Assembly (NCBI RefSeq): GCF_001761485.1
Contig: NC_090774.1
Coordinates: forward strand, 1,054,001 to 1,118,000
Origin: Yarrowia lipolytica
Lineage: Eukaryota; Ascomycota; Dipodascomycetes; Dipodascales
Length of the DNA: 64,000 nucleotides
Direction: 5' to 3'
Positions 1 through 64,000 of the stretch are shown here, one piece after another. Position numbers and translations under genes: made by a program. How positions within the stretch are numbered: position 1 is the first letter of the stretch; the number at the start of each line of letters is the position of its first letter. The notes under the pieces are model-generated. The model did no database searches. It saw only the letters and a program-made list of their open reading frames with translations, and was not told the DNA's origin.

Positions 1-3000
1 CAGTGCTAGTTCTTGTTGCAATAGAATATATAGAGGCATCTTCAGTTGTTCGATCACGGTTGAGGTATACTGCACATTATATGAGCAGGCTACGGAGATT
101 ATGGCGAGCACTGGCCAACATGCTCACACTTCTGACACTCTCGTGGAAGACCATACCTTCAGATGCCCAGAAGACACACAAGAGCAATAAGTACCTGCTT
201 CAATGGTAAGTTGACCTACAAGTGTATCTTCAACATCTTTTATTGAAAGTGTGGGCAACTTCTGCTAAGAACATATCTCACACAACTCTCCGTTCATAGA
301 AACATCCGTCCGGAGTTCCTATTTTTTGTACTTCTGACTTCGGAGACACTAAACATCTCTCGAAACTACGACCGGCAAAAGCTTTTCACCGACCTCCGTT
401 CTCGTTTTTTGTCGTCGAGGAACGATGTCTTGGGTTACGAGAAGGTTGGGTGGAGTATTGCAGTACAGGCCTTGGCGAGCGATGAGCACAAGAATACTGT
501 ACTTGGCACAGAGTTTTCATATTTATCAATCTATGTGAAAGGGAGGCTCTATTTCTGCTTGTACAACGTACTCTGTGGTAGTAGAGCTAGATTGAACAGG
601 AGTATATCGCGTGAGAGTACTGTACAGTACCGGAACTTGTACATCCCGGTCCTCTTCTCACTTACTGCTCTCCAACAAGTCCCCCAAGACTTTCTGAACG
701 AGCCTCCCGACTCTCAGTACTCATTACAAGTACTCATCGCAGTAATACCCCATTGCATCCACGAGACCGCCTCGGCCGGAACACTCTACCAGTATACTGA
801 AATCAATCCTCACTATACAGCACATCGAAGTCAACTCCATCATTCTACATGGTGTGTGTCGACGACGATGATCTACCCGAAAAATGTCGCAGCCGTTTTG
901 AAAAAAAGCAATTCTTCCCTAACACAAGACACCCTGATTATAGGGACAAAAGAAGAGACATGAGAAAACAAACAATTCTGACGTAAGACCAGACCCCAAA
1001 TGATCACAACATCAGTTTTCTCTTTATGCTAAGTCAGTTCTAATGGTATGGGGATGTTTGGAAGGATTTGTCATTTGAGTTTCGGTTGAGATTATTTACG
1101 ACAGCAGGATGTTATCGTGAAATGAGAAGTAATAGTGCAATCCGTACATGGACTTCATAGATATGCTGCCCACCCTTTGGAGATGGCAATGGTACAAAAA
1201 TCATCTCTCTCATGTCCCTATATCTCATTTTATACTGCGCCTCAGCAACATGTTTTTATGCACCAGCTAGGTTTGTCGATCAGGAGCAAGAGTTGATCTA
1301 AGAAGATCCCAAGCCGATCCAAGTTGCTGATCCACGTCGATCTCAAGATGTGGTTGGTAGATCAGATTTGAAGATCTCCGGTATGACGAAGGTCACGAGC
1401 CTTGAACTAGTCTGAAAGTGAACGTGAGTGTGAGTAAAGATAGGATAGTGATACAGCACGTGTCACTGGCCTCATATGACATAGACGGAGGCTCTTCTAC
1501 ATGCTTGCTCTTCGTATTCACTCGCGTAAGGCTCCTCAAACCTAGTCTCTGTTGATGGATGCTCGAGGCTTAGCTGGACTGATTGAAAAAAGTGGATTTT
1601 GGAGCCATTTGGACAGAAATTGGCGGAAATCGAAGATATTACTAACATAGAACGATGCTGGACATCTTAAAGAGGCATCGTAACCCCCGAACACCCTCCA
1701 TCGCTGACTCCAACAACTGCATTTACACCTTGCTCCAGACATCTATGGCTGCTGCTTGGCTGCTTAAGCTAGAGCTAGATGTCGATTAACTCCCCAGTAG
1801 CGATTGGCAGGTTCTAGTTGACGACAGAAAAACGCGGAAGTCGAGGGAGGGTCTCAGAAGCGAGCTTGCAAAAGATTTAAACAATAACAAAGGACCATTG
1901 GTGGCTTCTGGACGTCAGGGGTGTCATTTTGACATGTGTTCTGAGCTTCTGGAACGCTAGAAAAAGAACCACCGAATCAGTGCCCTCTCTATCATCATTG
2001 GTGTGACAGATGGGTTTTGTACACAGATTTATGATTCTCGGTGAATAAGAGGATATCGTTGGTACGCGCAGGGAAATTGGGGAAATTGGGGAATTCGTCG
2101 AAAGAGATACACGTAGATACTATAGACGGGAGAACAAGTAGCACAGCTGAAAGAAGCATTTTGACAGATCCAAGACAGCCGAGTTGAGACGAAAATATTA
2201 GAAATCGCAAGAGCTCTTATACTGAATGCTCACTTTGTTAAATGATTCAAGTGATGCGTCTCATCATACAGTCTACATGAGACAAATGTACCGCTGCTTA
2301 GACGTGGAAATGAGTCTTCAACACATCGAGACAAGAGCCAGCCGATGACCGTGGTACGTCACGTGACAGGAATTGTGAAGCATGACTGTCACGTGAGGGG
2401 AAACTGCGTTGATATCTATCATCTTAAGAATCTATAAGAGAAGTACTTGGGTTTCTGTTCCTTGGTTCCTAGATACCCTGGTCGAAACTAAAAAGGTTAA
2501 CCTGTGGTGATTATGGATGTTGGTTGATTCATTCTGGAGGATAGGCTTAGTTGATGAGATGTTCATGAAGATAAGTAGATTAGCAGGATCTAGTGGATCA
2601 TATTGGTGTAACTTTTGTTTCATTTGGGTGTCTGTGGCTGATTTCAGCTGCTGGGACAACAATGACTTGTAAGTTTTTGGGGTATCTTTTTGGAAGAAAT
2701 AAGCCGAATATAGTTCGACTTCAGTTGGGACATTGGTTAAAGGGTATTATTTATGACGTAAAACAGTTAGGATTAGTTGAGATGGTTAAGTAAATGTCCA
2801 TCTCGATATATGGAAGCGCTTTAGGTCAAACACTTCTCTGAAATGTTTCTGAAATAATTCATGTCAACTCCAGACATCTTGACTGTTGCTCACCCCCTTC
2901 CCGAGTCCCTTACTTCTGTTCCGCATTGCAGGCTGCTCCATTGCCTGAGAGACGCATCGACAAGGGTGTGGAGCTAATGTCGTGTTGACTATTGTTTCGC

Positions 3001-4186
3001 GGACTTGTTGGAGTCGTATCTAGGAGATAGAATGGAGCGTGTCAGTGTTAATAGCGCTATTACATGTGGTTCTTTGATGTCTGTGAAGGATGCGGTATAC
3101 GAGTACATTCTGTGAGGGTTATTCTGAACGGTTGAATAACATAAACATGTTTCAGAGACGTGGCGATCTCTGGGGAGACTTGTTCGAGTGAGCTGCGAAG
3201 CGATCAGGGAAGACGATCAGTTCAACTTGCAGACAAAGAGATAGTTTCTGTTCGTAGTTGGTACGAAATACCAAAAATGTGAACTAGAAGGAGCGTTAGT
3301 GATACGTACTCGTGCTCACTCATACGGACGTTGTTACCGAGAGACCAGTTACAGACAAGTCCGCGAATCAGGGCTTCCTGTTCGCACGAGAAGCCATCTC
3401 ACAATAGAAAGTATGGGTGTTTCAACCGCCTCGTTTGAGTGGGACAGGGAGGTTCAATGCTGCTTGTAGTGAGCAGAATGAGAGATACGCGTAGTTGTAC
3501 ATCCATATAATAGTAGTAGCGGGGGTCTGGTGACTTGATAGTAGCTATAAAAAGGCCACAAACAATCAATTATACTTGAAAACTGTCTCGAATTCCCCAT
3601 GCAACATAAACATGTTGAAGGGTAAGGTCACACTGTGTCACCAACAGGTATAGTTATAGGGGTGGGTTGTAGGGAAGTTAAAGAGTGGGGTAAAGAAGTG
3701 GAAGAGATAAGGAGATATATGAGAAGATGTATGGTCATGTGATCAAGTCACTGTACGGTTCGATTGCGGCTTACTTAGTCGAAAGTTGCATGGTGGGTGA
3801 TCGAGACGATCAAGATACTCTTTTGGCCTGTCTCTTTCGGAGTTTGAGACAAGAACCACATCTCCAGAATCTCCACATCAACGGCTTTCAATCGGTAGAT
3901 CGTACTAATCACTTCTCACTTTTCAACTTCTTCACTTTTCAACAACAAATCCAAAGGTTCCCCTAGTCTTCACTCTGCTTAACCAAGCAGCAGACTCGTA
4001 CCGTTGTCGTAAGTGGCAATATATCAAACCACTAGTGATCATATACTATCGCATAATTCATTACACCTAACATTCAATAACTTAATGGGTCCCCGACCCA
4101 GTTCGGGATTACCAACCCAGCATCCTCTTCGTTTTTCCCTCCGAGCACATAGCTCTCCGAATACTTTCATGGTTGCTTGCCGTGGT
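1..4186. other. Intergenic region, no supportable gene
   Basis: No reading frame here looks like a conserved protein. A frame open from the left edge ends with a stop near position 209 and could be the tail of a gene outside the window, but it has no recognisable motif. The long frame at 409-963 begins at TTG and has no ATG until close to its end. CACGTG cores lie at 1457, 2360 and 2390, the last two as full TCACGTGA palindromes. Eight GATC tetranucleotides cluster at 1278-1376. The last part should hold the 3' flank of the leftward RAS2 gene. Confidence 0.6.
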
Positions 4187-5681
4187 TTAACAAATAACAC
4201 AGCACGCCTTCTTTTCTTTCTTTTCTCCGTCATCCCCCTCTTCGAGCTTCTCTCGCACACTTCGGCCCTTAACACTGCCCATACTGCTACCCATGCTCAT
4301 GTGCATGGTCGAGCTGCTGCTGCCCTGTCGGTGTCGCTCAATCTGGTGCCGTCGAATCTCCCGCACAAGATCGCAAAAGGGCTCGTCGACATTGACTCTG
4401 TACCGCGCCGAAGTCTCGAAGAAAGGCACGTTCCACTCTCGAGCCAGACGCTGACCCTCGACTGTAGAAACCTGTCTGTCAGCAGAAAGATCACACTTGT
4501 TGCTGACCAGAACCACAGGTGCACGCGCCACGTCCTTGACTCGCAGGATCTGGTTGTAAAACAGCTGGGCCTCTTCGAATGAGTCCCGTGAAGTGATTGA
4601 GTAAACCAGCAGGAAGCCATCGCCGTTGCGCATGTACTGCTCTCTCATGGCGGAGTACTCCTCTTGTCCAGCTGTGTCCAGGACATCGAGGGTTGTGAGG
4701 TTGGTGTCGATGATGATTTCTTTTCGGTACGAGTCTGGGTTAGTACGAACTGAATGAGATATGGAACGAGGCCCACTGAACACCGAGGAGAGAAGTACTA
4801 AGGGATGTCATGTGATATTGGTCTGATGCGTGGCTGAGTGTGATTGAGTGAGTTCTAATATCTCATGAAGTATTACAAGATTGATTCTGGTGCTGGATAA
4901 TTGATCGTGTCTCGGTCGCATTAGGTCGATAGAAATCAGAACAAGAGTACGTTGTAATGATAGACAGAACAAGAGCAAAGGAGTTGTCGTTGTAGTACTT
5001 GGAGTCCAAGCCGGGGGATATATCTGGTGAATGGCATATTTTTGGGCGAGTTTGGTTGTTGGAGAAAGGTTGTACCACAGGTCGCAATGTACTTGTAGTG
5101 ACCTTGTTGGATCGACACAATTCCAGTCGTTGCCACATCCATATTGATCGATCAACATTTCACGAGATCACTTGGTGTTTCAACGGTCTGCTAGCATCAA
5201 AGGTCTAACAGGTCTATCAGCTAGGACCAGAAAGAAGGATAGTTCGCGGTAGCGTAGATACTGAAGAATTAATCAGGTTCTCTTGGACTGACTAATCACG
5301 TCAGATCTCACAATCTAACACGCGCACACCACATCACATGCACAGACCTGTCTCCGTAGTTGCATCCGATAGACAATTTGACAGAACTGATAACCCCAAA
5401 GTCGAGTTATTCAAACAACAAGTCCCTTATCGAGTCACCCAAACAACAATGCCCTCATCTCAAAAACCTCCCCATGTATCACCAAACGGTTCGTTCTGGT
5501 TCATTCCTGTCCTTTGGCCAGTTACCACATCTACCTGCCGTACTGTACTGTACTCACCCTCAATAGTTGGATCGTATTCGTCAACGAAATGGCTCTGAAC
5601 AAACTGGAGAGTGATTGCGCTCTTTCCGACGCCTCCGCCGCCAACCACCACCACTTTGTATTCTCGCTGTGAAATGTTCAT
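4187..5681 (-). CDS. RAS2: Ras-family small GTPase (RAS2-type), two exons
   Basis: The coding exons are 5558-5681 and 4187-4734, giving 223 residues. The 823-nt intron starts GTGAGT at 5557 and ends CTAACCCAG at 4735. The join recreates the switch I sequence TIEDSYRKE exactly, which confirms both splice sites. Motifs in order are the P-loop GGGGVGKSA, switch [19 protein letters not shown] for guanine specificity, and ETSA. The hypervariable tail is rich in Ser, Met and Lys and ends [12 protein letters not shown] is a CaaX box for farnesylation, with an adjacent cysteine available for palmitoylation. In yeasts, Ras at the plasma membrane activates adenylate cyclase and morphogenesis pathways. 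The glycines at the codon 12/13 equivalents are intact, so it should cycle normally. The match to RAS2 rather than another Ras paralogue rests on the N-terminus and tail and is less certain than the family call. Confidence 0.95.
4735..5557 (-). other. Large RAS2 intron
   Basis: This 823-nt intron interrupts the switch I codons of RAS2. The donor is GTGAGT and the acceptor is the fused branch point and AG, CTAACCCAG. It is longer than the second coding exon. No reading frame inside it resembles a protein, and no snoRNA-like C and D boxes were seen. Confidence 0.9.
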
Positions 5682-8600
5682 CTTGTCGTTAGTGTCGTCT
5701 TTGAAATTTCATTCTAGGTGGTTATTTGCATGTATTTGTGTAATTGAAGTGGAGCCAATAAGGTTAAGATATTGAGTTTACCAAGCAGAATCTGCACAAA
5801 CCACTTTGTGTTTTTTCGGTTAGCCAGGACAAGGAGAGCTTATTTAGACTCATTCACTTTTTTAAGCTTCGGAATAGGGGTAAATTGGGTGGAGGTGGAG
5901 AAACCGGTTTGTGGGTGAAGGGCGAGCAAAAAGCCGTGCTGGTCACGTGCAGAGTAAACAGACCATGTGGTCGGCTCGTAATATCGCGAAATCCGCGACT
6001 CTTTAGGCGCGTTCGGCGGCATTGGGCGCAAAGCGCCGCCCTTGGTGTGCCGTATATTTTTCCACAGACCAGATAGCGTCTTTGGAACAAGTCTGATCGA
6101 CTCGCAACGGCTGGGAGAACGCCGCGGGTCTTTTGTTTTTTCAGAAAGAGGTCCAAAAGGACCAGTTGGACCGAATCAGAAAGTTGTGCCGGTAGGGTCC
6201 CAGTTTGGAGGTTAATTGGGGAGATGACAGGTAGGTCACGTGGTTTGCATGGATCGGGACGTCTCAGATCAATTACGGGACTATCCAGAGCTGCACGTGT
6301 CCTGTATAGGGTCTTCACGGATGTGTCAAGTAAGCATCTGCAAAAATTTTAGAGAAAGGTTATTTCAGAATACGATGTTTACTTGAGTTTACTTGGACTG
6401 TAAACTAGTCGATGGGGGAGGACCGCATCTCCATGATTGGCAGGAAAAGGTGCTCAGAACATGGAATATGATCCCTGCAGTTTTTTGATCGTACACGCTG
6501 GAGGAAAGGCAATGTAGAGAATCAGTTGAGGGGAAACCTGGGGGAATACGGCCGCCATAATAACAACTTCTTTTGTGCGGTGAGATTGTATTGGGGTCTG
6601 CATTGGTCCACTTTGGGGAGATGAGCTGTGTGGGGTAGATAAGAGCTGTAATTGGTGGCTGGAATGATGAGGTGGTTATGACGTGTATTTCGGGGAATTG
6701 TCGTGTTAATCAAATCAAAATGGTGCCATATTGGTGTTTTGTTCGCCTACAGTACAAGTACTGTCTTCATCTTGCTATATCGTACGAGTCGGATATTACT
6801 GACAAACGTACTTGTACTTGTTACTACAAATTTTCGATAAATAGCAGATCATAACCTAAGAAATGTCGTTAATTAAGAGGATACATGACCCACAACCACA
6901 CGTGTAACCACCTTCAGCAATTACACCACAGACGTAGGCACCTACGTGCAGTATAGTACAGTACCTCGGCTATCTGACTCGCTCCAGGAGAGACAGACTT
7001 TGGACTTGACAAGACAGAGATTCAGGTGGTAGACAGTTGATGGCTAGTCAAAGGAACGGGGAAAAATTCATTTAAAAAGCCGTTGAATTGGCAGACTATT
7101 TATGGGGTCCATTTCTCAGATACATTTCCCCAACACTTGTAACCAACTCTATACATCGTTGACTGTATTGTTAGAAACGGATAATCCTTTAGTTGGTGGG
7201 AGGGACAACCAAAGGGGAGGGGGACAGGCAGTGAGAAATTACAGGTCTGTTGGAGAATTTCGAGTACAAGAGCTTGTATTATATTGTTGTAGGAAAAAAA
7301 TTGGAAACATGATACAAGAACTTGTACAAGTAAGTCTGCTCCATCTCTCTGGGTTTCATATGTCTGCTACGTCAAGACCACAGGGCCAGGGATGCCTCGA
7401 CAGTTACATCCATACCAAGGCATGAAGAGGTCCAGAGAATGCTACAAGTAGCCGAGATTTGAGAATACATAAACCGGCTTCAACTTACACCTACATGACT
7501 TCAAACAACTCCCTGCATCTCTTTCACCTCTCTTACGTCATCTCATACATCTCCAGAGCACTCTCACATTCCTCGCGAATGGCCTGATTTTGTTATACCA
7601 TCTCTGAGGCTTGATCGGTCCAGATCTAACACGATCAGATTGAGAAACTGCTGGAAACGGACAACATTCCCCGCTAATTCCATTATATATCAACTTCATT
7701 ATCAGGTAGGTGCTGACAGGTGATAATACGGCCTTTGACACACCAGAGTTGCAAGTTGGACAGAGCACCCCACAAGTACATACTGTACCGTATGTACTGT
7801 AGACACAGATGTGATGTTACAATCAGAGACATGGCCAGATCGAGAAACAGACTACCCACTTAGACCGTCCGCAGCTCGAGTAGTACATATCGTCCTTCCC
7901 CATACGGACACTTTTCACAACCCTATAAGGGGAACCATTTATTTTGCAGGAAAAGTAAACCCGTCCAGAATTGGCCAAAATTTACCCACAAAAAAGAAAC
8001 CACTTATGACAAGTTGTTACAAGTACAGACTTCCAGCCACGTTGAAATCCATTGTGTACTTTTGACTGTCATTCCCCACTACGGGTCACACCACATTACG
8101 AAGCTCAAACTGACATTTTCGCTCGCTGTCAGGCGTCAATCTAGTCCAGGTTTGGTCAGGCCGCGAGGTGAAACTCGCTCAAATATGCGCAATATTTGTG
8201 GGGACATATTTTTATTAGCTGCCGAAGCTATAATATGGCGTTTTTGCATCCGATAGTGTCCCTTATGGCTAGATATATCGACTGTAGTGTTGTCCATTCT
8301 GTTATTATTATAGTTAGTTAAGATTGGCATTTTCCTATCAAAACAAAGACACAATGGGGGGAGCTAATTGAAGACAGTTAAGGCCATATGTAAAGCATCA
8401 ATTAGAAATCAAGGAAGTGGGATTCTCACTACCACCCTTCAAAACAGGTCAATTGTCACGGTGAGAAGAGCTTTCAGTTATCCCCTCCTATGTTACTATC
8501 CAACATGTACTGACCTTTCAGTATAGTATACATCTATCAAGCTAAAAGTTGCACTAAAATGCCATACAAACAGGCTCCCCCCTGACCCCCTTGAATATTG

Positions 8601-11600
8601 ATGCGGGCCTATTCTTGGCAAAAACAAGTCCCGCAAAACTAGTCACGTGAAACATTGAGATGTTTGTGAGTGAAAAGAGCGTATTTACCGTCTCAGCGAC
8701 TTGTCATCTTTGGAGCCATCAGAACAATGGGTCCTGTCGCTTATAAAAGTGGTTAGTGTGTCTGTAGGTACAGTACAGTGATTGCTTCATATCTGCATAC
8801 CACCACATTGAAGCCGTTCCAGCTGTCTAAGTAGGTTTCTGAACTTACAGATTCTCGGAGCTAAGCGGGGTTAAAGAGAAGGAGTCCCATCGTTTCTGAA
8901 AGTGCTTACAGGATCTGATAGAGAATTTGGATACAAAATATGTCGAGTACATAACATAACCCAGCTGTCATTAACCTGCTGCTTGAGTGATGTTTCTTCT
9001 TCCCAGCTTATATAATGGCTCCTTTACCATCATTCTGCAGAGGGCATACAGACAGGGAGTACGAGCTGTCTTCTAAACACCAATTGTAGATACACGGACT
9101 TATTGCCAGGCTTAGGGAGAAGCCGGCGATGTTATTGTTGTGGCATTATTGATTGGTATGCCGAAAAGTGGCACGACTAATCGACCACAGAGGGAAATAC
9201 AGAACGAGTGCACTGTAGGACTGTACTTGTATCCCCTGTGTTTATAAGCACGGCAAATTCTCTCTCACTATCAGTATGAACAGGAGTCGCCGTATACGAT
9301 CAGATGGTTCCAGAGTTATTATACTTATAGTTGATGTTCAAGAACTACTTGGTAATCTTTAACCACCAGTTTGAGGTCTATGTTCATTGTTCTGTGCTAG
9401 ATACAGCAAGTAGAAGTCATCTTATCCATGTGTATACTAACATGTGAATTTGTTTCAAGTATCTAGACTGACAGATTCGTTATCTCCTGATACTTCTAAT
9501 ATATCTCGACCATGGAGACACTGTTCATCATTCGTAGCTCACGTAAATGGATACCAGAACACCGCAACCACTCCAAATCATCCGCAAGCATTTAATACTC
9601 CGTGTACTTACCCTTTCAACGAGTTTCACCTCTCGTTCATCTCCGTTACTCCGTCGTTTCCGTTAATTGGTAACGGTTTGGAAAACGGTGATCCTGCCTT
9701 AACAAGTGTGTTTCGCCGGGCAGTGCACATGACCACTTGAGGGCTGGATAAGGGCATTACGGAAATTCAATTGCAGACTAAAGCGCATGGCCGGACGAAA
9801 TAAAATGTCGGAGTGGAATAGTTGCGGTGTTTCCGGGTGGAGGACGTGCGTCGAGATGAGTTTAGCTGTAAGGTAGGGTCGTGTTGATGCACCGGAGAAA
9901 TACCAGGTAAAGAAGTTCTACATTGCGAATGATAATTGCATCGTTTGAATCAGCTAGCCCTTTTGGTCACGAAGATACCGTTTTTTTTGTTTCTGTAACT
10001 TCCACAAACACCGCGGCCCTCGTTCCCAGAACACGACAAAGTTCAACGGCGGCGGAAAATGTTCCTGATCGGCGTTAAAGATCCGGCTGGAGTGGTGGAA
10101 GAGGATGTGGCATTCGCTTCTTGCCTCTTGTTTGATCAATCTGACCATTGACTGTAGTATGTTAGTACCCCGTTTAACTCCCACTATCATCACGCGATGG
10201 ATTGCTCTCTTGTTTGATCGTCGGTCTGTTACGGGTTATGGCCGATCGTTCAACGGCGGAGTAAGCATGTTGGATGTTGGCTTTGGGTAGGATTTTATTT
10301 TCTTTTTCCGAATGAATAATCGCGTCGGGTTAGCCGCGTATGTTCCAGCACGTGTAAATTGATCCTTGCACTGGTGTTTGTTTATCCGTCCATGGAAGGG
10401 TTACTACTTGTAGCCATTTTCCACTCCGAGCTATGGATACGGCTAATGAACGGCGTTGTGAGATGAAAATAACAAAGCAGCTGTTCCTTTCTGAGTTGTT
10501 TGGGTAGTCTTTCAGCTGTGACAACCGAAATAACGAAGACATACCAGGCCATGGGTGATCGTCTGCTCGAAACGACGTCTAGTGAGCAAAATGAAGAGCA
10601 TCGGAACCAAGAATCGCACGCAATGTATATATCTGCGAAATGCCAAAAAATATCTCATGGCAATCATCCCGACCGTTTATGTCTTCGGTTAACAGACGTT
10701 GAAAGTTGCACTAACGCCATCGGACCCCGATTTTAGCGTGCTTTGGAGTGTTAGTGCGCGTGAACTTTTGCTTTGAACGGGCATGTGCGATATTATAGAG
10801 ATAGAGACCGTCGTGAACTGGAAAGTCAGGTCTGAGAGCTCATCTTGAGAATCGGGCATGTTTACTCATTAGTGGAGTAGCACTCGGTGATTACATCAAG
10901 AAGACATTGCTTCTACTCGTCTTGCCATGAGTAGACCAAACTAGTTTTCAGATAGCCTCGCTCACTAGCTTCTCCACCTGAGTGTAAACAGACGGAGAAA
11001 AAAAAAGAAAGAAAAAAACTGCCGCAACATACCAGCGGCGCGTTACATGAGCCATCTCGTAGTGTGGGAGTTTCTTCTGAAGAATTGCGTTGTGTTGGTG
11101 GTGAAAATAACAGCATGGTTGCCCTAGCAGAATATGAGCACTTGAACAAACATTGGTGCCGTTTGGGGGGCTGCTTGCAAGACCCTTGCTGCGCTAAAAC
11201 TAGTCTGTCGCTATGACCGTGCTCATAACCAGGGTCTCGTTACTCGCTGTTGCGTCATCATATGGTTGGCGGGGTCAATACAGGGTGCCGTAGAGGACAG
11301 AGATGTGCAACTGAAACGCAGGGGTGGCCTCGTTTGTGAGGGTGCAGAGATAGAAGTGAGGGAGAGGATCATTTCTGTTGTCCTTGTAATGACCACGTGG
11401 TTGAGGTGGTCTTTGTCCAAGAATAATATATGTCTGTCGCTGGTATATTAGCGGTGTGCATCGTAGTGGAGGTTGGAAATTTACTTACGCAATTGTTGAC
11501 AAGATAAAGCCACTTGAAGTATTATGGTTGGAATCTACTGTATAACTATCTCTCTTGAACTATCACTATGGCCTATAACAGAAGAAATGTACACTCCTAG

Positions 11601-14326
11601 ACCCTAGAAACGACCCTCATGTCATTGCAGTAACAAGATATCTACCAGATCGTATCTCAGCCACCTGGATATTACGCAATAAACAAATTAATCAAGTTTG
11701 GTCCTAGATGTTCCCATCCAACCCCCCCACAGTATTCAAACCCCACAACCAGCTTCCTTGTCGTATTCTCCTTTCCTCACATTGACATTCCGGATATTTG
11801 CTTAATCTCTGCACACCAGGTCCCTACAGTCCAATATACGCACTCTGCGAGATTTGCAGACCAGACCCAAGACATTCTCACAGGTCTGCAGTTCTTACTG
11901 TCCTTGTACCTAGAGATGAAACAAGCAAACAGAGAGAGAATACGAGAGTCTCCATTGACCATCAAGCCATGAATAATATCGGGCAGTGGATGTTGACTAA
12001 CATACTACGGTAGCCCTGCCTTCTTTTAGAGCGCATGTACGAGAACTGGTACATGCTGTGTGGGTACCACCATATGCTTGATCCCATACCAAGTAGACTC
12101 CAAGACACTTGTATCAGGTGTACCGCCATAGTTATTAGAAAAGTGCTTTGGACTCAGTATCCCTCACTTCTAATCTACAGTACCGTCAACTCCCCATACC
12201 TTTCCACAACCCAACACCTCTCAAAAATAACTTTCGTCTCATGCTGCACCGTTCATACCATGGCGCATACAGTCCAGAAAATATCTCTTATCTCTTTCAG
12301 ATAAGCCAATCAATGCGTTGCTCTCAAACAATGCCATCTAGGTTGTATTACCGGCAATCGATTTACGAGCACAGATACCGATACTCGTACATACTTGTAC
12401 AGATACAGGCACAAAGCCCCACAGTAATATCAAGCCTTGAGCAGACATACATAACATTAACCCCGGGAACAATGGATAAGAAGGGCACAATACTCTTGAG
12501 TAATAACAGCAACAACAACAATAACCATTTCCCCCTCCCGTCTGAAGCCTTTCTGGCCACCTTCAAATTGCTTGTTTGTGTCTCTGTCGGTACTTTTTCA
12601 GGTCTTATTCCTTTCTTTTTCAAACGGCTCGTTCTCACGCCATTTTCGCATTCAGTATATATGAAGATAACGGAGACTAAGTCGCTCAATTGTCACCATT
12701 TTGAAAATCTGAAAATACATTTGTGATCTGCGGCTTCCATGGATCACAATGCGATAAATAATTCCGCTACCACATAACTTCTAACCCCACAAATACAATC
12801 TCTGATTACCCCTATTGAGATAAATTTTATGCATAAACATGCACACCTGCCATTGGGTTTGATAGGCCGTTGAACAGAGCCAGGGAAATACGTCACGTCA
12901 CGTCACGTGACCTTCGAAATCGGGAAGTCACGTGGTCGTCTAGTTTAAGGCGTACAAGTTTTCGTTCAGGTGACATCATCTGGCTCTCCGGTGTGTTTAC
13001 ACAAGCAACTTGTAGTCGCCAACATCATTCCAATACATCCAGTTTTTTTCACATCGAACAATAGTAAAGAAAACAGAATAGTCAATCTCATGACGTTGAC
13101 TCATTTACTACCTCAAAATCTTCACAAATTATCCACTTTTGCTACACTGATCTGAACGCGTCTCCAACAGCGCTGACTCTCTTTTGACCACTGTAGTTCT
13201 CGCGGCATTGCTCTGAAAGCAAATTAACCTCTACCACTATCTTTGCCATGTCAACACGAAAACAATGATACCAAGAAAGGTTTGTTGTAATGAATCCAAG
13301 GGTCAGCATTGCCGTTCTGCTGAGCCATTGTAATGTGTCTGTATGCATCTCGTTTCGGGGTGATTAGCCGTATATTGAAAAATCTAAGGTTCAATTCGTA
13401 TAACGGTCTTGAAGCTAAAATGTGGAGAGAGTGGGGAAGATTGAGACGTCTCCAGAACGGCAGGGGGTAACGTGACCTGTTTGATTCTCGAGCAAGTCTC
13501 TTAATGAGTTTATTTTCTCTTTTACAATGCCTATTTTGTCTTCAGAAGGCTCTGAAGTTGTTTTCAGGTATCTCGTCAGGAACGCGCGTTCGCTATTTTT
13601 CACCTCGGCAGAATCCTCTGTTCTAGAAGTGCTGTAATATTGATTTCTGAGCGATGTGCGTGGCACCATCGATGCAGGTAGGGTCCTATAACATTTTGGA
13701 TGGAGATTCGGCGAGTTCCATGCTTTTTATCAGGGTTTTGGAGGGTGCTGTATTGATATGGGGAGGTGTTATTTGTATGTTTAATTAGGATTACTTATAA
13801 TATTAGCGGTTTAGATATATAACTTTAAATATTTAGTAGTAATTGGAAATTGATTCAAGTAAATTCAAATGATATTGTTAAGACGAGTGGAAGAGTATTG
13901 GTAGGGCAGGAGGTCAGGAGATTGAGCGTCTAGAGAGGGAGTGAGTGGGTGACGCCATGAATGGAGACTTTTTATCCGACTGTGATCTACAAATCATGTA
14001 ATAGCTGTCTATATATCTCGTTCTGTCGTTCTGCTCCATATGGATGGGAAGCTCTACCCACAATTGTAATTCGTCATCCTCTTTTAGACGTTATTCTTTG
14101 GATTCTGCAAGTATTCGGACTCATGATCGACTACTCGTAATTGTACAATACTTTTACTCATACTTCATCGTAGTCAAGATCATGTATTGGTTCCTGTACT
14201 ACATACAGCCAAGAGTCAGTCTCATGGCTTTCGACCTCACCGACATCTTTCTTCTTATATTGAGACAGAATCTATCCAATTGACCATCATCTATTGACCA
14301 AATATCGATAGACTGCCGTGTCTACC

Positions 14327-14692
14327 ATGCGGACATTTATTGCGACACTTCACCCTTCGAATCTTAGGGAACTTACTCTACATAACAGTTTTTCTGACGC
14401 ACACTCGCACACTCCAGACATACCCCATAAGCGGCATCTACTCCTGCTCCTTCAATCTGACTTGATTACACTGGACTCCGCAATCATCCCCATCTCCCTA
14501 ACTGAGCTTTTGAGTCAGATCTCGCTTAGCTTACCAACATCTCCGATTAGCCGCGATGATCAGCAATGGGACGTTTTGCCCTGCAACCAACAGACAGAGG
14601 GCTGGCCATGGAACGAGTGTTTGTTTTTGACCTTCTCCTCCTCGTTTCCCGGAAACGAGCACACGGCCCCCAGACCCTGTCGACCCTGCTAA
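14327..14692 (+). CDS. Doubtful small ORF, 121 codons
   Basis: This ATG frame lies inside the gene desert and encodes 121 residues with a leucine-rich middle. It resembles no family I recognise. Its codon use is not clearly biased toward that of the neighbouring genes, and no splice signals flank it. It is listed only because it is the longest ATG-initiated plus-strand frame of this stretch that does not look plainly artificial. It may well be chance. Confidence 0.13.
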   Translation: MRTFIATLHPSNLRELTLHNSFSDAHSHTPDIPHKRHLLLLLQSDLITLDSAIIPISLTELLSQISLSLPTSPISRDDQQWDVLPCNQQTEGWPWNECLFLTFSSSFPGNEHTAPRPCRPC

Positions 14693-16059
14693 CCCCTATT
14701 TATGTCTAAACGCACCAGTGCATAGTTTGACATCGTCGTATCCGCTTCGGCCTCACCTGCTCGACCTCAGACCAGACCTTAGCCGCGATGGCTTCGTCTT
14801 GTGCGTATGACATGCAATACTGAGAGCTGTCAATGAGTACGTTGATAGGAATGTCTACAAGTAGTGCTACTACGGTATAGTCACGCGAGCAGGCTTGAGA
14901 CTACTGTACTGTACTGTAGCGTAGTAGTGAGCTTTTTCTCCAGGGGCCTATGATTCCACATGTGTGATATCCACAGATACATCCCATTTCGGACCCGTTT
15001 CAACCTGTCTCGCAGCAGTTGCTTTTTTCATCGTCTGCGCGCTCGACATTAACAAAAAGCAACTATACGGAAACATTACTTTTTGCATCGCGGTAATGTA
15101 CAAGTACATACTGTACATACCCGTAGTGTGACTCTGATGGAGAAATGTAGATGCTTTTTGAAAACAGTCGTCGAAGACACGGAGAATGAGAGAGATCCGA
15201 GTATGACTTATAGATGCTACTACTGGTAGTGTCGATCCGGCTTATCGTATACCAGTATGAGTACAAGATGGACACTTGGTTACACACCTGTCTTAAATAG
15301 CTGTGTATGAACACCAACGCATATTCGGGTGCTCCTTTAGACTCGATACAAGTACACAGATCGCAGCTGATATCTAGGTCTGGTTATGGTGGTGGCTAAA
15401 GATGAAACGAGAGATGTGCGGATCTGTTTCAACTTGTAATTCGGGCTAGTGTAGGTACAGTACCTGCTGTAACTCATGTGTCAGGCATACTTGAAGATCA
15501 CCAAGCTGTAGAGCATGCAAAGTGTATGTCGAGTATTGAAGAGTGGTCGGAAACAGAGTGTTCCATTCGGGCTCTTCCAGTCAGTCCTAGACTTTCCTCC
15601 TTCATAATTGACACGTCTTCTTGATGACTTGGTACCTTGACAATATTCGTCGTGTCTCTCTGGTCAATTCCTCTGTTCTTGAAAGAGTTATACGATGAGC
15701 TACGATGGAACGCAGACTGAGTTCACGATACTTGAAGTATCTAACTAGCCAAATAAAGCCACTCCGTTTACCGGAAAGAGTACGCGTACTTGTACTACAG
15801 TACTTGTAGAAAACAACGCTGGGGCTTATCTCTGAAAATTTTGCTTTCTTTCTCTTTATTGTTGGTTCTTTGGTGATAATGGCACCGTTTAGATATATAT
15901 TTTTATACAATAAACTCTACTAACAATTCACTAAAAATTTACTCGCTCAACCAGATTTAGTGGTATTATAAAATATATACTTACCATATTAGTTGATGTC
16001 TCCATCAAGCATGCATGCGCCGTGACTTACCATCAATAATACCTTTCATGGAAGGAGGC

Positions 16060-16065
16060 AAAAAA
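16060..16065 (-). terminator. RNA polymerase III terminator
   Basis: On the minus strand this is a run of six T about 20 nt past the tRNA 3' end, which is the standard Pol III stop signal. Confidence 0.75.
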
Positions 16066-16084
16066 GAACTCTTATGTTCATTGC

Positions 16085-16180
16085 TGACAACCGAGAGATT
16101 CGAACTCTCGCCTCCGAAGAGACCAGGATATTGATTCAGTCACCTGAACCTGGCGCCTTAGACCACTCGGCCAGGTTGCC
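16085..16180 (-). tRNA. tRNA-Leu(CAG) with a 14-nt intron
   Basis: The acceptor strands GGCAACC and GGTTGTC pair with one G-U, and the discriminator base is A, as expected for leucine. The D-arm begins TGGCCGAG. The anticodon stem is CCAGG/CCTGG and the loop starts TTCAGG, so the anticodon is CAG (16144-16146). A 14-nt intron occupies 16129-16142, just after the base 3' of the anticodon. It contains CTGAA, the exact complement of the loop sequence TTCAG, the pairing usual in fungal pre-tRNAs. A short variable arm with a TTCG loop makes this a class II tRNA, and the T-arm GAGAG-TTCGAAT-CTCTC provides the B box. It reads CUG as leucine, so this yeast is outside the CUG-Ser and CUG-Ala clades. 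Confidence 0.95.
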
Positions 16181-17217
16181 GCACGTGAACTGGTTGCGCT
16201 TGGAGCTATTGAGGGTGTCAAATATCGCAATGTGTAGCAATTATATATATAAAAAAGGGGAAAAAATCACAAAATAGATGCTTTTCTTGCCGAAACAATC
16301 ACATCCAGATATGATGGAGTCTCTTCTATCACTCTTCCTCTTGTTGAACGTCCATTGACTAAGTTTCCGCTGAAATCACTTCTGGATGTACCACTGTTCT
16401 CGTCAAATTCGATAATGTGGAGTGTATTGTATTTTATTCACTATATTTGACAATTACTTATCTCAATGTTTTTTATACAACACGCTCATAATCCTCGTTC
16501 CTTTGGAAGTGGTACTGCAAGCAAATGGAGAGTGTTTAGATGTGAGAGGTCCGCTTTTAGTTAGCTTGAGGAAATACTCAACTATAATACTTGATATTCG
16601 CCGTATGTCTCAACTGTCTCGTATGTATTGTAAAAAAAATAAAAAAATGTTCCAGTATTTTGGAATTCAAACGCACCGCAAATAAATACCCAACTTGGAC
16701 TCGTTCCTGTCTTGCTCAAATTGACCAATGTTTCTTGTGGTATGAGTACAAGTACCGGTATTAGAACTCACGTTCTTGAATTCCGCTGCTTGAATCTCTT
16801 TTTCGTGTAAACACAGTTCTTCAATGTGCGCCATCTCAAGTCTCAAGTCTCGACATCGCATCTCCTGTTGGCTACAGCCTCCTCCTACTAAAAATACAAT
16901 AAACAGATACATTAAATACGTGTGACTGAAGTCACTCACGAGCCTTGCACACCGGTGTCGGGCCAAGCATTAATGGGCCGTAATAAATAACTGAGAGGAT
17001 AGATGTTTGGAGATGCCCGGATGACTTGGAATCATATCTAGGGCTTCGAATCCTGGCTGGCTCGGTCTCGGCACTCAATTGGAGCTTAAGAAGTGGAGCA
17101 GCCCATCCAGGCATGGGCACGCACGCTGAATATCTGCTCTCATGACCACAAGATCCGAAAGCCGATGTTGAATCCACACCCACTAATAACAACGAACGAC
17201 TTTCCGAGTCTGTCTCT
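16181..17217. other. Spacer between tRNA-Leu and PHO23
   Basis: This stretch holds the tRNA upstream region and the 3' flank of PHO23. On the minus strand at 16473-16970 there is a possible three-exon micro-gene, listed separately. Nothing else gene-like was seen. Confidence 0.5.
16473..16970 (-). CDS. Possible three-exon micro-gene, about 62 codons
   Basis: Two GTGAGT donors lie about 170 nt apart on the minus strand, at 16939 and 16771. One in-phase reading uses exons 16940-16970, 16772-16887 and 16473-16514. It gives a 62-residue, Cys- and Glu-rich product whose middle exon encodes a helical segment containing the motifs EMRCRD and HEKEIQAAEFKN. The first acceptor, TTTTTAG, lacks the CTAAC branch point seen in every other intron here. 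The second could be GCTTGCAG or the more typical CTAACTAAAAG, which gives a different short tail. The protein is not recognised. It could be a chance alignment of donor sites. Confidence 0.22.
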
Positions 17218-18330
17218 CTACCTCTTTCTACCCTGTTTGCACTCATCACAGTACCAGTTACCCTTGGGGGGCGAGCTGAGGCCCAAACAAGGCAAATGGA
17301 ACCACTCCCGGGTGCACTGGGGACCATCACAGGCCACCATTTCTCCGTAGGACACCTGTTCACAGTAACAGTAGACCGGTTCTCCGTCGTCCTCCTCTTC
17401 CTCCGCGGCCTTGGCAGACTCAGCAGCCTCCTGCCCCTTTCTCGATTTGTTAACCAAACGAGCAGATCTGGTAGCCGAAGCTGCGGGTGTGTCGTCTGAC
17501 GATGGAGGCGATTTTCTGTTTCCAGGAGCAGGAGAAGCCTTGGCAGCAGTCTTCCGTTTCTTGGCTCCAGCAGCAGCGGCAGAAGAAGCCACGGTATCGG
17601 ACACTGAAGCAGAGGTAGCGGTTCGTTTCTCGCCATTCTTTTTGGCTCCGGCTCCCACGGCAGCTGCGCCGTTAGTGGCTGCCGCCTTCTTGCCGCCAGT
17701 CTCCTTTCCACTGTCCTTGCCTCCCTCCTTGCTGGGAGTGCCTCTTCGTCCTCCATTACCGCTTTTCTCGGCGGCAGCAGCAGCGGCAGCCTTCTTCGCA
17801 GCAATGGCTTCCCGCCGCGACTCGCTTCGCTGGCTCTGTGCGCTTCGCTCGGCCACAGAGGGCTTGACATCCACAATGATGGCAGGATGGTCAGGCTCTC
17901 CGTACTGAATCACCTGGGGGATCTCACGTGAAGTGATTAGCTCATAATCGGCATCAATACGCGAAATGTGTCGTGCCACCGCTTCGGCCGCCACCCCAGC
18001 CACGTGCATTTTCTCCTCCAAACAGGGCATGAGCTCTCGAATCAAACCCCGAATCTCCAGCAGCATGTTTTCCCGTTCTTCCGTTTTCTTCGCGCACTCG
18101 GGGTCGTCCTTGGCCGCCGGTGGAATAGCCAGAAACTTGGCTATCAGATCCGCCACAAGAGGAGTAGTCGTGGTACATTTCGCGTCGATTTCTCGCAGAA
18201 GAGTGAAATGCCGCACAGTCTCGAGCGGTAAGGCTTCCAGAGCATCAGTGAGGTCGTTGAGACCAGGATACAGACCTACGGGCTTGTCTTGGGCTCGGCG
18301 CGACGACGATCGAGTGTTGTATCCTTTCAT
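17218..18330 (-). CDS. PHO23: ING-family PHD-finger protein, Pho23-like Rpd3L subunit
   Basis: The product is 370 residues if translation starts at 18330. An in-frame ATG at 18387 would add 19 residues, but the inner ATG has a purine at -3 and fits the family start better. The N-terminus carries the ING domain, with YPGLNDLTDALE and LLREIDAKC and then ELMPCLEEKMHVAG, all very close to yeast Pho23. The middle is a low-complexity Ala/Lys-rich linker with SESRREA. The C-terminus is a C4HC3 PHD finger running from YCYC to WYCDECK, the type that reads H3K4me3. Pho23 belongs to the large Rpd3 histone deacetylase complex, which represses and fine-tunes genes including PHO5. A TCACGTGA palindrome at 17924-17931 falls inside the coding sequence as Ser-Arg-Glu. 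The Pho23 assignment is favoured over Yng1 and Yng2 because the ING domain matches Pho23 specifically. Confidence 0.93.
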   Translation of the reverse strand: MKGYNTRSSSRRAQDKPVGLYPGLNDLTDALEALPLETVRHFTLLREIDAKCTTTTPLVADLIAKFLAIPPAAKDDPECAKKTEERENMLLEIRGLIRELMPCLEEKMHVAGVAAEAVARHISRIDADYELITSREIPQVIQYGEPDHPAIIVDVKPSVAERSAQSQRSESRREAIAAKKAAAAAAAEKSGNGGRRGTPSKEGGKDSGKETGGKKAAATNGAAAVGAGAKKNGEKRTATSASVSDTVASSAAAAGAKKRKTAAKASPAPGNRKSPPSSDDTPAASATRSARLVNKSRKGQEAAESAKAAEEEEDDGEPVYCYCEQVSYGEMVACDGPQCTREWFHLPCLGLSSPPKGNWYCDECKQGRKR

Positions 18331-18387
18331 GACGTGTGGTGTGTACAAGTTATGATGTCGGAGAAAGTGACCTGCATGAACATGCAT

Positions 18388-19249
18388 GAGGTAGGGTAAA
18401 CGAATTTCGGTGGGAGGAAATATTTTTAAAGTTAGCCAATATTGCTGAGGTTAACTAAATGACTATTTTTGTTGACCTTTATACTTGAGACGTAATTACT
18501 CAGTATAGGTACTGTACGAGATTTATGGGATATCATCGATGCAAGGCAGTCGGTAAAGCAGCTCGAATTTGATAATAGTTGATCATTATACGGATTTGCA
18601 GTAGTAGCATGGCAACAAAGTCAATAGGGAGAAATACTACTTGTAAATACATACGAAAATGAACGTCATTCCCTACGGCAGTTGCCTTGCCGTGTAGTCA
18701 TTACAGTATGTCTCGACCTTCATTCCAGAACCCGAGAGCTCCATGAGAAGAACCCTGTGAGACTCGTACTACCACAACAGTACTATACTTGTACTTGTAC
18801 GAGTGTGTGAGCAACAACAAGTAATCAATATCAATGAGCATACCAATGGCTACTAGTACTTGCACCCAAACGTCGCGTCTACCTACACCTACCAGTATGT
18901 ATACAAGTCATTCAGCTATAAATGTCTAAGAAATACAGCTATTTTGGGGCTGACATTTGGCAAGCAGCCCGGCGGAGGGCTCTTCCATGGCGAGTCAGAA
19001 AACATTGTCTCCCTCTCCTCGTCGTCTACACGACGGACTCAGCAGCTGGCAAGGCAGCTCGATCAGTTTCAGTATGGACCTGCTTTCGTGGTCAGATCCA
19101 CGCACCACGTTGGTATGTGGCAAGCGGCCCAACGAGAAGCGTAACACCACCCACTGGACCACACACCACCAACTAAGCCTGTGAAGTTTTCATCACTGGC
19201 AGAACAACCTGAGAAACCAACTATCGGATCCTGAGGTTGCGCTGGAGGT
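18388..19249. other. Intergenic region between PHO23 and UBP3
   Basis: This is promoter-side DNA for leftward PHO23 and 3' flank for leftward UBP3. It contains repeated GTACTTGTA motifs near 18790. The overlapping short frames at 18860-19184 share no feature with known proteins. Nothing else seen. Confidence 0.6.
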
Positions 19250-22200
19250 CTAAACTCTCTGGTAGATCAGCAGGTATGCGGTCTTGTCGTCCTTGCCATC
19301 CTCTTCCTTGGCGTACCAATTTTCGTTTCGAATGGCCTCGATCTTCACATCATCGATTCGGTACCACTTGGTACCGCCCACGAGCACGTTAACAGTGTAG
19401 TGACCGGTGGTAGTGCTGGTTCCGTGGTGGAAAACAACACCCACGAGGTTGTACTGGTTGGACTTGCCTCCCGAGGCTCGGAACTGCTGCTTAGCCTTGA
19501 GAGACAGCGACTCCATGGGGACAGACAGGTCCGCGCCGTACGAAATCTTCTTGTTGATCTTTCGCACCTGCAGATCCATCAGGTCATCACCGCAATACGT
19601 GAACCGCTTGAGCTGCACCACAAGGATTCGGGGTAGTTCTTCCAGTAACGTCTGCTTGCTAGCACCCGTGATGGGTCTTCCACCCTCTCCGAACGTCTCC
19701 ACCTGCTCTTTGGCAGACAGAGCCTTGAAACCGGACTCCACGGAAGTAATGTTGGGATTCTCCACATCTAGATGGATAACATGGAAGGGCTCCAGCACCT
19801 TGGAGACGGACTGACGGGGCACATCGAGGTTGGATTCAAACTTGCCGCCGAAAATGTCTGACACGGGCGACCAGGGGAACTGAGGCGATCGGGTCGTCGA
19901 GTTCTTCTTGGCTCCCACCTGTGTCCATTCAGCGCTGCCGGTAGCACCCTCCTCTTTAGCAGCAGCCTCCTCCCTGGCTCCAATCACAGCTACGAACTCC
20001 TCATGCAGGCCGTCAAGCAGGTATCCAAGGAACTCCTCAGCATCCTCCTGCTTGCCTCGCTGGAAATGGCTGAACCGGGGCACGCTGACAATGCTCTTGT
20101 AAAAGGAGTCAATGGTGATATCGGGCAGCTTGGAAGTGGCAGGAGTGGATCCACCGTTTACTCCGTTAACGGCGCCTCGCTTGTAGTCGTCAAGGAAATC
20201 AACCACAGCCTCAGTCAGAGGAGAATCGCCGTCAAGAGACCGGGGCACCTTTTCTCGAATCAAATCAATCAGTCGAGAAAAGGGTAGACAGTGGACGAGA
20301 ATCTGCAGAATAGAGTTCATGAAACACACGTTGCCGTTGTTAACAATACCTCGAGGTCGAGCAGTCAACAAGCTGTGGTGGTTGGTAGAAGTGGAAGAAT
20401 CAAAGAGTTCAGAGTCGTAGGAATGGGCCTTGACAGCAGCGATGATGGAGCCAAGAGTGGCAGGAGGAGCGGGCGAGGCAGTGGGAGAGTCGGATTCGGC
20501 AGAGTCCTCTGTAGTAGCATCGCCGTTGGCAACTGCACTGGACTCGCCCTCCTGGGCCTCCTTGGCGTCCTTCTTCTCAACCTTGGGAACAGCCTTGGAT
20601 GCTGCGGCCGCCCAGCTGCTCTTTGTGGGCTTGGCAGCAGCGACAGGAGCCTCATCCTTGACCTCCACCTTTGTCTGAAACTTCTGGGCAACCACAGGCT
20701 CGTATTTCTCCACCACCAGGTCTGCGCTATCGCAGATGGTATCTCCAATTTGCACACTGAAGTCCTCGCCTCGCACATCGACCAGGCGAGAGGTGGCAAA
20801 CGACACAGGCTTTGATAGACGAAGCTTGGAGGCACCTCCAAGAGGACGGACTTCAAACCGACCTCCAATGAGCACGGGAAGCTGTGGCAACCGGTTGTTG
20901 TCCTTGATAAGCTGGAAAATCGACTCGATCGGGGTATCGTTGGCGTTATAGTAGGAAGGAGCGGACGAAGAGTTCACAGCGTATGTGGGAGTGGTGGAAG
21001 GCATGCCTGCGGGGGCAGCAGCGGCAGCGGGGGCGTTCGGAGTGAACGACGGTGCGCCAGGTGTGAATGGAGCCGTTGCTGCAGGGCTAAAGGAAGCGCC
21101 GCCGGGGTTGAAAGGTGCTGCTGCACCGGGGACAAATGCTTGGGGGCCCGCAGGTGCTCCTCCTCCACCTCCTCCACTGCCAGCTCCGCCTGGAGTGAAT
21201 GCCGCAGCACCAACGTTGAAACTAAATGATTTCGGTTTCCTTGCCTGGTTCTGCTGATGTTGCTGATGCTGCTGATGCTGCTGATGCTGTTGCTGTTCAA
21301 AGTCGTGTGGCGGCGGTGGCTGCATCATGTGTGGAAGCGGTCCTTGGCCGGGCTGTGGCGGTTGGCCAGCTTGCGGCTGTGACTGGTGGCCCATCATCTG
21401 GTGCATCTGCCCATCTGGATAGTAGTGCATGAAGGGCGCCTGGTTGAATCCCCCATAGTAGGGGGGGACGGGCATGTATCCGTTGGGGTGATACATCATT
21501 GGGGGGTAGCCCTGTTGTTGATAGGGTTGTGAGTTCACTGAGTTAGACGCATTTCGGTTTAGAGAAGGAGGGTATGTGCTGGCAAAAACATTGGGGTATG
21601 TGTGATGATGGAATTGGACACATTCAAGATATAATGGGAAAGCAATATCGGTGGCTTTCAATCATCAGCCATCCTCATGAGTCGACATATCGTCCAGATG
21701 AGACTGTGTGGTGGAGCTGTTGGGTCAGTTTCGACAGGCATCGACATGCCGACAAGGCAAGAAAGTAGCAACTCAAACAATCATTGATCATCATTCGATA
21801 TCATGAATCCATCACATTATTGATTCACTCATTTGTGCGTGCCTGATTTGCTTCGTCTATTATGTGTGACTAATCCAAAATGCACCTGGCGCAACTGAGA
21901 GATCTGTAAGTGGAAAGCAACGATAGCCAACGACAGTAGACGATGAAAACGGTAATAATAACGATAGCCATGACTGGCCAGCTCTCATGGTGATGATACC
22001 TTAATGACATAACCACTGGTGAAGATTGATGAAGACATATTTGCCCATAGGTCGCTTACAACAAGACGAGCCTCCACACTGACACATCACGAAGCCCACC
22101 AACCTAGCAAATCACCATCGCGGCGAACCACCATGGTCGTCGTCATCACCGTTAGTGTCGTCCACCATTGCCAACGGGTTTATGTATGACTGTTTTGATC

Positions 22201-22467
22201 TGTGCCTGATCTGGATCACACCACCCACACAACACATCACCACGACATATCCCATAGATCATACACATACGGTGGCATGAATGTAGTGATCATCCATCGT
22301 AATGCCACGTTGTCGTCATTCCATCGTCCCACATAGCTCGTGTATCCACAGCAATCTCCCTCATCCCGCACTGTCCCACATGTCCCACATTCCGTCTCAC
22401 ATTCCATCACCCCGGTGATGTTGCTCCACCTGGAGTCCCCCACATACTGCTCAAACGAATACTCACT
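19250..22467 (-). CDS. UBP3: Ubiquitin carboxyl-terminal hydrolase, Ubp3-like; start codon split by an intron
   Basis: The long exon is 19250-21537. It begins right after the acceptor CTAACTCAG with the bases TG, which precede an open frame encoding NSQPYQQQGY. Upstream, the first GTGAGT donor on this strand is at 22466 and the base before it is A. Splicing therefore makes A|TG, giving 762 residues and a 929-nt intron (21538-22466). The first half is low complexity: Gln/Pro/His-rich, then Gly/Ala/Pro repeats. The second half is the USP catalytic domain, with the Cys box GNVCFMNSILQ (Cys about residue 405), QEDAEEFLGYLLD, LVVQLKRF, the His box HHGTSTTTGHY (His about 713) and WYRIDD. The RPRGIVN lead-in and the C-terminus match yeast Ubp3, which with Bre5 deubiquitinates Sec23 and acts in ER-Golgi transport and ribophagy. 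A 5'-UTR splice with initiation at the ATG at 21499 is an alternative. Confidence 0.9.
21538..22466 (-). other. UBP3 intron that splits the start codon
   Basis: The donor is GTGAGT (22466-22461) and the acceptor is CTAACTCAG (ending at 21538). The flanking exon bases are A on the 5' side and TG on the 3' side. No ATG lies in the roughly 450 nt upstream of the donor, so the spliced junction supplies the first available start codon. Within the intron there are no convincing genes. Confidence 0.7.
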
Positions 22468-24458
22468 ATTATACAATGCTGTTTGGGTGCGTCTATCGAC
22501 AGATGAATGGATGGTCCGTTGTATTAGTGTCTCGGACGGCTGCTTTGGAGATAGTTGTTTGGATTGATTTCCAGTTGTTTGCGTATTGTCGTGTTTTTAT
22601 GTCAGACTTGCTTTTTCGTGGTGCGGTTTTGAGTCTGTCAAAAAGAATATTCGGGGGCCCGGGTGGATCTATCACGTGGCCTCGTGTGTCGTGTCCGAAA
22701 AATGCCTTTGCTAGGGGAAAAAAGAGTGCTGTATACACAGAAAGGACGTGGATGAGAAATTGGAGCTTGCACTTCTTGGAGTAAAAAAAGGATTTTGGGC
22801 GACTTTTTGGATGCTCCCAAAACTTTATTTGGGTGGGGGAGTTAGTCAGCTATGGGCCGGGGAATGGGGCTATATATCGACGTTCCCAGTGTCCTAGAAG
22901 GGATTGGAATTTTGGGTTCGGATCGGGTCGTCATAAAGATGACTTTGAAGCAAAAAAATCCGCTAAATTCACCCTGGATCACCCTCAAATATACACACGT
23001 ACACTTCTTTCCACAGGTTTCGTTGGGACGAAAAGAGCCAAATTCGAAATTTGGAGATATTTTATATTTTTGCCCGTGGACATTTGGGACCATGTGAACT
23101 AGCTAGGGAGAGCGCGGGAGCCAAAACACTTGTTGTAGACACGCGACTACGTTTCCTCCCTACAGATTTGGTGTTTTTTTCGTTTTTTTCGAGGTCTGCT
23201 GACTAAGAGATGGGGCAATGGTTCATGTCATATCTCAGTTGTGCTGGGTGAAAAATAAATGTCTTAAACTCAGACCGAACCTTCGCATGTTATATGGTGA
23301 ACATGATTGCATTTTGATAACGGGTTGTAGTACGAGTTCTAGAGGACCATTTGGTATGTTGACAACTTGTCAGATGAAAACCAGGGACACAAACTGGTGT
23401 TAAATCCACCATGGTAATCTTCATGACTCTGTGATCGTTTCTATATGGTCGTCTTCTAGTTTCAGCCCACTTCAGCTCCTCCGAAAAAATATACATCTCC
23501 GATCGTCCGTAGTGGGCTGACAATGTGTCTGCCAGGACTACGGAGTTCGTGGAGGTGTTGAAACAGGTGTAAGAAGCCCTTTGGAGACGCACTATCTTGT
23601 TTAATGTGTTCATATCGTCCGTCGCGGTGAGTGTTGAGGATCTCGTAACATCTCGTCAAGAAGCACAGATAGCAGAACATGTAAAGAGTCTGGGGTCATC
23701 CTGAACGTGCTTGATCTACTGAGTAAGCCCCTTTAGTCACTCGTCGATATTCACCTCTGCCGGATGTCGTATTTGTTAGCGTCTACATGCACACTAATGT
23801 AAGGCACATTCGAACAGTGGGCGTGAGATGTCAGTGTACAATGGAACAGGGGAAGCAGGTATTTGATGGGCTATTACTATTGCCCATGTGTATAACGATG
23901 AATCATTTGACTGGGTATTCGGTGATACTGTATCCTTATCTTTGATTCACATTTCATTTTTCGGGTATGGGTGATAAAAGGGGTGTGTATGGCTGTCCAA
24001 TTACTAAGAGAAGTTGTCAACCGTTTTTGAAGAGCTCAAAGAAAAACCCCAAAACATCTCAATGTCCACTTTTCAAGGTCCTGGTGGTACATGAACATTC
24101 ACAATACTCGAAGCTACATAATTGGTTTATTGCACACCCTCACACCGTCACTTCCAAATGATATATCTACGGTACACTCCAAACATAAAATACGTAGAAT
24201 ACAGCAATAGAGAGAGCTCATAAACACAAGAGAGATACCCCTGGCATCGCCGACTTCCACTCAAGATCCTAATATTACCAACTGCTTCATTCTTGCTGAC
24301 ACTGCGAGTACAGTATGTACTCGTACTATGCAAACACTTCTCAGAAACGCCCCAGAGCAAGTCTACGAAGTAACAATTCTAGTGGCACAAAATATTTCCC
24401 CCGAACACTCTGTCATATCCTCGTTATTCATTATCGTACATCTATCACTGTCTGTCGA
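22468..24458. other. Intergenic region between UBP3 and SCYL2 genes
   Basis: This stretch contains UBP3 5' leader and promoter next to the exon base at 22467, and the 3' flank of the leftward SCYL2 gene. Short overlapping frames at 22493-23102 on both strands have no recognisable content. One CACGTG core lies at 22674. GTACTCGTAC-like motifs occur near 24310. Nothing else seen. Confidence 0.55.
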
Positions 24459-27400
24459 TTACAACAGACTATCACTGTTGTTGTTGTTTGCACTGCTGGC
24501 GTTCCAGTTGATGTTGGAATTCATGTTACCAGAGCTTGTGTTTGTGGTTGCGTTGTTGTTTGTGTTCCAGTTCAAAGAGCCGCCCATGTTGTTGTTCATG
24601 TTGTTCATGTTGTTCATGGTGTTCATGCCCCCAGTGTTCATGCTACCCATGGTATTGTTGTTTCCCATTGGGTTGGAGTTCCAGTTGGAAGTAGTATTTG
24701 AGTTGGAGCTGTTCGTATTCCAGTTGATACTAGAACCAGTATTGGAATTGCTGTTACTGTTCCAGTTGATACCGCTGCCAGCGTTAGAAGTACCGCCAGA
24801 GCTTCCGCTGTTCCAGTTGATTCCCCCACCTGTAGATCCTGTGTTAATGTTGTAGTTGGCAGCAGGTTTACTGGCAGTCAGAGTCTGGGATTGAAGAGGC
24901 TGGGGCTGCAGAGGTTGCAGTGGTTGAGCCTGAAGAGGAGGAATAGAAGGCTTTACAGATGACTGAAAGTTGCCAAAGCTATTATTAGAGGTGCTTGCAC
25001 TGGCAAAGCTGCCAAAGTCGTCATTCTGCTTTTTGGGAGCCTGGAGAGCAGGAATCGAAGAGGGAATAGAAGGCTTGGGCGTGACGACAGGGACAGGGGT
25101 GACAAAGCTGGGTCCGTCGTCTAGCATGAAGTCGTTATTAGGCTTGCTAGGCTCCAGGGTCATACCTCCGATACCAGAAGACATGCCTCCAATACCCGCA
25201 CTGAGGTCTTCCCTCGATGCCATGGGCACTTCGACGTTATTCGTCAGCTTCTTCTTCTGCTCAGTTTCGACCTTGGTAGAGAACTGTTTGATCACAGTCA
25301 TGAACTTCTCAAACTGAGCCACGGTGTACTTGGGACCCACGGCCATGGACCACAGCACTGGAATGACTTCGTTGGCAATGACATCCACATCAAGCATCTT
25401 GACAAGAGTCTCGTAGAGAGACAACATGGACATCATGACTCGAGGATCTCGAGACTTGACTGCCTTAAGCATGCCGAGCAATTTATCTGTGACACTGTGT
25501 TTATCCAGACCAGACACAACGAGCTCCTTGAGAGCATTGATAGCAGCAATTTTGACACCCAGCGAAGTGGTTTTGGTGAAGACTTCACCAATCTTAGGGA
25601 AAATCTTGTTTTTGATGATGGGAAAGTCCAGTTTCTCTAGAATATCCTTCTGGCACTTGAACAGCGCATTCTCCTGCACTTCGGGGGCGCCAGCGTTGTC
25701 GAACATGATAAAGAAGAAAGGCAGAATCGTCTTCTCGATCTCCTTGGAGTTGAGGTTCTTCAAAAAGATGTCCAGATCTTCCAGGACCACCTTTTGCACA
25801 TCTGAGTTTTGTTGCAACTTCTCATTGTCGCTTAGAATCGGGAGAATAATCTTGCAAAAGTCCAGAGACGAGAGCTGAGCAGAGATGAGAAAGATGACAT
25901 GCAGAAGCGACGCCATGATGGCCTCGCTGACGTGGCTCAGCGACGAGATCAGAATCTTGAGAATCTTGTTCTTGAGAATCTCAAAGGGAAACTCGGGAAT
26001 GATTTTGATGAACTGGGGAATGAAGGCTTCAATCTCTTCATCGGTCTTGCCGGAGAATTCGTCAATGAACTTCAACGACTTAAGAAGGAAAGAGTTGAAG
26101 AAGTTGGCTGAGAGAATAGCCTGAATAGGGTACCTATCGGTGGGGTACCGGGTCAAAAGCTTGGGGAGAATCTCAATCAAAGAAGCTGGAATCTTGGTGG
26201 TGTTGTTGGGCTTTCTCAAAAAAGAACCTAGGCTCTTGACGTCCTCTTCGTAGTTGTTGTAGTTGTTATTCGAGTCAATAGGAGACTTGAAGTTGTACAA
26301 AGTGATGGCCAGACACGCCAGAGAAAAGACATCGGCCGAAAAATCGAGGTTCTTGTCGAGAACCAGCTCAGGTGCAGAGTAATCCAGATTGATCTGCACG
26401 AAACGAGGATACCTAGCGTCAAACTGCGGGATAAAGAAGTCACGTGATTCAGAACCCGCCACCTCGCATGCGTATCCACATCCTCCGAGCTTCCAGTCTC
26501 CGAGGGAGTCCACAAAGACCGTGTTGAGGTTGAGGTTCATATGCACCATCTTGGCGTCTTCATGCATAAACTTGAGACCCTCAGAGACTTGCAGAAGACC
26601 CTTCTGAATCACAAGAGGTGACAACTCCGGAGGTATATGGTCACGTGTAGACCTCGAGTCACGTGACGCATCAGCCTCGACCTTGGCTCGGATACAGGTC
26701 TCCACTCGTTCAGTGACAAAGCTGAGGGAGCTCTTTCCCTCGTAGAGAGGTTCCACGATCCGCAGGAAGTTTGGGTGTCGTAATCTGGCGAGATTGGTGG
26801 CTTCGTTTCGCAGTCTCGAATAAATTTCGTCACTTCCCTTGCTGTTTTTGAGTCCGTTTTTCGAGCAGAATGATTCAAACTTTTTCTTGTCAAAGGTGAA
26901 CACAGACACGGGGTCGTTTGTGGTCCTTCGAGTGGCGTTGTGGACTGCCCAGGCTCCCGCGTGAAATGCGGGCTCCGAGGAGATGTTGTAGTTGGCTGAG
27001 TGGCCGGATTTGACTGAGTTAGCACGGACTTGGGGCGGAACGTGTGATATAAGTTCTTCGAGGTAGTATTTTCCGTCATCGAGACTCCTCCAATTGCTGC
27101 AAAACATACCAAGTATACCAAGGGGAGCTTCGCAGTCAATCTGGTAGAGACTTGGAGGAACAGATGGAAGTCACATGCGATATTTTGTATTTTGTAGGTG
27201 ATGTTCATGTGGTCAACGATAGGTTGGGTTCCATTAGAAGTAGGTAGAGATATCAAGTAACATGATCTCACTTGAACCATCGCCAGATTCCCAATGAATG
27301 AACCTCACTCTCACTCTATAGTGATCTGGGCAAGACCGAACACCAACCCTTGACAGCTATATGCCAGGAAGAACACCTAACAAAGCACCAAGGACCGAGA

Positions 27401-27778
27401 TCAGAAAATCATTGGCAGAAATCAAGTAAACCAAGGACAATTGGACACAGCAGCCAAGACCTCCGAACACCCTCTTACCTGCCCATCTGACAACAATGCT
27501 TGTAGTCCAAACCTACTATAGAGAACTGTGAACAGATGTAAAACTGGACCGAACCAAGTTTCACCCAGTTGACGTTCAAAAGAAAGCTCTGCCCAAAAAT
27601 TCCATAACACTCTTAACTCCACCTCAACCCACACACACACCTCATACCAAGTACACCCTATCGCTGTTGGCGAACAGACCACCTTTCATTGCTCTCGCAA
27701 CCCTTCACAGTGGATTCCCCTAGCCGCAGACAACTCCAACCTCCATAATTCACACTCACATCCCAGAAATCCCAGCAT
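24459..27778 (-). CDS. SCY1-like pseudokinase (SCYL2/Ppk32 type), 19-nt first exon
   Basis: I place exon 1 at 27760-27778, encoding MLGFLG plus one base, and exon 2 at 24459-27013. The product is 857 residues. The 746-nt intron has a GTGAGT donor at 27759 and a CTAACTCAG acceptor at 27014. The joined N-terminus MLGFLGFKSGHSANYNI is the short hydrophobic lead followed by the first kinase strand, as in SCYL proteins. The kinase domain is catalytically dead on sequence: the HRD motif reads HMN (about residue 162) and DFG is replaced by GGC (about 188). HEAT-like helices follow (about residues 330-620). The Asn-rich tail carries six copies of a xNWN motif after about residue 734. SCYL2/CVAK104 proteins act as scaffolds in clathrin traffic between the trans-Golgi and endosomes. 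An unspliced start at 27107 is possible but gives an N-terminus unlike the family. Two TCACGTGA sites lie in the coding sequence. Confidence 0.87.
27014..27759 (-). other. Intron of the SCYL2-type gene
   Basis: The donor is GTGAGT at 27759 and the acceptor CTAACTCAG ends at 27014, for 746 nt. Phase 1 on both sides agrees only with the short exon starting at 27778. The other GTGAG-like sites between 27260 and 27310 give the wrong phase or have no upstream ATG. Confidence 0.75.
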
Positions 27779-28821
27779 TTTGCAACTTTTGCAGCTTGAG
27801 GTCGTGCTAAACGGTTTGTGCAACTTCCAGCTTCCGTGTCACAGAATCCATGTCCATGGTGGCAGGGCTGCAGCACTAAACCTTATTGCTTGAATATGAC
27901 AGATTATGAGAGATTGAAAATTGGACTGGTCTAACGAATGGGTCAATCACGTGATAACTACCGAGGAACACCTTTTCCTCTTCTGTCGCAAACACCTCCA
28001 TTTTCTACCCAAACCCTTATCAAACCAATCTCCCCGCGGATCGACCTAATCCGCTTACGTGGCGCCTCTTTGATGTTAGGGTTGCTTCCAGGACTCAAAT
28101 GATGGGTGGGGTTAGGGCAACATTTTTTTTCTCCTCGCCCTCGCTCCTACTCTCCTACAGTACCCTCCCAGTAAATGCCACTACGAGTAGTGTTTCTAGG
28201 GTTAGGGCTTCTACGCGCACTCCCAAAGTGGACCATCATCACTAAAGGCTGTGCATGCATGGTTGCTGCCAGGGTCGTTTCAGGTCTACCGTACTTCGGG
28301 GATCCGTGCGCACACGGCGGGGTCACGTGACGCCTACTGAGCGATTTTATCACGTGGCATCATTTGACCTCTGCATTTCTTTCGGCTGCGACATTCGAGT
28401 CTGGATGTACTTGTAGCAGCCACTTGCTCGGTTTTTCTACTTGTAGTGCAACGGCTATTTTTAGTATGTTTTAAATCACGAGTTGGACATGTTATGTTTT
28501 TTAGGGTGTGAAAGAGGTCTAATATGGGAGTTGAGGATATCATTTTGTTCTCTGACACGCTCCGATATCGATTCCGCCTTTACATCTCGTGTACCATCAG
28601 TTTTGGCCCTGTTAACACTTCCCCTTCCCTTGTGACTTCTCCCACGCTCCTTGTTCTCCTGTTGTCGTGTTTTAAACCTAGTTTTTCATTTCTGTTTCTC
28701 CCATCCCTTGATACTTTTTGACCCACACACTCTTGAACTCACACTACACACCCTCTTTCAAGTCAGGCCGGCCCGGACTTTTTACTAACTACTAATATCT
28801 GTGCTGGACGCGGATACCGAG
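27779..28821. other. Divergent promoter region between the SCYL2-type gene and OPY2
   Basis: The two genes are transcribed away from each other from this 1-kb stretch. It holds TCACGTGA palindromes around 27948 and 28324, a TCACGTGG around 28351, and three TTAGGG hexamers at 28076, 28112 and 28202, with a fourth at 28501. The frame at 28524-28721 has no recognisable content. Confidence 0.6.
28076..28207 (+). promoter_or_regulatory. Cluster of TTAGGG hexamers (possible Tay1/Tbf1-type sites)
   Basis: Three TTAGGG hexamers lie in the same orientation within 132 nt, at 28076, 28112 and 28202. The second reads GGGGTTAGGGC and the third TAGGGTTAGGGC. A fourth is at 28501. Myb-type telobox proteins bind such sequences: Tbf1 in budding yeasts uses them in promoters, and Tay1 of Y. 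lipolytica binds TTAGGG-like repeats. That they work as promoter sites here is inference. Confidence 0.4.
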
Positions 28822-30715
28822 AGTGAGTATATTGGAGGTTGGGGGGAAGGGTTAGGAGAGAAGGAGGGAGAGGTTCCGAGGACCTGTTGTGACATGGATG
28901 ATGACATTGATTTTGACGTTACGTTTTGTAGGGGTGGAATGGTGTGTGGGAGAAGTGGAGGAGACATGGGTGTGCCACTAGGCAGTTTATGCCAAATACG
29001 AGATATCATGTCGCTGTGTTCTTCGTTCTGTGGATGAGATGAGCTGTTATTGCATGATACCAGGAAGGTCCCCCGGTGGTGTAGCCTGGGGTCCCAGGAT
29101 GAAGAGGTGTAGTTTGACATTTCTATATGGACCCTTTCACGACCATGGTTCTGAGCATCTGGAACGTCTTTGAGAACTGTTGAGCATTTCAACTGCCTGT
29201 GATACCTGAGCACCTTATGAACACACTGCCAACCGCAAAACCTCGTCAGTGACTACCGACAGTGAGCTGAGGAACTTCTTGATCGTCACGAGAGTCGAGA
29301 TGCTACCTGAGAACAGTGGATGGATCTACTCCGACTGAGAACTACGAATTCGACTACGACAGTGACTATTGCTTGATTGTTTCAGGTGCTGCCTTTCATG
29401 CCCGTCCAAAAATACAAGAGCGAAAACGACTAAAAAATCCTCATCTACGATACCCCATTAATATCTACGAACACGTCCCCTCTGTACAACTGACCCCCAT
29501 GGTGTTGTCCGCTCAGACCCTGCGGCCCTCGTTACCAGTACTAACTCAGTGTCACAAGCGTGCCCACCCCAAGACTGCACGAAATGTGCTTCCAACGAAG
29601 TCTGCGTGCTCGGAGTTGCCTCCCAAGACAACCCCTGCCCCAGCATCACATGTTCTGCCGCGATGGCCAACACCAACACCGACTCGGGTAAGTCGTCATC
29701 TGGTACTTCTGCTGGAGCTATTGCCGGAGGAGTTGTTGGAGGTGTTGCCGCCGCCGCCATTTTCGGCTTCTTCGTTTGGTTCTTCTGCTTCTCGAAACGA
29801 GCACAGAGAGTCAGAGAAGAGAAAGAATGGATCCCCGTGGTCGGCCAGGACCACGTCACAGACAACCACACCGCCGGGCAGATGCCACCAAACCATCGAA
29901 ACTCGTCGTCGACGTTTGCCTCGCTGGCCTCTTCGGCCCTGTCTCGAGCATCTAACGTCATTCCCATCGCCTACGTTCCTGGTGTCACGTCACGTGGCCA
30001 AATGTCTCGTGACTCGTCCACTGGTGGAACTCTCGGTTCCAATCCGCCCATTCCCAACGTGCCCTGGGAGTACCAGTTTACGCCCGAGGAGCTGCTGCGT
30101 CAGTCGCGCCAATCAACCGTATACGGCATTCGAGATTCGGTCAACACAGAGGCTTACCGAGAGTCTCAGGCTTACGTTAGCAGTGCGATGATGACGGCCA
30201 TTCAGGCTAAGCCCATGCTTGTCAACGTGAAGGACGGCCATGTAACTAACAACGATGGGAGTGCACGTGACTCGGCTCTACGACAGTCATTCATGTCTGG
30301 AACCTCCGACGGGTCTGTCTATGAAATTGCCAGTGCCGAGCGAGTCAATGCCCGGTCCATTCGAATCGGAAAGGCCCAAAGAGTCGGTCTGCAAAGCACA
30401 TACATCAGTGAAGAGTCGGAGGAGGAAATCGGAGGAGGAGCCAGCAGGACACGAGACTCGACTCATTCTGCAGCTGTGCCCATTGGTCTTGATCGGCCCA
30501 CTCTTGGACGATCGTTGACCGGAAACAGTGGCTCTGGCGTCTCTGGCGTGAGTCGCAAGTCGGAGGTGCCTCCTCTGCCTGCTGCTTTGGAAGTCTCCTC
30601 TTCCGAGGCACCCCAGTTGGACGAGGATATTTTTGCTGGACTCGACATTCCTGTCCAGTTGATCACAACCGACGACGGTCAAGAGTCTCCTTTTGACGAT
30701 AAGTTTCGACTTTAA
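28822..30715 (+). CDS. OPY2: Opy2-like single-pass membrane anchor; start codon split by an intron
   Basis: The main exon is 29550-30715, directly after the acceptor CTAACTCAG, and begins TG-TCA-CAA. The only GTGAGT upstream is at 28823 and is preceded by A at 28822. Joining them gives A|TG and a 388-residue protein starting MSQACPPQDC. The N-terminus is a short cysteine-rich domain (CPPQDCTKCASNEVC, then CPSITC) like the Opy2 family ectodomain. A Gly/Ala-rich transmembrane helix follows at about residues 50-78, then FCFSKRAQRVREEKEW and a long Ser-rich cytoplasmic tail with acidic patches. Opy2 anchors Ste50 at the plasma membrane and so links Sho1 to Ste11 in the HOG osmostress and filamentation pathways. 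No ATG upstream of the donor fits in phase. The first ATG in the main exon would delete most of the Cys domain, so the split start is the most economical reading. Confidence 0.85.
28823..29549 (+). other. OPY2 intron that splits the start codon
   Basis: The 727-nt intron runs from GTGAGT to CTAACTCAG. The exon bases are A before and TG after. The arrangement is the same as in UBP3 about 6 kb away on the other strand. The frames inside it, such as 29316-30191, are in a different register from the OPY2 protein. Confidence 0.7.
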
Positions 30716-31295
30716 GCGTGGAGCGAACCATGTGACGAGTACTCGCACACTTCACGCACATCTAACGATAACATGAACACGTTGATACCCGGCTCGAATA
30801 CAGGTATTTCGAGTCGCTGTTTTTTTTTTTTTTGCTGACTGCATTTGCCAGAAAGATGACCGGACACTAAGTAACTACTTTATGAGTTTTTAGATTGCAT
30901 CGCACGGGGTGCTATAATGAAGTGATTGTAGGCTGTGTAGAACGGAGCTTGAGGGTCTCTACTGGTAGCCCGGGAAGAGTGGTGCTGTAATCAGAATCAG
31001 CTAGTGAAGTGTACTGTAGTATCCATATTGGAGTGAATAATTTAGAGTTCAATGGGGGATGTTTTCACAAGTCTATAAAACCCTCGAATAAGGAGCGAAA
31101 CTAGAAGAAATTTCTACAGGATCAGCCTACCACAGTAGCGAGTTGTCAGTAGCACTAACTCGTCCCTATCTCCTTTATCACATCCCTCAGATGGACTCTT
31201 CTCACTACCCTCATCTCTCTAGCAACCTTAAATCTCGTGTCTCTCTCCCACATCCAAGAACTGCAGTCTACGAACTCTCTCGATCCTTCTTCAGC
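30716..31295. other. Spacer between OPY2 and CCE1
   Basis: This contains a run of 14 T at about 30820-30833 in the OPY2 3' flank. A TATAAA at 31074-31079 lies about 220 nt before the CCE1 ATG and is a candidate CCE1 promoter element. Nothing else seen. Confidence 0.55.
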
Positions 31296-32977
31296 ATGTC
31301 CAAAACGAAATTCCAGCAATTGACCAACAAGGCTCTGGCTGCGTTGGCCCTGGAATGTGGCTTGAGTAAGTACCTCTCGAGAGTGGAGGGTTGATCGAAT
31401 GAATGAGACGGTCCGCTGGAACCAAGATACCACCTTTTCGATCCATACTATGATACCCTGTTGATGCCGTGCTGGAGGAGGCATTGCGTGAAATACACCA
31501 ACAAAAGGCTTCAATGGTTGATTCTGCTCAAATTTCACACCCAAACCTGTGTATTCAGTGTCTCTATTCGTGCCATGACCATACCTGAATGACCTACCAC
31601 AAGACAGGGCGAACATAGCTACAGCCGACTGAACATGACGTTTGTTGTTCATAAATGTGTCACCTACTCTTTTGATCAAAAAAATAATTTACTTTACACA
31701 CTAACCCAGAACGCTCAGGAACAAAACCTGATCTCCAGGCAACTCTCAGGTCAGTCGTAGACTCTCCTCCAGTCACTCCTCCTAAGTCCTTGCGGATAAC
31801 ATCCATCGATATGGGTGTCAGAAACCTGTCTGTATGCCAAGTGACGTTAGGAAGAACTAGAATCGAGAAGGAGAATGCAGTTACACCTACATCTACTGTT
31901 ACACAAGACGCAAAAGTGGAGAAGAAAACAAAAGCTACCAAAACGAAGACAAAAGCCAAGGATTCTACAAAGGACACTACACCAGAACCCGACAGTGGTG
32001 CTATTTCTCCGACAATCTTATCTGCTGATGTTTCTGTCGCCACTGTTTCCACCTGGAATACACGTGACATTTCTGAGTTCTCCACATCTCCAGGAGCCAC
32101 GCAAGAAGACATACCATGGGACCTTAGAAACGACTCGTTGCTGGAAGTAGCGTACAATTTCGTGTCACGTGAGCTTCTGGGCGACAATGTACGTAAGAAG
32201 CCCCATGTGGTTCTCCTTGAGCGTCAGAGACATCGTTCCCAGGGCAGTCCTTCTGTTTTGGAGTGGGTGTTCCGTGTCAACATGTTTGAGAGCATTCTAG
32301 CAGGCACAGTCTACACATACAAACAGAGGTCACATGATAAAAAGGCTGGGACACCCGAGAACATCGATTCTGATTCGCACAATACAGATCTGTTTCGTGT
32401 GGATCCACGAATGGTGGCTGATTACTTCATTCGGGGCAAACGAGCCAAGGGCAAGAAGTTCGACATCAAGGCAGAAAAAATTGGAGTTGTTGGCCAATGG
32501 TTGGAGGCCGAGTCACATGATCTGCCTGAGTTTGAGAATATGGTGAAAATGCAGGCCGTCGCTGAGAAACCCAAACCAAAGAAGAGCACTCGGAAGAAGA
32601 AGGATGAGGAAGCGGAGGTGGTGGAAGAGATAAAACCACTAGCGGAGGAGGAGGTACCACGAGATGAAACTCCCCCGCAACCTATGGAACGTAAACTCAT
32701 TCCACGCGATCTCAAGAGCATTCCGGGGTTCTCTCCTCTTACGCCTCAACTACATTCTCTGGCTTCTCATCTTGAGGTTATGAGTTCGATTCTGGCAAAG
32801 AAGCGATACAACAGTGTCAAGTCGAAGAAGGCGGATGATGTGGCTGACTCGTTGCTCCAGGCTCTAGCATGGTACAACTGGCAATATAACCGAGAGTACT
32901 TGAGAGAGCTGCTTGAGAATGAGGATGATGAGAGATGGCTTGAAGTGAATGCCTGGGTTAAGGAAAATGTTGAGTGA
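31296..32977 (+). CDS. CCE1: Mitochondrial Holliday-junction resolvase (Cce1/Ydc2)
   Basis: The exons are 31296-31365 and 31710-32977, giving 445 residues. The 344-nt intron runs from GTAAGT to CTAACCCAG. Splicing assembles a SAP-type DNA-binding motif, LALECGLKRSGTKPDLQATL, which neither exon contains alone. That strongly supports the gene model. The RNase H-like resolvase fold follows. Its acidic catalytic residues are visible in SIDMGVRNLSVC, LLERQRHRS and KKADDVADSLLQAL. Between these lie two Lys-rich low-complexity inserts (about residues 75-105 and 275-320), which make it longer than the roughly 350-residue budding yeast enzyme. Cce1 cleaves four-way junctions in mitochondrial DNA and helps mtDNA segregate. 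An in-frame ATG at 31191 would add a Ser/Arg-containing extension that could serve as presequence. Confidence 0.93.
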
Positions 32978-35954
32978 ACAGCCTAGGTCGTCACGCGAAG
33001 GATTCACATGTTCGAAGCCAACAAGTAGGGCATGTGCTGAACAGAGAAGCATCGATGAACATACTCCTACAAATATAGGAAGGCATTGCAATGACATTTG
33101 CTTGTTGTTGGTGGTATAATCACGTGATACAGTCAAAAAATTTACGCAATTTTCTGCGCTCAACCTCCATACAGCACCGTAGCATTAGCCTCTGTTACAT
33201 GGTTTGTTTAGGGGGGGGGGTCCATCGTCCATCAACAAAACAACTTCTCTCGATTCCAAGGAATGAAGCAGCCACATGTTGGAATATCGAGCTGGACGTG
33301 GGAAACCGAGCCCACCTTCTCCATGTTTTTGCTCTTAGTGCAGTTTCTTTTACTTCTAGACCAATGACAGGTGGAATAAGGAGATATCAAAACAGAGATA
33401 GATAGCACTAGTCAGGATGGAGTGAATGGTCAACTAGAATGGACAAGAGGGGAGAGGAAACATGGGCTAGCATTATTACCCGTTCAAGAAGTAACGTAAA
33501 CATGAGATAACTCCTAATTTTGGAAGTATTTGGTATCTTGTAGTGTCTACAGCAGAGTACGTACCGATAGGCCTATATAGCCACATACAACAGTGACGTA
33601 ACTCTCCTTGAGCTACGAAACCACCACTCACCAGGTAGTCTCATCATCATAGCCAAGCATCTATTGAACCCTACCAGAGCTTCCCGAATTCCTGACGTTG
33701 GTCCCGTCTCGCTAGCGTCTATATCGCGACTTCTAGAGCCGTTCCACAACATTGCTCCAAGACGCCAGACCGTCGGCATGCTCTGTACGAGTAGATACAC
33801 AAACAGCCCAGAATTATTATGCTGTGCCAAAGATACCCTGATTCTTTCCCCGTAACCACGGTAACCTCTTTCCTTGCTTTTCGTGTGCTCCCTGTAGCGG
33901 CGGTATACACCCTATACCTGCAGTGTCTCAAGAGCCATTTGGATGATGCAGGGGACATCTTGAGCAGGTGTTCATTCCTGAATCATCTGAGTTGACGGGC
34001 ACCACTACGGGTTTCTTTTTCGGTTGCCTTTTGTTTTTTCATTCCGCCGAAACGTGACTTGTTTTGATTTCTATTGGTATCTCATGGTTGGTCAAAATGG
34101 GTTAGAATTCAGGGGCTCCAAAATACTGCGACTTGTACATGGTGGACCATGTCTAGCACCGCAAATACGCGCAATCTGTACAGGAGTCGTACTCTACGTT
34201 CCCAAAAAGGCCATCTTTTGGCTCAGACAGGCAAGATGGATATAATATTCGCGAAAATGCCGACATGTAGTTATACAAGTTTTTTTTTATTTTTTTAGCC
34301 AGACCGACTGACACCCGTAAAGCAGCACAACGCGGTGTGCAAAAAGAAATATAACCAAAAGTCAGCTCTAGATCAAGTACATACTGTACCGGTGCGAGTA
34401 GCGGTGGTGCTCGTTGCCGAAGTCTACCAACCAATTTGCCCCCTAAAGCTGCTCTAAATTGAGTGTGAGCGCCGTTTACACTGTAAACATCTGGGCGAGG
34501 AATGACCCGTTTGACGTTCTCAACAGCCCAAACGTGCTACCGGCAATAATAATGACATTCCGGAGAGACTTACACACCTGGGCAGCCAAGCACAGCCTCG
34601 TCACGTGCCGTTCTTCTCCCTGACTCAAATGTTTCCCCATTCGTAAACCGTATCGCACGACTCACATTCTCCACAATGCAGGAGGCCACTGTAAGCGTGA
34701 CGCGCGCTGAGACATTTTGAAACGGCGGCCACGAGCAGAGGACTGATGGGTGAAATTTGCAAAAACAGCGGTAAAATAGTAGCCGGTTAGAATCGCGTGG
34801 AATGTACTTGCTGTGATTTTTATTCACTTTTTACTCCCGGTCTCACCACATATTATCGCATCTCCGAGATCTGGCTGCATGTACGCGTCAAACGCTAAGT
34901 TTCCGAATACGATATTACGATCGGTCAGAATGGGTGATATGGAGATGTAAAGGCTACAAAGGGTAGATATAAATGATATTTGGACTCCGCAGAAAAAATC
35001 TATATGTTCATCTCAGCTGTAGCAAGTTGTACTATGAAAAAATCACATCTCAATTTCTCTGTCCAACTCTAAATAAGCACTCCGTTTGACAGTTCTAGAC
35101 GAGCAATCCAACTTGTCGGGGATGGTCTCTGGAGACTGCAATAGTGGATCTATGACGATGGAAGAAACTCCCTTCCTGAAACTGCCATGTTCGGAGTACT
35201 TAACTGCTTTGAAAAAGCTGAAAGACAGAGAATTGGGCAACGTGCTCGATATTCCCACAAACCCCCTTATTTTTCCATGTTACCTGTCTCGTCCCAATCG
35301 GGCAAGTCGACACTGTACAGGGAGAAGCTAAAGAGTGCACAGGGTGATAATTATGGGGAGCATTTATTTCGCGTTTCCCGTGAGCTATCGAGGTGGAAAT
35401 TTGACCAGAAGACTCCTCAAGAGACACTGAGTTGATTCCTCTTTTCAAAAATCAAATTCGTTCGTTTTCAGGCTCTTTTTACCACCTCCACTTTTACGCC
35501 CCTCCATTTTAACTCCATGCACCGTTCGCTTAATCCGAGCCCTTGATTCAGCATATAAATGTTAGCAGATCCGTTGGAGGAAGCCAAGGTGCAATTTGCA
35601 GGTTTTCTGGAGTGACCACATACTACGACACGAACTTTCGAAACTCTTTCAGCCCTTCCCGGACTCTCTACGCCGAACTACACTCCAGGATACACGTTTC
35701 TTCGCTTACTAACACGGCTGTGAGCAGAGAGACTCGGTATATTCGACCACCAACTATTTTAAACGACAGATACATTGCCTTATCACATATCTGTGGAGTA
35801 TCTCAGCTCAGCAATCGACCCTCGATCTTATCTGAATCCCCCATCGTTTGTCTGTTACCTCTTCTTTACCCAAAGAGGAAGTAAAACAAACTAGAACAGT
35901 CGCTACTACGATCGACACAATTCTACTCAAACCTCTGAGACACAGTTATCAACC
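32978..35954. other. 3-kb intergenic region
   Basis: No gene is supportable. The frame at 35086-35331 begins at TTG. Its part after the first ATG, containing EYLTALKKLKDRELGN, looks mildly protein-like but ends without a family match. CACGTG cores lie at 33121 (as TCACGTGA) and 34602. Short T or A runs occur near 34285 and 35038. The last few hundred bases should be the promoter of the coiled-coil gene at 35955. Confidence 0.5.
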
Positions 35955-36869
35955 ATGATGAACTTATTACGGAGAAAAGACTCGTCAAGAGCAATGACTC
36001 TACCCGGCAGAGAAGGTGACCGGGAGCGGGCAGCTGCACTAGAGGAACAGATCAAAATTTTGGCCGAAACAGCTTCTCAGGCTCTAGATAGAGTCGGAGA
36101 ACTCGAACAGGAGGTTGCTAAGCAGCAGAAGGAGATTGAAGCATATAAGACGGAGGTTGGCGAAAAGCAACTGTGCATTGAACGACTCAGTAATGAGGTC
36201 GGGGAACTTATGACCCAATCTGTGACATGCCGTGACTCCAACGACGCTCATGGGACTCCCCAGAAACAATGTGCGAAATGCAAGTCACGTGAACTCATCA
36301 CTTCAAAGTCAGTAAGCACCCAGACTACAGTAGCAACAACCACCAAGATCAAGGCCGAAGACACCAGAGTCGGTGCACGTGGGCAGACCGATTCAGCTGT
36401 CTCACGTGGCGGTCTATCTCGTGACTCCATCCAGTCTCAGGACTCTCATAACTCTCATGACTCTCATGACTCTCATGACTCTGCGGCCCACATTGAGCAC
36501 GTGGCTCGAGTGGTTGTTGCAGAGGAGATGACACGGCCCCGCGGAGTGTCTACTTCAACATCAACGACCGCGGACTCTTCGTTTTCGTCGTCTGTGCACT
36601 CGTCGCCATCACGTGACTCGTCACGTGACTCGTCCTTTACCGAGTTGTCTGATTTCTCCGACGACGACATTGGAGCTGTTCGAACCGTGATCATGTCGGC
36701 TGAACAAATCAAGGCTGTGGACAGAAGCAACCTTGAGCATCACGTGACTCAGCTGCAGCGGTTGCTCAAGAAGAGCCAGTCACGTGACGACGATCTATTC
36801 CGGATGCAAAAGTTGGAAGCTGCTCTGGTCGCAGTTTCTCGGGCCAGGGCTGTTTTGAGAAAGGCCTGA
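35955..36869 (+). CDS. Uncharacterised coiled-coil protein, Ser/His/Asp-repeat
   Basis: This single exon encodes 304 residues and starts MMNLLRRK. It has no family I recognise. Residues 22-90 form a strong heptad-like coiled coil rich in Glu, Gln and Lys. A CAKCKSREL motif follows at about residue 108. A Ser/Thr-rich central part contains a tandem Asp-Ser-His repeat from a 9-nt DNA repeat at 36441-36482. A C-terminal helix with NLEHHVTQLQRLLKK and LEAALVAVSRARAVL ends the protein. The gene contains nine CACGTG cores, five of them full TCACGTGA palindromes, mostly read as Ser-Arg-Asp/Glu. This is the densest coding concentration in the window. The length of the open frame and the coiled coil argue that it is real. 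Its function is unknown. Confidence 0.75.
   Translation: MMNLLRRKDSSRAMTLPGREGDRERAAALEEQIKILAETASQALDRVGELEQEVAKQQKEIEAYKTEVGEKQLCIERLSNEVGELMTQSVTCRDSNDAHGTPQKQCAKCKSRELITSKSVSTQTTVATTTKIKAEDTRVGARGQTDSAVSRGGLSRDSIQSQDSHNSHDSHDSHDSAAHIEHVARVVVAEEMTRPRGVSTSTSTTADSSFSSSVHSSPSRDSSRDSSFTELSDFSDDDIGAVRTVIMSAEQIKAVDRSNLEHHVTQLQRLLKKSQSRDDDLFRMQKLEAALVAVSRARAVLRKA
36441..36482 (+). repeat. 9-nt tandem repeat encoding Asp-Ser-His
   Basis: The unit GACTCTCAT is repeated about four and a half times, with one variant starting AACTCTCAT. It lies in frame inside the coiled-coil gene, so copy-number change would keep the frame. Confidence 0.9.
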
Positions 36870-38829
36870 GTTGACTTCGGTCTTTCCAAGTCACATGAGC
36901 GATACCCTAACAATATTTATAAGTACACTAATTAATGATTTATGACAGATGGGTGGGAGTACGAGTATTTTAGGCGTTTTATATAATCTGTGGTAGCTAC
37001 CACGTAGCGTCATGTTCGTGTTCCGACAAGTACAAGTAAGAGGTATTTGCGGTCAAGTAGTACCTGATGGAATAATGGGAATTGTTACCTCATTGGTGTC
37101 TGTATATACAGACTCCGATCGGAAAATCAGTCAATCAAACGCAGATACTCGAACATGTATTCGTTCAAGTATATGCCTCTACATTACGATACTACAAGTA
37201 GAATATTGCTCTTGTCTATGATCATTGGAACATAAATAGCTTCGTATCATTATGTGCCGATGACGCGACTGACTCGTGGGCAATCGTAGATACGCAATTT
37301 GTTTATGGGCGTAGACCAGGACTGAGACTTGTCATTGAGTGTAACTGCGAAGGTCAGAGGCCCTCTTGGTAAAGCCAAGACTATTGATGTAAATAAGTCT
37401 CATGGCTACCCGCAGACTTCTCACCAACAGAAGAAGCGTTACAAAAGACGAGGTTGATACCTTACAAGGCATCAGAGATTTTTAAAATCACTGTTTCATA
37501 CTTCAAATCAAGAGCGATACTAAAATAACAGTACATACTAACATGTACAGTTTTAGCCGAGATATATCCTTCATTTCATTTCATTACATCAGCTGAATCA
37601 GCTCTCTCTGCTTTTGTGCTATCCGCCCATCTCCGCATCTATGAAACGATATCACCATCACCAACTTCAGCTCATCGTATTCACTAATAAATGAGTTCCG
37701 ATAATGCACCTGGTCGAAAATTATCGGTCACTAAGAGGTCTATATTTTTCTAGTATGTTGTTGACGACGGCTGGCCTTGCGATTATATTGGCCAATGCGC
37801 ACATTCAAGTATTGCTCGCAAATCAACAGAACCAAGACTCTTGTCTCAATAGATTGATATTGGTCACAGTTCAATCGTCAACTACTGGCAATGATTTCAC
37901 TTGTAAGTGTTGGTCAGTGCTACAGGTGCTTGTATTTGTCCGCTGATATTGATGTCTGCCCTGACTAAGAAGTAACCATAGACCATCTTGGACATGTAGT
38001 CTTGCTTGAAGAGTGGGTCTTCGTATAGTACCCACGCTTAGCTCTGATTTGATATCTCCGTACGCTCCAGGGGCCGAAATCTAGTGCTAAGAACGGGCCA
38101 ACCCTCACTGGTAACAAGTTCGGGACTCGGCGAGGATAGGTGGACATACCCTGTCTATTGTAGTGAGCACCTCTTCATGTTGGTTCTATAGGTCAACTAC
38201 CATTTACCAATCCAATACCAACCACAGTACGACGATACAGAACCGTACACCTGAGAAGAGCACACTTGTTTTTGATGCCAAGGTGCTATGTTGGTCCAGA
38301 CGCGATTCAATCACAAGGGTATTGACTCGACAGCCATCACGAATCAGGGAAGAGTGAAAAAGACAATCAATTGCACGGATAGTTTCCAGAGTCCTTTTCA
38401 GCAATTCTCTATAAAATGTTTTATATATTCTTTCTTTTTGGAAGCTTAAACGCTTCGCAAGATCTCAACATGGAGAGAGGAGTGTCAAACGATGTATTAT
38501 GAAATGAAATGTTTGATGATAATAGTATCATTGTAATCTTCGAGGTCTGAGGATTCCGTATATCTCATTTATTCCCTCAATATACTGTATCTCTAACTGA
38601 CAACGACAACTGTCATATTTGGGGACGAAGGGGCTTTGCTCCTCATCTCAGACCAGCTATACTTACTTGATCTAGGAATTACTGGTAGCAAAATGACTTT
38701 TTCGAAAATCCCAACAACATCACAGCAATTTGAACCCATCTACTATAACGGCACGGTGTTCGACCAAATTGTTCATATTTGTAGTATTTAAACCTTAATA
38801 GATTTAAGGCCCGGAAATGGAGGAATTAA

Positions 38830-39249
38830 ATGACATCGATTTTCGGAGGTGACTCTGAAAACGCGTACTTTGGCAGCGACGCCCAAAAAAATCCCCGGAG
38901 TTTATCTTTTCCGGCTGTTGTCCCCGTGACTAGGACTGCATCTAGCATGCGCTGTGGCGGGTCTACACCGCGACGTGATAATTGCACCAGGCATCGATCT
39001 ACATTTCTGAAGGAGCCACGCACCCGACAAAGCGATATACGGCAGTTCTTATTGACCGTCGATCACGCAAGGAGTGTAAAAAAGGAGTTTACAACGATTT
39101 ACCACGATTTCCACAGTTACCACGGTTCTCACGTTTCCAGGATTTCCACGGTTTATCACAATTTACGAATTGTACGACCTACTGCGGCACTGGTTCCTTG
39201 GAACGTTTCCCGACATACAATTGGAAGATATATGCATCAAGACAATTAG
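38830..39249 (+). CDS. Doubtful ORF, 139 codons, with a PIP-box-like motif
   Basis: This ATG frame ends 184 nt before SHU2. It contains TRQSDIRQFL, which resembles a PCNA-interacting Qxx(I/L)xxF peptide, although the last aromatic is Leu. The C-terminal third is produced by a degenerate 9-nt DNA repeat. Codon choice is unlike the clear genes nearby, with AGG, CGG and ATA codons frequent. It may be a decayed or chance frame, or part of the SHU2 leader. Confidence 0.2.
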   Translation: MTSIFGGDSENAYFGSDAQKNPRSLSFPAVVPVTRTASSMRCGGSTPRRDNCTRHRSTFLKEPRTRQSDIRQFLLTVDHARSVKKEFTTIYHDFHSYHGSHVSRISTVYHNLRIVRPTAALVPWNVSRHTIGRYMHQDN

Positions 39250-39263
39250 AACTTGGATTCACG

Positions 39264-39291
39264 CACACACTCACACACACACACACACACA

Positions 39292-39323
<32 letters not shown>
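39264..39323 (+). repeat. CA then CT dinucleotide microsatellite
   Basis: About 30 nt of CA repeats pass directly into about 27 nt of CT repeats. The block ends about 110 nt before the SHU2 start codon, probably within its leader or promoter. Confidence 0.95.
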
Positions 39324-39326
<3 letters not shown>

Positions 39327-39433
39327 ATTGCATTTCGTAACTTCTTCAACCTGGACGGTGACATCCACTCTCTCCACTCCTGTGTTTCTCTGTGTAAGCA
39401 ACAGAATCCTCCTTTGACTTGTCGAATCACGTC

Positions 39434-39889
39434 ATGGACGAAACGATACACACCCTGATCACATCCCTAGGGTCTATCAAAGACCCATCGACCCGCACAG
39501 CAACAGACGCATTCGAGATCCGGACGTCGCACTTTGGGAACCTGGTCACTCTCACGCAAGAGTCACGTAACGCGTTTGTGGCTCTTACCTACTTGTTGCC
39601 TCATTTCGACGATGCGCTGGGTCTGTTGGATTCCGCCGAGTTCAAGAAACTGTGCGATACGCGCTGGGAGGTGAAGATGCCACGCGAGGAGTTTCGTCTA
39701 GTCGATATCCATGCCATGTTCTGCACTTGTCACGACTACGCTGTTGCCTGCTACGGAGACGATGCGCAGAAACAAATCGCATACTTTCCACGCCATCAAC
39801 CGTTTGACGAATACGCTGGAGTGCAGGGGATATGTAAGCATTTGGTGGCGGTTTACATTAGGAAGTACTCGGGTTTGTTTCCGTCGTAG
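39434..39889 (+). CDS. SHU2: SWIM-type zinc finger protein, Shu2/Sws1-like
   Basis: The product is 151 residues starting MDETIHTLITSL; the upstream in-frame TTG at 39419 is not a start. The C-terminal half has the SWIM zinc-binding pattern CxC...CxH, seen as FCTCHDYAVAC followed about 28 residues later by GVQGICKHLVAVYIRK. The N-terminal half is helical, with LTYLLPHFDDALGLLD. This layout and size match Shu2/SWS1, the SWIM subunit of the Shu complex, which assists Rad51 filament formation in error-free bypass of replication damage. The family is divergent, so the name rests on the SWIM signature with its neighbouring residues and on the length. It has no visible intron. The leader carries a CA/CT microsatellite. 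Confidence 0.85.
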   Translation: MDETIHTLITSLGSIKDPSTRTATDAFEIRTSHFGNLVTLTQESRNAFVALTYLLPHFDDALGLLDSAEFKKLCDTRWEVKMPREEFRLVDIHAMFCTCHDYAVACYGDDAQKQIAYFPRHQPFDEYAGVQGICKHLVAVYIRKYSGLFPS

Positions 39890-41145
39890 GGGTTTTCGAC
39901 ATGGCGATTCCGTTTCAAGAACCCGAGTTGATCAAGGTCATTATTTATTTACTGCAGAGCTATAGACAGCAGTCGATGCAGCTGTGTTGCTCTTACTTAC
40001 GTCTTTCTTAAACCTACTTGAACGTTTGTTAATATCGTGAAAAAGTGTGGGCGTGTACTTAACTAAACTTGGAGATTCATCTAGTGGGCTACTACTTGAG
40101 TCACAGATGGCCACGAAGAGTACTAGTATCGGGACACCATACAGTCATTTCTCAGATCAACGGATAGATGCATCAGATCAACGGATTCAGAAGATATGAC
40201 TGAACATCTAGACTACTTGTAGTCATCTTTCTTTAAATTGATACGAGATACATTGACTGCGACACATCTATATGTTTCCTCATGTCTACCCATACCATAC
40301 CCAATGATACCGAGCGTTAGCTGACAATACAACTTTTTTCAATCTGACATTTTGCTCAAATTCCACCGAGTACTCTACCATCATAAGTCCCTTGTTCAGT
40401 TAATTACACCGTACCTACCGCAGTTCCTTCGCGCCTATTTTCAGCTCCAAGTGACGTGACCTCAGCATGTGGAAGAGTGCCCGATTCTACAACCGCGGAT
40501 ACTTTCGACGTATGCGGGAATTGTGATTGGCCAGAAAGAAAATCCCACAATTGTACTGCTGTTTCTACGGCTTTCGTTGTTCGATGGTTGTTCAATATGA
40601 AGGTTCGTCGTATCTGTCTCCGCGCTCATTTATCTGCAGACACTGCAGACACGGCATTGATAAGCCACAGATAAACAGCTATCATACTTGTACGTCTTGG
40701 CGGCAAGTTGGTGGTTCGGATACCTGTTCAATATCAGTTTCGAGAAAGAAAATAACAGCTAACATTTCTTTTTCTATTGTACAGAACTGGTATATCTCCT
40801 CAGTCACAATTGCACCTCTGATTCCATCTGATATATAGGAAGCCTTTGTTTCAGTTTGGGTTTCCGTGTCTACCTCTCTGATGCGACTTCTGATGCGCGC
40901 GTGCGATTGCGGCACAGTCTCCAAGAGAGCCGTGCCTTTCTCTCAGTGACAAACAATGACATACACCCCTGAACGTATATAATCTAAAACGACTAGCTCA
41001 GCAACATCTGTATAGACTCTCTGAATTCATCCAAGAATCGTGGCTGCTCCGAAAAACCTTAGTGGGCGTGCCATCCCGGACTCTTAAGCACCCCGGTGCT
41101 GCCAGTACATAACAATCTCTTCACTCGTCCTCAACCTCAACCTCA
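39890..41145. other. Intergenic region between SHU2 and the ABCC gene
   Basis: Short frames on both strands at 40404-40924 have no recognisable content. The last part is presumably the ABCC promoter. Nothing else seen. Confidence 0.55.
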
Positions 41146-44100
41146 ATGTCGCTGTGCAACGACCCAGAGGGGTGGCAGCTGCTGACCAACTACTACGATG
41201 TGTCTCCATGCGTTTCGCAGAACGTCTTCTTCATTCTCCCGGGCTCAGTGGCCGCGCTATTCGGTGTACCAGCTGTTGTCCATCTCTACTTTCAGCCAGG
41301 TAAACGTCCTGCCGTTTGGAGCTACACGTTGAAACAGGTGAGTATCTCAGACGAAGGGTACAGCAAAGGTTCCAGCACGAATACTACAATTCCTACTTGT
41401 ATTGTACAGTCAATGTTCCATCGTGAATCTCCACACAACACCGTCTCATACTAACATAGATTCTTACACTCATTCAACTGTCAATTGCGGTTTCTATCCC
41501 CTTTACGACCACGTTCCAACACGATCTGCGCCATTGGTCCCCCCTGGTGCTCGCTTTTGGCTCCATTATCATCTTCTTCATCCAAAAGCTCGAGTTTGAG
41601 AAACGGAAACCCTCCAGCACCGTCGCCCTTTCTTTCTGGGGCCTCCAGACTCTCGACTCGGCCATTGTTGTCTATGGGCTTGGTATCAGAGGCTTTGACG
41701 AAGCAACCTACGTCGTCTCACTTATCTCAATCGCCTTCCTGGGCCTCTTCAATCTAGTCCTTGAGACCACATACAGCCCATCCTCAGAGCCTGCCTTCTA
41801 CGATGACTCTAACTTATTCGTCAAACTGACTTACTCCTACGTGAGTCCCATTCTCAGCAAGGGAATCAATTCCATGCTCAAGATCGGAAACGTCCCGAAA
41901 CCTCCTCTGGAATTGCGAAGTCAGTACATCTTCAGGGAGTTCAGTGAGGTGTGGGGACCGAAGATCGACCTATACACCAAGGCAGCTGCAAAGGACCCCG
42001 AAACTGCAAAGTTCCCTTCCCTAATTGCCACCTTCTCCTACATCCATGGTTATGATTATCTCAAGATCTCCCTTCTGCAGGTCTTCTCAATAGTGGTACC
42101 TTTTGTCCAGCCTTTGCTACTGAAGCAACTCATTCTGTTTGTCGCGAAATATAACAACGGACTTGCCCCGTTGTCCCAGGGTATTTCCATTGTGTTTGCT
42201 GCCGGTTCAATGATGCTGTTAAGAACCATTATTGAAAGCAAAGAAGAACTCATGACCAACAACCTCATGCTGCGAATTGAAACGGCTCTCAGTCAGACTG
42301 TCCACGAGAAGGCTCTCAGACTTTCCACCGCAGCCGTTGCCGACACCTCTATTGGAGAGATTGTCAATATTCTATCCAACAGTGTCAAACAGTTGACCAG
42401 CGTTGTTTCTTACCTGCATATGATCTGGTCTATCCCCCTTCAAATTACCATTTGTTGGCTGACAATGTACAGCATGATCGGCAACGCCATGTGGGTGGGG
42501 ATGGCAGCATTGCTCTTGGTTGTTCCCTTCACTGCTTTCATCTCCAAGCTGAAGATGGGTCTGTTTCTGGCCATGCAGGGCATCTGCGAAAGCAGATATA
42601 CTGTCACCAACAACCTCCTGTCCAACATCAAGTCTGTCAAGCTGTATGGATGGGAACCAACCTTTTATGGCAAAGTAGAGAAGATAAGAAACGAAGAAGA
42701 GCTTGCAATCGTGCGAAAAATGTCCTACCTTAGCGCCATTGAAAGCATTCTGATGAGAACTTGCAACAACCTCGCTGCTACCGCTTCCTTCGCCTTCATC
42801 GTGTTGTTCCAGCACATCCCTCTTTCAGCTGCCAGTGCCATTCCTGCTCTAAATCTGTTTACGCGTCTTCTTATGCCATTCATGTTTGTTCCCTACATTG
42901 TCCAGTTTGGCATCCAGGCCTGGGTTGCCTTGACTAAGATTAATAACTTCCTTGGTCTCACTGAAGTTGAAAAGTTCAACGGACAGGAGCACATCCCAGA
43001 CTCCTCCAAGTCTGTCCCTGTCAACGTCCATGGGTCCTTTTTTTGGGACAAACAGCTGGAAAAGGCTGCTTTGGAGAACATTTCGTACACCGCCGACAAA
43101 GGAGCCACTGTGTGCATCATCGGAAAAGTCGGGGCTGGAAAGACCGCCACTCTGATGGCCACCCTGAATGAGCTGTTTGTCCAGAATGGATCAACATCAG
43201 TAACTGGGTCGGTAGCTTACTCATCACAAGTGCCTTGGATTCTCAACTCCACAGTAAAAGACAACATTCTGTTTGGATCCCGTGAAGACCCAATCTTTTA
43301 CAATCTGGTGATTGAAGCTTGTGCCCTGACCCATGATCTACAGCTTCTTGCCGATGGAGATCAAACAGAGGTCGGAGAGAAAGGTATCTCGTTGTCTGGT
43401 GGACAGAAGGCCCGACTTTCAATTGCCCGTGCTGTCTATTCACGTGCTGATGTGCAACTGTACGATGATCCCCTGTCGGCTGTTGACGAGCACGTCCAAG
43501 CTCATTTGATCAAAAACGTTTTTGGACCTCGTGGTCTATTGAGTAGCAAGACAGTTGTTGTTGCTACCAACACGGTTAACCTGCTTCGACACTCCTCTAC
43601 CATTCATCTTATTGAAGACAAGACGTTTGTTGAGTCGGGAGAGTTCTCCGAACTCATGACGAGAGATGGAAAGATCAAAAAGCTGGTGGATGAGTTCCAG
43701 ACTCAAGCCGGTGAGTCTACCCCGGATGCCAGTAAGGTCATTGATGCCATTGAGGTTGACGACAAGCGTATCGAGTCCGACGCTAAACACCCGTTCTCTC
43801 TGCGTAGAGCCTCTTCCATTTCGCACTTTTCAGTGATCACTGTTGCTGACGATGATGCTAGACGTACCAGAGTTGAAGATGAGGTAAAGGAAACAGAGGC
43901 TCTAAACTTCGTTGAGCTATACAAAAAGTACTTTGTTGCAGTAGGATACATCAACATGGGGGTGTACCTTGTTCTCTCTCTCGTTGGATCAGCCCTCACT
44001 ATCGCCAGTACTTACTGGGTGGCCGAGTGGGGCAGCGACAAGATCGACCTGAGTGACATTCAGCTAGTTCTTGGATATTTCTTTATTAGATTTGCCTCTG

Positions 44101-45629
44101 CACTCTTTGAAGCGTTTGGTGGTCTAGCTTTCTCTACTTTTGGAGCTGTTCGAGCCTCCAAATCGCTTCATGAACGAATGCTTAAGGCGGTCTTGAGAGC
44201 TCCAATGTCCTTTTTTGAAGCAACTCCACTGGGTCGCCTGACTACTCGCTTTTCACAGGACATCGCAAAACTCGACTGGATGATGAACAACTTCATTACC
44301 CGGCTTGCCACAGCTGTTATCACTTCCTTCAGCAGCCTAGTTCTGATCGTCGGGTCTTCCCCTTCAACTCTAGTAGTCGTACCCCCGGCCCTGTATCTCT
44401 ACAGAATCATTCAGAAATACTATCTGATCACCTCCCGACAGGTGCGTCGTCTATCAGCTGCAACCATGTCGCCAGTGGTGTCCCATTTCCAGGAAACCCT
44501 CAACGGACTTACGACTGTTCGAGCGTTTGGGAAGTCACGGTTTTTTTCTACCAAGTCAACTGCTCACATTGATGTGCGAACAAAGATGGAATTCTTGTCA
44601 TACTCTCTTCAGCAATGGCTTGGATTGAGACTCACCACAATAGGAGTAGTCATTTTCCTGTCCAGTGGACTTTCTCTTGTCGCTACTTTACACTGGAAAC
44701 CTCTTTCAGCCGGTTTGGTCGGTCTCGTAATGAGCTACGCGTCCACCATCTCATCATGTCTCAGCGAAGTTGTGAAAGCGGCCATCAGTGTGGAGCAGGA
44801 GTCTGTGGTTCTTGAAAGAATCTTCGAGTTCTGTCAAATCGAGCCGGAAGCCCCTCCGAAAGCAAAGGAGCCTGCTGCCCACTGGCCCAATGAGGGCAGA
44901 ATCACGTTCTCCAACTACTCCACCAAGTACCGGGCCAACTTGGACCCCGTCCTCAACGAGCTCTCATTCAACATCAAACCCCGGGAAAAAGTTGGAGTTG
45001 TGGGACGGACTGGAGCCGGAAAGTCCTCTCTCACTATGGCACTGTTCCGTATCATTGAAGCATCAGGCGGATCAATCACCATTGATGGAGAAGAAATATC
45101 AAACATTGGACTCCAAGACCTCCGTTCCAGACTGTCGATCATCCCCCAAGATGCTCAGATGTTTGAGGGAACCATCAAGACAAACCTTGACCCTTCGGGC
45201 AAGTTCTCCGATACAGAGCTGCTTCAGGTTCTAGAACACGCGTCTTTGAAGAAGTTCGCAGACGACAATGAGGGCCTCGAAACCAAGCTCAGCGACGGCG
45301 GCAGCAACTTGTCTCTGGGCCAGAAGCAGCTTATTTGTCTGGGTCGTGCACTTCTGACACCTTCGATTCTGGTTCTGGACGAAGCTACGGCTGCTGTTGA
45401 CTATGAGACAGACAAGTTGATTCAAAAGACTATCCGTCGCGAGTTCAAGGACCGAACAATTCTTACCATCGCCCATCGACTCAACACTGTTATGGATAGT
45501 GATCGGATTCTGGTTCTGGATGCTGGCAACGTGGTTGAGTTTGACACTCCAGAAGAGCTACTAAAGAACAAGAATTCGCTCTTTTACGCCCTGGTGAATG
45601 CCAATAACGGTGACAAGCTGGACACATAA
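41146..45629 (+). CDS. ABCC (MRP/Ycf1-type) full ABC transporter
   Basis: The exons are 41146-41337 and 41460-45629, giving 1453 residues. The 122-nt intron (GTGAGT to CTAACATAG) joins SYTLKQ to ILTLIQ in phase 0, inside the N-terminal membrane domain TMD0. The order is TMD0, TMD1, NBD1, TMD2, NBD2. NBD1 has Walker A GKVGAGKTA (about residue 618), signature LSGGQKARLSIARA and Walker B LYDDPLSAVD, where the usual glutamate is Asp as in other ABCC first domains. NBD2 has GRTGAGKSS (about 1246), signature LSLGQKQL and LVLDEATAAVD, so it is the competent ATPase site. ABCC proteins with TMD0 (Ycf1, Bpt1, Ybt1, Nft1) mostly move glutathione conjugates, metals or bile acids into the vacuole. Which member this is cannot be settled by eye; it is shorter than Ycf1 and Ybt1. 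Confidence 0.95.
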
Positions 45630-45965
45630 TTGTAATAATGATAGGCGTTGATTCACAGTACACAGTATGTAGTGTGCTAAAGAGAAGGTCATCTGTATAG
45701 ACAGTATCTCCAATTATTACCAACTTTCGCGACGGAAATATATAGAAGACGGGCTCTAAGAGTTTTCTCACTTCCCTGCAAACATCAAAAACCCACCCAC
45801 TGACTTTAGTATTGCCCATATATAGACCTACGCTAGTACCCCTCAAACACGTTTCCATGTCTCGAGTCTGTTTGGTCGTATTTAGACCGAGTATCAGGGC
45901 TATAAAATGACCCAAACGACTCTCCTCAGCCTGAGCGTCTCTTGTTTGTGCCTCTATTGACGGAC
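45630..45965. other. Short spacer after the ABCC gene
   Basis: This is ABCC 3' flank and the promoter and leader of the small acidic gene. Nothing specific seen. Confidence 0.6.
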
Positions 45966-46268
45966 ATGGCCGACTTTGAAGATAGCGACTACGACGAGGA
46001 GTTCGACGAGGACTACTATGAGGACTTACCTGCAACCAGGCAACAATGCCTAGAACAGATATCTCATCTGGAAGAAGACATCCAGGAAAATAATACCAAT
46101 AAGAGAAACCTGCTGAAAGAAATCGAAACTCAACCCGGACCTGCTACCGAAGATCAGGACGAGCTGCTATGGTTCATTGAGGACGCTGGAAGACGGATGG
46201 ATGAGCACATGGAGAATCTCAAGAGACTTCTGAGCAAAGATGAGTGGCAGGGAGAGAAAGAGAAATAG
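45966..46268 (+). CDS. Small acidic coiled-coil protein, 100 residues
   Basis: It starts MADFEDSDYDEEFDEDYYED, an extremely acidic and tyrosine-rich head. A predicted coiled coil follows with EQISHLEEDIQENNTNKRNLLKEIE, and a second helix ends LKRLLSKDEWQGEKEK. No family is recognised. Codon use is ordinary and the frame is clean from ATG to stop, so it is more likely real than chance. It ends 231 nt from the 3' end of INO80, which converges on it. The acidic head suggests binding to a basic partner such as histones, but that is a guess. Confidence 0.6.
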   Translation: MADFEDSDYDEEFDEDYYEDLPATRQQCLEQISHLEEDIQENNTNKRNLLKEIETQPGPATEDQDELLWFIEDAGRRMDEHMENLKRLLSKDEWQGEKEK

Positions 46269-46499
46269 TGCTTTAATGAACTCACATATTCTGTTAATAT
46301 TCTACGTGTACTGAATGTACGCTTGCTGTTCTTGTACATTACTTTTACGTCGCTGTCAGTACTGCACTCGCACTGTCTGGAAACCACAGTATTCAACTCG
46401 TAGCAGAAACTCACACCTTCACAACTTGTACAAGCTATGGCCATTAAATATAAACAATACATTAAATATACCTGTCCTACCAGAGTCTTTTCTACTCGT

Positions 46500-49400
46500 C
46501 TACTCCGTCTTCGGCTTTTTGATCTCCTCCACCTTCTTTTCCTCCTCTCCCTCAGCACCTCTCTTGACGCCTCGGTTCTCCTTGCCCTTGACAAACGATG
46601 CCTCATCCTGATCATCGTCAAGCAGCCACAGTGCCACATCTCGTGACGGCTTGGAGTTGACCTCCTCCTCGTGACTCTGGCTCTGGCCACTCATGACCAC
46701 ATTCTGCACATGCTCCTTCTGTTTGGCTCGATCTCGCATTCGCTCTTCGATAGTACCCTTGACCAGCAGACGGTACACAGTCACCTGCCGGGTCTGTCCC
46801 AGTCGATGGGCTCGATCCATGGCCTGCGAATCGATCGTAGGGTTCCAGTCGGAATCATAGAAGATGACTGTGTCGGCAGCTGTCAAGTTGATACCCAGAC
46901 CTCCAGCTCGAGTGGATAGCAAAAACACGAATAGCTCGGGCTTGGTCTGCCAGTCGTTGACGAGATCTCTTCGATCGGACAGCTTGGAGGAACCGTCCAG
47001 TCGACAGTAGTTGTACTGCTTGAACGTGAGGTACTCCTCGGCCAGGTCCATCATCTTGGTCATCTGGAAATAGACGAGAACACGGTGACCTCCAGCCTTC
47101 AACTCTGCGAGCAGCTCGTCCAGCTTGGCGAGCTTGCCAGAGCACGAGATGAACTTGGACATAGAGGGCATTCGCAGAGTGTTGATGCCGTTGAAGTCCA
47201 GCACCCGAGACGGGAACAGATCGTTGGGAGGCAGTGAAACAGACCCAGGAGTCAATGCAGTGACATTGGTGCCCTTTACCTCGGCCTCGGCCTTCTCCAA
47301 CCACCACAGTTCCTGGCCAAGAGTGAGGGGTGTAAGGGCTCTTCGCACGTCCACGCCACCCATCTTCTCCTCCTGCTCAATCTGGAACCCTCGGTCACGG
47401 CAAACAAAGTCCACAGGAGGAGCAACGACGCGAGGGTCATATGCAGGCTCCAGTCGGTGGAGATACGAGTCGTAGAGAGTCTCAAAGACGTCAAATGGAG
47501 AAGGAGCAGGTGTGTACCTGGGCAGCGCACCGACGCTGGGAACATCACGATTGACCTCGTTAATAACACGCTCCATGACCCCCATCTGACTGACTCGGCT
47601 GACTCGGCCCACTCCTCCTTCCTCCTCGACCACAAGGTCTCTCTTTCGACCCATCCAAGAAGGCTCCCAGATGTTCAGATCGACCTTGAGCAGCTTATTC
47701 AAGCTACCGGCCTTGCTGTGTTCTCCAGGAACGTCCAAGAAGCCCCCCTCCCGGTACACGAGCTTGGGGACTTCAAAACTGATGAGGTTTCGATTGCTGC
47801 TTCCAATCCAAGTGTCTTTGTCAGAGCCACAGTTGGAAGGGCCAAAGTTATAGGCACTCTTCACATCGGCACGCTCAAACAAGTCGGGATGGTTGCAAAC
47901 CTTTCGGAATTGCATGACCAGGTTCATCAGACTCTGAGTGTTCTCTTCAGAGCCACTCTGGGCCTTGGCAAGGAGCTCCTGCAGGTTGATCTGAGACTTC
48001 AGAATCTTGTACATGACTCGCTGCCGGGTGGTCAGGTTGCAGTACACATCAATCTCAATCTTATCGCCCAGCTCTTGCTGCACGTGCTTCTTAACTCGTC
48101 GCAACATGAACGGCTTCAGGATCATATGCAGTCGCTTGAGCTGCTGCTGGTCTAGCTGCGACTTTTCCTTGGCGTGCGACTCAATGTCCTTGGAAAACCA
48201 TTCGGAAAACTCATCGTGCGAGTCGAAAAGAGAGGGCATGATGAAATGCAACAGCGCCCATAGTTCCTGCATGGAGTTCTGAATGGGAGTACCGGTCAAA
48301 AGCAGTCGGTTTCGGCACTGGAAAGCCAGCAGAGACTTCCATCGCGAAGAAGAAGACGACTTGATGGCCTGAGCCTCATCCAGAATCATGTATTGCCACT
48401 TCACTCGAGAAAAGTACTGGGCATCAGACACAACGAGCTGATATGAGGTGACCAGCACATGGAACGGCGAATCTCGCGTGTACTTGACATTCTTTCTGTC
48501 CCAGAATTTTCGCAAAATCTTTCGATCCTTACCATTACCCCAATAAGGCAACACTTTGAAGTCGGGGACAAACTTGGAGATTTCCTGCTGCCAGTTGTGG
48601 AGTGTGGAAGCAGGTGCGATCACAAGATATGGACCCCAGATGTTGTGGGTCTCGGCGAGATAGGCCATGACGGAGATCGACTGGACAGTCTTTCCCAGAC
48701 CCATTTCGTCAGCAAGAATACCGTTGATACCCTGCTCGTACAGGTTGGCCAGCCAGTTGAGACCCTTAAGCTGGTATTCCTTGAGAGTGCAGTTGAGGAG
48801 TTTGGGCTGGGAGAGCTGTAGGTCTCCAAGAGACGTGGGGTTCTGAAAGGCGTCATCCGAGTCAGCTGCAGCGCCAGATTCGGCGGTAGGCGTCTCAGAC
48901 TGCGCGTCGAACGCCTGGGCCTGCTGCTGGTTCCTTCGCACCTGATTATGAGCATTCTGCATGGCAATCTGCCGCAGCTTGTCGTCATCGTCTTCGTCAA
49001 AGTCCAGCTCTGCAGCCCGCTTCGTCTCCACATCGCTGCCACTTTTGGCAATCTTCTCCATGGCCTCGTAGTCCTCGTCACCGTCCTTGGCAGCCTCACC
49101 ATCTTCCATCTCGTCAGTCTTGATCTTCCGACCGATGAAATGTGAGTATAGCTCTGTCTGGGTGAGCAAGAAATTGAGCTTCCTGGCTTGCCGCTTACTC
49201 TCTCGATCTTCCTCGTCCTTCTTGGCCTGGTCAAGAGCCTCCTTCTCGGCCTTCTTTCGCAGATCTCGCTCTTCCTTCTCATTTCTCTTCCAGAAAGAGA
49301 GCATCTCTCGCATAGCTCGTCGAGCCTTGCCTTGCATGTCCTTGATAGACTTGTTGGTTCGATATTGCCATCTTCGGGCCTCCTTGGACGCCAAAACAGC

Positions 49401-51458
49401 TGTTTTTCGGTGGTTGGACTGCTTCACGGCGATCGTTGCAGCCACAGTTTTGTGCACCTTGGCGGCGTCTCGACGTGCCATATCCTTCCAAATGGAATCA
49501 TAGGCCTGATCAAGCTGCTTGGCAGCAGCCGCAGCTTCCTTAGCCGCCGCATTTTCTTCCCTAATCTCCCTGTCCTTCTCTCGCTGCTCTGCCTGGAGCT
49601 GTTTCTTCGTCTTTGGCTTGGGGGCAGGGGAAGCCTCCTTAGAGGAGGTTCCCGCTGCGACAGAAGCAGCAGCTGACGTCTTAGATACGGCCTTGCTTCG
49701 CTTCTTTGCCTTCGGAGTGGACACAGAAGAAGTTGTTGCGGCGGCAGCGGCGGCAGCGCCTGCAGCAGAGGAAGCTGACGCTGGTGCTGACGATGTGGAG
49801 GACACTGGGGCTGCTGATGATGACGACGATGCAGCAGGACTGGCCGATGTATGTGCGCCGGCCAGGCCACCACCCTCCTCGTACTCCACAAACGCCACAC
49901 GCACAATCGCCTCCTTTTGCAGGGACGTCTTAGCGCTTTGCTTAACGGCTGCGTAGCGGGCTGCGTTTGTGTACGCCTTGGTTTTCGTGTATTCATCAAT
50001 CACGACCTTGTCTCGCAACTCTTCCAGCTGCACCACGGCCTCCAGCCGGCTCTGGACCTGCTGTAGAAATCCCGTCTTGGCGTCTGCGTATGCGGGATCA
50101 TCTGCATCCGCGGGTGGTGACTCCGGTGCAGAGTGATCGCCGTCAACAGACGTGTGACCCTGAATGGGAATCTGGATAGGCCACGGAGCCTGCTGCGGAA
50201 TCTGCTGCTGCGACATGTAAATGCGGGGAGCGTACATGTCAGGTGGTGCCGGATGACCCTGATGGCCAGGGTGTCCTGGGTGGCCCTGGTGGCCGGGATG
50301 AGGACCCTGATGCTGCACCGGGTGAGGAGACATATTGGGATGACCCTGGGGGGACATGTGACCCGGATGCGGTGGTGGGGGGTGTTGATGCTGGGGATGG
50401 GGCTGCTGTTTGTGGTACATGGGCGGCGATGTGGAAGAGTGGTGCTGGTGCTGCAGCATGGGAGGTGAGTGCTGCGGCGAGTGGTGTGGATGCGGATGAT
50501 GCTGGTGATGCTGCGGCAGCATCGGTGGCGACTGCTGTTGAGGATGCTGAGGATGCTGGGGGTGCTGCTGCTGCATGTAGTGCTGCTCGTGGCCCATCAT
50601 GGGAGGCCCCGGCATGGTGTGTCCATTCTGAGGCGAATGCTGTGGCGAGATGTGCGGTGCCTGATGCGTCTGGTGGGGGGAGAGATGTGGTGGTGGTGGT
50701 GGATGGTGCAGAGCAGGAGGGGGCTGTTGCTGTAGTGGTGACTGCTGTTGTAGCGGTGGGGCCGGTGGCTGCTGAGAGGCATCCGATGCACGTCGTTCTC
50801 CACCAGAGAGAATCGATGAAATGGACATAGCCCCGCGGTTCTGTGTTAGTTAGATCGGTATCGTAGAGATGGCATGCGACATGGTTGATGAGAAGTGAGA
50901 CATGGTAAACGGGATAGGGGAGCTGTGATAGGGCAGGACCGGAGTTTGAGATACTAACGTGTCGGATCCAGCCTCAGGATGCTCGATGGAGATGTATACG
51001 GCGATGACAGCCTCGTCAGCAAAGAGATCACCGTTTCCATATCACTTTCTATCACAGGCGGCACGAACGGTATCCCCATCGACCGTGGCAGAAGCATGAT
51101 CGAGACACTTCACGGATGCAGAATCCCTTCAATGCCATCGGCTTCTCATCTTCGCGGCCCCGTTCAGGTCTTGTGGCATGTCACCGTGGTGCTACCCGGT
51201 TGACATAAGCAGCGGTGTGGGTGTGTGGCAATGGCAACAAGACAGAATCGAAACCGATCGGCTCGCCAAGGGCACCATCGTGCTCGCCGAGTCCCACCAA
51301 GTTGATTGCATCTTCTCCCGTCGCCCACAAACGTCTGTGGCAAAAAATACCATGTCTCCCTCCCTCGCCCCAAACCTCCCTCCTCGTAAGCCCGTATTCA
51401 GCCATCGCCAACTGGTAATACTCACGGTCTCATCGTGGTTGTTGTTATGGCCATTCAT
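46500..51458 (-). CDS. INO80: INO80 chromatin-remodelling ATPase, 33-nt first exon
   Basis: Exon 1 is 51426-51458 ([11 protein letters not shown]) and exon 2 is 46500-50840, giving 1457 residues. The 585-nt intron runs from GTGAGT to CTAACACAG. Exon 2 begins AAC-CGC-GGG-GCT-ATG in phase, so translation could also start at 50828 with [11 protein letters not shown]. The first 220 residues are His/Pro/Gln-rich low complexity. The DBINO domain follows at about 455-575 ([34 protein letters not shown]). The Snf2 ATPase has [12 protein letters not shown] (about 720), the INO80-type DEAQ box (about 830), LLTGTPIQN, a long family insert, then [11 protein letters not shown] (about 1315) and [11 protein letters not shown]. 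Ino80 is the motor of the complex that slides and edits H2A.Z nucleosomes in transcription, replication and repair. The DBINO domain and the large insert exclude Swr1 and Swi2. Confidence 0.96.
50841..51425 (-). other. INO80 intron
   Basis: The donor is GTGAGT at 51425 and the acceptor CTAACACAG ends at 50841, 12 nt before the internal ATG at 50828. Reading is in phase across the junction. If splicing failed, or transcription started inside the intron, the internal ATG would still give nearly the same protein. Confidence 0.8.
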
Positions 51459-54353
51459 GGCTGTTTTCGTTGCTTGTCTTTTTGTGTCTGTCGTTCCGCG
51501 TCTTTGTGTCGTGGCTTGGTGGTGATGGATGGAGTCAACAATAAATTGTGCAGTGCTGTTGCGTTGGTCTCTTCCTGCCTCCAATCGAACTCGAGCGCAG
51601 CGAGAGTTCGAAGAAAAAAACCTGCCCGCTGTTTCTGGAGGTGCACCGCAACGAGAAGAGGAGTGGGGTGGGAAAATGGGAAAAATATGGGGAAAAGGGG
51701 AGGAGGTGAAAAGGGCCAGGTTGATGATTACCAAAAAAAAACTTGGTATTTATAAAAACCCCCCTTCATTTGTCAAATACCACTCCGCCCCATCTGCACC
51801 CTCCCTTCTTCCTCAGGGTTCCCAATAGTCTATCTATCGTATGCACCTGTGCTCCACCTTCCGGGGGTGTAGCAGAAAAAGCCGGATACAGCTCACACAA
51901 TAAGGGGCAAAATCGAGCGGGCATGGAACAAGATGGGGATATTTGTGATGACTAATCCGACTTTTTAGAAAATCCCACAGCCATCCATCTGCACCCTCTC
52001 TTCGCGCCTTCCTACACTTTCCCAATCGCATGCTTCATGCGCTCGACTTTGACGTAATACTATGTAATGAAGTAGCTCTGGGTGAAGGTGGAAGTCTCCG
52101 AGAAATGGTGGGATAAACGTATGGAAATGCTGGCTGTAAAGATCTTTCTGTGGTGTTAATTGATACCGTTTTACTTTTTCTTGCTACAATTCAACTTTGC
52201 GGTGGCTCTTCCGCCCTACAAGTACCTGGTCATCACCGCAATGTCGAGCTCAGGACGGAAGACGTCTAACTCTCTCGATACTTGATATATGGAGACGGGG
52301 GTGCCGTCAATGTGCTCGGCTCGTCGCAAGGAAGCTGTTGGTGCCACTTTCGGCGCAAGTAGGCCCACATTAGCCAACCCCTTGACAGCCGACCGGGTTA
52401 GTTTTTAGCTCACGTTATTTCCACGCGTTGGGTGCAACCCTCAAACGTTTTCGCTGCATTATTCGAAAACCATCGTGATGATTGATTTACGGATACCGGC
52501 CTGGATTAATAATTGACGGCGACGAGCTATGATGATTATTAGGTAGTTAGGAAATGAAAAGCGGAAAAAGACGTGCGAGGGAAGCGGTATAAATAGTAGG
52601 CGGTTGCCGGCGAGCAAACCCATTAACAACCGGGTCTAAACCCTGCCTCTGTCATGTTCAACAAGATGGTCCTGTATATATACTGGCTTGCCCCTCATTC
52701 AGCCCAGTCCACACGTTCCGTTGCTGCCAAAGTGAAACTTTATGACGAGATGTTGGTGCCACTTGGAGGTGGTTTAGTTGATTAGGAGCAATTTTCGAAA
52801 CCCAAATGAGACTGCAAAATCACGTATTTTCCAACTATCGGCATTTCGACTCATTTTGATGAATGAAAACACACTCCATCGTACTCCATCGCGAGCACTT
52901 CTCACAACCACTCGCCACGATGTACAGTAACAACGATGTTGGTGCAAACAAGGTTGGCGCGGACTTGGGTTGGGTTGGGACGACTACAGTTCTGGGTTGG
53001 GGTTGAAATACGACATAATAACTGCTGAAGAGGGCACAGCCCAACAGGTGAAACAGCCAATGGAAGTACGCGATGATTATCCGAACGTGGGAAATAACTT
53101 CAAAGACGATCCGAGGTTGGTAAAATGTCGTTGGAGGGTTTTTCAAAGGCCTTTGGAAGGTTTTTCCAAGGGTCTTATGCCATTCGAAGGTCGGCTGAGA
53201 GACAACTACGATAGAGTGACCTTGAAGCTATATTGTAGTTGAACTCAGCCGTAGTGTTTGTTATAATATAACAACCTTTAGTTGAGTATACAAGAACCCC
53301 ACGAGAGTACTCCATTGTCGAGGGTACAATCATATTAAACACCCAAAAGCCGTTATAAAACACTCGAGAAATCACATAAACACTCTAGAACTCTCATTTC
53401 CAACCAAGAATTGTACAAAACGCCTAATATCACCATGGAATACAACCGTCCAAATCTCAGCCTTACACGTTGCACTTACATCTGATAACTTTAGTATAGA
53501 CGCCCAAAGTCGGTCAATACGAACAACAAACAAGACAAACGTTGGGCCCGATGCATAAAAGGGGTCACGTGATCCACCTGAGCCCGCCACCCCCCGTCCT
53601 CTCCAGTATTTACCTCATGCGCCCGGTATTGCTCGCTGACTAAGCGTTGATAAAGTTCACATCTATCTGCACCCTCCTCCTCAGTTCACCAGTTATTGTA
53701 ACAAGAGACGTTGCAATTGGAGCGACACAAACGGAACGGGGAAAAGGTATCACGTGACCGTATTACTGACATCATATCCACACGGCGACAACCCTAACTC
53801 CTGCGGCTTTCGACTCGCAAATTACACGAATCTACAGTACCCAGTGTCACCATTGCGAGGGTACATGACCAGGTGACAACAAAAAGAGGTCTTTCGATAA
53901 AACAGCAACTTTTGGGGGCACATTCCGAAAGATTGGATCACGTGACCTACTAAAACTACATTGTGAGTGACGGCAAGATAATGGAGAGACTCTCCACCCT
54001 ACAATATGTCTAGACGGATTACCACTGTCTAGAAAGAGATGACTGGTTATGGCTAATATCATTCAATTTGGGAGCTTGTGGAGATGATGTTACTTTTTGA
54101 AGTTTTTCAATAACTTCATTTTTGAGCGATGTGTGATATTTCTGGGTTTTGTTCATGTTTGAAACCTCTACATTTGGCCAAGCAGTTTGTTTACGTTATC
54201 GCGTCAATTTTTCTTCGCATATGAATGTTCCTGAAGCCATTCTTCTATTGCGACTAACCCAGCTCTGATCTATATCAGTACAAGTACATACGTGATATAT
54301 CACGAGACACATCTTCTGCAGAACGCACGTTCCTCCCATTAATTTCTTCTACA
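51459..54353. other. Divergent 2.9-kb region between INO80 and GEF1
   Basis: It should hold both promoters. A TATAAATAG-like element lies near 52590. TCACGTGA palindromes occur around 53566, 53751 and 53939. CTAACCCAG at 54254-54262 and GTGAGT at 53963 could bound a 300-nt intron in the GEF1 leader. A direct and inverted GGAAGGTTTTTCC-like repeat lies near 53130-53172. The frame at 52970-53242 starts at TTG and is not convincing. Confidence 0.55.
53963..54262 (+). other. Candidate intron in the GEF1 5' leader
   Basis: The GTGAGT donor and fused CTAACCCAG acceptor match the introns proved in coding genes nearby, and the acceptor lies 91 nt before the GEF1 ATG. No ATG occurs between the acceptor and that ATG, and no upstream exon with a start codon fits, so this would be a 5'-UTR intron. 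Confidence 0.45.
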
Positions 54354-56672
54354 ATGGTCACCACTCCGCGTGACTCGTTTGATTCTCTGATATCAGAAAA
54401 CAGCAATCCTCAGATCACAGAACCCGAACCCCCATCTTCACCCAGAAACGTCTTCAGGCCATTCACAGACACAATCAACAGAGCACAAGCCCTTGCCTCT
54501 GCTGCTCTTACAGACGACTCTGAATTCACATACAACCACAACATCTTCTACGATGACAAAACTACTATTGATTGGATGCACGAGTTTGCAAAAGAACGTC
54601 AGCAGCGAAGAATAGCCTGGGATACACCTGGAGTTCGAGGCCAGGCGCTACGATTAGTCAACACTAGTCGCCGATGGATTATCTTGATTGGTACAGGTAT
54701 TGCGGTTGGTTTGATTGCTGCGTGCATCGACATCACTAGTCATTGGATCGCGGATGTAAGATTGGGCTATTGCCAGAACGCTTTCTACTTGTCACGTGAC
54801 TCCTGCTGTTCTGGTATTGCAACAAACGACCCTTGCCCCGGTTGGATTGAGTGGAGCTCGTCGTATTTTCTGCGGTACATGATGTACACTTTCATCTGTG
54901 TCATTTGTGCAACTTCTGCGTCTGTGTTGGTCATCACATACTCTCCACACTCAAAGCTGTCTGGTATTTCGGAAATCAAGACAATTCTGGCAGGGTACAT
55001 TATCAAGGGCTTCATGGGCAAGTGGACTTTACTAATCAAGTCTCTCGGACTGGGGCTAGCTGTTGGATCTGGTGTTTGGGTTGGAAAAGAGGGTCCCTTG
55101 GTACACGTGGCCTGCTGTTGTGCGAACCTGCTCATTAGATACACGTCACGTGAGCACAACGAGGCCCAGAAGCGTGAGATTCTCTCAGCAGCGGCCGCAG
55201 CGGGTATTTCTGTTGCTTTCGGATCTCCCATTGGAGGTGTTCTCTTCTCCCTAGAGCAAGTATCGTACTACTTCCCTGACAAGACCATGTGGCACAGTTT
55301 TGTGTGCGCAATGATTGCCGCTGTGACTCTGCAGTTCGTGAACCCTTTTAGAACAGGTAAGCTTGTGCTGTTCCAAGTCGAGTACGATCGGCTCTGGCAC
55401 CGATTCGAGCTTGTGCCCTTCGCCATTCTGGGTATTTTTGGAGGTCTCTACGGAGCTTACTTCATCAAGCTTAACCTCAAATATGCTAAAATGCGCAAGA
55501 CCACCTTCATCAAAAACTTTCCCATTCTGGAAGTTGCCATTCTGGCTCTCATCACAGGTCTCATCAACTACCCCAATGTCTACATGCGACTCCAGCCCTC
55601 TGTTCTTCTGTCCTATCTCTTCCAGGAATGCAACGCTTCTACTCCAGAAGCTCTTTGTAACCTTGACAACTGGTCTCAGTCGGTGGCGCTTCTACTGTCA
55701 GCTTGTGGCCTAGGCTTCCTTCTTGCTTCTTATTCTTTTGGAGTGGCGCTACCTGCTGGAATCATCATCCCCAGTATGTGTATTGGGGCTCTCTTTGGTC
55801 GTGCAGTCGGTATTCTCATGGCTACATGGCATGAAACAAATCGCGACTTTTTCCTCTTTGCCAGCTGTCCGGCTGAAGGTACATGTGTCACTCCTGGTGT
55901 GTATGCCGTTGTTGGTGCCGCCTCTGCTCTGGGAGGTGTTACAAGACTTACTATCAGTATTGTTGTCATCACCTTCGAGCTCACTGGAGCTCTAAACTAC
56001 GTGCTTCCCATTATGGCTGGTGTAATGGTCAGTAAATGGGTTGGAGACGCCATTGGAGGTAAGAGGGGTATCTACGAAAGCTGGATCCATGTGCTGGATT
56101 TACCATATCTCGACAACAAGGACGACGAACCTGTTCCTGTTGTCTATGTGAAGGAGTTTATGACCAGCATTGATGATCTTGTGGTTATTCAGACCAACTC
56201 GAGTGACCACGTCAACACAATCGACTCTCTCCAATCGACTATTTCATCTTGCACCTTCCAGGGCTTCCCCATCGTAAACCAAGATACTATTCTTCAAGGG
56301 TACATTTTCCGATCAGAGCTGAAGTTCAGTATCGATAAAGCTCTTTTGTTTGATCACCTCACTGGTGAGACAGAGTGCGTATTTGAATCTCGGGATGCTG
56401 AAGACTCTTCATGTCTTCTTCTTCGTGAGTGGGTTGTTCAAGCTCCTCCCACAGTCACTTCTTCAGCTACTCTCCAGCTAGTGTCTAACATGTTCTTCAA
56501 GCTGGGTCTGCGGTACATTTGTGTGGTTGACAAGGGAAAGTTGGTTGGATTGATCACCAAGGAAGATTTGTGGCGACTGTTCAATTCGGATCGACTGAAG
56601 ACCATGGCCGTCCCGATTCTGGGAACTGTTAATGATGAGAGTAGGCAGGGACTGTTGCATGATGACGTTTAA
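54354..56672 (+). CDS. GEF1: CLC-family chloride transport protein (Gef1-like)
   Basis: This single coding exon gives 772 residues. A cytosolic head of about 100 residues is followed by the CLC membrane domain, with the first helix at WIILIGTGIAVGLIAAC. The selectivity and gating signature GSGVWVGKEGPLVH (about 239-252) includes the gating glutamate. Later motifs are AFGSPIGGVLFSLEQ and LPAGIIIPSMCIGALFGRAVG. Two CBS domains close the protein, the second visible as YICVVDKGKLVGLITKEDLWRLF. Yeast Gef1 works in the Golgi, endosome and vacuole system and supplies chloride for copper loading of the Fet3 ferroxidase. At the position of the mammalian proton glutamate this protein appears to have Gln (FSLEQ against FSLEE). 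Two TCACGTGA palindromes lie in the coding sequence as Ser-Arg-Asp/Glu. A leader intron is possible. Confidence 0.95.
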   Translation: MVTTPRDSFDSLISENSNPQITEPEPPSSPRNVFRPFTDTINRAQALASAALTDDSEFTYNHNIFYDDKTTIDWMHEFAKERQQRRIAWDTPGVRGQALRLVNTSRRWIILIGTGIAVGLIAACIDITSHWIADVRLGYCQNAFYLSRDSCCSGIATNDPCPGWIEWSSSYFLRYMMYTFICVICATSASVLVITYSPHSKLSGISEIKTILAGYIIKGFMGKWTLLIKSLGLGLAVGSGVWVGKEGPLVHVACCCANLLIRYTSREHNEAQKREILSAAAAAGISVAFGSPIGGVLFSLEQVSYYFPDKTMWHSFVCAMIAAVTLQFVNPFRTGKLVLFQVEYDRLWHRFELVPFAILGIFGGLYGAYFIKLNLKYAKMRKTTFIKNFPILEVAILALITGLINYPNVYMRLQPSVLLSYLFQECNASTPEALCNLDNWSQSVALLLSACGLGFLLASYSFGVALPAGIIIPSMCIGALFGRAVGILMATWHETNRDFFLFASCPAEGTCVTPGVYAVVGAASALGGVTRLTISIVVITFELTGALNYVLPIMAGVMVSKWVGDAIGGKRGIYESWIHVLDLPYLDNKDDEPVPVVYVKEFMTSIDDLVVIQTNSSDHVNTIDSLQSTISSCTFQGFPIVNQDTILQGYIFRSELKFSIDKALLFDHLTGETECVFESRDAEDSSCLLLREWVVQAPPTVTSSATLQLVSNMFFKLGLRYICVVDKGKLVGLITKEDLWRLFNSDRLKTMAVPILGTVNDESRQGLLHDDV

Positions 56673-56824
56673 AGCATGCATGCTAGTCGCCGAAGTTCTC
56701 GAACGGGCTACCACTCGTGTTGCCACGATATTACTAGACTGTGACATGAACCAATTGACTGACCATAGATACAGGTCTCAGAGACAGGTTACTCACACAA
56801 TCGAATGAAACACGTAGTAATAGA

Positions 56825-56856
<32 letters not shown>

Positions 56857-57000
56857 ATCCAATCGTGTGCGTGTAAGTTACAGTTCTCTGTCAATTGGTC
56901 AGGTAGGCACTCTTTGCGTCTATACTATTCATTAGAATGATTATTACTATGTACATTACCTGAGGTCTATGCTTTTATACCTATCTGATGCGTCCCATCG
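56673..57000. other. Convergent 3' spacer between GEF1 and the gene at 57001
   Basis: Both flanking genes end here. The spacer contains a run of exactly 30 A at 56826-56855. No gene is present. Confidence 0.8.
56826..56855 (+). repeat. Poly(A) tract of 30 nt
   Basis: There are thirty consecutive A on the plus strand, about 150 nt past the GEF1 stop. No duplicated target site was found around it, and nothing recognisable as a LINE precedes it. Confidence 0.95.
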
Positions 57001-59640
57001 TCATTTCTTCCACTTCAACGGCTTGTTCCACTCTCGCTCGCATTGCTGCAGAAACTCGACCATGTTGAAACTAGTTTGAGATCTCAGTCTGTGGTAACTA
57101 GGAGGAGTGGAAATGTAGAGCTTGGTAGCAACATGTTGGATGGCGTCAGCGACAACATAGGATCGAATATATGACTTGGAGTTTTTCCGAAGCATGTTGA
57201 GGATGCGTACACCCGACCCTGGATCTTTGGGGCTCTTGATGGCACCCCACTTGATTGTTTCAAATTGAAAATAGGGTGAAGAGAAGACTTGGTTGTATGA
57301 AGGGGGCTGCACTGGGTTGGCTGAAGGGAAATCTGAGCTCTCAAGCACACCAGAGTCGTTAGAAAAACCAGAGTTGGGCTCTTTGATAAGAGGTTCGGAC
57401 GCAGATAAAGGCTCCATCTCTGAAGCAAACGCGGACTCTTCTTCTTCGACCAGACCTTTTCCTGTCTTGCTAATCCGGTCATTGATCCGCTCCACAATAG
57501 CTTCACTCTGCTGAACAATATCGGCAAACTCCTTGTCGAAGTCTAGAGAGATGTATCGATCACGTGAAAAAAGTCTCGCCAACCCCCGCAGAAACACCTC
57601 TACCTCCGGTTGAGTCAGCGCACAGATTTGCATCATTTCCAGATTGTACTGGTACCAAGCCATAGATGCATAGAGACCACGCTTATGTAGTTCGTTCAGG
57701 TACCTCAGAGTCACGTGAACGGGCAGTCGAGTTGTAGGCTCTTCACGTGTTTCATTGAACTTGCTGATATAATTAGCAAACCGTTCCACGTGCAGATGAT
57801 AACGCAAGCCCTCAGTCATCAAGCCGGAGACATCAGAGGTTGTTTTCTTGGGGAAAATAGACAGTCGGCCTCGGTACAAAGCTGCAGACAGAAACTCGCC
57901 AGCAGTAATGTGATTAGATGTCTCCGTATCCCGGGCCATTATTTCTGCCAGGTAGAGAGCTCCTCTGAAGTCTCCATTTTTGAGCAGTCTTTGGAACGCC
58001 TGAATGTAAAACTCTCTGGTCATTTGATCACGGGCCTTTAGAACCTTGATCATGCTCATGATAGCACGAGAATTCCTTGTTCTGCACCAGTGACTGAAAA
58101 AGGTCGTATGTAATGAAATGTAGGAGCCGTACTGCTTATGCAAGTCATCGATGACATCTAGCGCGTCTGCTGGATCCATATCACGAGTAAAGAGTCGCAC
58201 CAAATGCTGTCCGATCTCCTCGGTCGCCGAAAAGCCTTCATTTAACATAGCTTCGACTAAAGCATTGGCATGAGCCAGTTCGTTGGTCATCAAAGTCGCT
58301 TCTATCCAAATGGCTTGTGATGGGGGCAGTTTCCGGATCTTCGTTCGCAATTGTTTGATTGTAGGAGCCTTTCCTCGGGAAATTACGTTTCCCCAGAAGT
58401 TGGCAGATAGGCCTCTTAGCAACCGCTCGTGACTAATGTACCACTCAAGTGGTTCGTTGTGAGATAGATGGAGGTAGATCTTCTCCCACAGATGGTGTTG
58501 CTTTTCGACGTAGGAAGAAGAGAGGAGTGAGGTGGAGAATATCATCACGTAGGCAGATACTAAGTGGGTCAGATCGGGGCTGGTTTCCAGAAGATGCAGC
58601 AAGTCGTTTGGACGGTCGTAGAAGAACCCCTTTAGTTGCGAAGACAGCTTCATGTGACCAAGCTTGCGGATTTTGTTTTTGTCTCCCCCCTCATTCTTGC
58701 TCGTTGAAACCAAGTCCTCCACAGACGTTGCGTGTCCCTGTTCCTTGCCTAACTTCACCGCCGTGCTGAGAAAGAAGGGTAAAATGTTCTTCCTCGTATC
58801 CACCAATGAGTTTTGCTTCATTAGATATCTGAACAATGGCAGTTGTTTGCCTCCACAGATCTCAATACACGCCTGTTGAAGAATCTCAAACAGGTCTTTC
58901 TCTGTATGCGCTCGTTCGATAAGGTAATGGAGGGTGATCTGAGCTCCTTGATAGGCTTGTGATGCGATTAGTTGAAGAAGACATGACAGAAGGATATCTG
59001 GTGGTTGGGTAATGCAAAAGTGTTCCACGTGATCTCTTAACTTAGATGGGGAGGCTGAGTCAATGTCGATCAGGTCAGAAGATGCTAGTTGTTGAGATGA
59101 GGTAAGAGGAGCTGTATTCAGCAACTGCTGAAGGGCTGTTGGAAGTGCCGAGTCAGCCGGGCGAGATGATGAGTCCACCACAGAGGGATTAGAATCACTG
59201 ATAAACGAATCCTGGAAACTTTTGTTTTGGACTGTAGATTCTTGGTTATTCAAAATCTCACTCATGGTGCTGACGTCCCCGCGACGAGCCTTCTTCGTCT
59301 TGGTCTTGGTCTTGATAGCATTCTTTCCACCACTCGTCTTCTGAACAAGCTTGTTCACCACATGATTGAAATCCTCCACTGTCGTCAGAGTAGGAAGCTC
59401 AACTGCTTTGGAACGCTTTCCCCCTGTATGCAAAAAATTTGATAAGTTCAGTGGCAAAGCCATAGACATATTGGGAGCCACATGACGGTACCGGCAATCA
59501 CGTGACACTCCAGGCCGTATGCGTTTAATTACGCGAATACCTCGGATCATGACACGATCACAATGTCGAAAATATATGTCGATTTTAGTTGTGGTATGAG
59601 TCCTAGTAATATTTGATGCAGAAATGATAAGGTTGTGCAT
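57001..59640 (-). CDS. Large helical-repeat protein, probably mitochondrial
   Basis: The product is 879 residues from the first ATG (59640), or 849 from the ATG at 59550. The second start gives MIRGIRVIKRIRPG, an Arg-rich, acid-free head that looks like a mitochondrial presequence. After a basic stretch (KTKTKTKKARRGD) and a Ser-rich linker comes a long array of helices of about 35 residues each. These include FLSTAVKLGKEQGHATSVEDL, HFCITQPPDILLSCLLQLIASQ and ADALDVIDDLHKQYG. They resemble degenerate fungal PPR proteins, which bind mitochondrial RNAs to control stability or translation. The size is close to that of yeast Sov1, but I cannot assign an orthologue by eye. Three TCACGTGA palindromes lie in the coding sequence. 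The family call is an inference from helix periodicity and the presequence, not from a clear motif. Confidence 0.7.
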   Translation of the reverse strand: MHNLIISASNITRTHTTTKIDIYFRHCDRVMIRGIRVIKRIRPGVSRDCRYRHVAPNMSMALPLNLSNFLHTGGKRSKAVELPTLTTVEDFNHVVNKLVQKTSGGKNAIKTKTKTKKARRGDVSTMSEILNNQESTVQNKSFQDSFISDSNPSVVDSSSRPADSALPTALQQLLNTAPLTSSQQLASSDLIDIDSASPSKLRDHVEHFCITQPPDILLSCLLQLIASQAYQGAQITLHYLIERAHTEKDLFEILQQACIEICGGKQLPLFRYLMKQNSLVDTRKNILPFFLSTAVKLGKEQGHATSVEDLVSTSKNEGGDKNKIRKLGHMKLSSQLKGFFYDRPNDLLHLLETSPDLTHLVSAYVMIFSTSLLSSSYVEKQHHLWEKIYLHLSHNEPLEWYISHERLLRGLSANFWGNVISRGKAPTIKQLRTKIRKLPPSQAIWIEATLMTNELAHANALVEAMLNEGFSATEEIGQHLVRLFTRDMDPADALDVIDDLHKQYGSYISLHTTFFSHWCRTRNSRAIMSMIKVLKARDQMTREFYIQAFQRLLKNGDFRGALYLAEIMARDTETSNHITAGEFLSAALYRGRLSIFPKKTTSDVSGLMTEGLRYHLHVERFANYISKFNETREEPTTRLPVHVTLRYLNELHKRGLYASMAWYQYNLEMMQICALTQPEVEVFLRGLARLFSRDRYISLDFDKEFADIVQQSEAIVERINDRISKTGKGLVEEEESAFASEMEPLSASEPLIKEPNSGFSNDSGVLESSDFPSANPVQPPSYNQVFSSPYFQFETIKWGAIKSPKDPGSGVRILNMLRKNSKSYIRSYVVADAIQHVATKLYISTPPSYHRLRSQTSFNMVEFLQQCEREWNKPLKWKK

Positions 59641-61403
59641 GAGACGTGCATGCAGAGGCAAGGCACGTGATGAAGAGGGACTTGGTTGAAAGAGAGACTG
59701 AATGTCACATGTTATCACGTGATCCTTGTCTGAGTACTATATCCTATAGTACGAGTAAAATACTTGTGCAGTACTGTACCTCCATCCTGTGATCATTGCA
59801 CTTCTGCATTATCCATATTTTTCCGATGGTTTCAGAATGTAAGTCACGTGATATGTCATGTGATCAGTCGGGGCTATGTTTTTTTTTGTGGGGGCCTTCA
59901 CCTCGCGTGAGACTTGTGAGGGACATGCATGATAGAGGCATGATTATAAAACGCGGAAATTGGATGAGCTTGGTAACTGACCGATGGGTCACGTGATCAA
60001 AGTCCAAACCACTCCCGTGAGATAATAAACACGAGTCTAAACTAATCCGATTGTTCCGGTTGTATTTGGTGTCATAACCATCATTTCAGCAACTCCTCTT
60101 CTGACTAACCCGGATGTGCCATAGCAACAGCATTGGTCTGTTTGGGAAAAGAAGAAATATACCATGCAATGCAACGCCACGCGAAGAACATGCTGATATG
60201 TCGCTTAACCGTTTTTTCCGGAATTTTCGCGCAGTTACAGCTTGAACGGTTTTTTGAAAATCTTGAACCTTTTCCGTACCAACCATTATATAAGCTGTAG
60301 ATCGTTCAGACAATGTAAATCGAATCTCCAGGAAAATATCTCCACAATGATACCCTATATATGCCTGTTTGGAGCCTTGCTTCCCCACATTCCGTAGTCT
60401 TAAGTATTTCGAGGCTTGGAAGTATTTAGTGAAAGTTAGTTGTGGGACCAGGATGTCTGTGGAATGCTCAACAATGGTTTCATCACCTCCAAATTCTTTC
60501 TGGATACTCCCAAAGTTTGGTTTAGTAGGTTCAAGTTCTCAGTTGCTTTGTAGGATCGTTCTCAAAGTGACAGTACGGATATCTGATACATTCTTGAACT
60601 GCGACATTTACGGCACTATACAGCAAGGCAGTAGTCTGATTTGGTCAATATACACTCCAGGCGATTGAAAAAGGTGTCATAAGAATCGCCGTGGCAAATT
60701 TACCAAGATATTCCCATATTATTCTCGATCACGTGACTTCCTAGCCGTCAAGCAAAAACCGGAGTTTACGGACTTACTCTCTTCCCAATTATAGCGTCCC
60801 CTTAGTTTAACCTTAGTGGCGATTTTCTTCCCTTCACCAGACATTCACACACCTGTTCCCAGGCACCTTGAACGAGCTACACAACAGGGCTGATCGCGTG
60901 TAACTAACGACAGCGCAACCACTGACCGCGAAGCTGATCACGTCATCCACGGCCAATCTTTTAGGGCAGTTTTAAGCCACGACACACCACAAGAAGCTAC
61001 ACAAAGTGACTCAAGCGGCACTTACGCACTCGAAAAGTGCTATAGAGCGATACATTCTGCACTTATACGTGATTCATCTACTCACTGACAAGATATTAGC
61101 GACTCCCCCATCTCTTTCCGTCAAGTTTTGACCTGTTTTGATTGATTCAACAGCAAGCGAAACAGAACGATACACCCAAAAGACACACAAGTACATTACA
61201 GGTCACGTGGCGGGTATAACTAGTTACAGCACGTGATTCAACCCATTTTCTTCACGTGGAACCGGAACGAGTCATTAGCTGTTCTGACCACATACACACC
61301 GGCTTGATCGGCTTAAAGATAACACTCTTCATATCCCATTCATTCACGTGACTTTAGTCATTCACGTGACACACTACACACGACTCTAAGCGACTACCTA
61401 ATC
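59641..61403. other. Divergent region upstream of NPP1
   Basis: This 1.8-kb promoter region is crowded with CACGTG cores at 59664, 59716, 59845, 59990, 60730 and five more at 61204-61368. Small frames at 60086-60388 and 60369-60668 have no recognisable content. No gene seen. Confidence 0.6.
61204..61368 (+). promoter_or_regulatory. Five CACGTG E-boxes in the NPP1 promoter
   Basis: CACGTG cores lie at 61204, 61230, 61253, 61345 and 61363, within 200 nt of the NPP1 start codon. In flanked form they read TCACGTGG, GCACGTGA, TCACGTGG, TCACGTGA and TCACGTGA. In budding yeast CACGTG is bound by the bHLH factors Pho4 and Cbf1. A 5' T favours Cbf1 and disfavours Pho4, so four of the five look Cbf1-like and one (61230) is open to Pho4. 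Yeast NPP1 responds to phosphate starvation. The factor used in this species is not known from the sequence. Confidence 0.7.
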
Positions 61404-63653
61404 ATGCGACATTCCATCGACACACCTGCAGACGACTATTCCGATTCGGAGTTGCTTTCGGACTCCAACATGGATATGGATGCCGACGAGCTGGACGCAG
61501 AGATTCTCGATGGTCTTGGAAACGGCAAGAAGCTTGGCATGAGCAAGCCCAAGAACCAGAAGAAGGCGAAAAAGTCAGTAAAGATAGAAGTGCCAGCTGC
61601 ATCGGACGAATCACCTGCATACGACGAGTCCAGTCCCTATGGCGGACAGGGCCTGGACTATGAGGGAGGAGACCAGTCACGAGATGCATCAGGAGAGAAC
61701 CTCACGTCGTCACAAGACCAGCCGAAGACGGTGCACTGGCCCGAGGAGGACATTGACGAGAATTATCCCGACGCCATTCCTCTCAAGGAGGTCAAGAAAC
61801 CCAAGAAAAATACTCTCAAAAGTATCATCAAAAAGGGCAAGTCCAAATTCGGAGGTAACTCATCCGAAGACTCTTCTTCATACTCTCTTCTGGGTGGAGG
61901 ACGACGATCCTCACTTTCTGGAGGACGTTCTGGTCGTTACAACAAGGTCAACTTCAACCGGTTCGCTACAGACTCCTCAGATGAAGACTCCGACGCCGAT
62001 TCGGACTTTGGACAGATCTCTATTGACGTGGAGAATCGCCCCAGACGAAAGGTGCGTCATCAGAATACGAAGACGCTCAACCTGCTGTTGTTTGCGCTTC
62101 TGATCATTGCAGTGTACTTCATTCTGACACTCACCTTTGGTGGAAACACGGGTCCCAAGGGCAGACCAAGCACGTACAAGTCGCGTGAAAAAATTCTGCT
62201 AAATAATGGAACCCATGACTTCCACCCGACTACTCTGGTTATCAGTTTGGATGGATTCCATCCCCATTACATTTCGCCAGAGCTCACTCCTCATCTGGAT
62301 AATCTCATGCGAAAGGAGAGCGGTGCTCCCTACATGCTGCCTTCTTTCCCCACTTCGACGTTCCCTAACCACTGGACACTCATCACTGGCTTGTATCCCT
62401 CTTCTCATGGAATTGTTGGCAACACGTTTTTCGACCCCGATCTGAACAAGCAGTTTGTGAACACGGACCCCAGTAGGTCGCGTGACGTTGCGTTCTGGGG
62501 TGGCGAACCCATCTGGCAGACACTTTCCTACCAGAATGTTTCCACTGCCGTCCACATGTGGCCTGGAAGTGAAGCCAACTGGCTTCCTGAGGATGCTCCA
62601 TTAATTGTTGACCCCTTCAACCAGACAGAAGCTTTGTACAAGAAGCTTGATCGACTTACGGAGTGGTTGGATCGACCTATCCAAACCAGACCGGAACTCA
62701 TGCTCACTTATGTTCCTACAGTTGATACTCTTGGTCATGTTCATGGCATTTCTGGGTCTGAATTGGAGCAAGGCATTCATGAGGTTGACTTGTTGGTGGG
62801 AGCTTTCCGAGAGGCTCTTGACAACCGAAACCTCACTGATGTTGTCAACCTGGTTGTTCTGTCGGATCACGGTATGGCCCCTACCTCTGATGAGCGGCTC
62901 ATCTTTTTGGACGATCTCATTGACGTGGGTCAGATTGATCACCTTGACGGCTGGCCACTGGTTGGTCTTCGGCCTGGTAACAACATGACTGAGTCGGAGT
63001 TGTTTAACATTCTCAAGAAGCAGGAGCCCGAGAACGAGTCTTGGAAAGTTTACACTCGAAAGAACCTTCCTGCTCGATGGAACTTTGGTGGAAAGACTGG
63101 GGGACGGTACCAGAACCGTCTTGCTCCTGTTTGGATTATTCCCAAGACTGGCTGGAGTATTCTTACTCATGATGATTACGCCAAAATGGACAACTCATAC
63201 CAACCCCATGGCACACATGGATATGACAACCGGGACATTTTGATGCGTGCTCTCTTCCTGGGATCCGGCCCCTACTTCCCTGATTTCAAGTTTGAGCCTT
63301 TCTCCAATGTGAACGTGTACTCCATTCTGTGCGATACTCTGCATGTGTATCCTTCCAAGAACGATGCTCAGCCTCTGACTAAGGCCTTGGTTCGGCTTAA
63401 TGACGACTGGCAGGACGACAGTGATCTGTACCCCGGTGTGGACTTTTCCACTTCTGTCGTGGAGGGTTCTACCTACGATGAGTTGTACAGAACTGAGGGA
63501 CATGCCAACGGCAGTGTCCCCACCAATGGCCAGGAGCCCAGCAGTCAGAAGGGAGGAAAGAAGCAGAGCTGGGCTGATTATCTGAAGGGCCAGACAAACG
63601 AGGCCATCGACTGGCTTGCCGACAAATGGGCAGGTATTGTCGGACATGACTAG
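61404..63653 (+). CDS. NPP1: Ectonucleotide pyrophosphatase/phosphodiesterase (Npp1-like)
   Basis: The product is 749 residues, a type II membrane protein. The cytosolic head of about 220 residues is Asp/Ser- and Lys-rich. One transmembrane helix, LLLFALLIIAVYFILTLTF, lies at about 228-247. The lumenal or external catalytic domain has the metal-binding SLDGFHPHY (about 281) and the nucleophile region PTSTFPNHWTLITG, where the Thr before FPNHW is the active residue (about 319). VLSDHGMAP (about 488) and HGTHGYDN (about 602) follow. These are the NPP/alkaline phosphatase superfamily metal ligands, all present. Several N-x-S/T sites fit a glycosylated ectodomain. In yeast Npp1 and Npp2 hydrolyse extracellular nucleotides and are induced by phosphate starvation, releasing phosphate with Pho5. 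The promoter has five CACGTG boxes. Yeast has two paralogues; NPP1 is used here as the family name. Confidence 0.93.
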   Translation: MRHSIDTPADDYSDSELLSDSNMDMDADELDAEILDGLGNGKKLGMSKPKNQKKAKKSVKIEVPAASDESPAYDESSPYGGQGLDYEGGDQSRDASGENLTSSQDQPKTVHWPEEDIDENYPDAIPLKEVKKPKKNTLKSIIKKGKSKFGGNSSEDSSSYSLLGGGRRSSLSGGRSGRYNKVNFNRFATDSSDEDSDADSDFGQISIDVENRPRRKVRHQNTKTLNLLLFALLIIAVYFILTLTFGGNTGPKGRPSTYKSREKILLNNGTHDFHPTTLVISLDGFHPHYISPELTPHLDNLMRKESGAPYMLPSFPTSTFPNHWTLITGLYPSSHGIVGNTFFDPDLNKQFVNTDPSRSRDVAFWGGEPIWQTLSYQNVSTAVHMWPGSEANWLPEDAPLIVDPFNQTEALYKKLDRLTEWLDRPIQTRPELMLTYVPTVDTLGHVHGISGSELEQGIHEVDLLVGAFREALDNRNLTDVVNLVVLSDHGMAPTSDERLIFLDDLIDVGQIDHLDGWPLVGLRPGNNMTESELFNILKKQEPENESWKVYTRKNLPARWNFGGKTGGRYQNRLAPVWIIPKTGWSILTHDDYAKMDNSYQPHGTHGYDNRDILMRALFLGSGPYFPDFKFEPFSNVNVYSILCDTLHVYPSKNDAQPLTKALVRLNDDWQDDSDLYPGVDFSTSVVEGSTYDELYRTEGHANGSVPTNGQEPSSQKGGKKQSWADYLKGQTNEAIDWLADKWAGIVGHD

Positions 63654-64000
63654 TGGGCGTGCTCGGGTATATAGTGACAATAACATGTATTTATGACACC
63701 ATTATGGTGAGCCAATGGTTGTTGTAGGGTCCATCTCACTCGTCCACTTGTTGGCCGCTGCTGCGAGGATCTAGTGGAGATATATCACTATGCGTGATAA
63801 CAAACCTTGCAGTGGAGTGCATATTTGAGGTGGTATGATGATCTGACGAGGGATTTAACTGGGTATCTGTCTAACAGGTCCTGCTGATGGTTTTTCATTT
63901 GTAAAGCTATTCACTGTTCATCTCGGGGCTGAGTTCTTGGTTTTCCCCAGTTAACTAACTGGTCTCTCAGCATTTCGTTCCTCAAAGTTAAGCTTGATCC
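63654..64000. other. NPP1 3' flank to window edge
   Basis: No gene is visible. A CTAAC near 63955 is followed 11 nt later by CAG, farther than in the confirmed introns, so it is not called an acceptor. Confidence 0.6.

Follow-up and report, generated by a model that had tools for sequence, protein, structure and literature searches.

A predicted intron splitting the ATG of an Opy2-like gene in Yarrowia lipolytica

Predicted splice sites and the joined reading frame

In a 64-kb stretch of Yarrowia lipolytica DNA, analysed at its full length and called the window here, an Opy2-like reading frame on the plus strand raises the question of where its protein begins. An earlier note on this DNA had described a Cys-rich ectodomain open up to a splice acceptor followed by TG, and this description held: traced back through genomic DNA, the frame meets a stop at 29459, and no in-frame ATG follows that stop until 29663, past the Cys-rich part. 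We consider it very probable, from the arrangement of the sequence, that an ordinary spliceosomal intron in phase 1 separates the A of this gene's start codon from its TG. The A|GTGAGT and acceptor|TG junctions that the note had proposed were found at 28822|28823 and 29549|29550.

On the plus strand the proposed donor reads GAGA|GTGAGTAT; the A before the cut is base 28822, and the intron would begin at 28823. Given GAGA|GTGAGT and no in-phase ATG after the preceding stop, this A (28822 to 28822, plus strand) would be the entire coding part of exon 1. In the phase required by A|TG the stop lies at 28786 and ATG is absent from there to the donor, as the note had also said. The 5' splice site GTGAGT (28823 to 28828, plus strand) is the species consensus according to the accessible text of PMC13309789 and PMC2911113, and is the donor expected of the Y. 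lipolytica genes with A|TG start codons. At the other end, a candidate branch point fused to the acceptor, ACTAACTCAG, occupies 29540 to 29549 (plus strand) in the layout that these accounts give as the species norm. Within it CTAAC-T-CAG spans 29541 to 29549, placing CTAAC about one base from CAG as expected of that same class of genes, and TG follows at 29550-29551.

Joining A|GTGAGT...CTAACTCAG|TG yields ATG and leaves, as far as the sequence can tell, a first coding exon of a single base. The joined flanks read ...GATACCGAG ATG TCA CAA GCG TGC, leading straight into the Cys-rich segment, and the predicted protein reads MSQACPPQDCTKC.... The proposed phase-1 intron (28823 to 29549, plus strand) would be 727 nt long with a GC content of 0.488 and 18 internal ATGs, and exon 2 (29550 to 30715, plus strand) would supply the TG of the start codon and the Opy2-like frame, together 388 aa counting Met. 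Motifs, phases, frames and ATG content were observed directly for this model.

The 296 nt ending at the donor (28527 to 28822, plus strand), a likely 5' leader, are free of ATG, the last preceding one being at 28524. When the local sequence was shuffled 2000 times with its dinucleotides preserved, 46 shuffles had an ATG-free run of at least 296 nt before the end. Frames opened by 17 of the 18 ATGs in the 727-nt intron stop within it and none enters the Opy2-like frame. The last one, at 29499 on the plus strand, opens an out-of-phase frame of 230 codons that runs to 30189 and overlaps the Opy2-like frame, probably by chance.

Some observations go against the model. At 727 nt the intron is long compared with published medians of 196 and 204 nt, and the base preceding a donor is, in the accessible text of PMC2911113, G more often than any other base (48.5%), and not A. 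By codon usage, preference for the Opy2-like frame was seen chiefly from about 29610-29640 and showed no edge at 29550; a different frame scored above it at 29762-29822, and at 29492-29552, ahead of the acceptor, the Opy2-like frame was already slightly best. The codon-usage scan was of little use for placing the exon edge.

Other possible starts and the Opy2 assignment

The split could use a different donor. Between 27780 and 29490 there are eight donor-like hexamers, defined as those with at most one mismatch from GTGAGT or among the four commonest published donors, and in five of the eight, 28823 among them, the preceding base is A and splicing would give ATG. The note's statement that 28823 is the sole upstream GTGAGT stands for the plus strand from 26000 to 29549 but fails if taken to mean the sole possible donor. 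The same A|TG start might be made, exclusively or in an alternative splice form, through GTATGT at 28464, GTGAGC at 29262 or GTGACT (29249 or 29362). In the accessible published data GTATGT ranks third among donors, with 2.2% of canonical introns. All four, however, differ from GTGAGT, which in the accessible text of PMC13309789 accounts for 73.0% of canonical introns and which is described as giving the best splicing, and we regard their use as very unlikely.

A coding exon with its own ATG might also lie upstream, at 29217-29244, with CTC|GTCAGT (29245) joined to 29550 and about nine residues added to the protein. The ATG at 29217 is in phase, no stop intervenes up to the donor at 29245 and the resulting intron would be 305 nt. 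GTCAGT at 29245 is nevertheless a weak donor, falling outside the four commonest in the published data accessible, and the exon requires a transcription start just upstream because 13 ATGs of the proposed intron come before 29217. Of the possible starts considered, we give this one the least credence and find it hardly probable at all.

Alternatively, transcription may begin inside the region, with the protein made from the ATG at 29663, which encodes residue 39 of the longer protein, lacking the Cys-rich part and leaving the splice-like motifs unused. This ATG is the first in-frame one past the upstream stop in genomic DNA, and a codon signal that becomes clear only from about 29610-29640 fits a start there. 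Against this, the six-Cys segment directly after the acceptor can be aligned, if weakly, over almost all of the Opy2 profile, and a perfect branch point and acceptor bordering that segment would have to be coincidence. The motif CTAACNCAG occurs seven times in the window compared with 1.77 expected, and 0 of 100 shuffles reached seven. We judge the 29663 start very unlikely and retain the model in which the intron from 28823 to 29549 splits the start codon.

In the frame read from this split start, Cys residues fall at positions 5, 10, 13, 19, 30 and 35, followed by a single hydrophobic segment at about 58-80 and a long tail. This is consistent with the Opy2 architecture described in the accessible text of PMC6347418, a Cys-rich extracellular part, one transmembrane segment and a cytoplasmic tail, with the topology predicted from the sequence. 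Pfam at E 0.001 gave no family for the frame. The match to Pfam Opy2 (PF09463) missed the 22.1-bit cutoff both with the 86-residue N-terminal piece (10.3 bits, E 0.93) and with the whole 388-aa protein (7.1 bits, E 9.1), and the sub-cutoff alignment covers profile positions 4-35 of 35. Other sub-cutoff matches scored higher, namely TM_ErbB1 and C19orf12, both in the region of the membrane segment, and, in the whole-protein search, Glyco_hydro_11 in the tail. The motif IPIAYVPGVTSR in the tail recalls, in our own reading, fungal Opy2 proteins. The name Opy2-like is based on the architecture and the sub-cutoff Pfam match, and an Opy2 function is presumed from these. Among publications mentioning both 'Yarrowia' and 'Opy2', none appeared from its title or the start of its abstract to concern this gene.

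A second proposed split start codon and the intron signals of the window

The note had pointed to two genes on opposite strands sharing A|GTGAGT and acceptor|TG, and the second was located on the minus strand. There a proposed A|TG-splitting intron of 929 nt (22466-21538), recognised from the sequence, precedes a ubiquitin hydrolase gene. Its flanks read ATAATA|...|TGAACT and the gene that follows encodes a UCH domain (Pfam PF00443). Pairs of the form A|GTGAGT...CTAACNCAG|TG separated by 40-1500 nt number two in the window compared with a mean of 0.027 per dinucleotide shuffle; none of 300 shuffles held two such pairs and the maximum was one. GTGAGT alone was not enriched (32 observed, 45 expected).

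Seven distinct pairs of GTGAGT with CTAACNCAG were found in the window, the two A|TG pairs and five others, three of which sit, by our reading, at gene 5' ends, while one precedes a Ras frame. The candidate pair of the Ras gene spans 5557-4735 (minus strand). The pair at 51425-50841 (minus strand) ends before the presumed ATG of one gene and the pair at 53963-54262 before that of another, which we read from their frames as INO80-like and CLC-like and name on that assumption. The pair 30548-31709 looks false as an intron, because its donor lies within the Opy2-like frame and the resolvase gene that shares this acceptor has its donor, GTAAGT, at 31366. That gene (31296-31709, plus strand) is Ydc2-like and would encode a mitochondrial resolvase; by inspection it has a 70-nt first coding exon, GTAAGT in place of GTGAGT as its donor, the acceptor at 31709 and an open joined frame. 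In a gene read by eye as an ABC transporter, GTGAGT stands at 41338 and CTAACATAG ends at 41459.

The gene divergent from the Opy2-like frame is a kinase (27014-27778, minus strand; Pfam Pkinase), which we take to be Scy1-like. It has an apparent 19-nt first coding exon, ATGCTGGGATTTCTGGGAT, followed by a 746-nt intron, and its junction 27759-27014 (minus strand) gives MLGFLGFKSGHS.... A small upstream ORF lies just ahead of the first coding exon. GTGAGT with CTAACNYAG appears to be the genome's ordinary intron marking, at start codons and elsewhere.

A known RNA gene within the 727-nt intron was sought with Rfam at gathering thresholds over the whole window, and the sole match was a tRNA gene elsewhere, at 16085-16180 (minus strand, 96 nt by Rfam), perhaps with an intron of its own. 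A common origin of both A|TG introns, by copying of one intron to two start codons, was not supported. The best blastn match between them covers 29 bases (27.4 bits), and when one of the introns was shuffled 300 times, three shuffles matched or beat it, a marginal similarity that suggests no family yet amounts to more than zero evidence.

Clustering of split start codons was evaluated over seven introns running from GTGAGT to CTAACNYAG, comprising six of the seven distinct pairs (30548-31709 left out) and the ABC gene pair 41338-41459. A|TG splits make up two of the seven; the published proportion, 47 among 1119 introns (1083 from coding sequence and 36 from 5' UTRs), gives a probability of 0.032 for at least two. 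Other denominators gave 0.025 (six introns at 47/1083) and 0.004 and 0.009 (13 or 20 genes at 47/6449). These probabilities are mild and vary with the denominator chosen, and because they were computed after the window had been selected for its A|TG feature as well, no conclusion was drawn from them.

A published class of start codons and its meaning

Split start codons of this kind are already described in Y. lipolytica. In its accessible text, PMC2911113 (Mekouar et al. 2010) counts 47 genes in which the first coding exon consists solely of the A of the start codon, and gives GTGAGT as the 5' splice site and an average of one base from branch point to acceptor. The accessible text of PMC13309789 (Qi et al. 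2026), based on RNA-seq, counts 42 'start codon' introns, placed after A, T or G; for the introns of the species in general it gives ACTAAC as the commonest branch point and a one-base gap to the acceptor in 72.5%. The Opy2-like gene resembles the class of Mekouar et al. in the split after A, the GTGAGT, the CTAAC plus one base plus CAG and the 5' position, and no difference from it was found in that text. With the introns of Qi et al. it shares a 5' splice site inside the start codon, but those are described there as shorter than 5' UTR introns (median 325 nt), whereas the Opy2-like intron would be 727 nt. In other eukaryotes, phase-0 start-codon introns likewise fall at the first codon but after the whole ATG, and introns that disrupt the start codon are described as relatively rare (PMC1626468). 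The accessible part of a language-model paper (PMC12513839) contains nothing on split start codons.

The Opy2-like A|TG intron would therefore be an instance of a class already published for Y. lipolytica, and its interpretation is mostly in print. This also bears on what the note had proposed more widely. Its suggestion of recurrent start-codon introns in the lineage is sound as far as a tendency to keep them goes, and that tendency is published (47 genes, 42 introns, in the accessible texts). The two introns do share the same signals as claimed, but these signals belong to the species' general splice consensus: since GTGAGT and CTAAC one base from CAG are reported species-wide, the shared signals are nothing special to start codons. 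The class as a whole was not missed by gene finding, as Mekouar et al. could count 47 such genes.

If the intron from 28823 to 29549 splits the start codon, expression would proceed as follows. Transcription would start from a putative promoter in the region separating the Opy2-like gene from the divergent kinase gene. The donor at 28823, GTGAGT, would be recognised by U1, and the intron would close at 29549 with CTAAC-T-CAG, in which branch point and acceptor are combined. The AUG ahead of the complete Opy2-like frame would be present in the spliced mRNA only; the unspliced mRNA would have 18 other AUGs, 17 stopping inside the intron and one running out of frame. As splicing would create the start codon, the full Opy2-like protein would come from spliced mRNA only. 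Nonsense-mediated decay of the retained form is probable, judging from the general finding in the accessible text of PMC2911113.

The split start might in addition be a regulated gate, in which less splicing of the 727-nt intron, or starts inside it, would silence or truncate the Opy2-like osmosensing anchor. In Metarhizium robertsii the protein level of Mr-OPY2, also an OPY2 gene, is set by its 5' part, although the control there uses alternative transcription starts and upstream ORFs, in a UTR region without an intron according to the accessible text of PMC5691130. By analogy, this 5'-leader regulation makes a gate conceivable, though we hold it to be improbable on present evidence; if true, it would parallel the Metarhizium OPY2 control at the level of splicing.

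The Opy2-like locus does not settle the origin of first-codon introns. If the model is true it would correct the Opy2-like gene model, from which the Cys-rich ectodomain is lost without the split start, and intron retention would abolish the protein because its start codon is made by splicing. The locus would then illustrate a documented peculiarity of Yarrowia, that in some genes it is splicing that makes the start codon.
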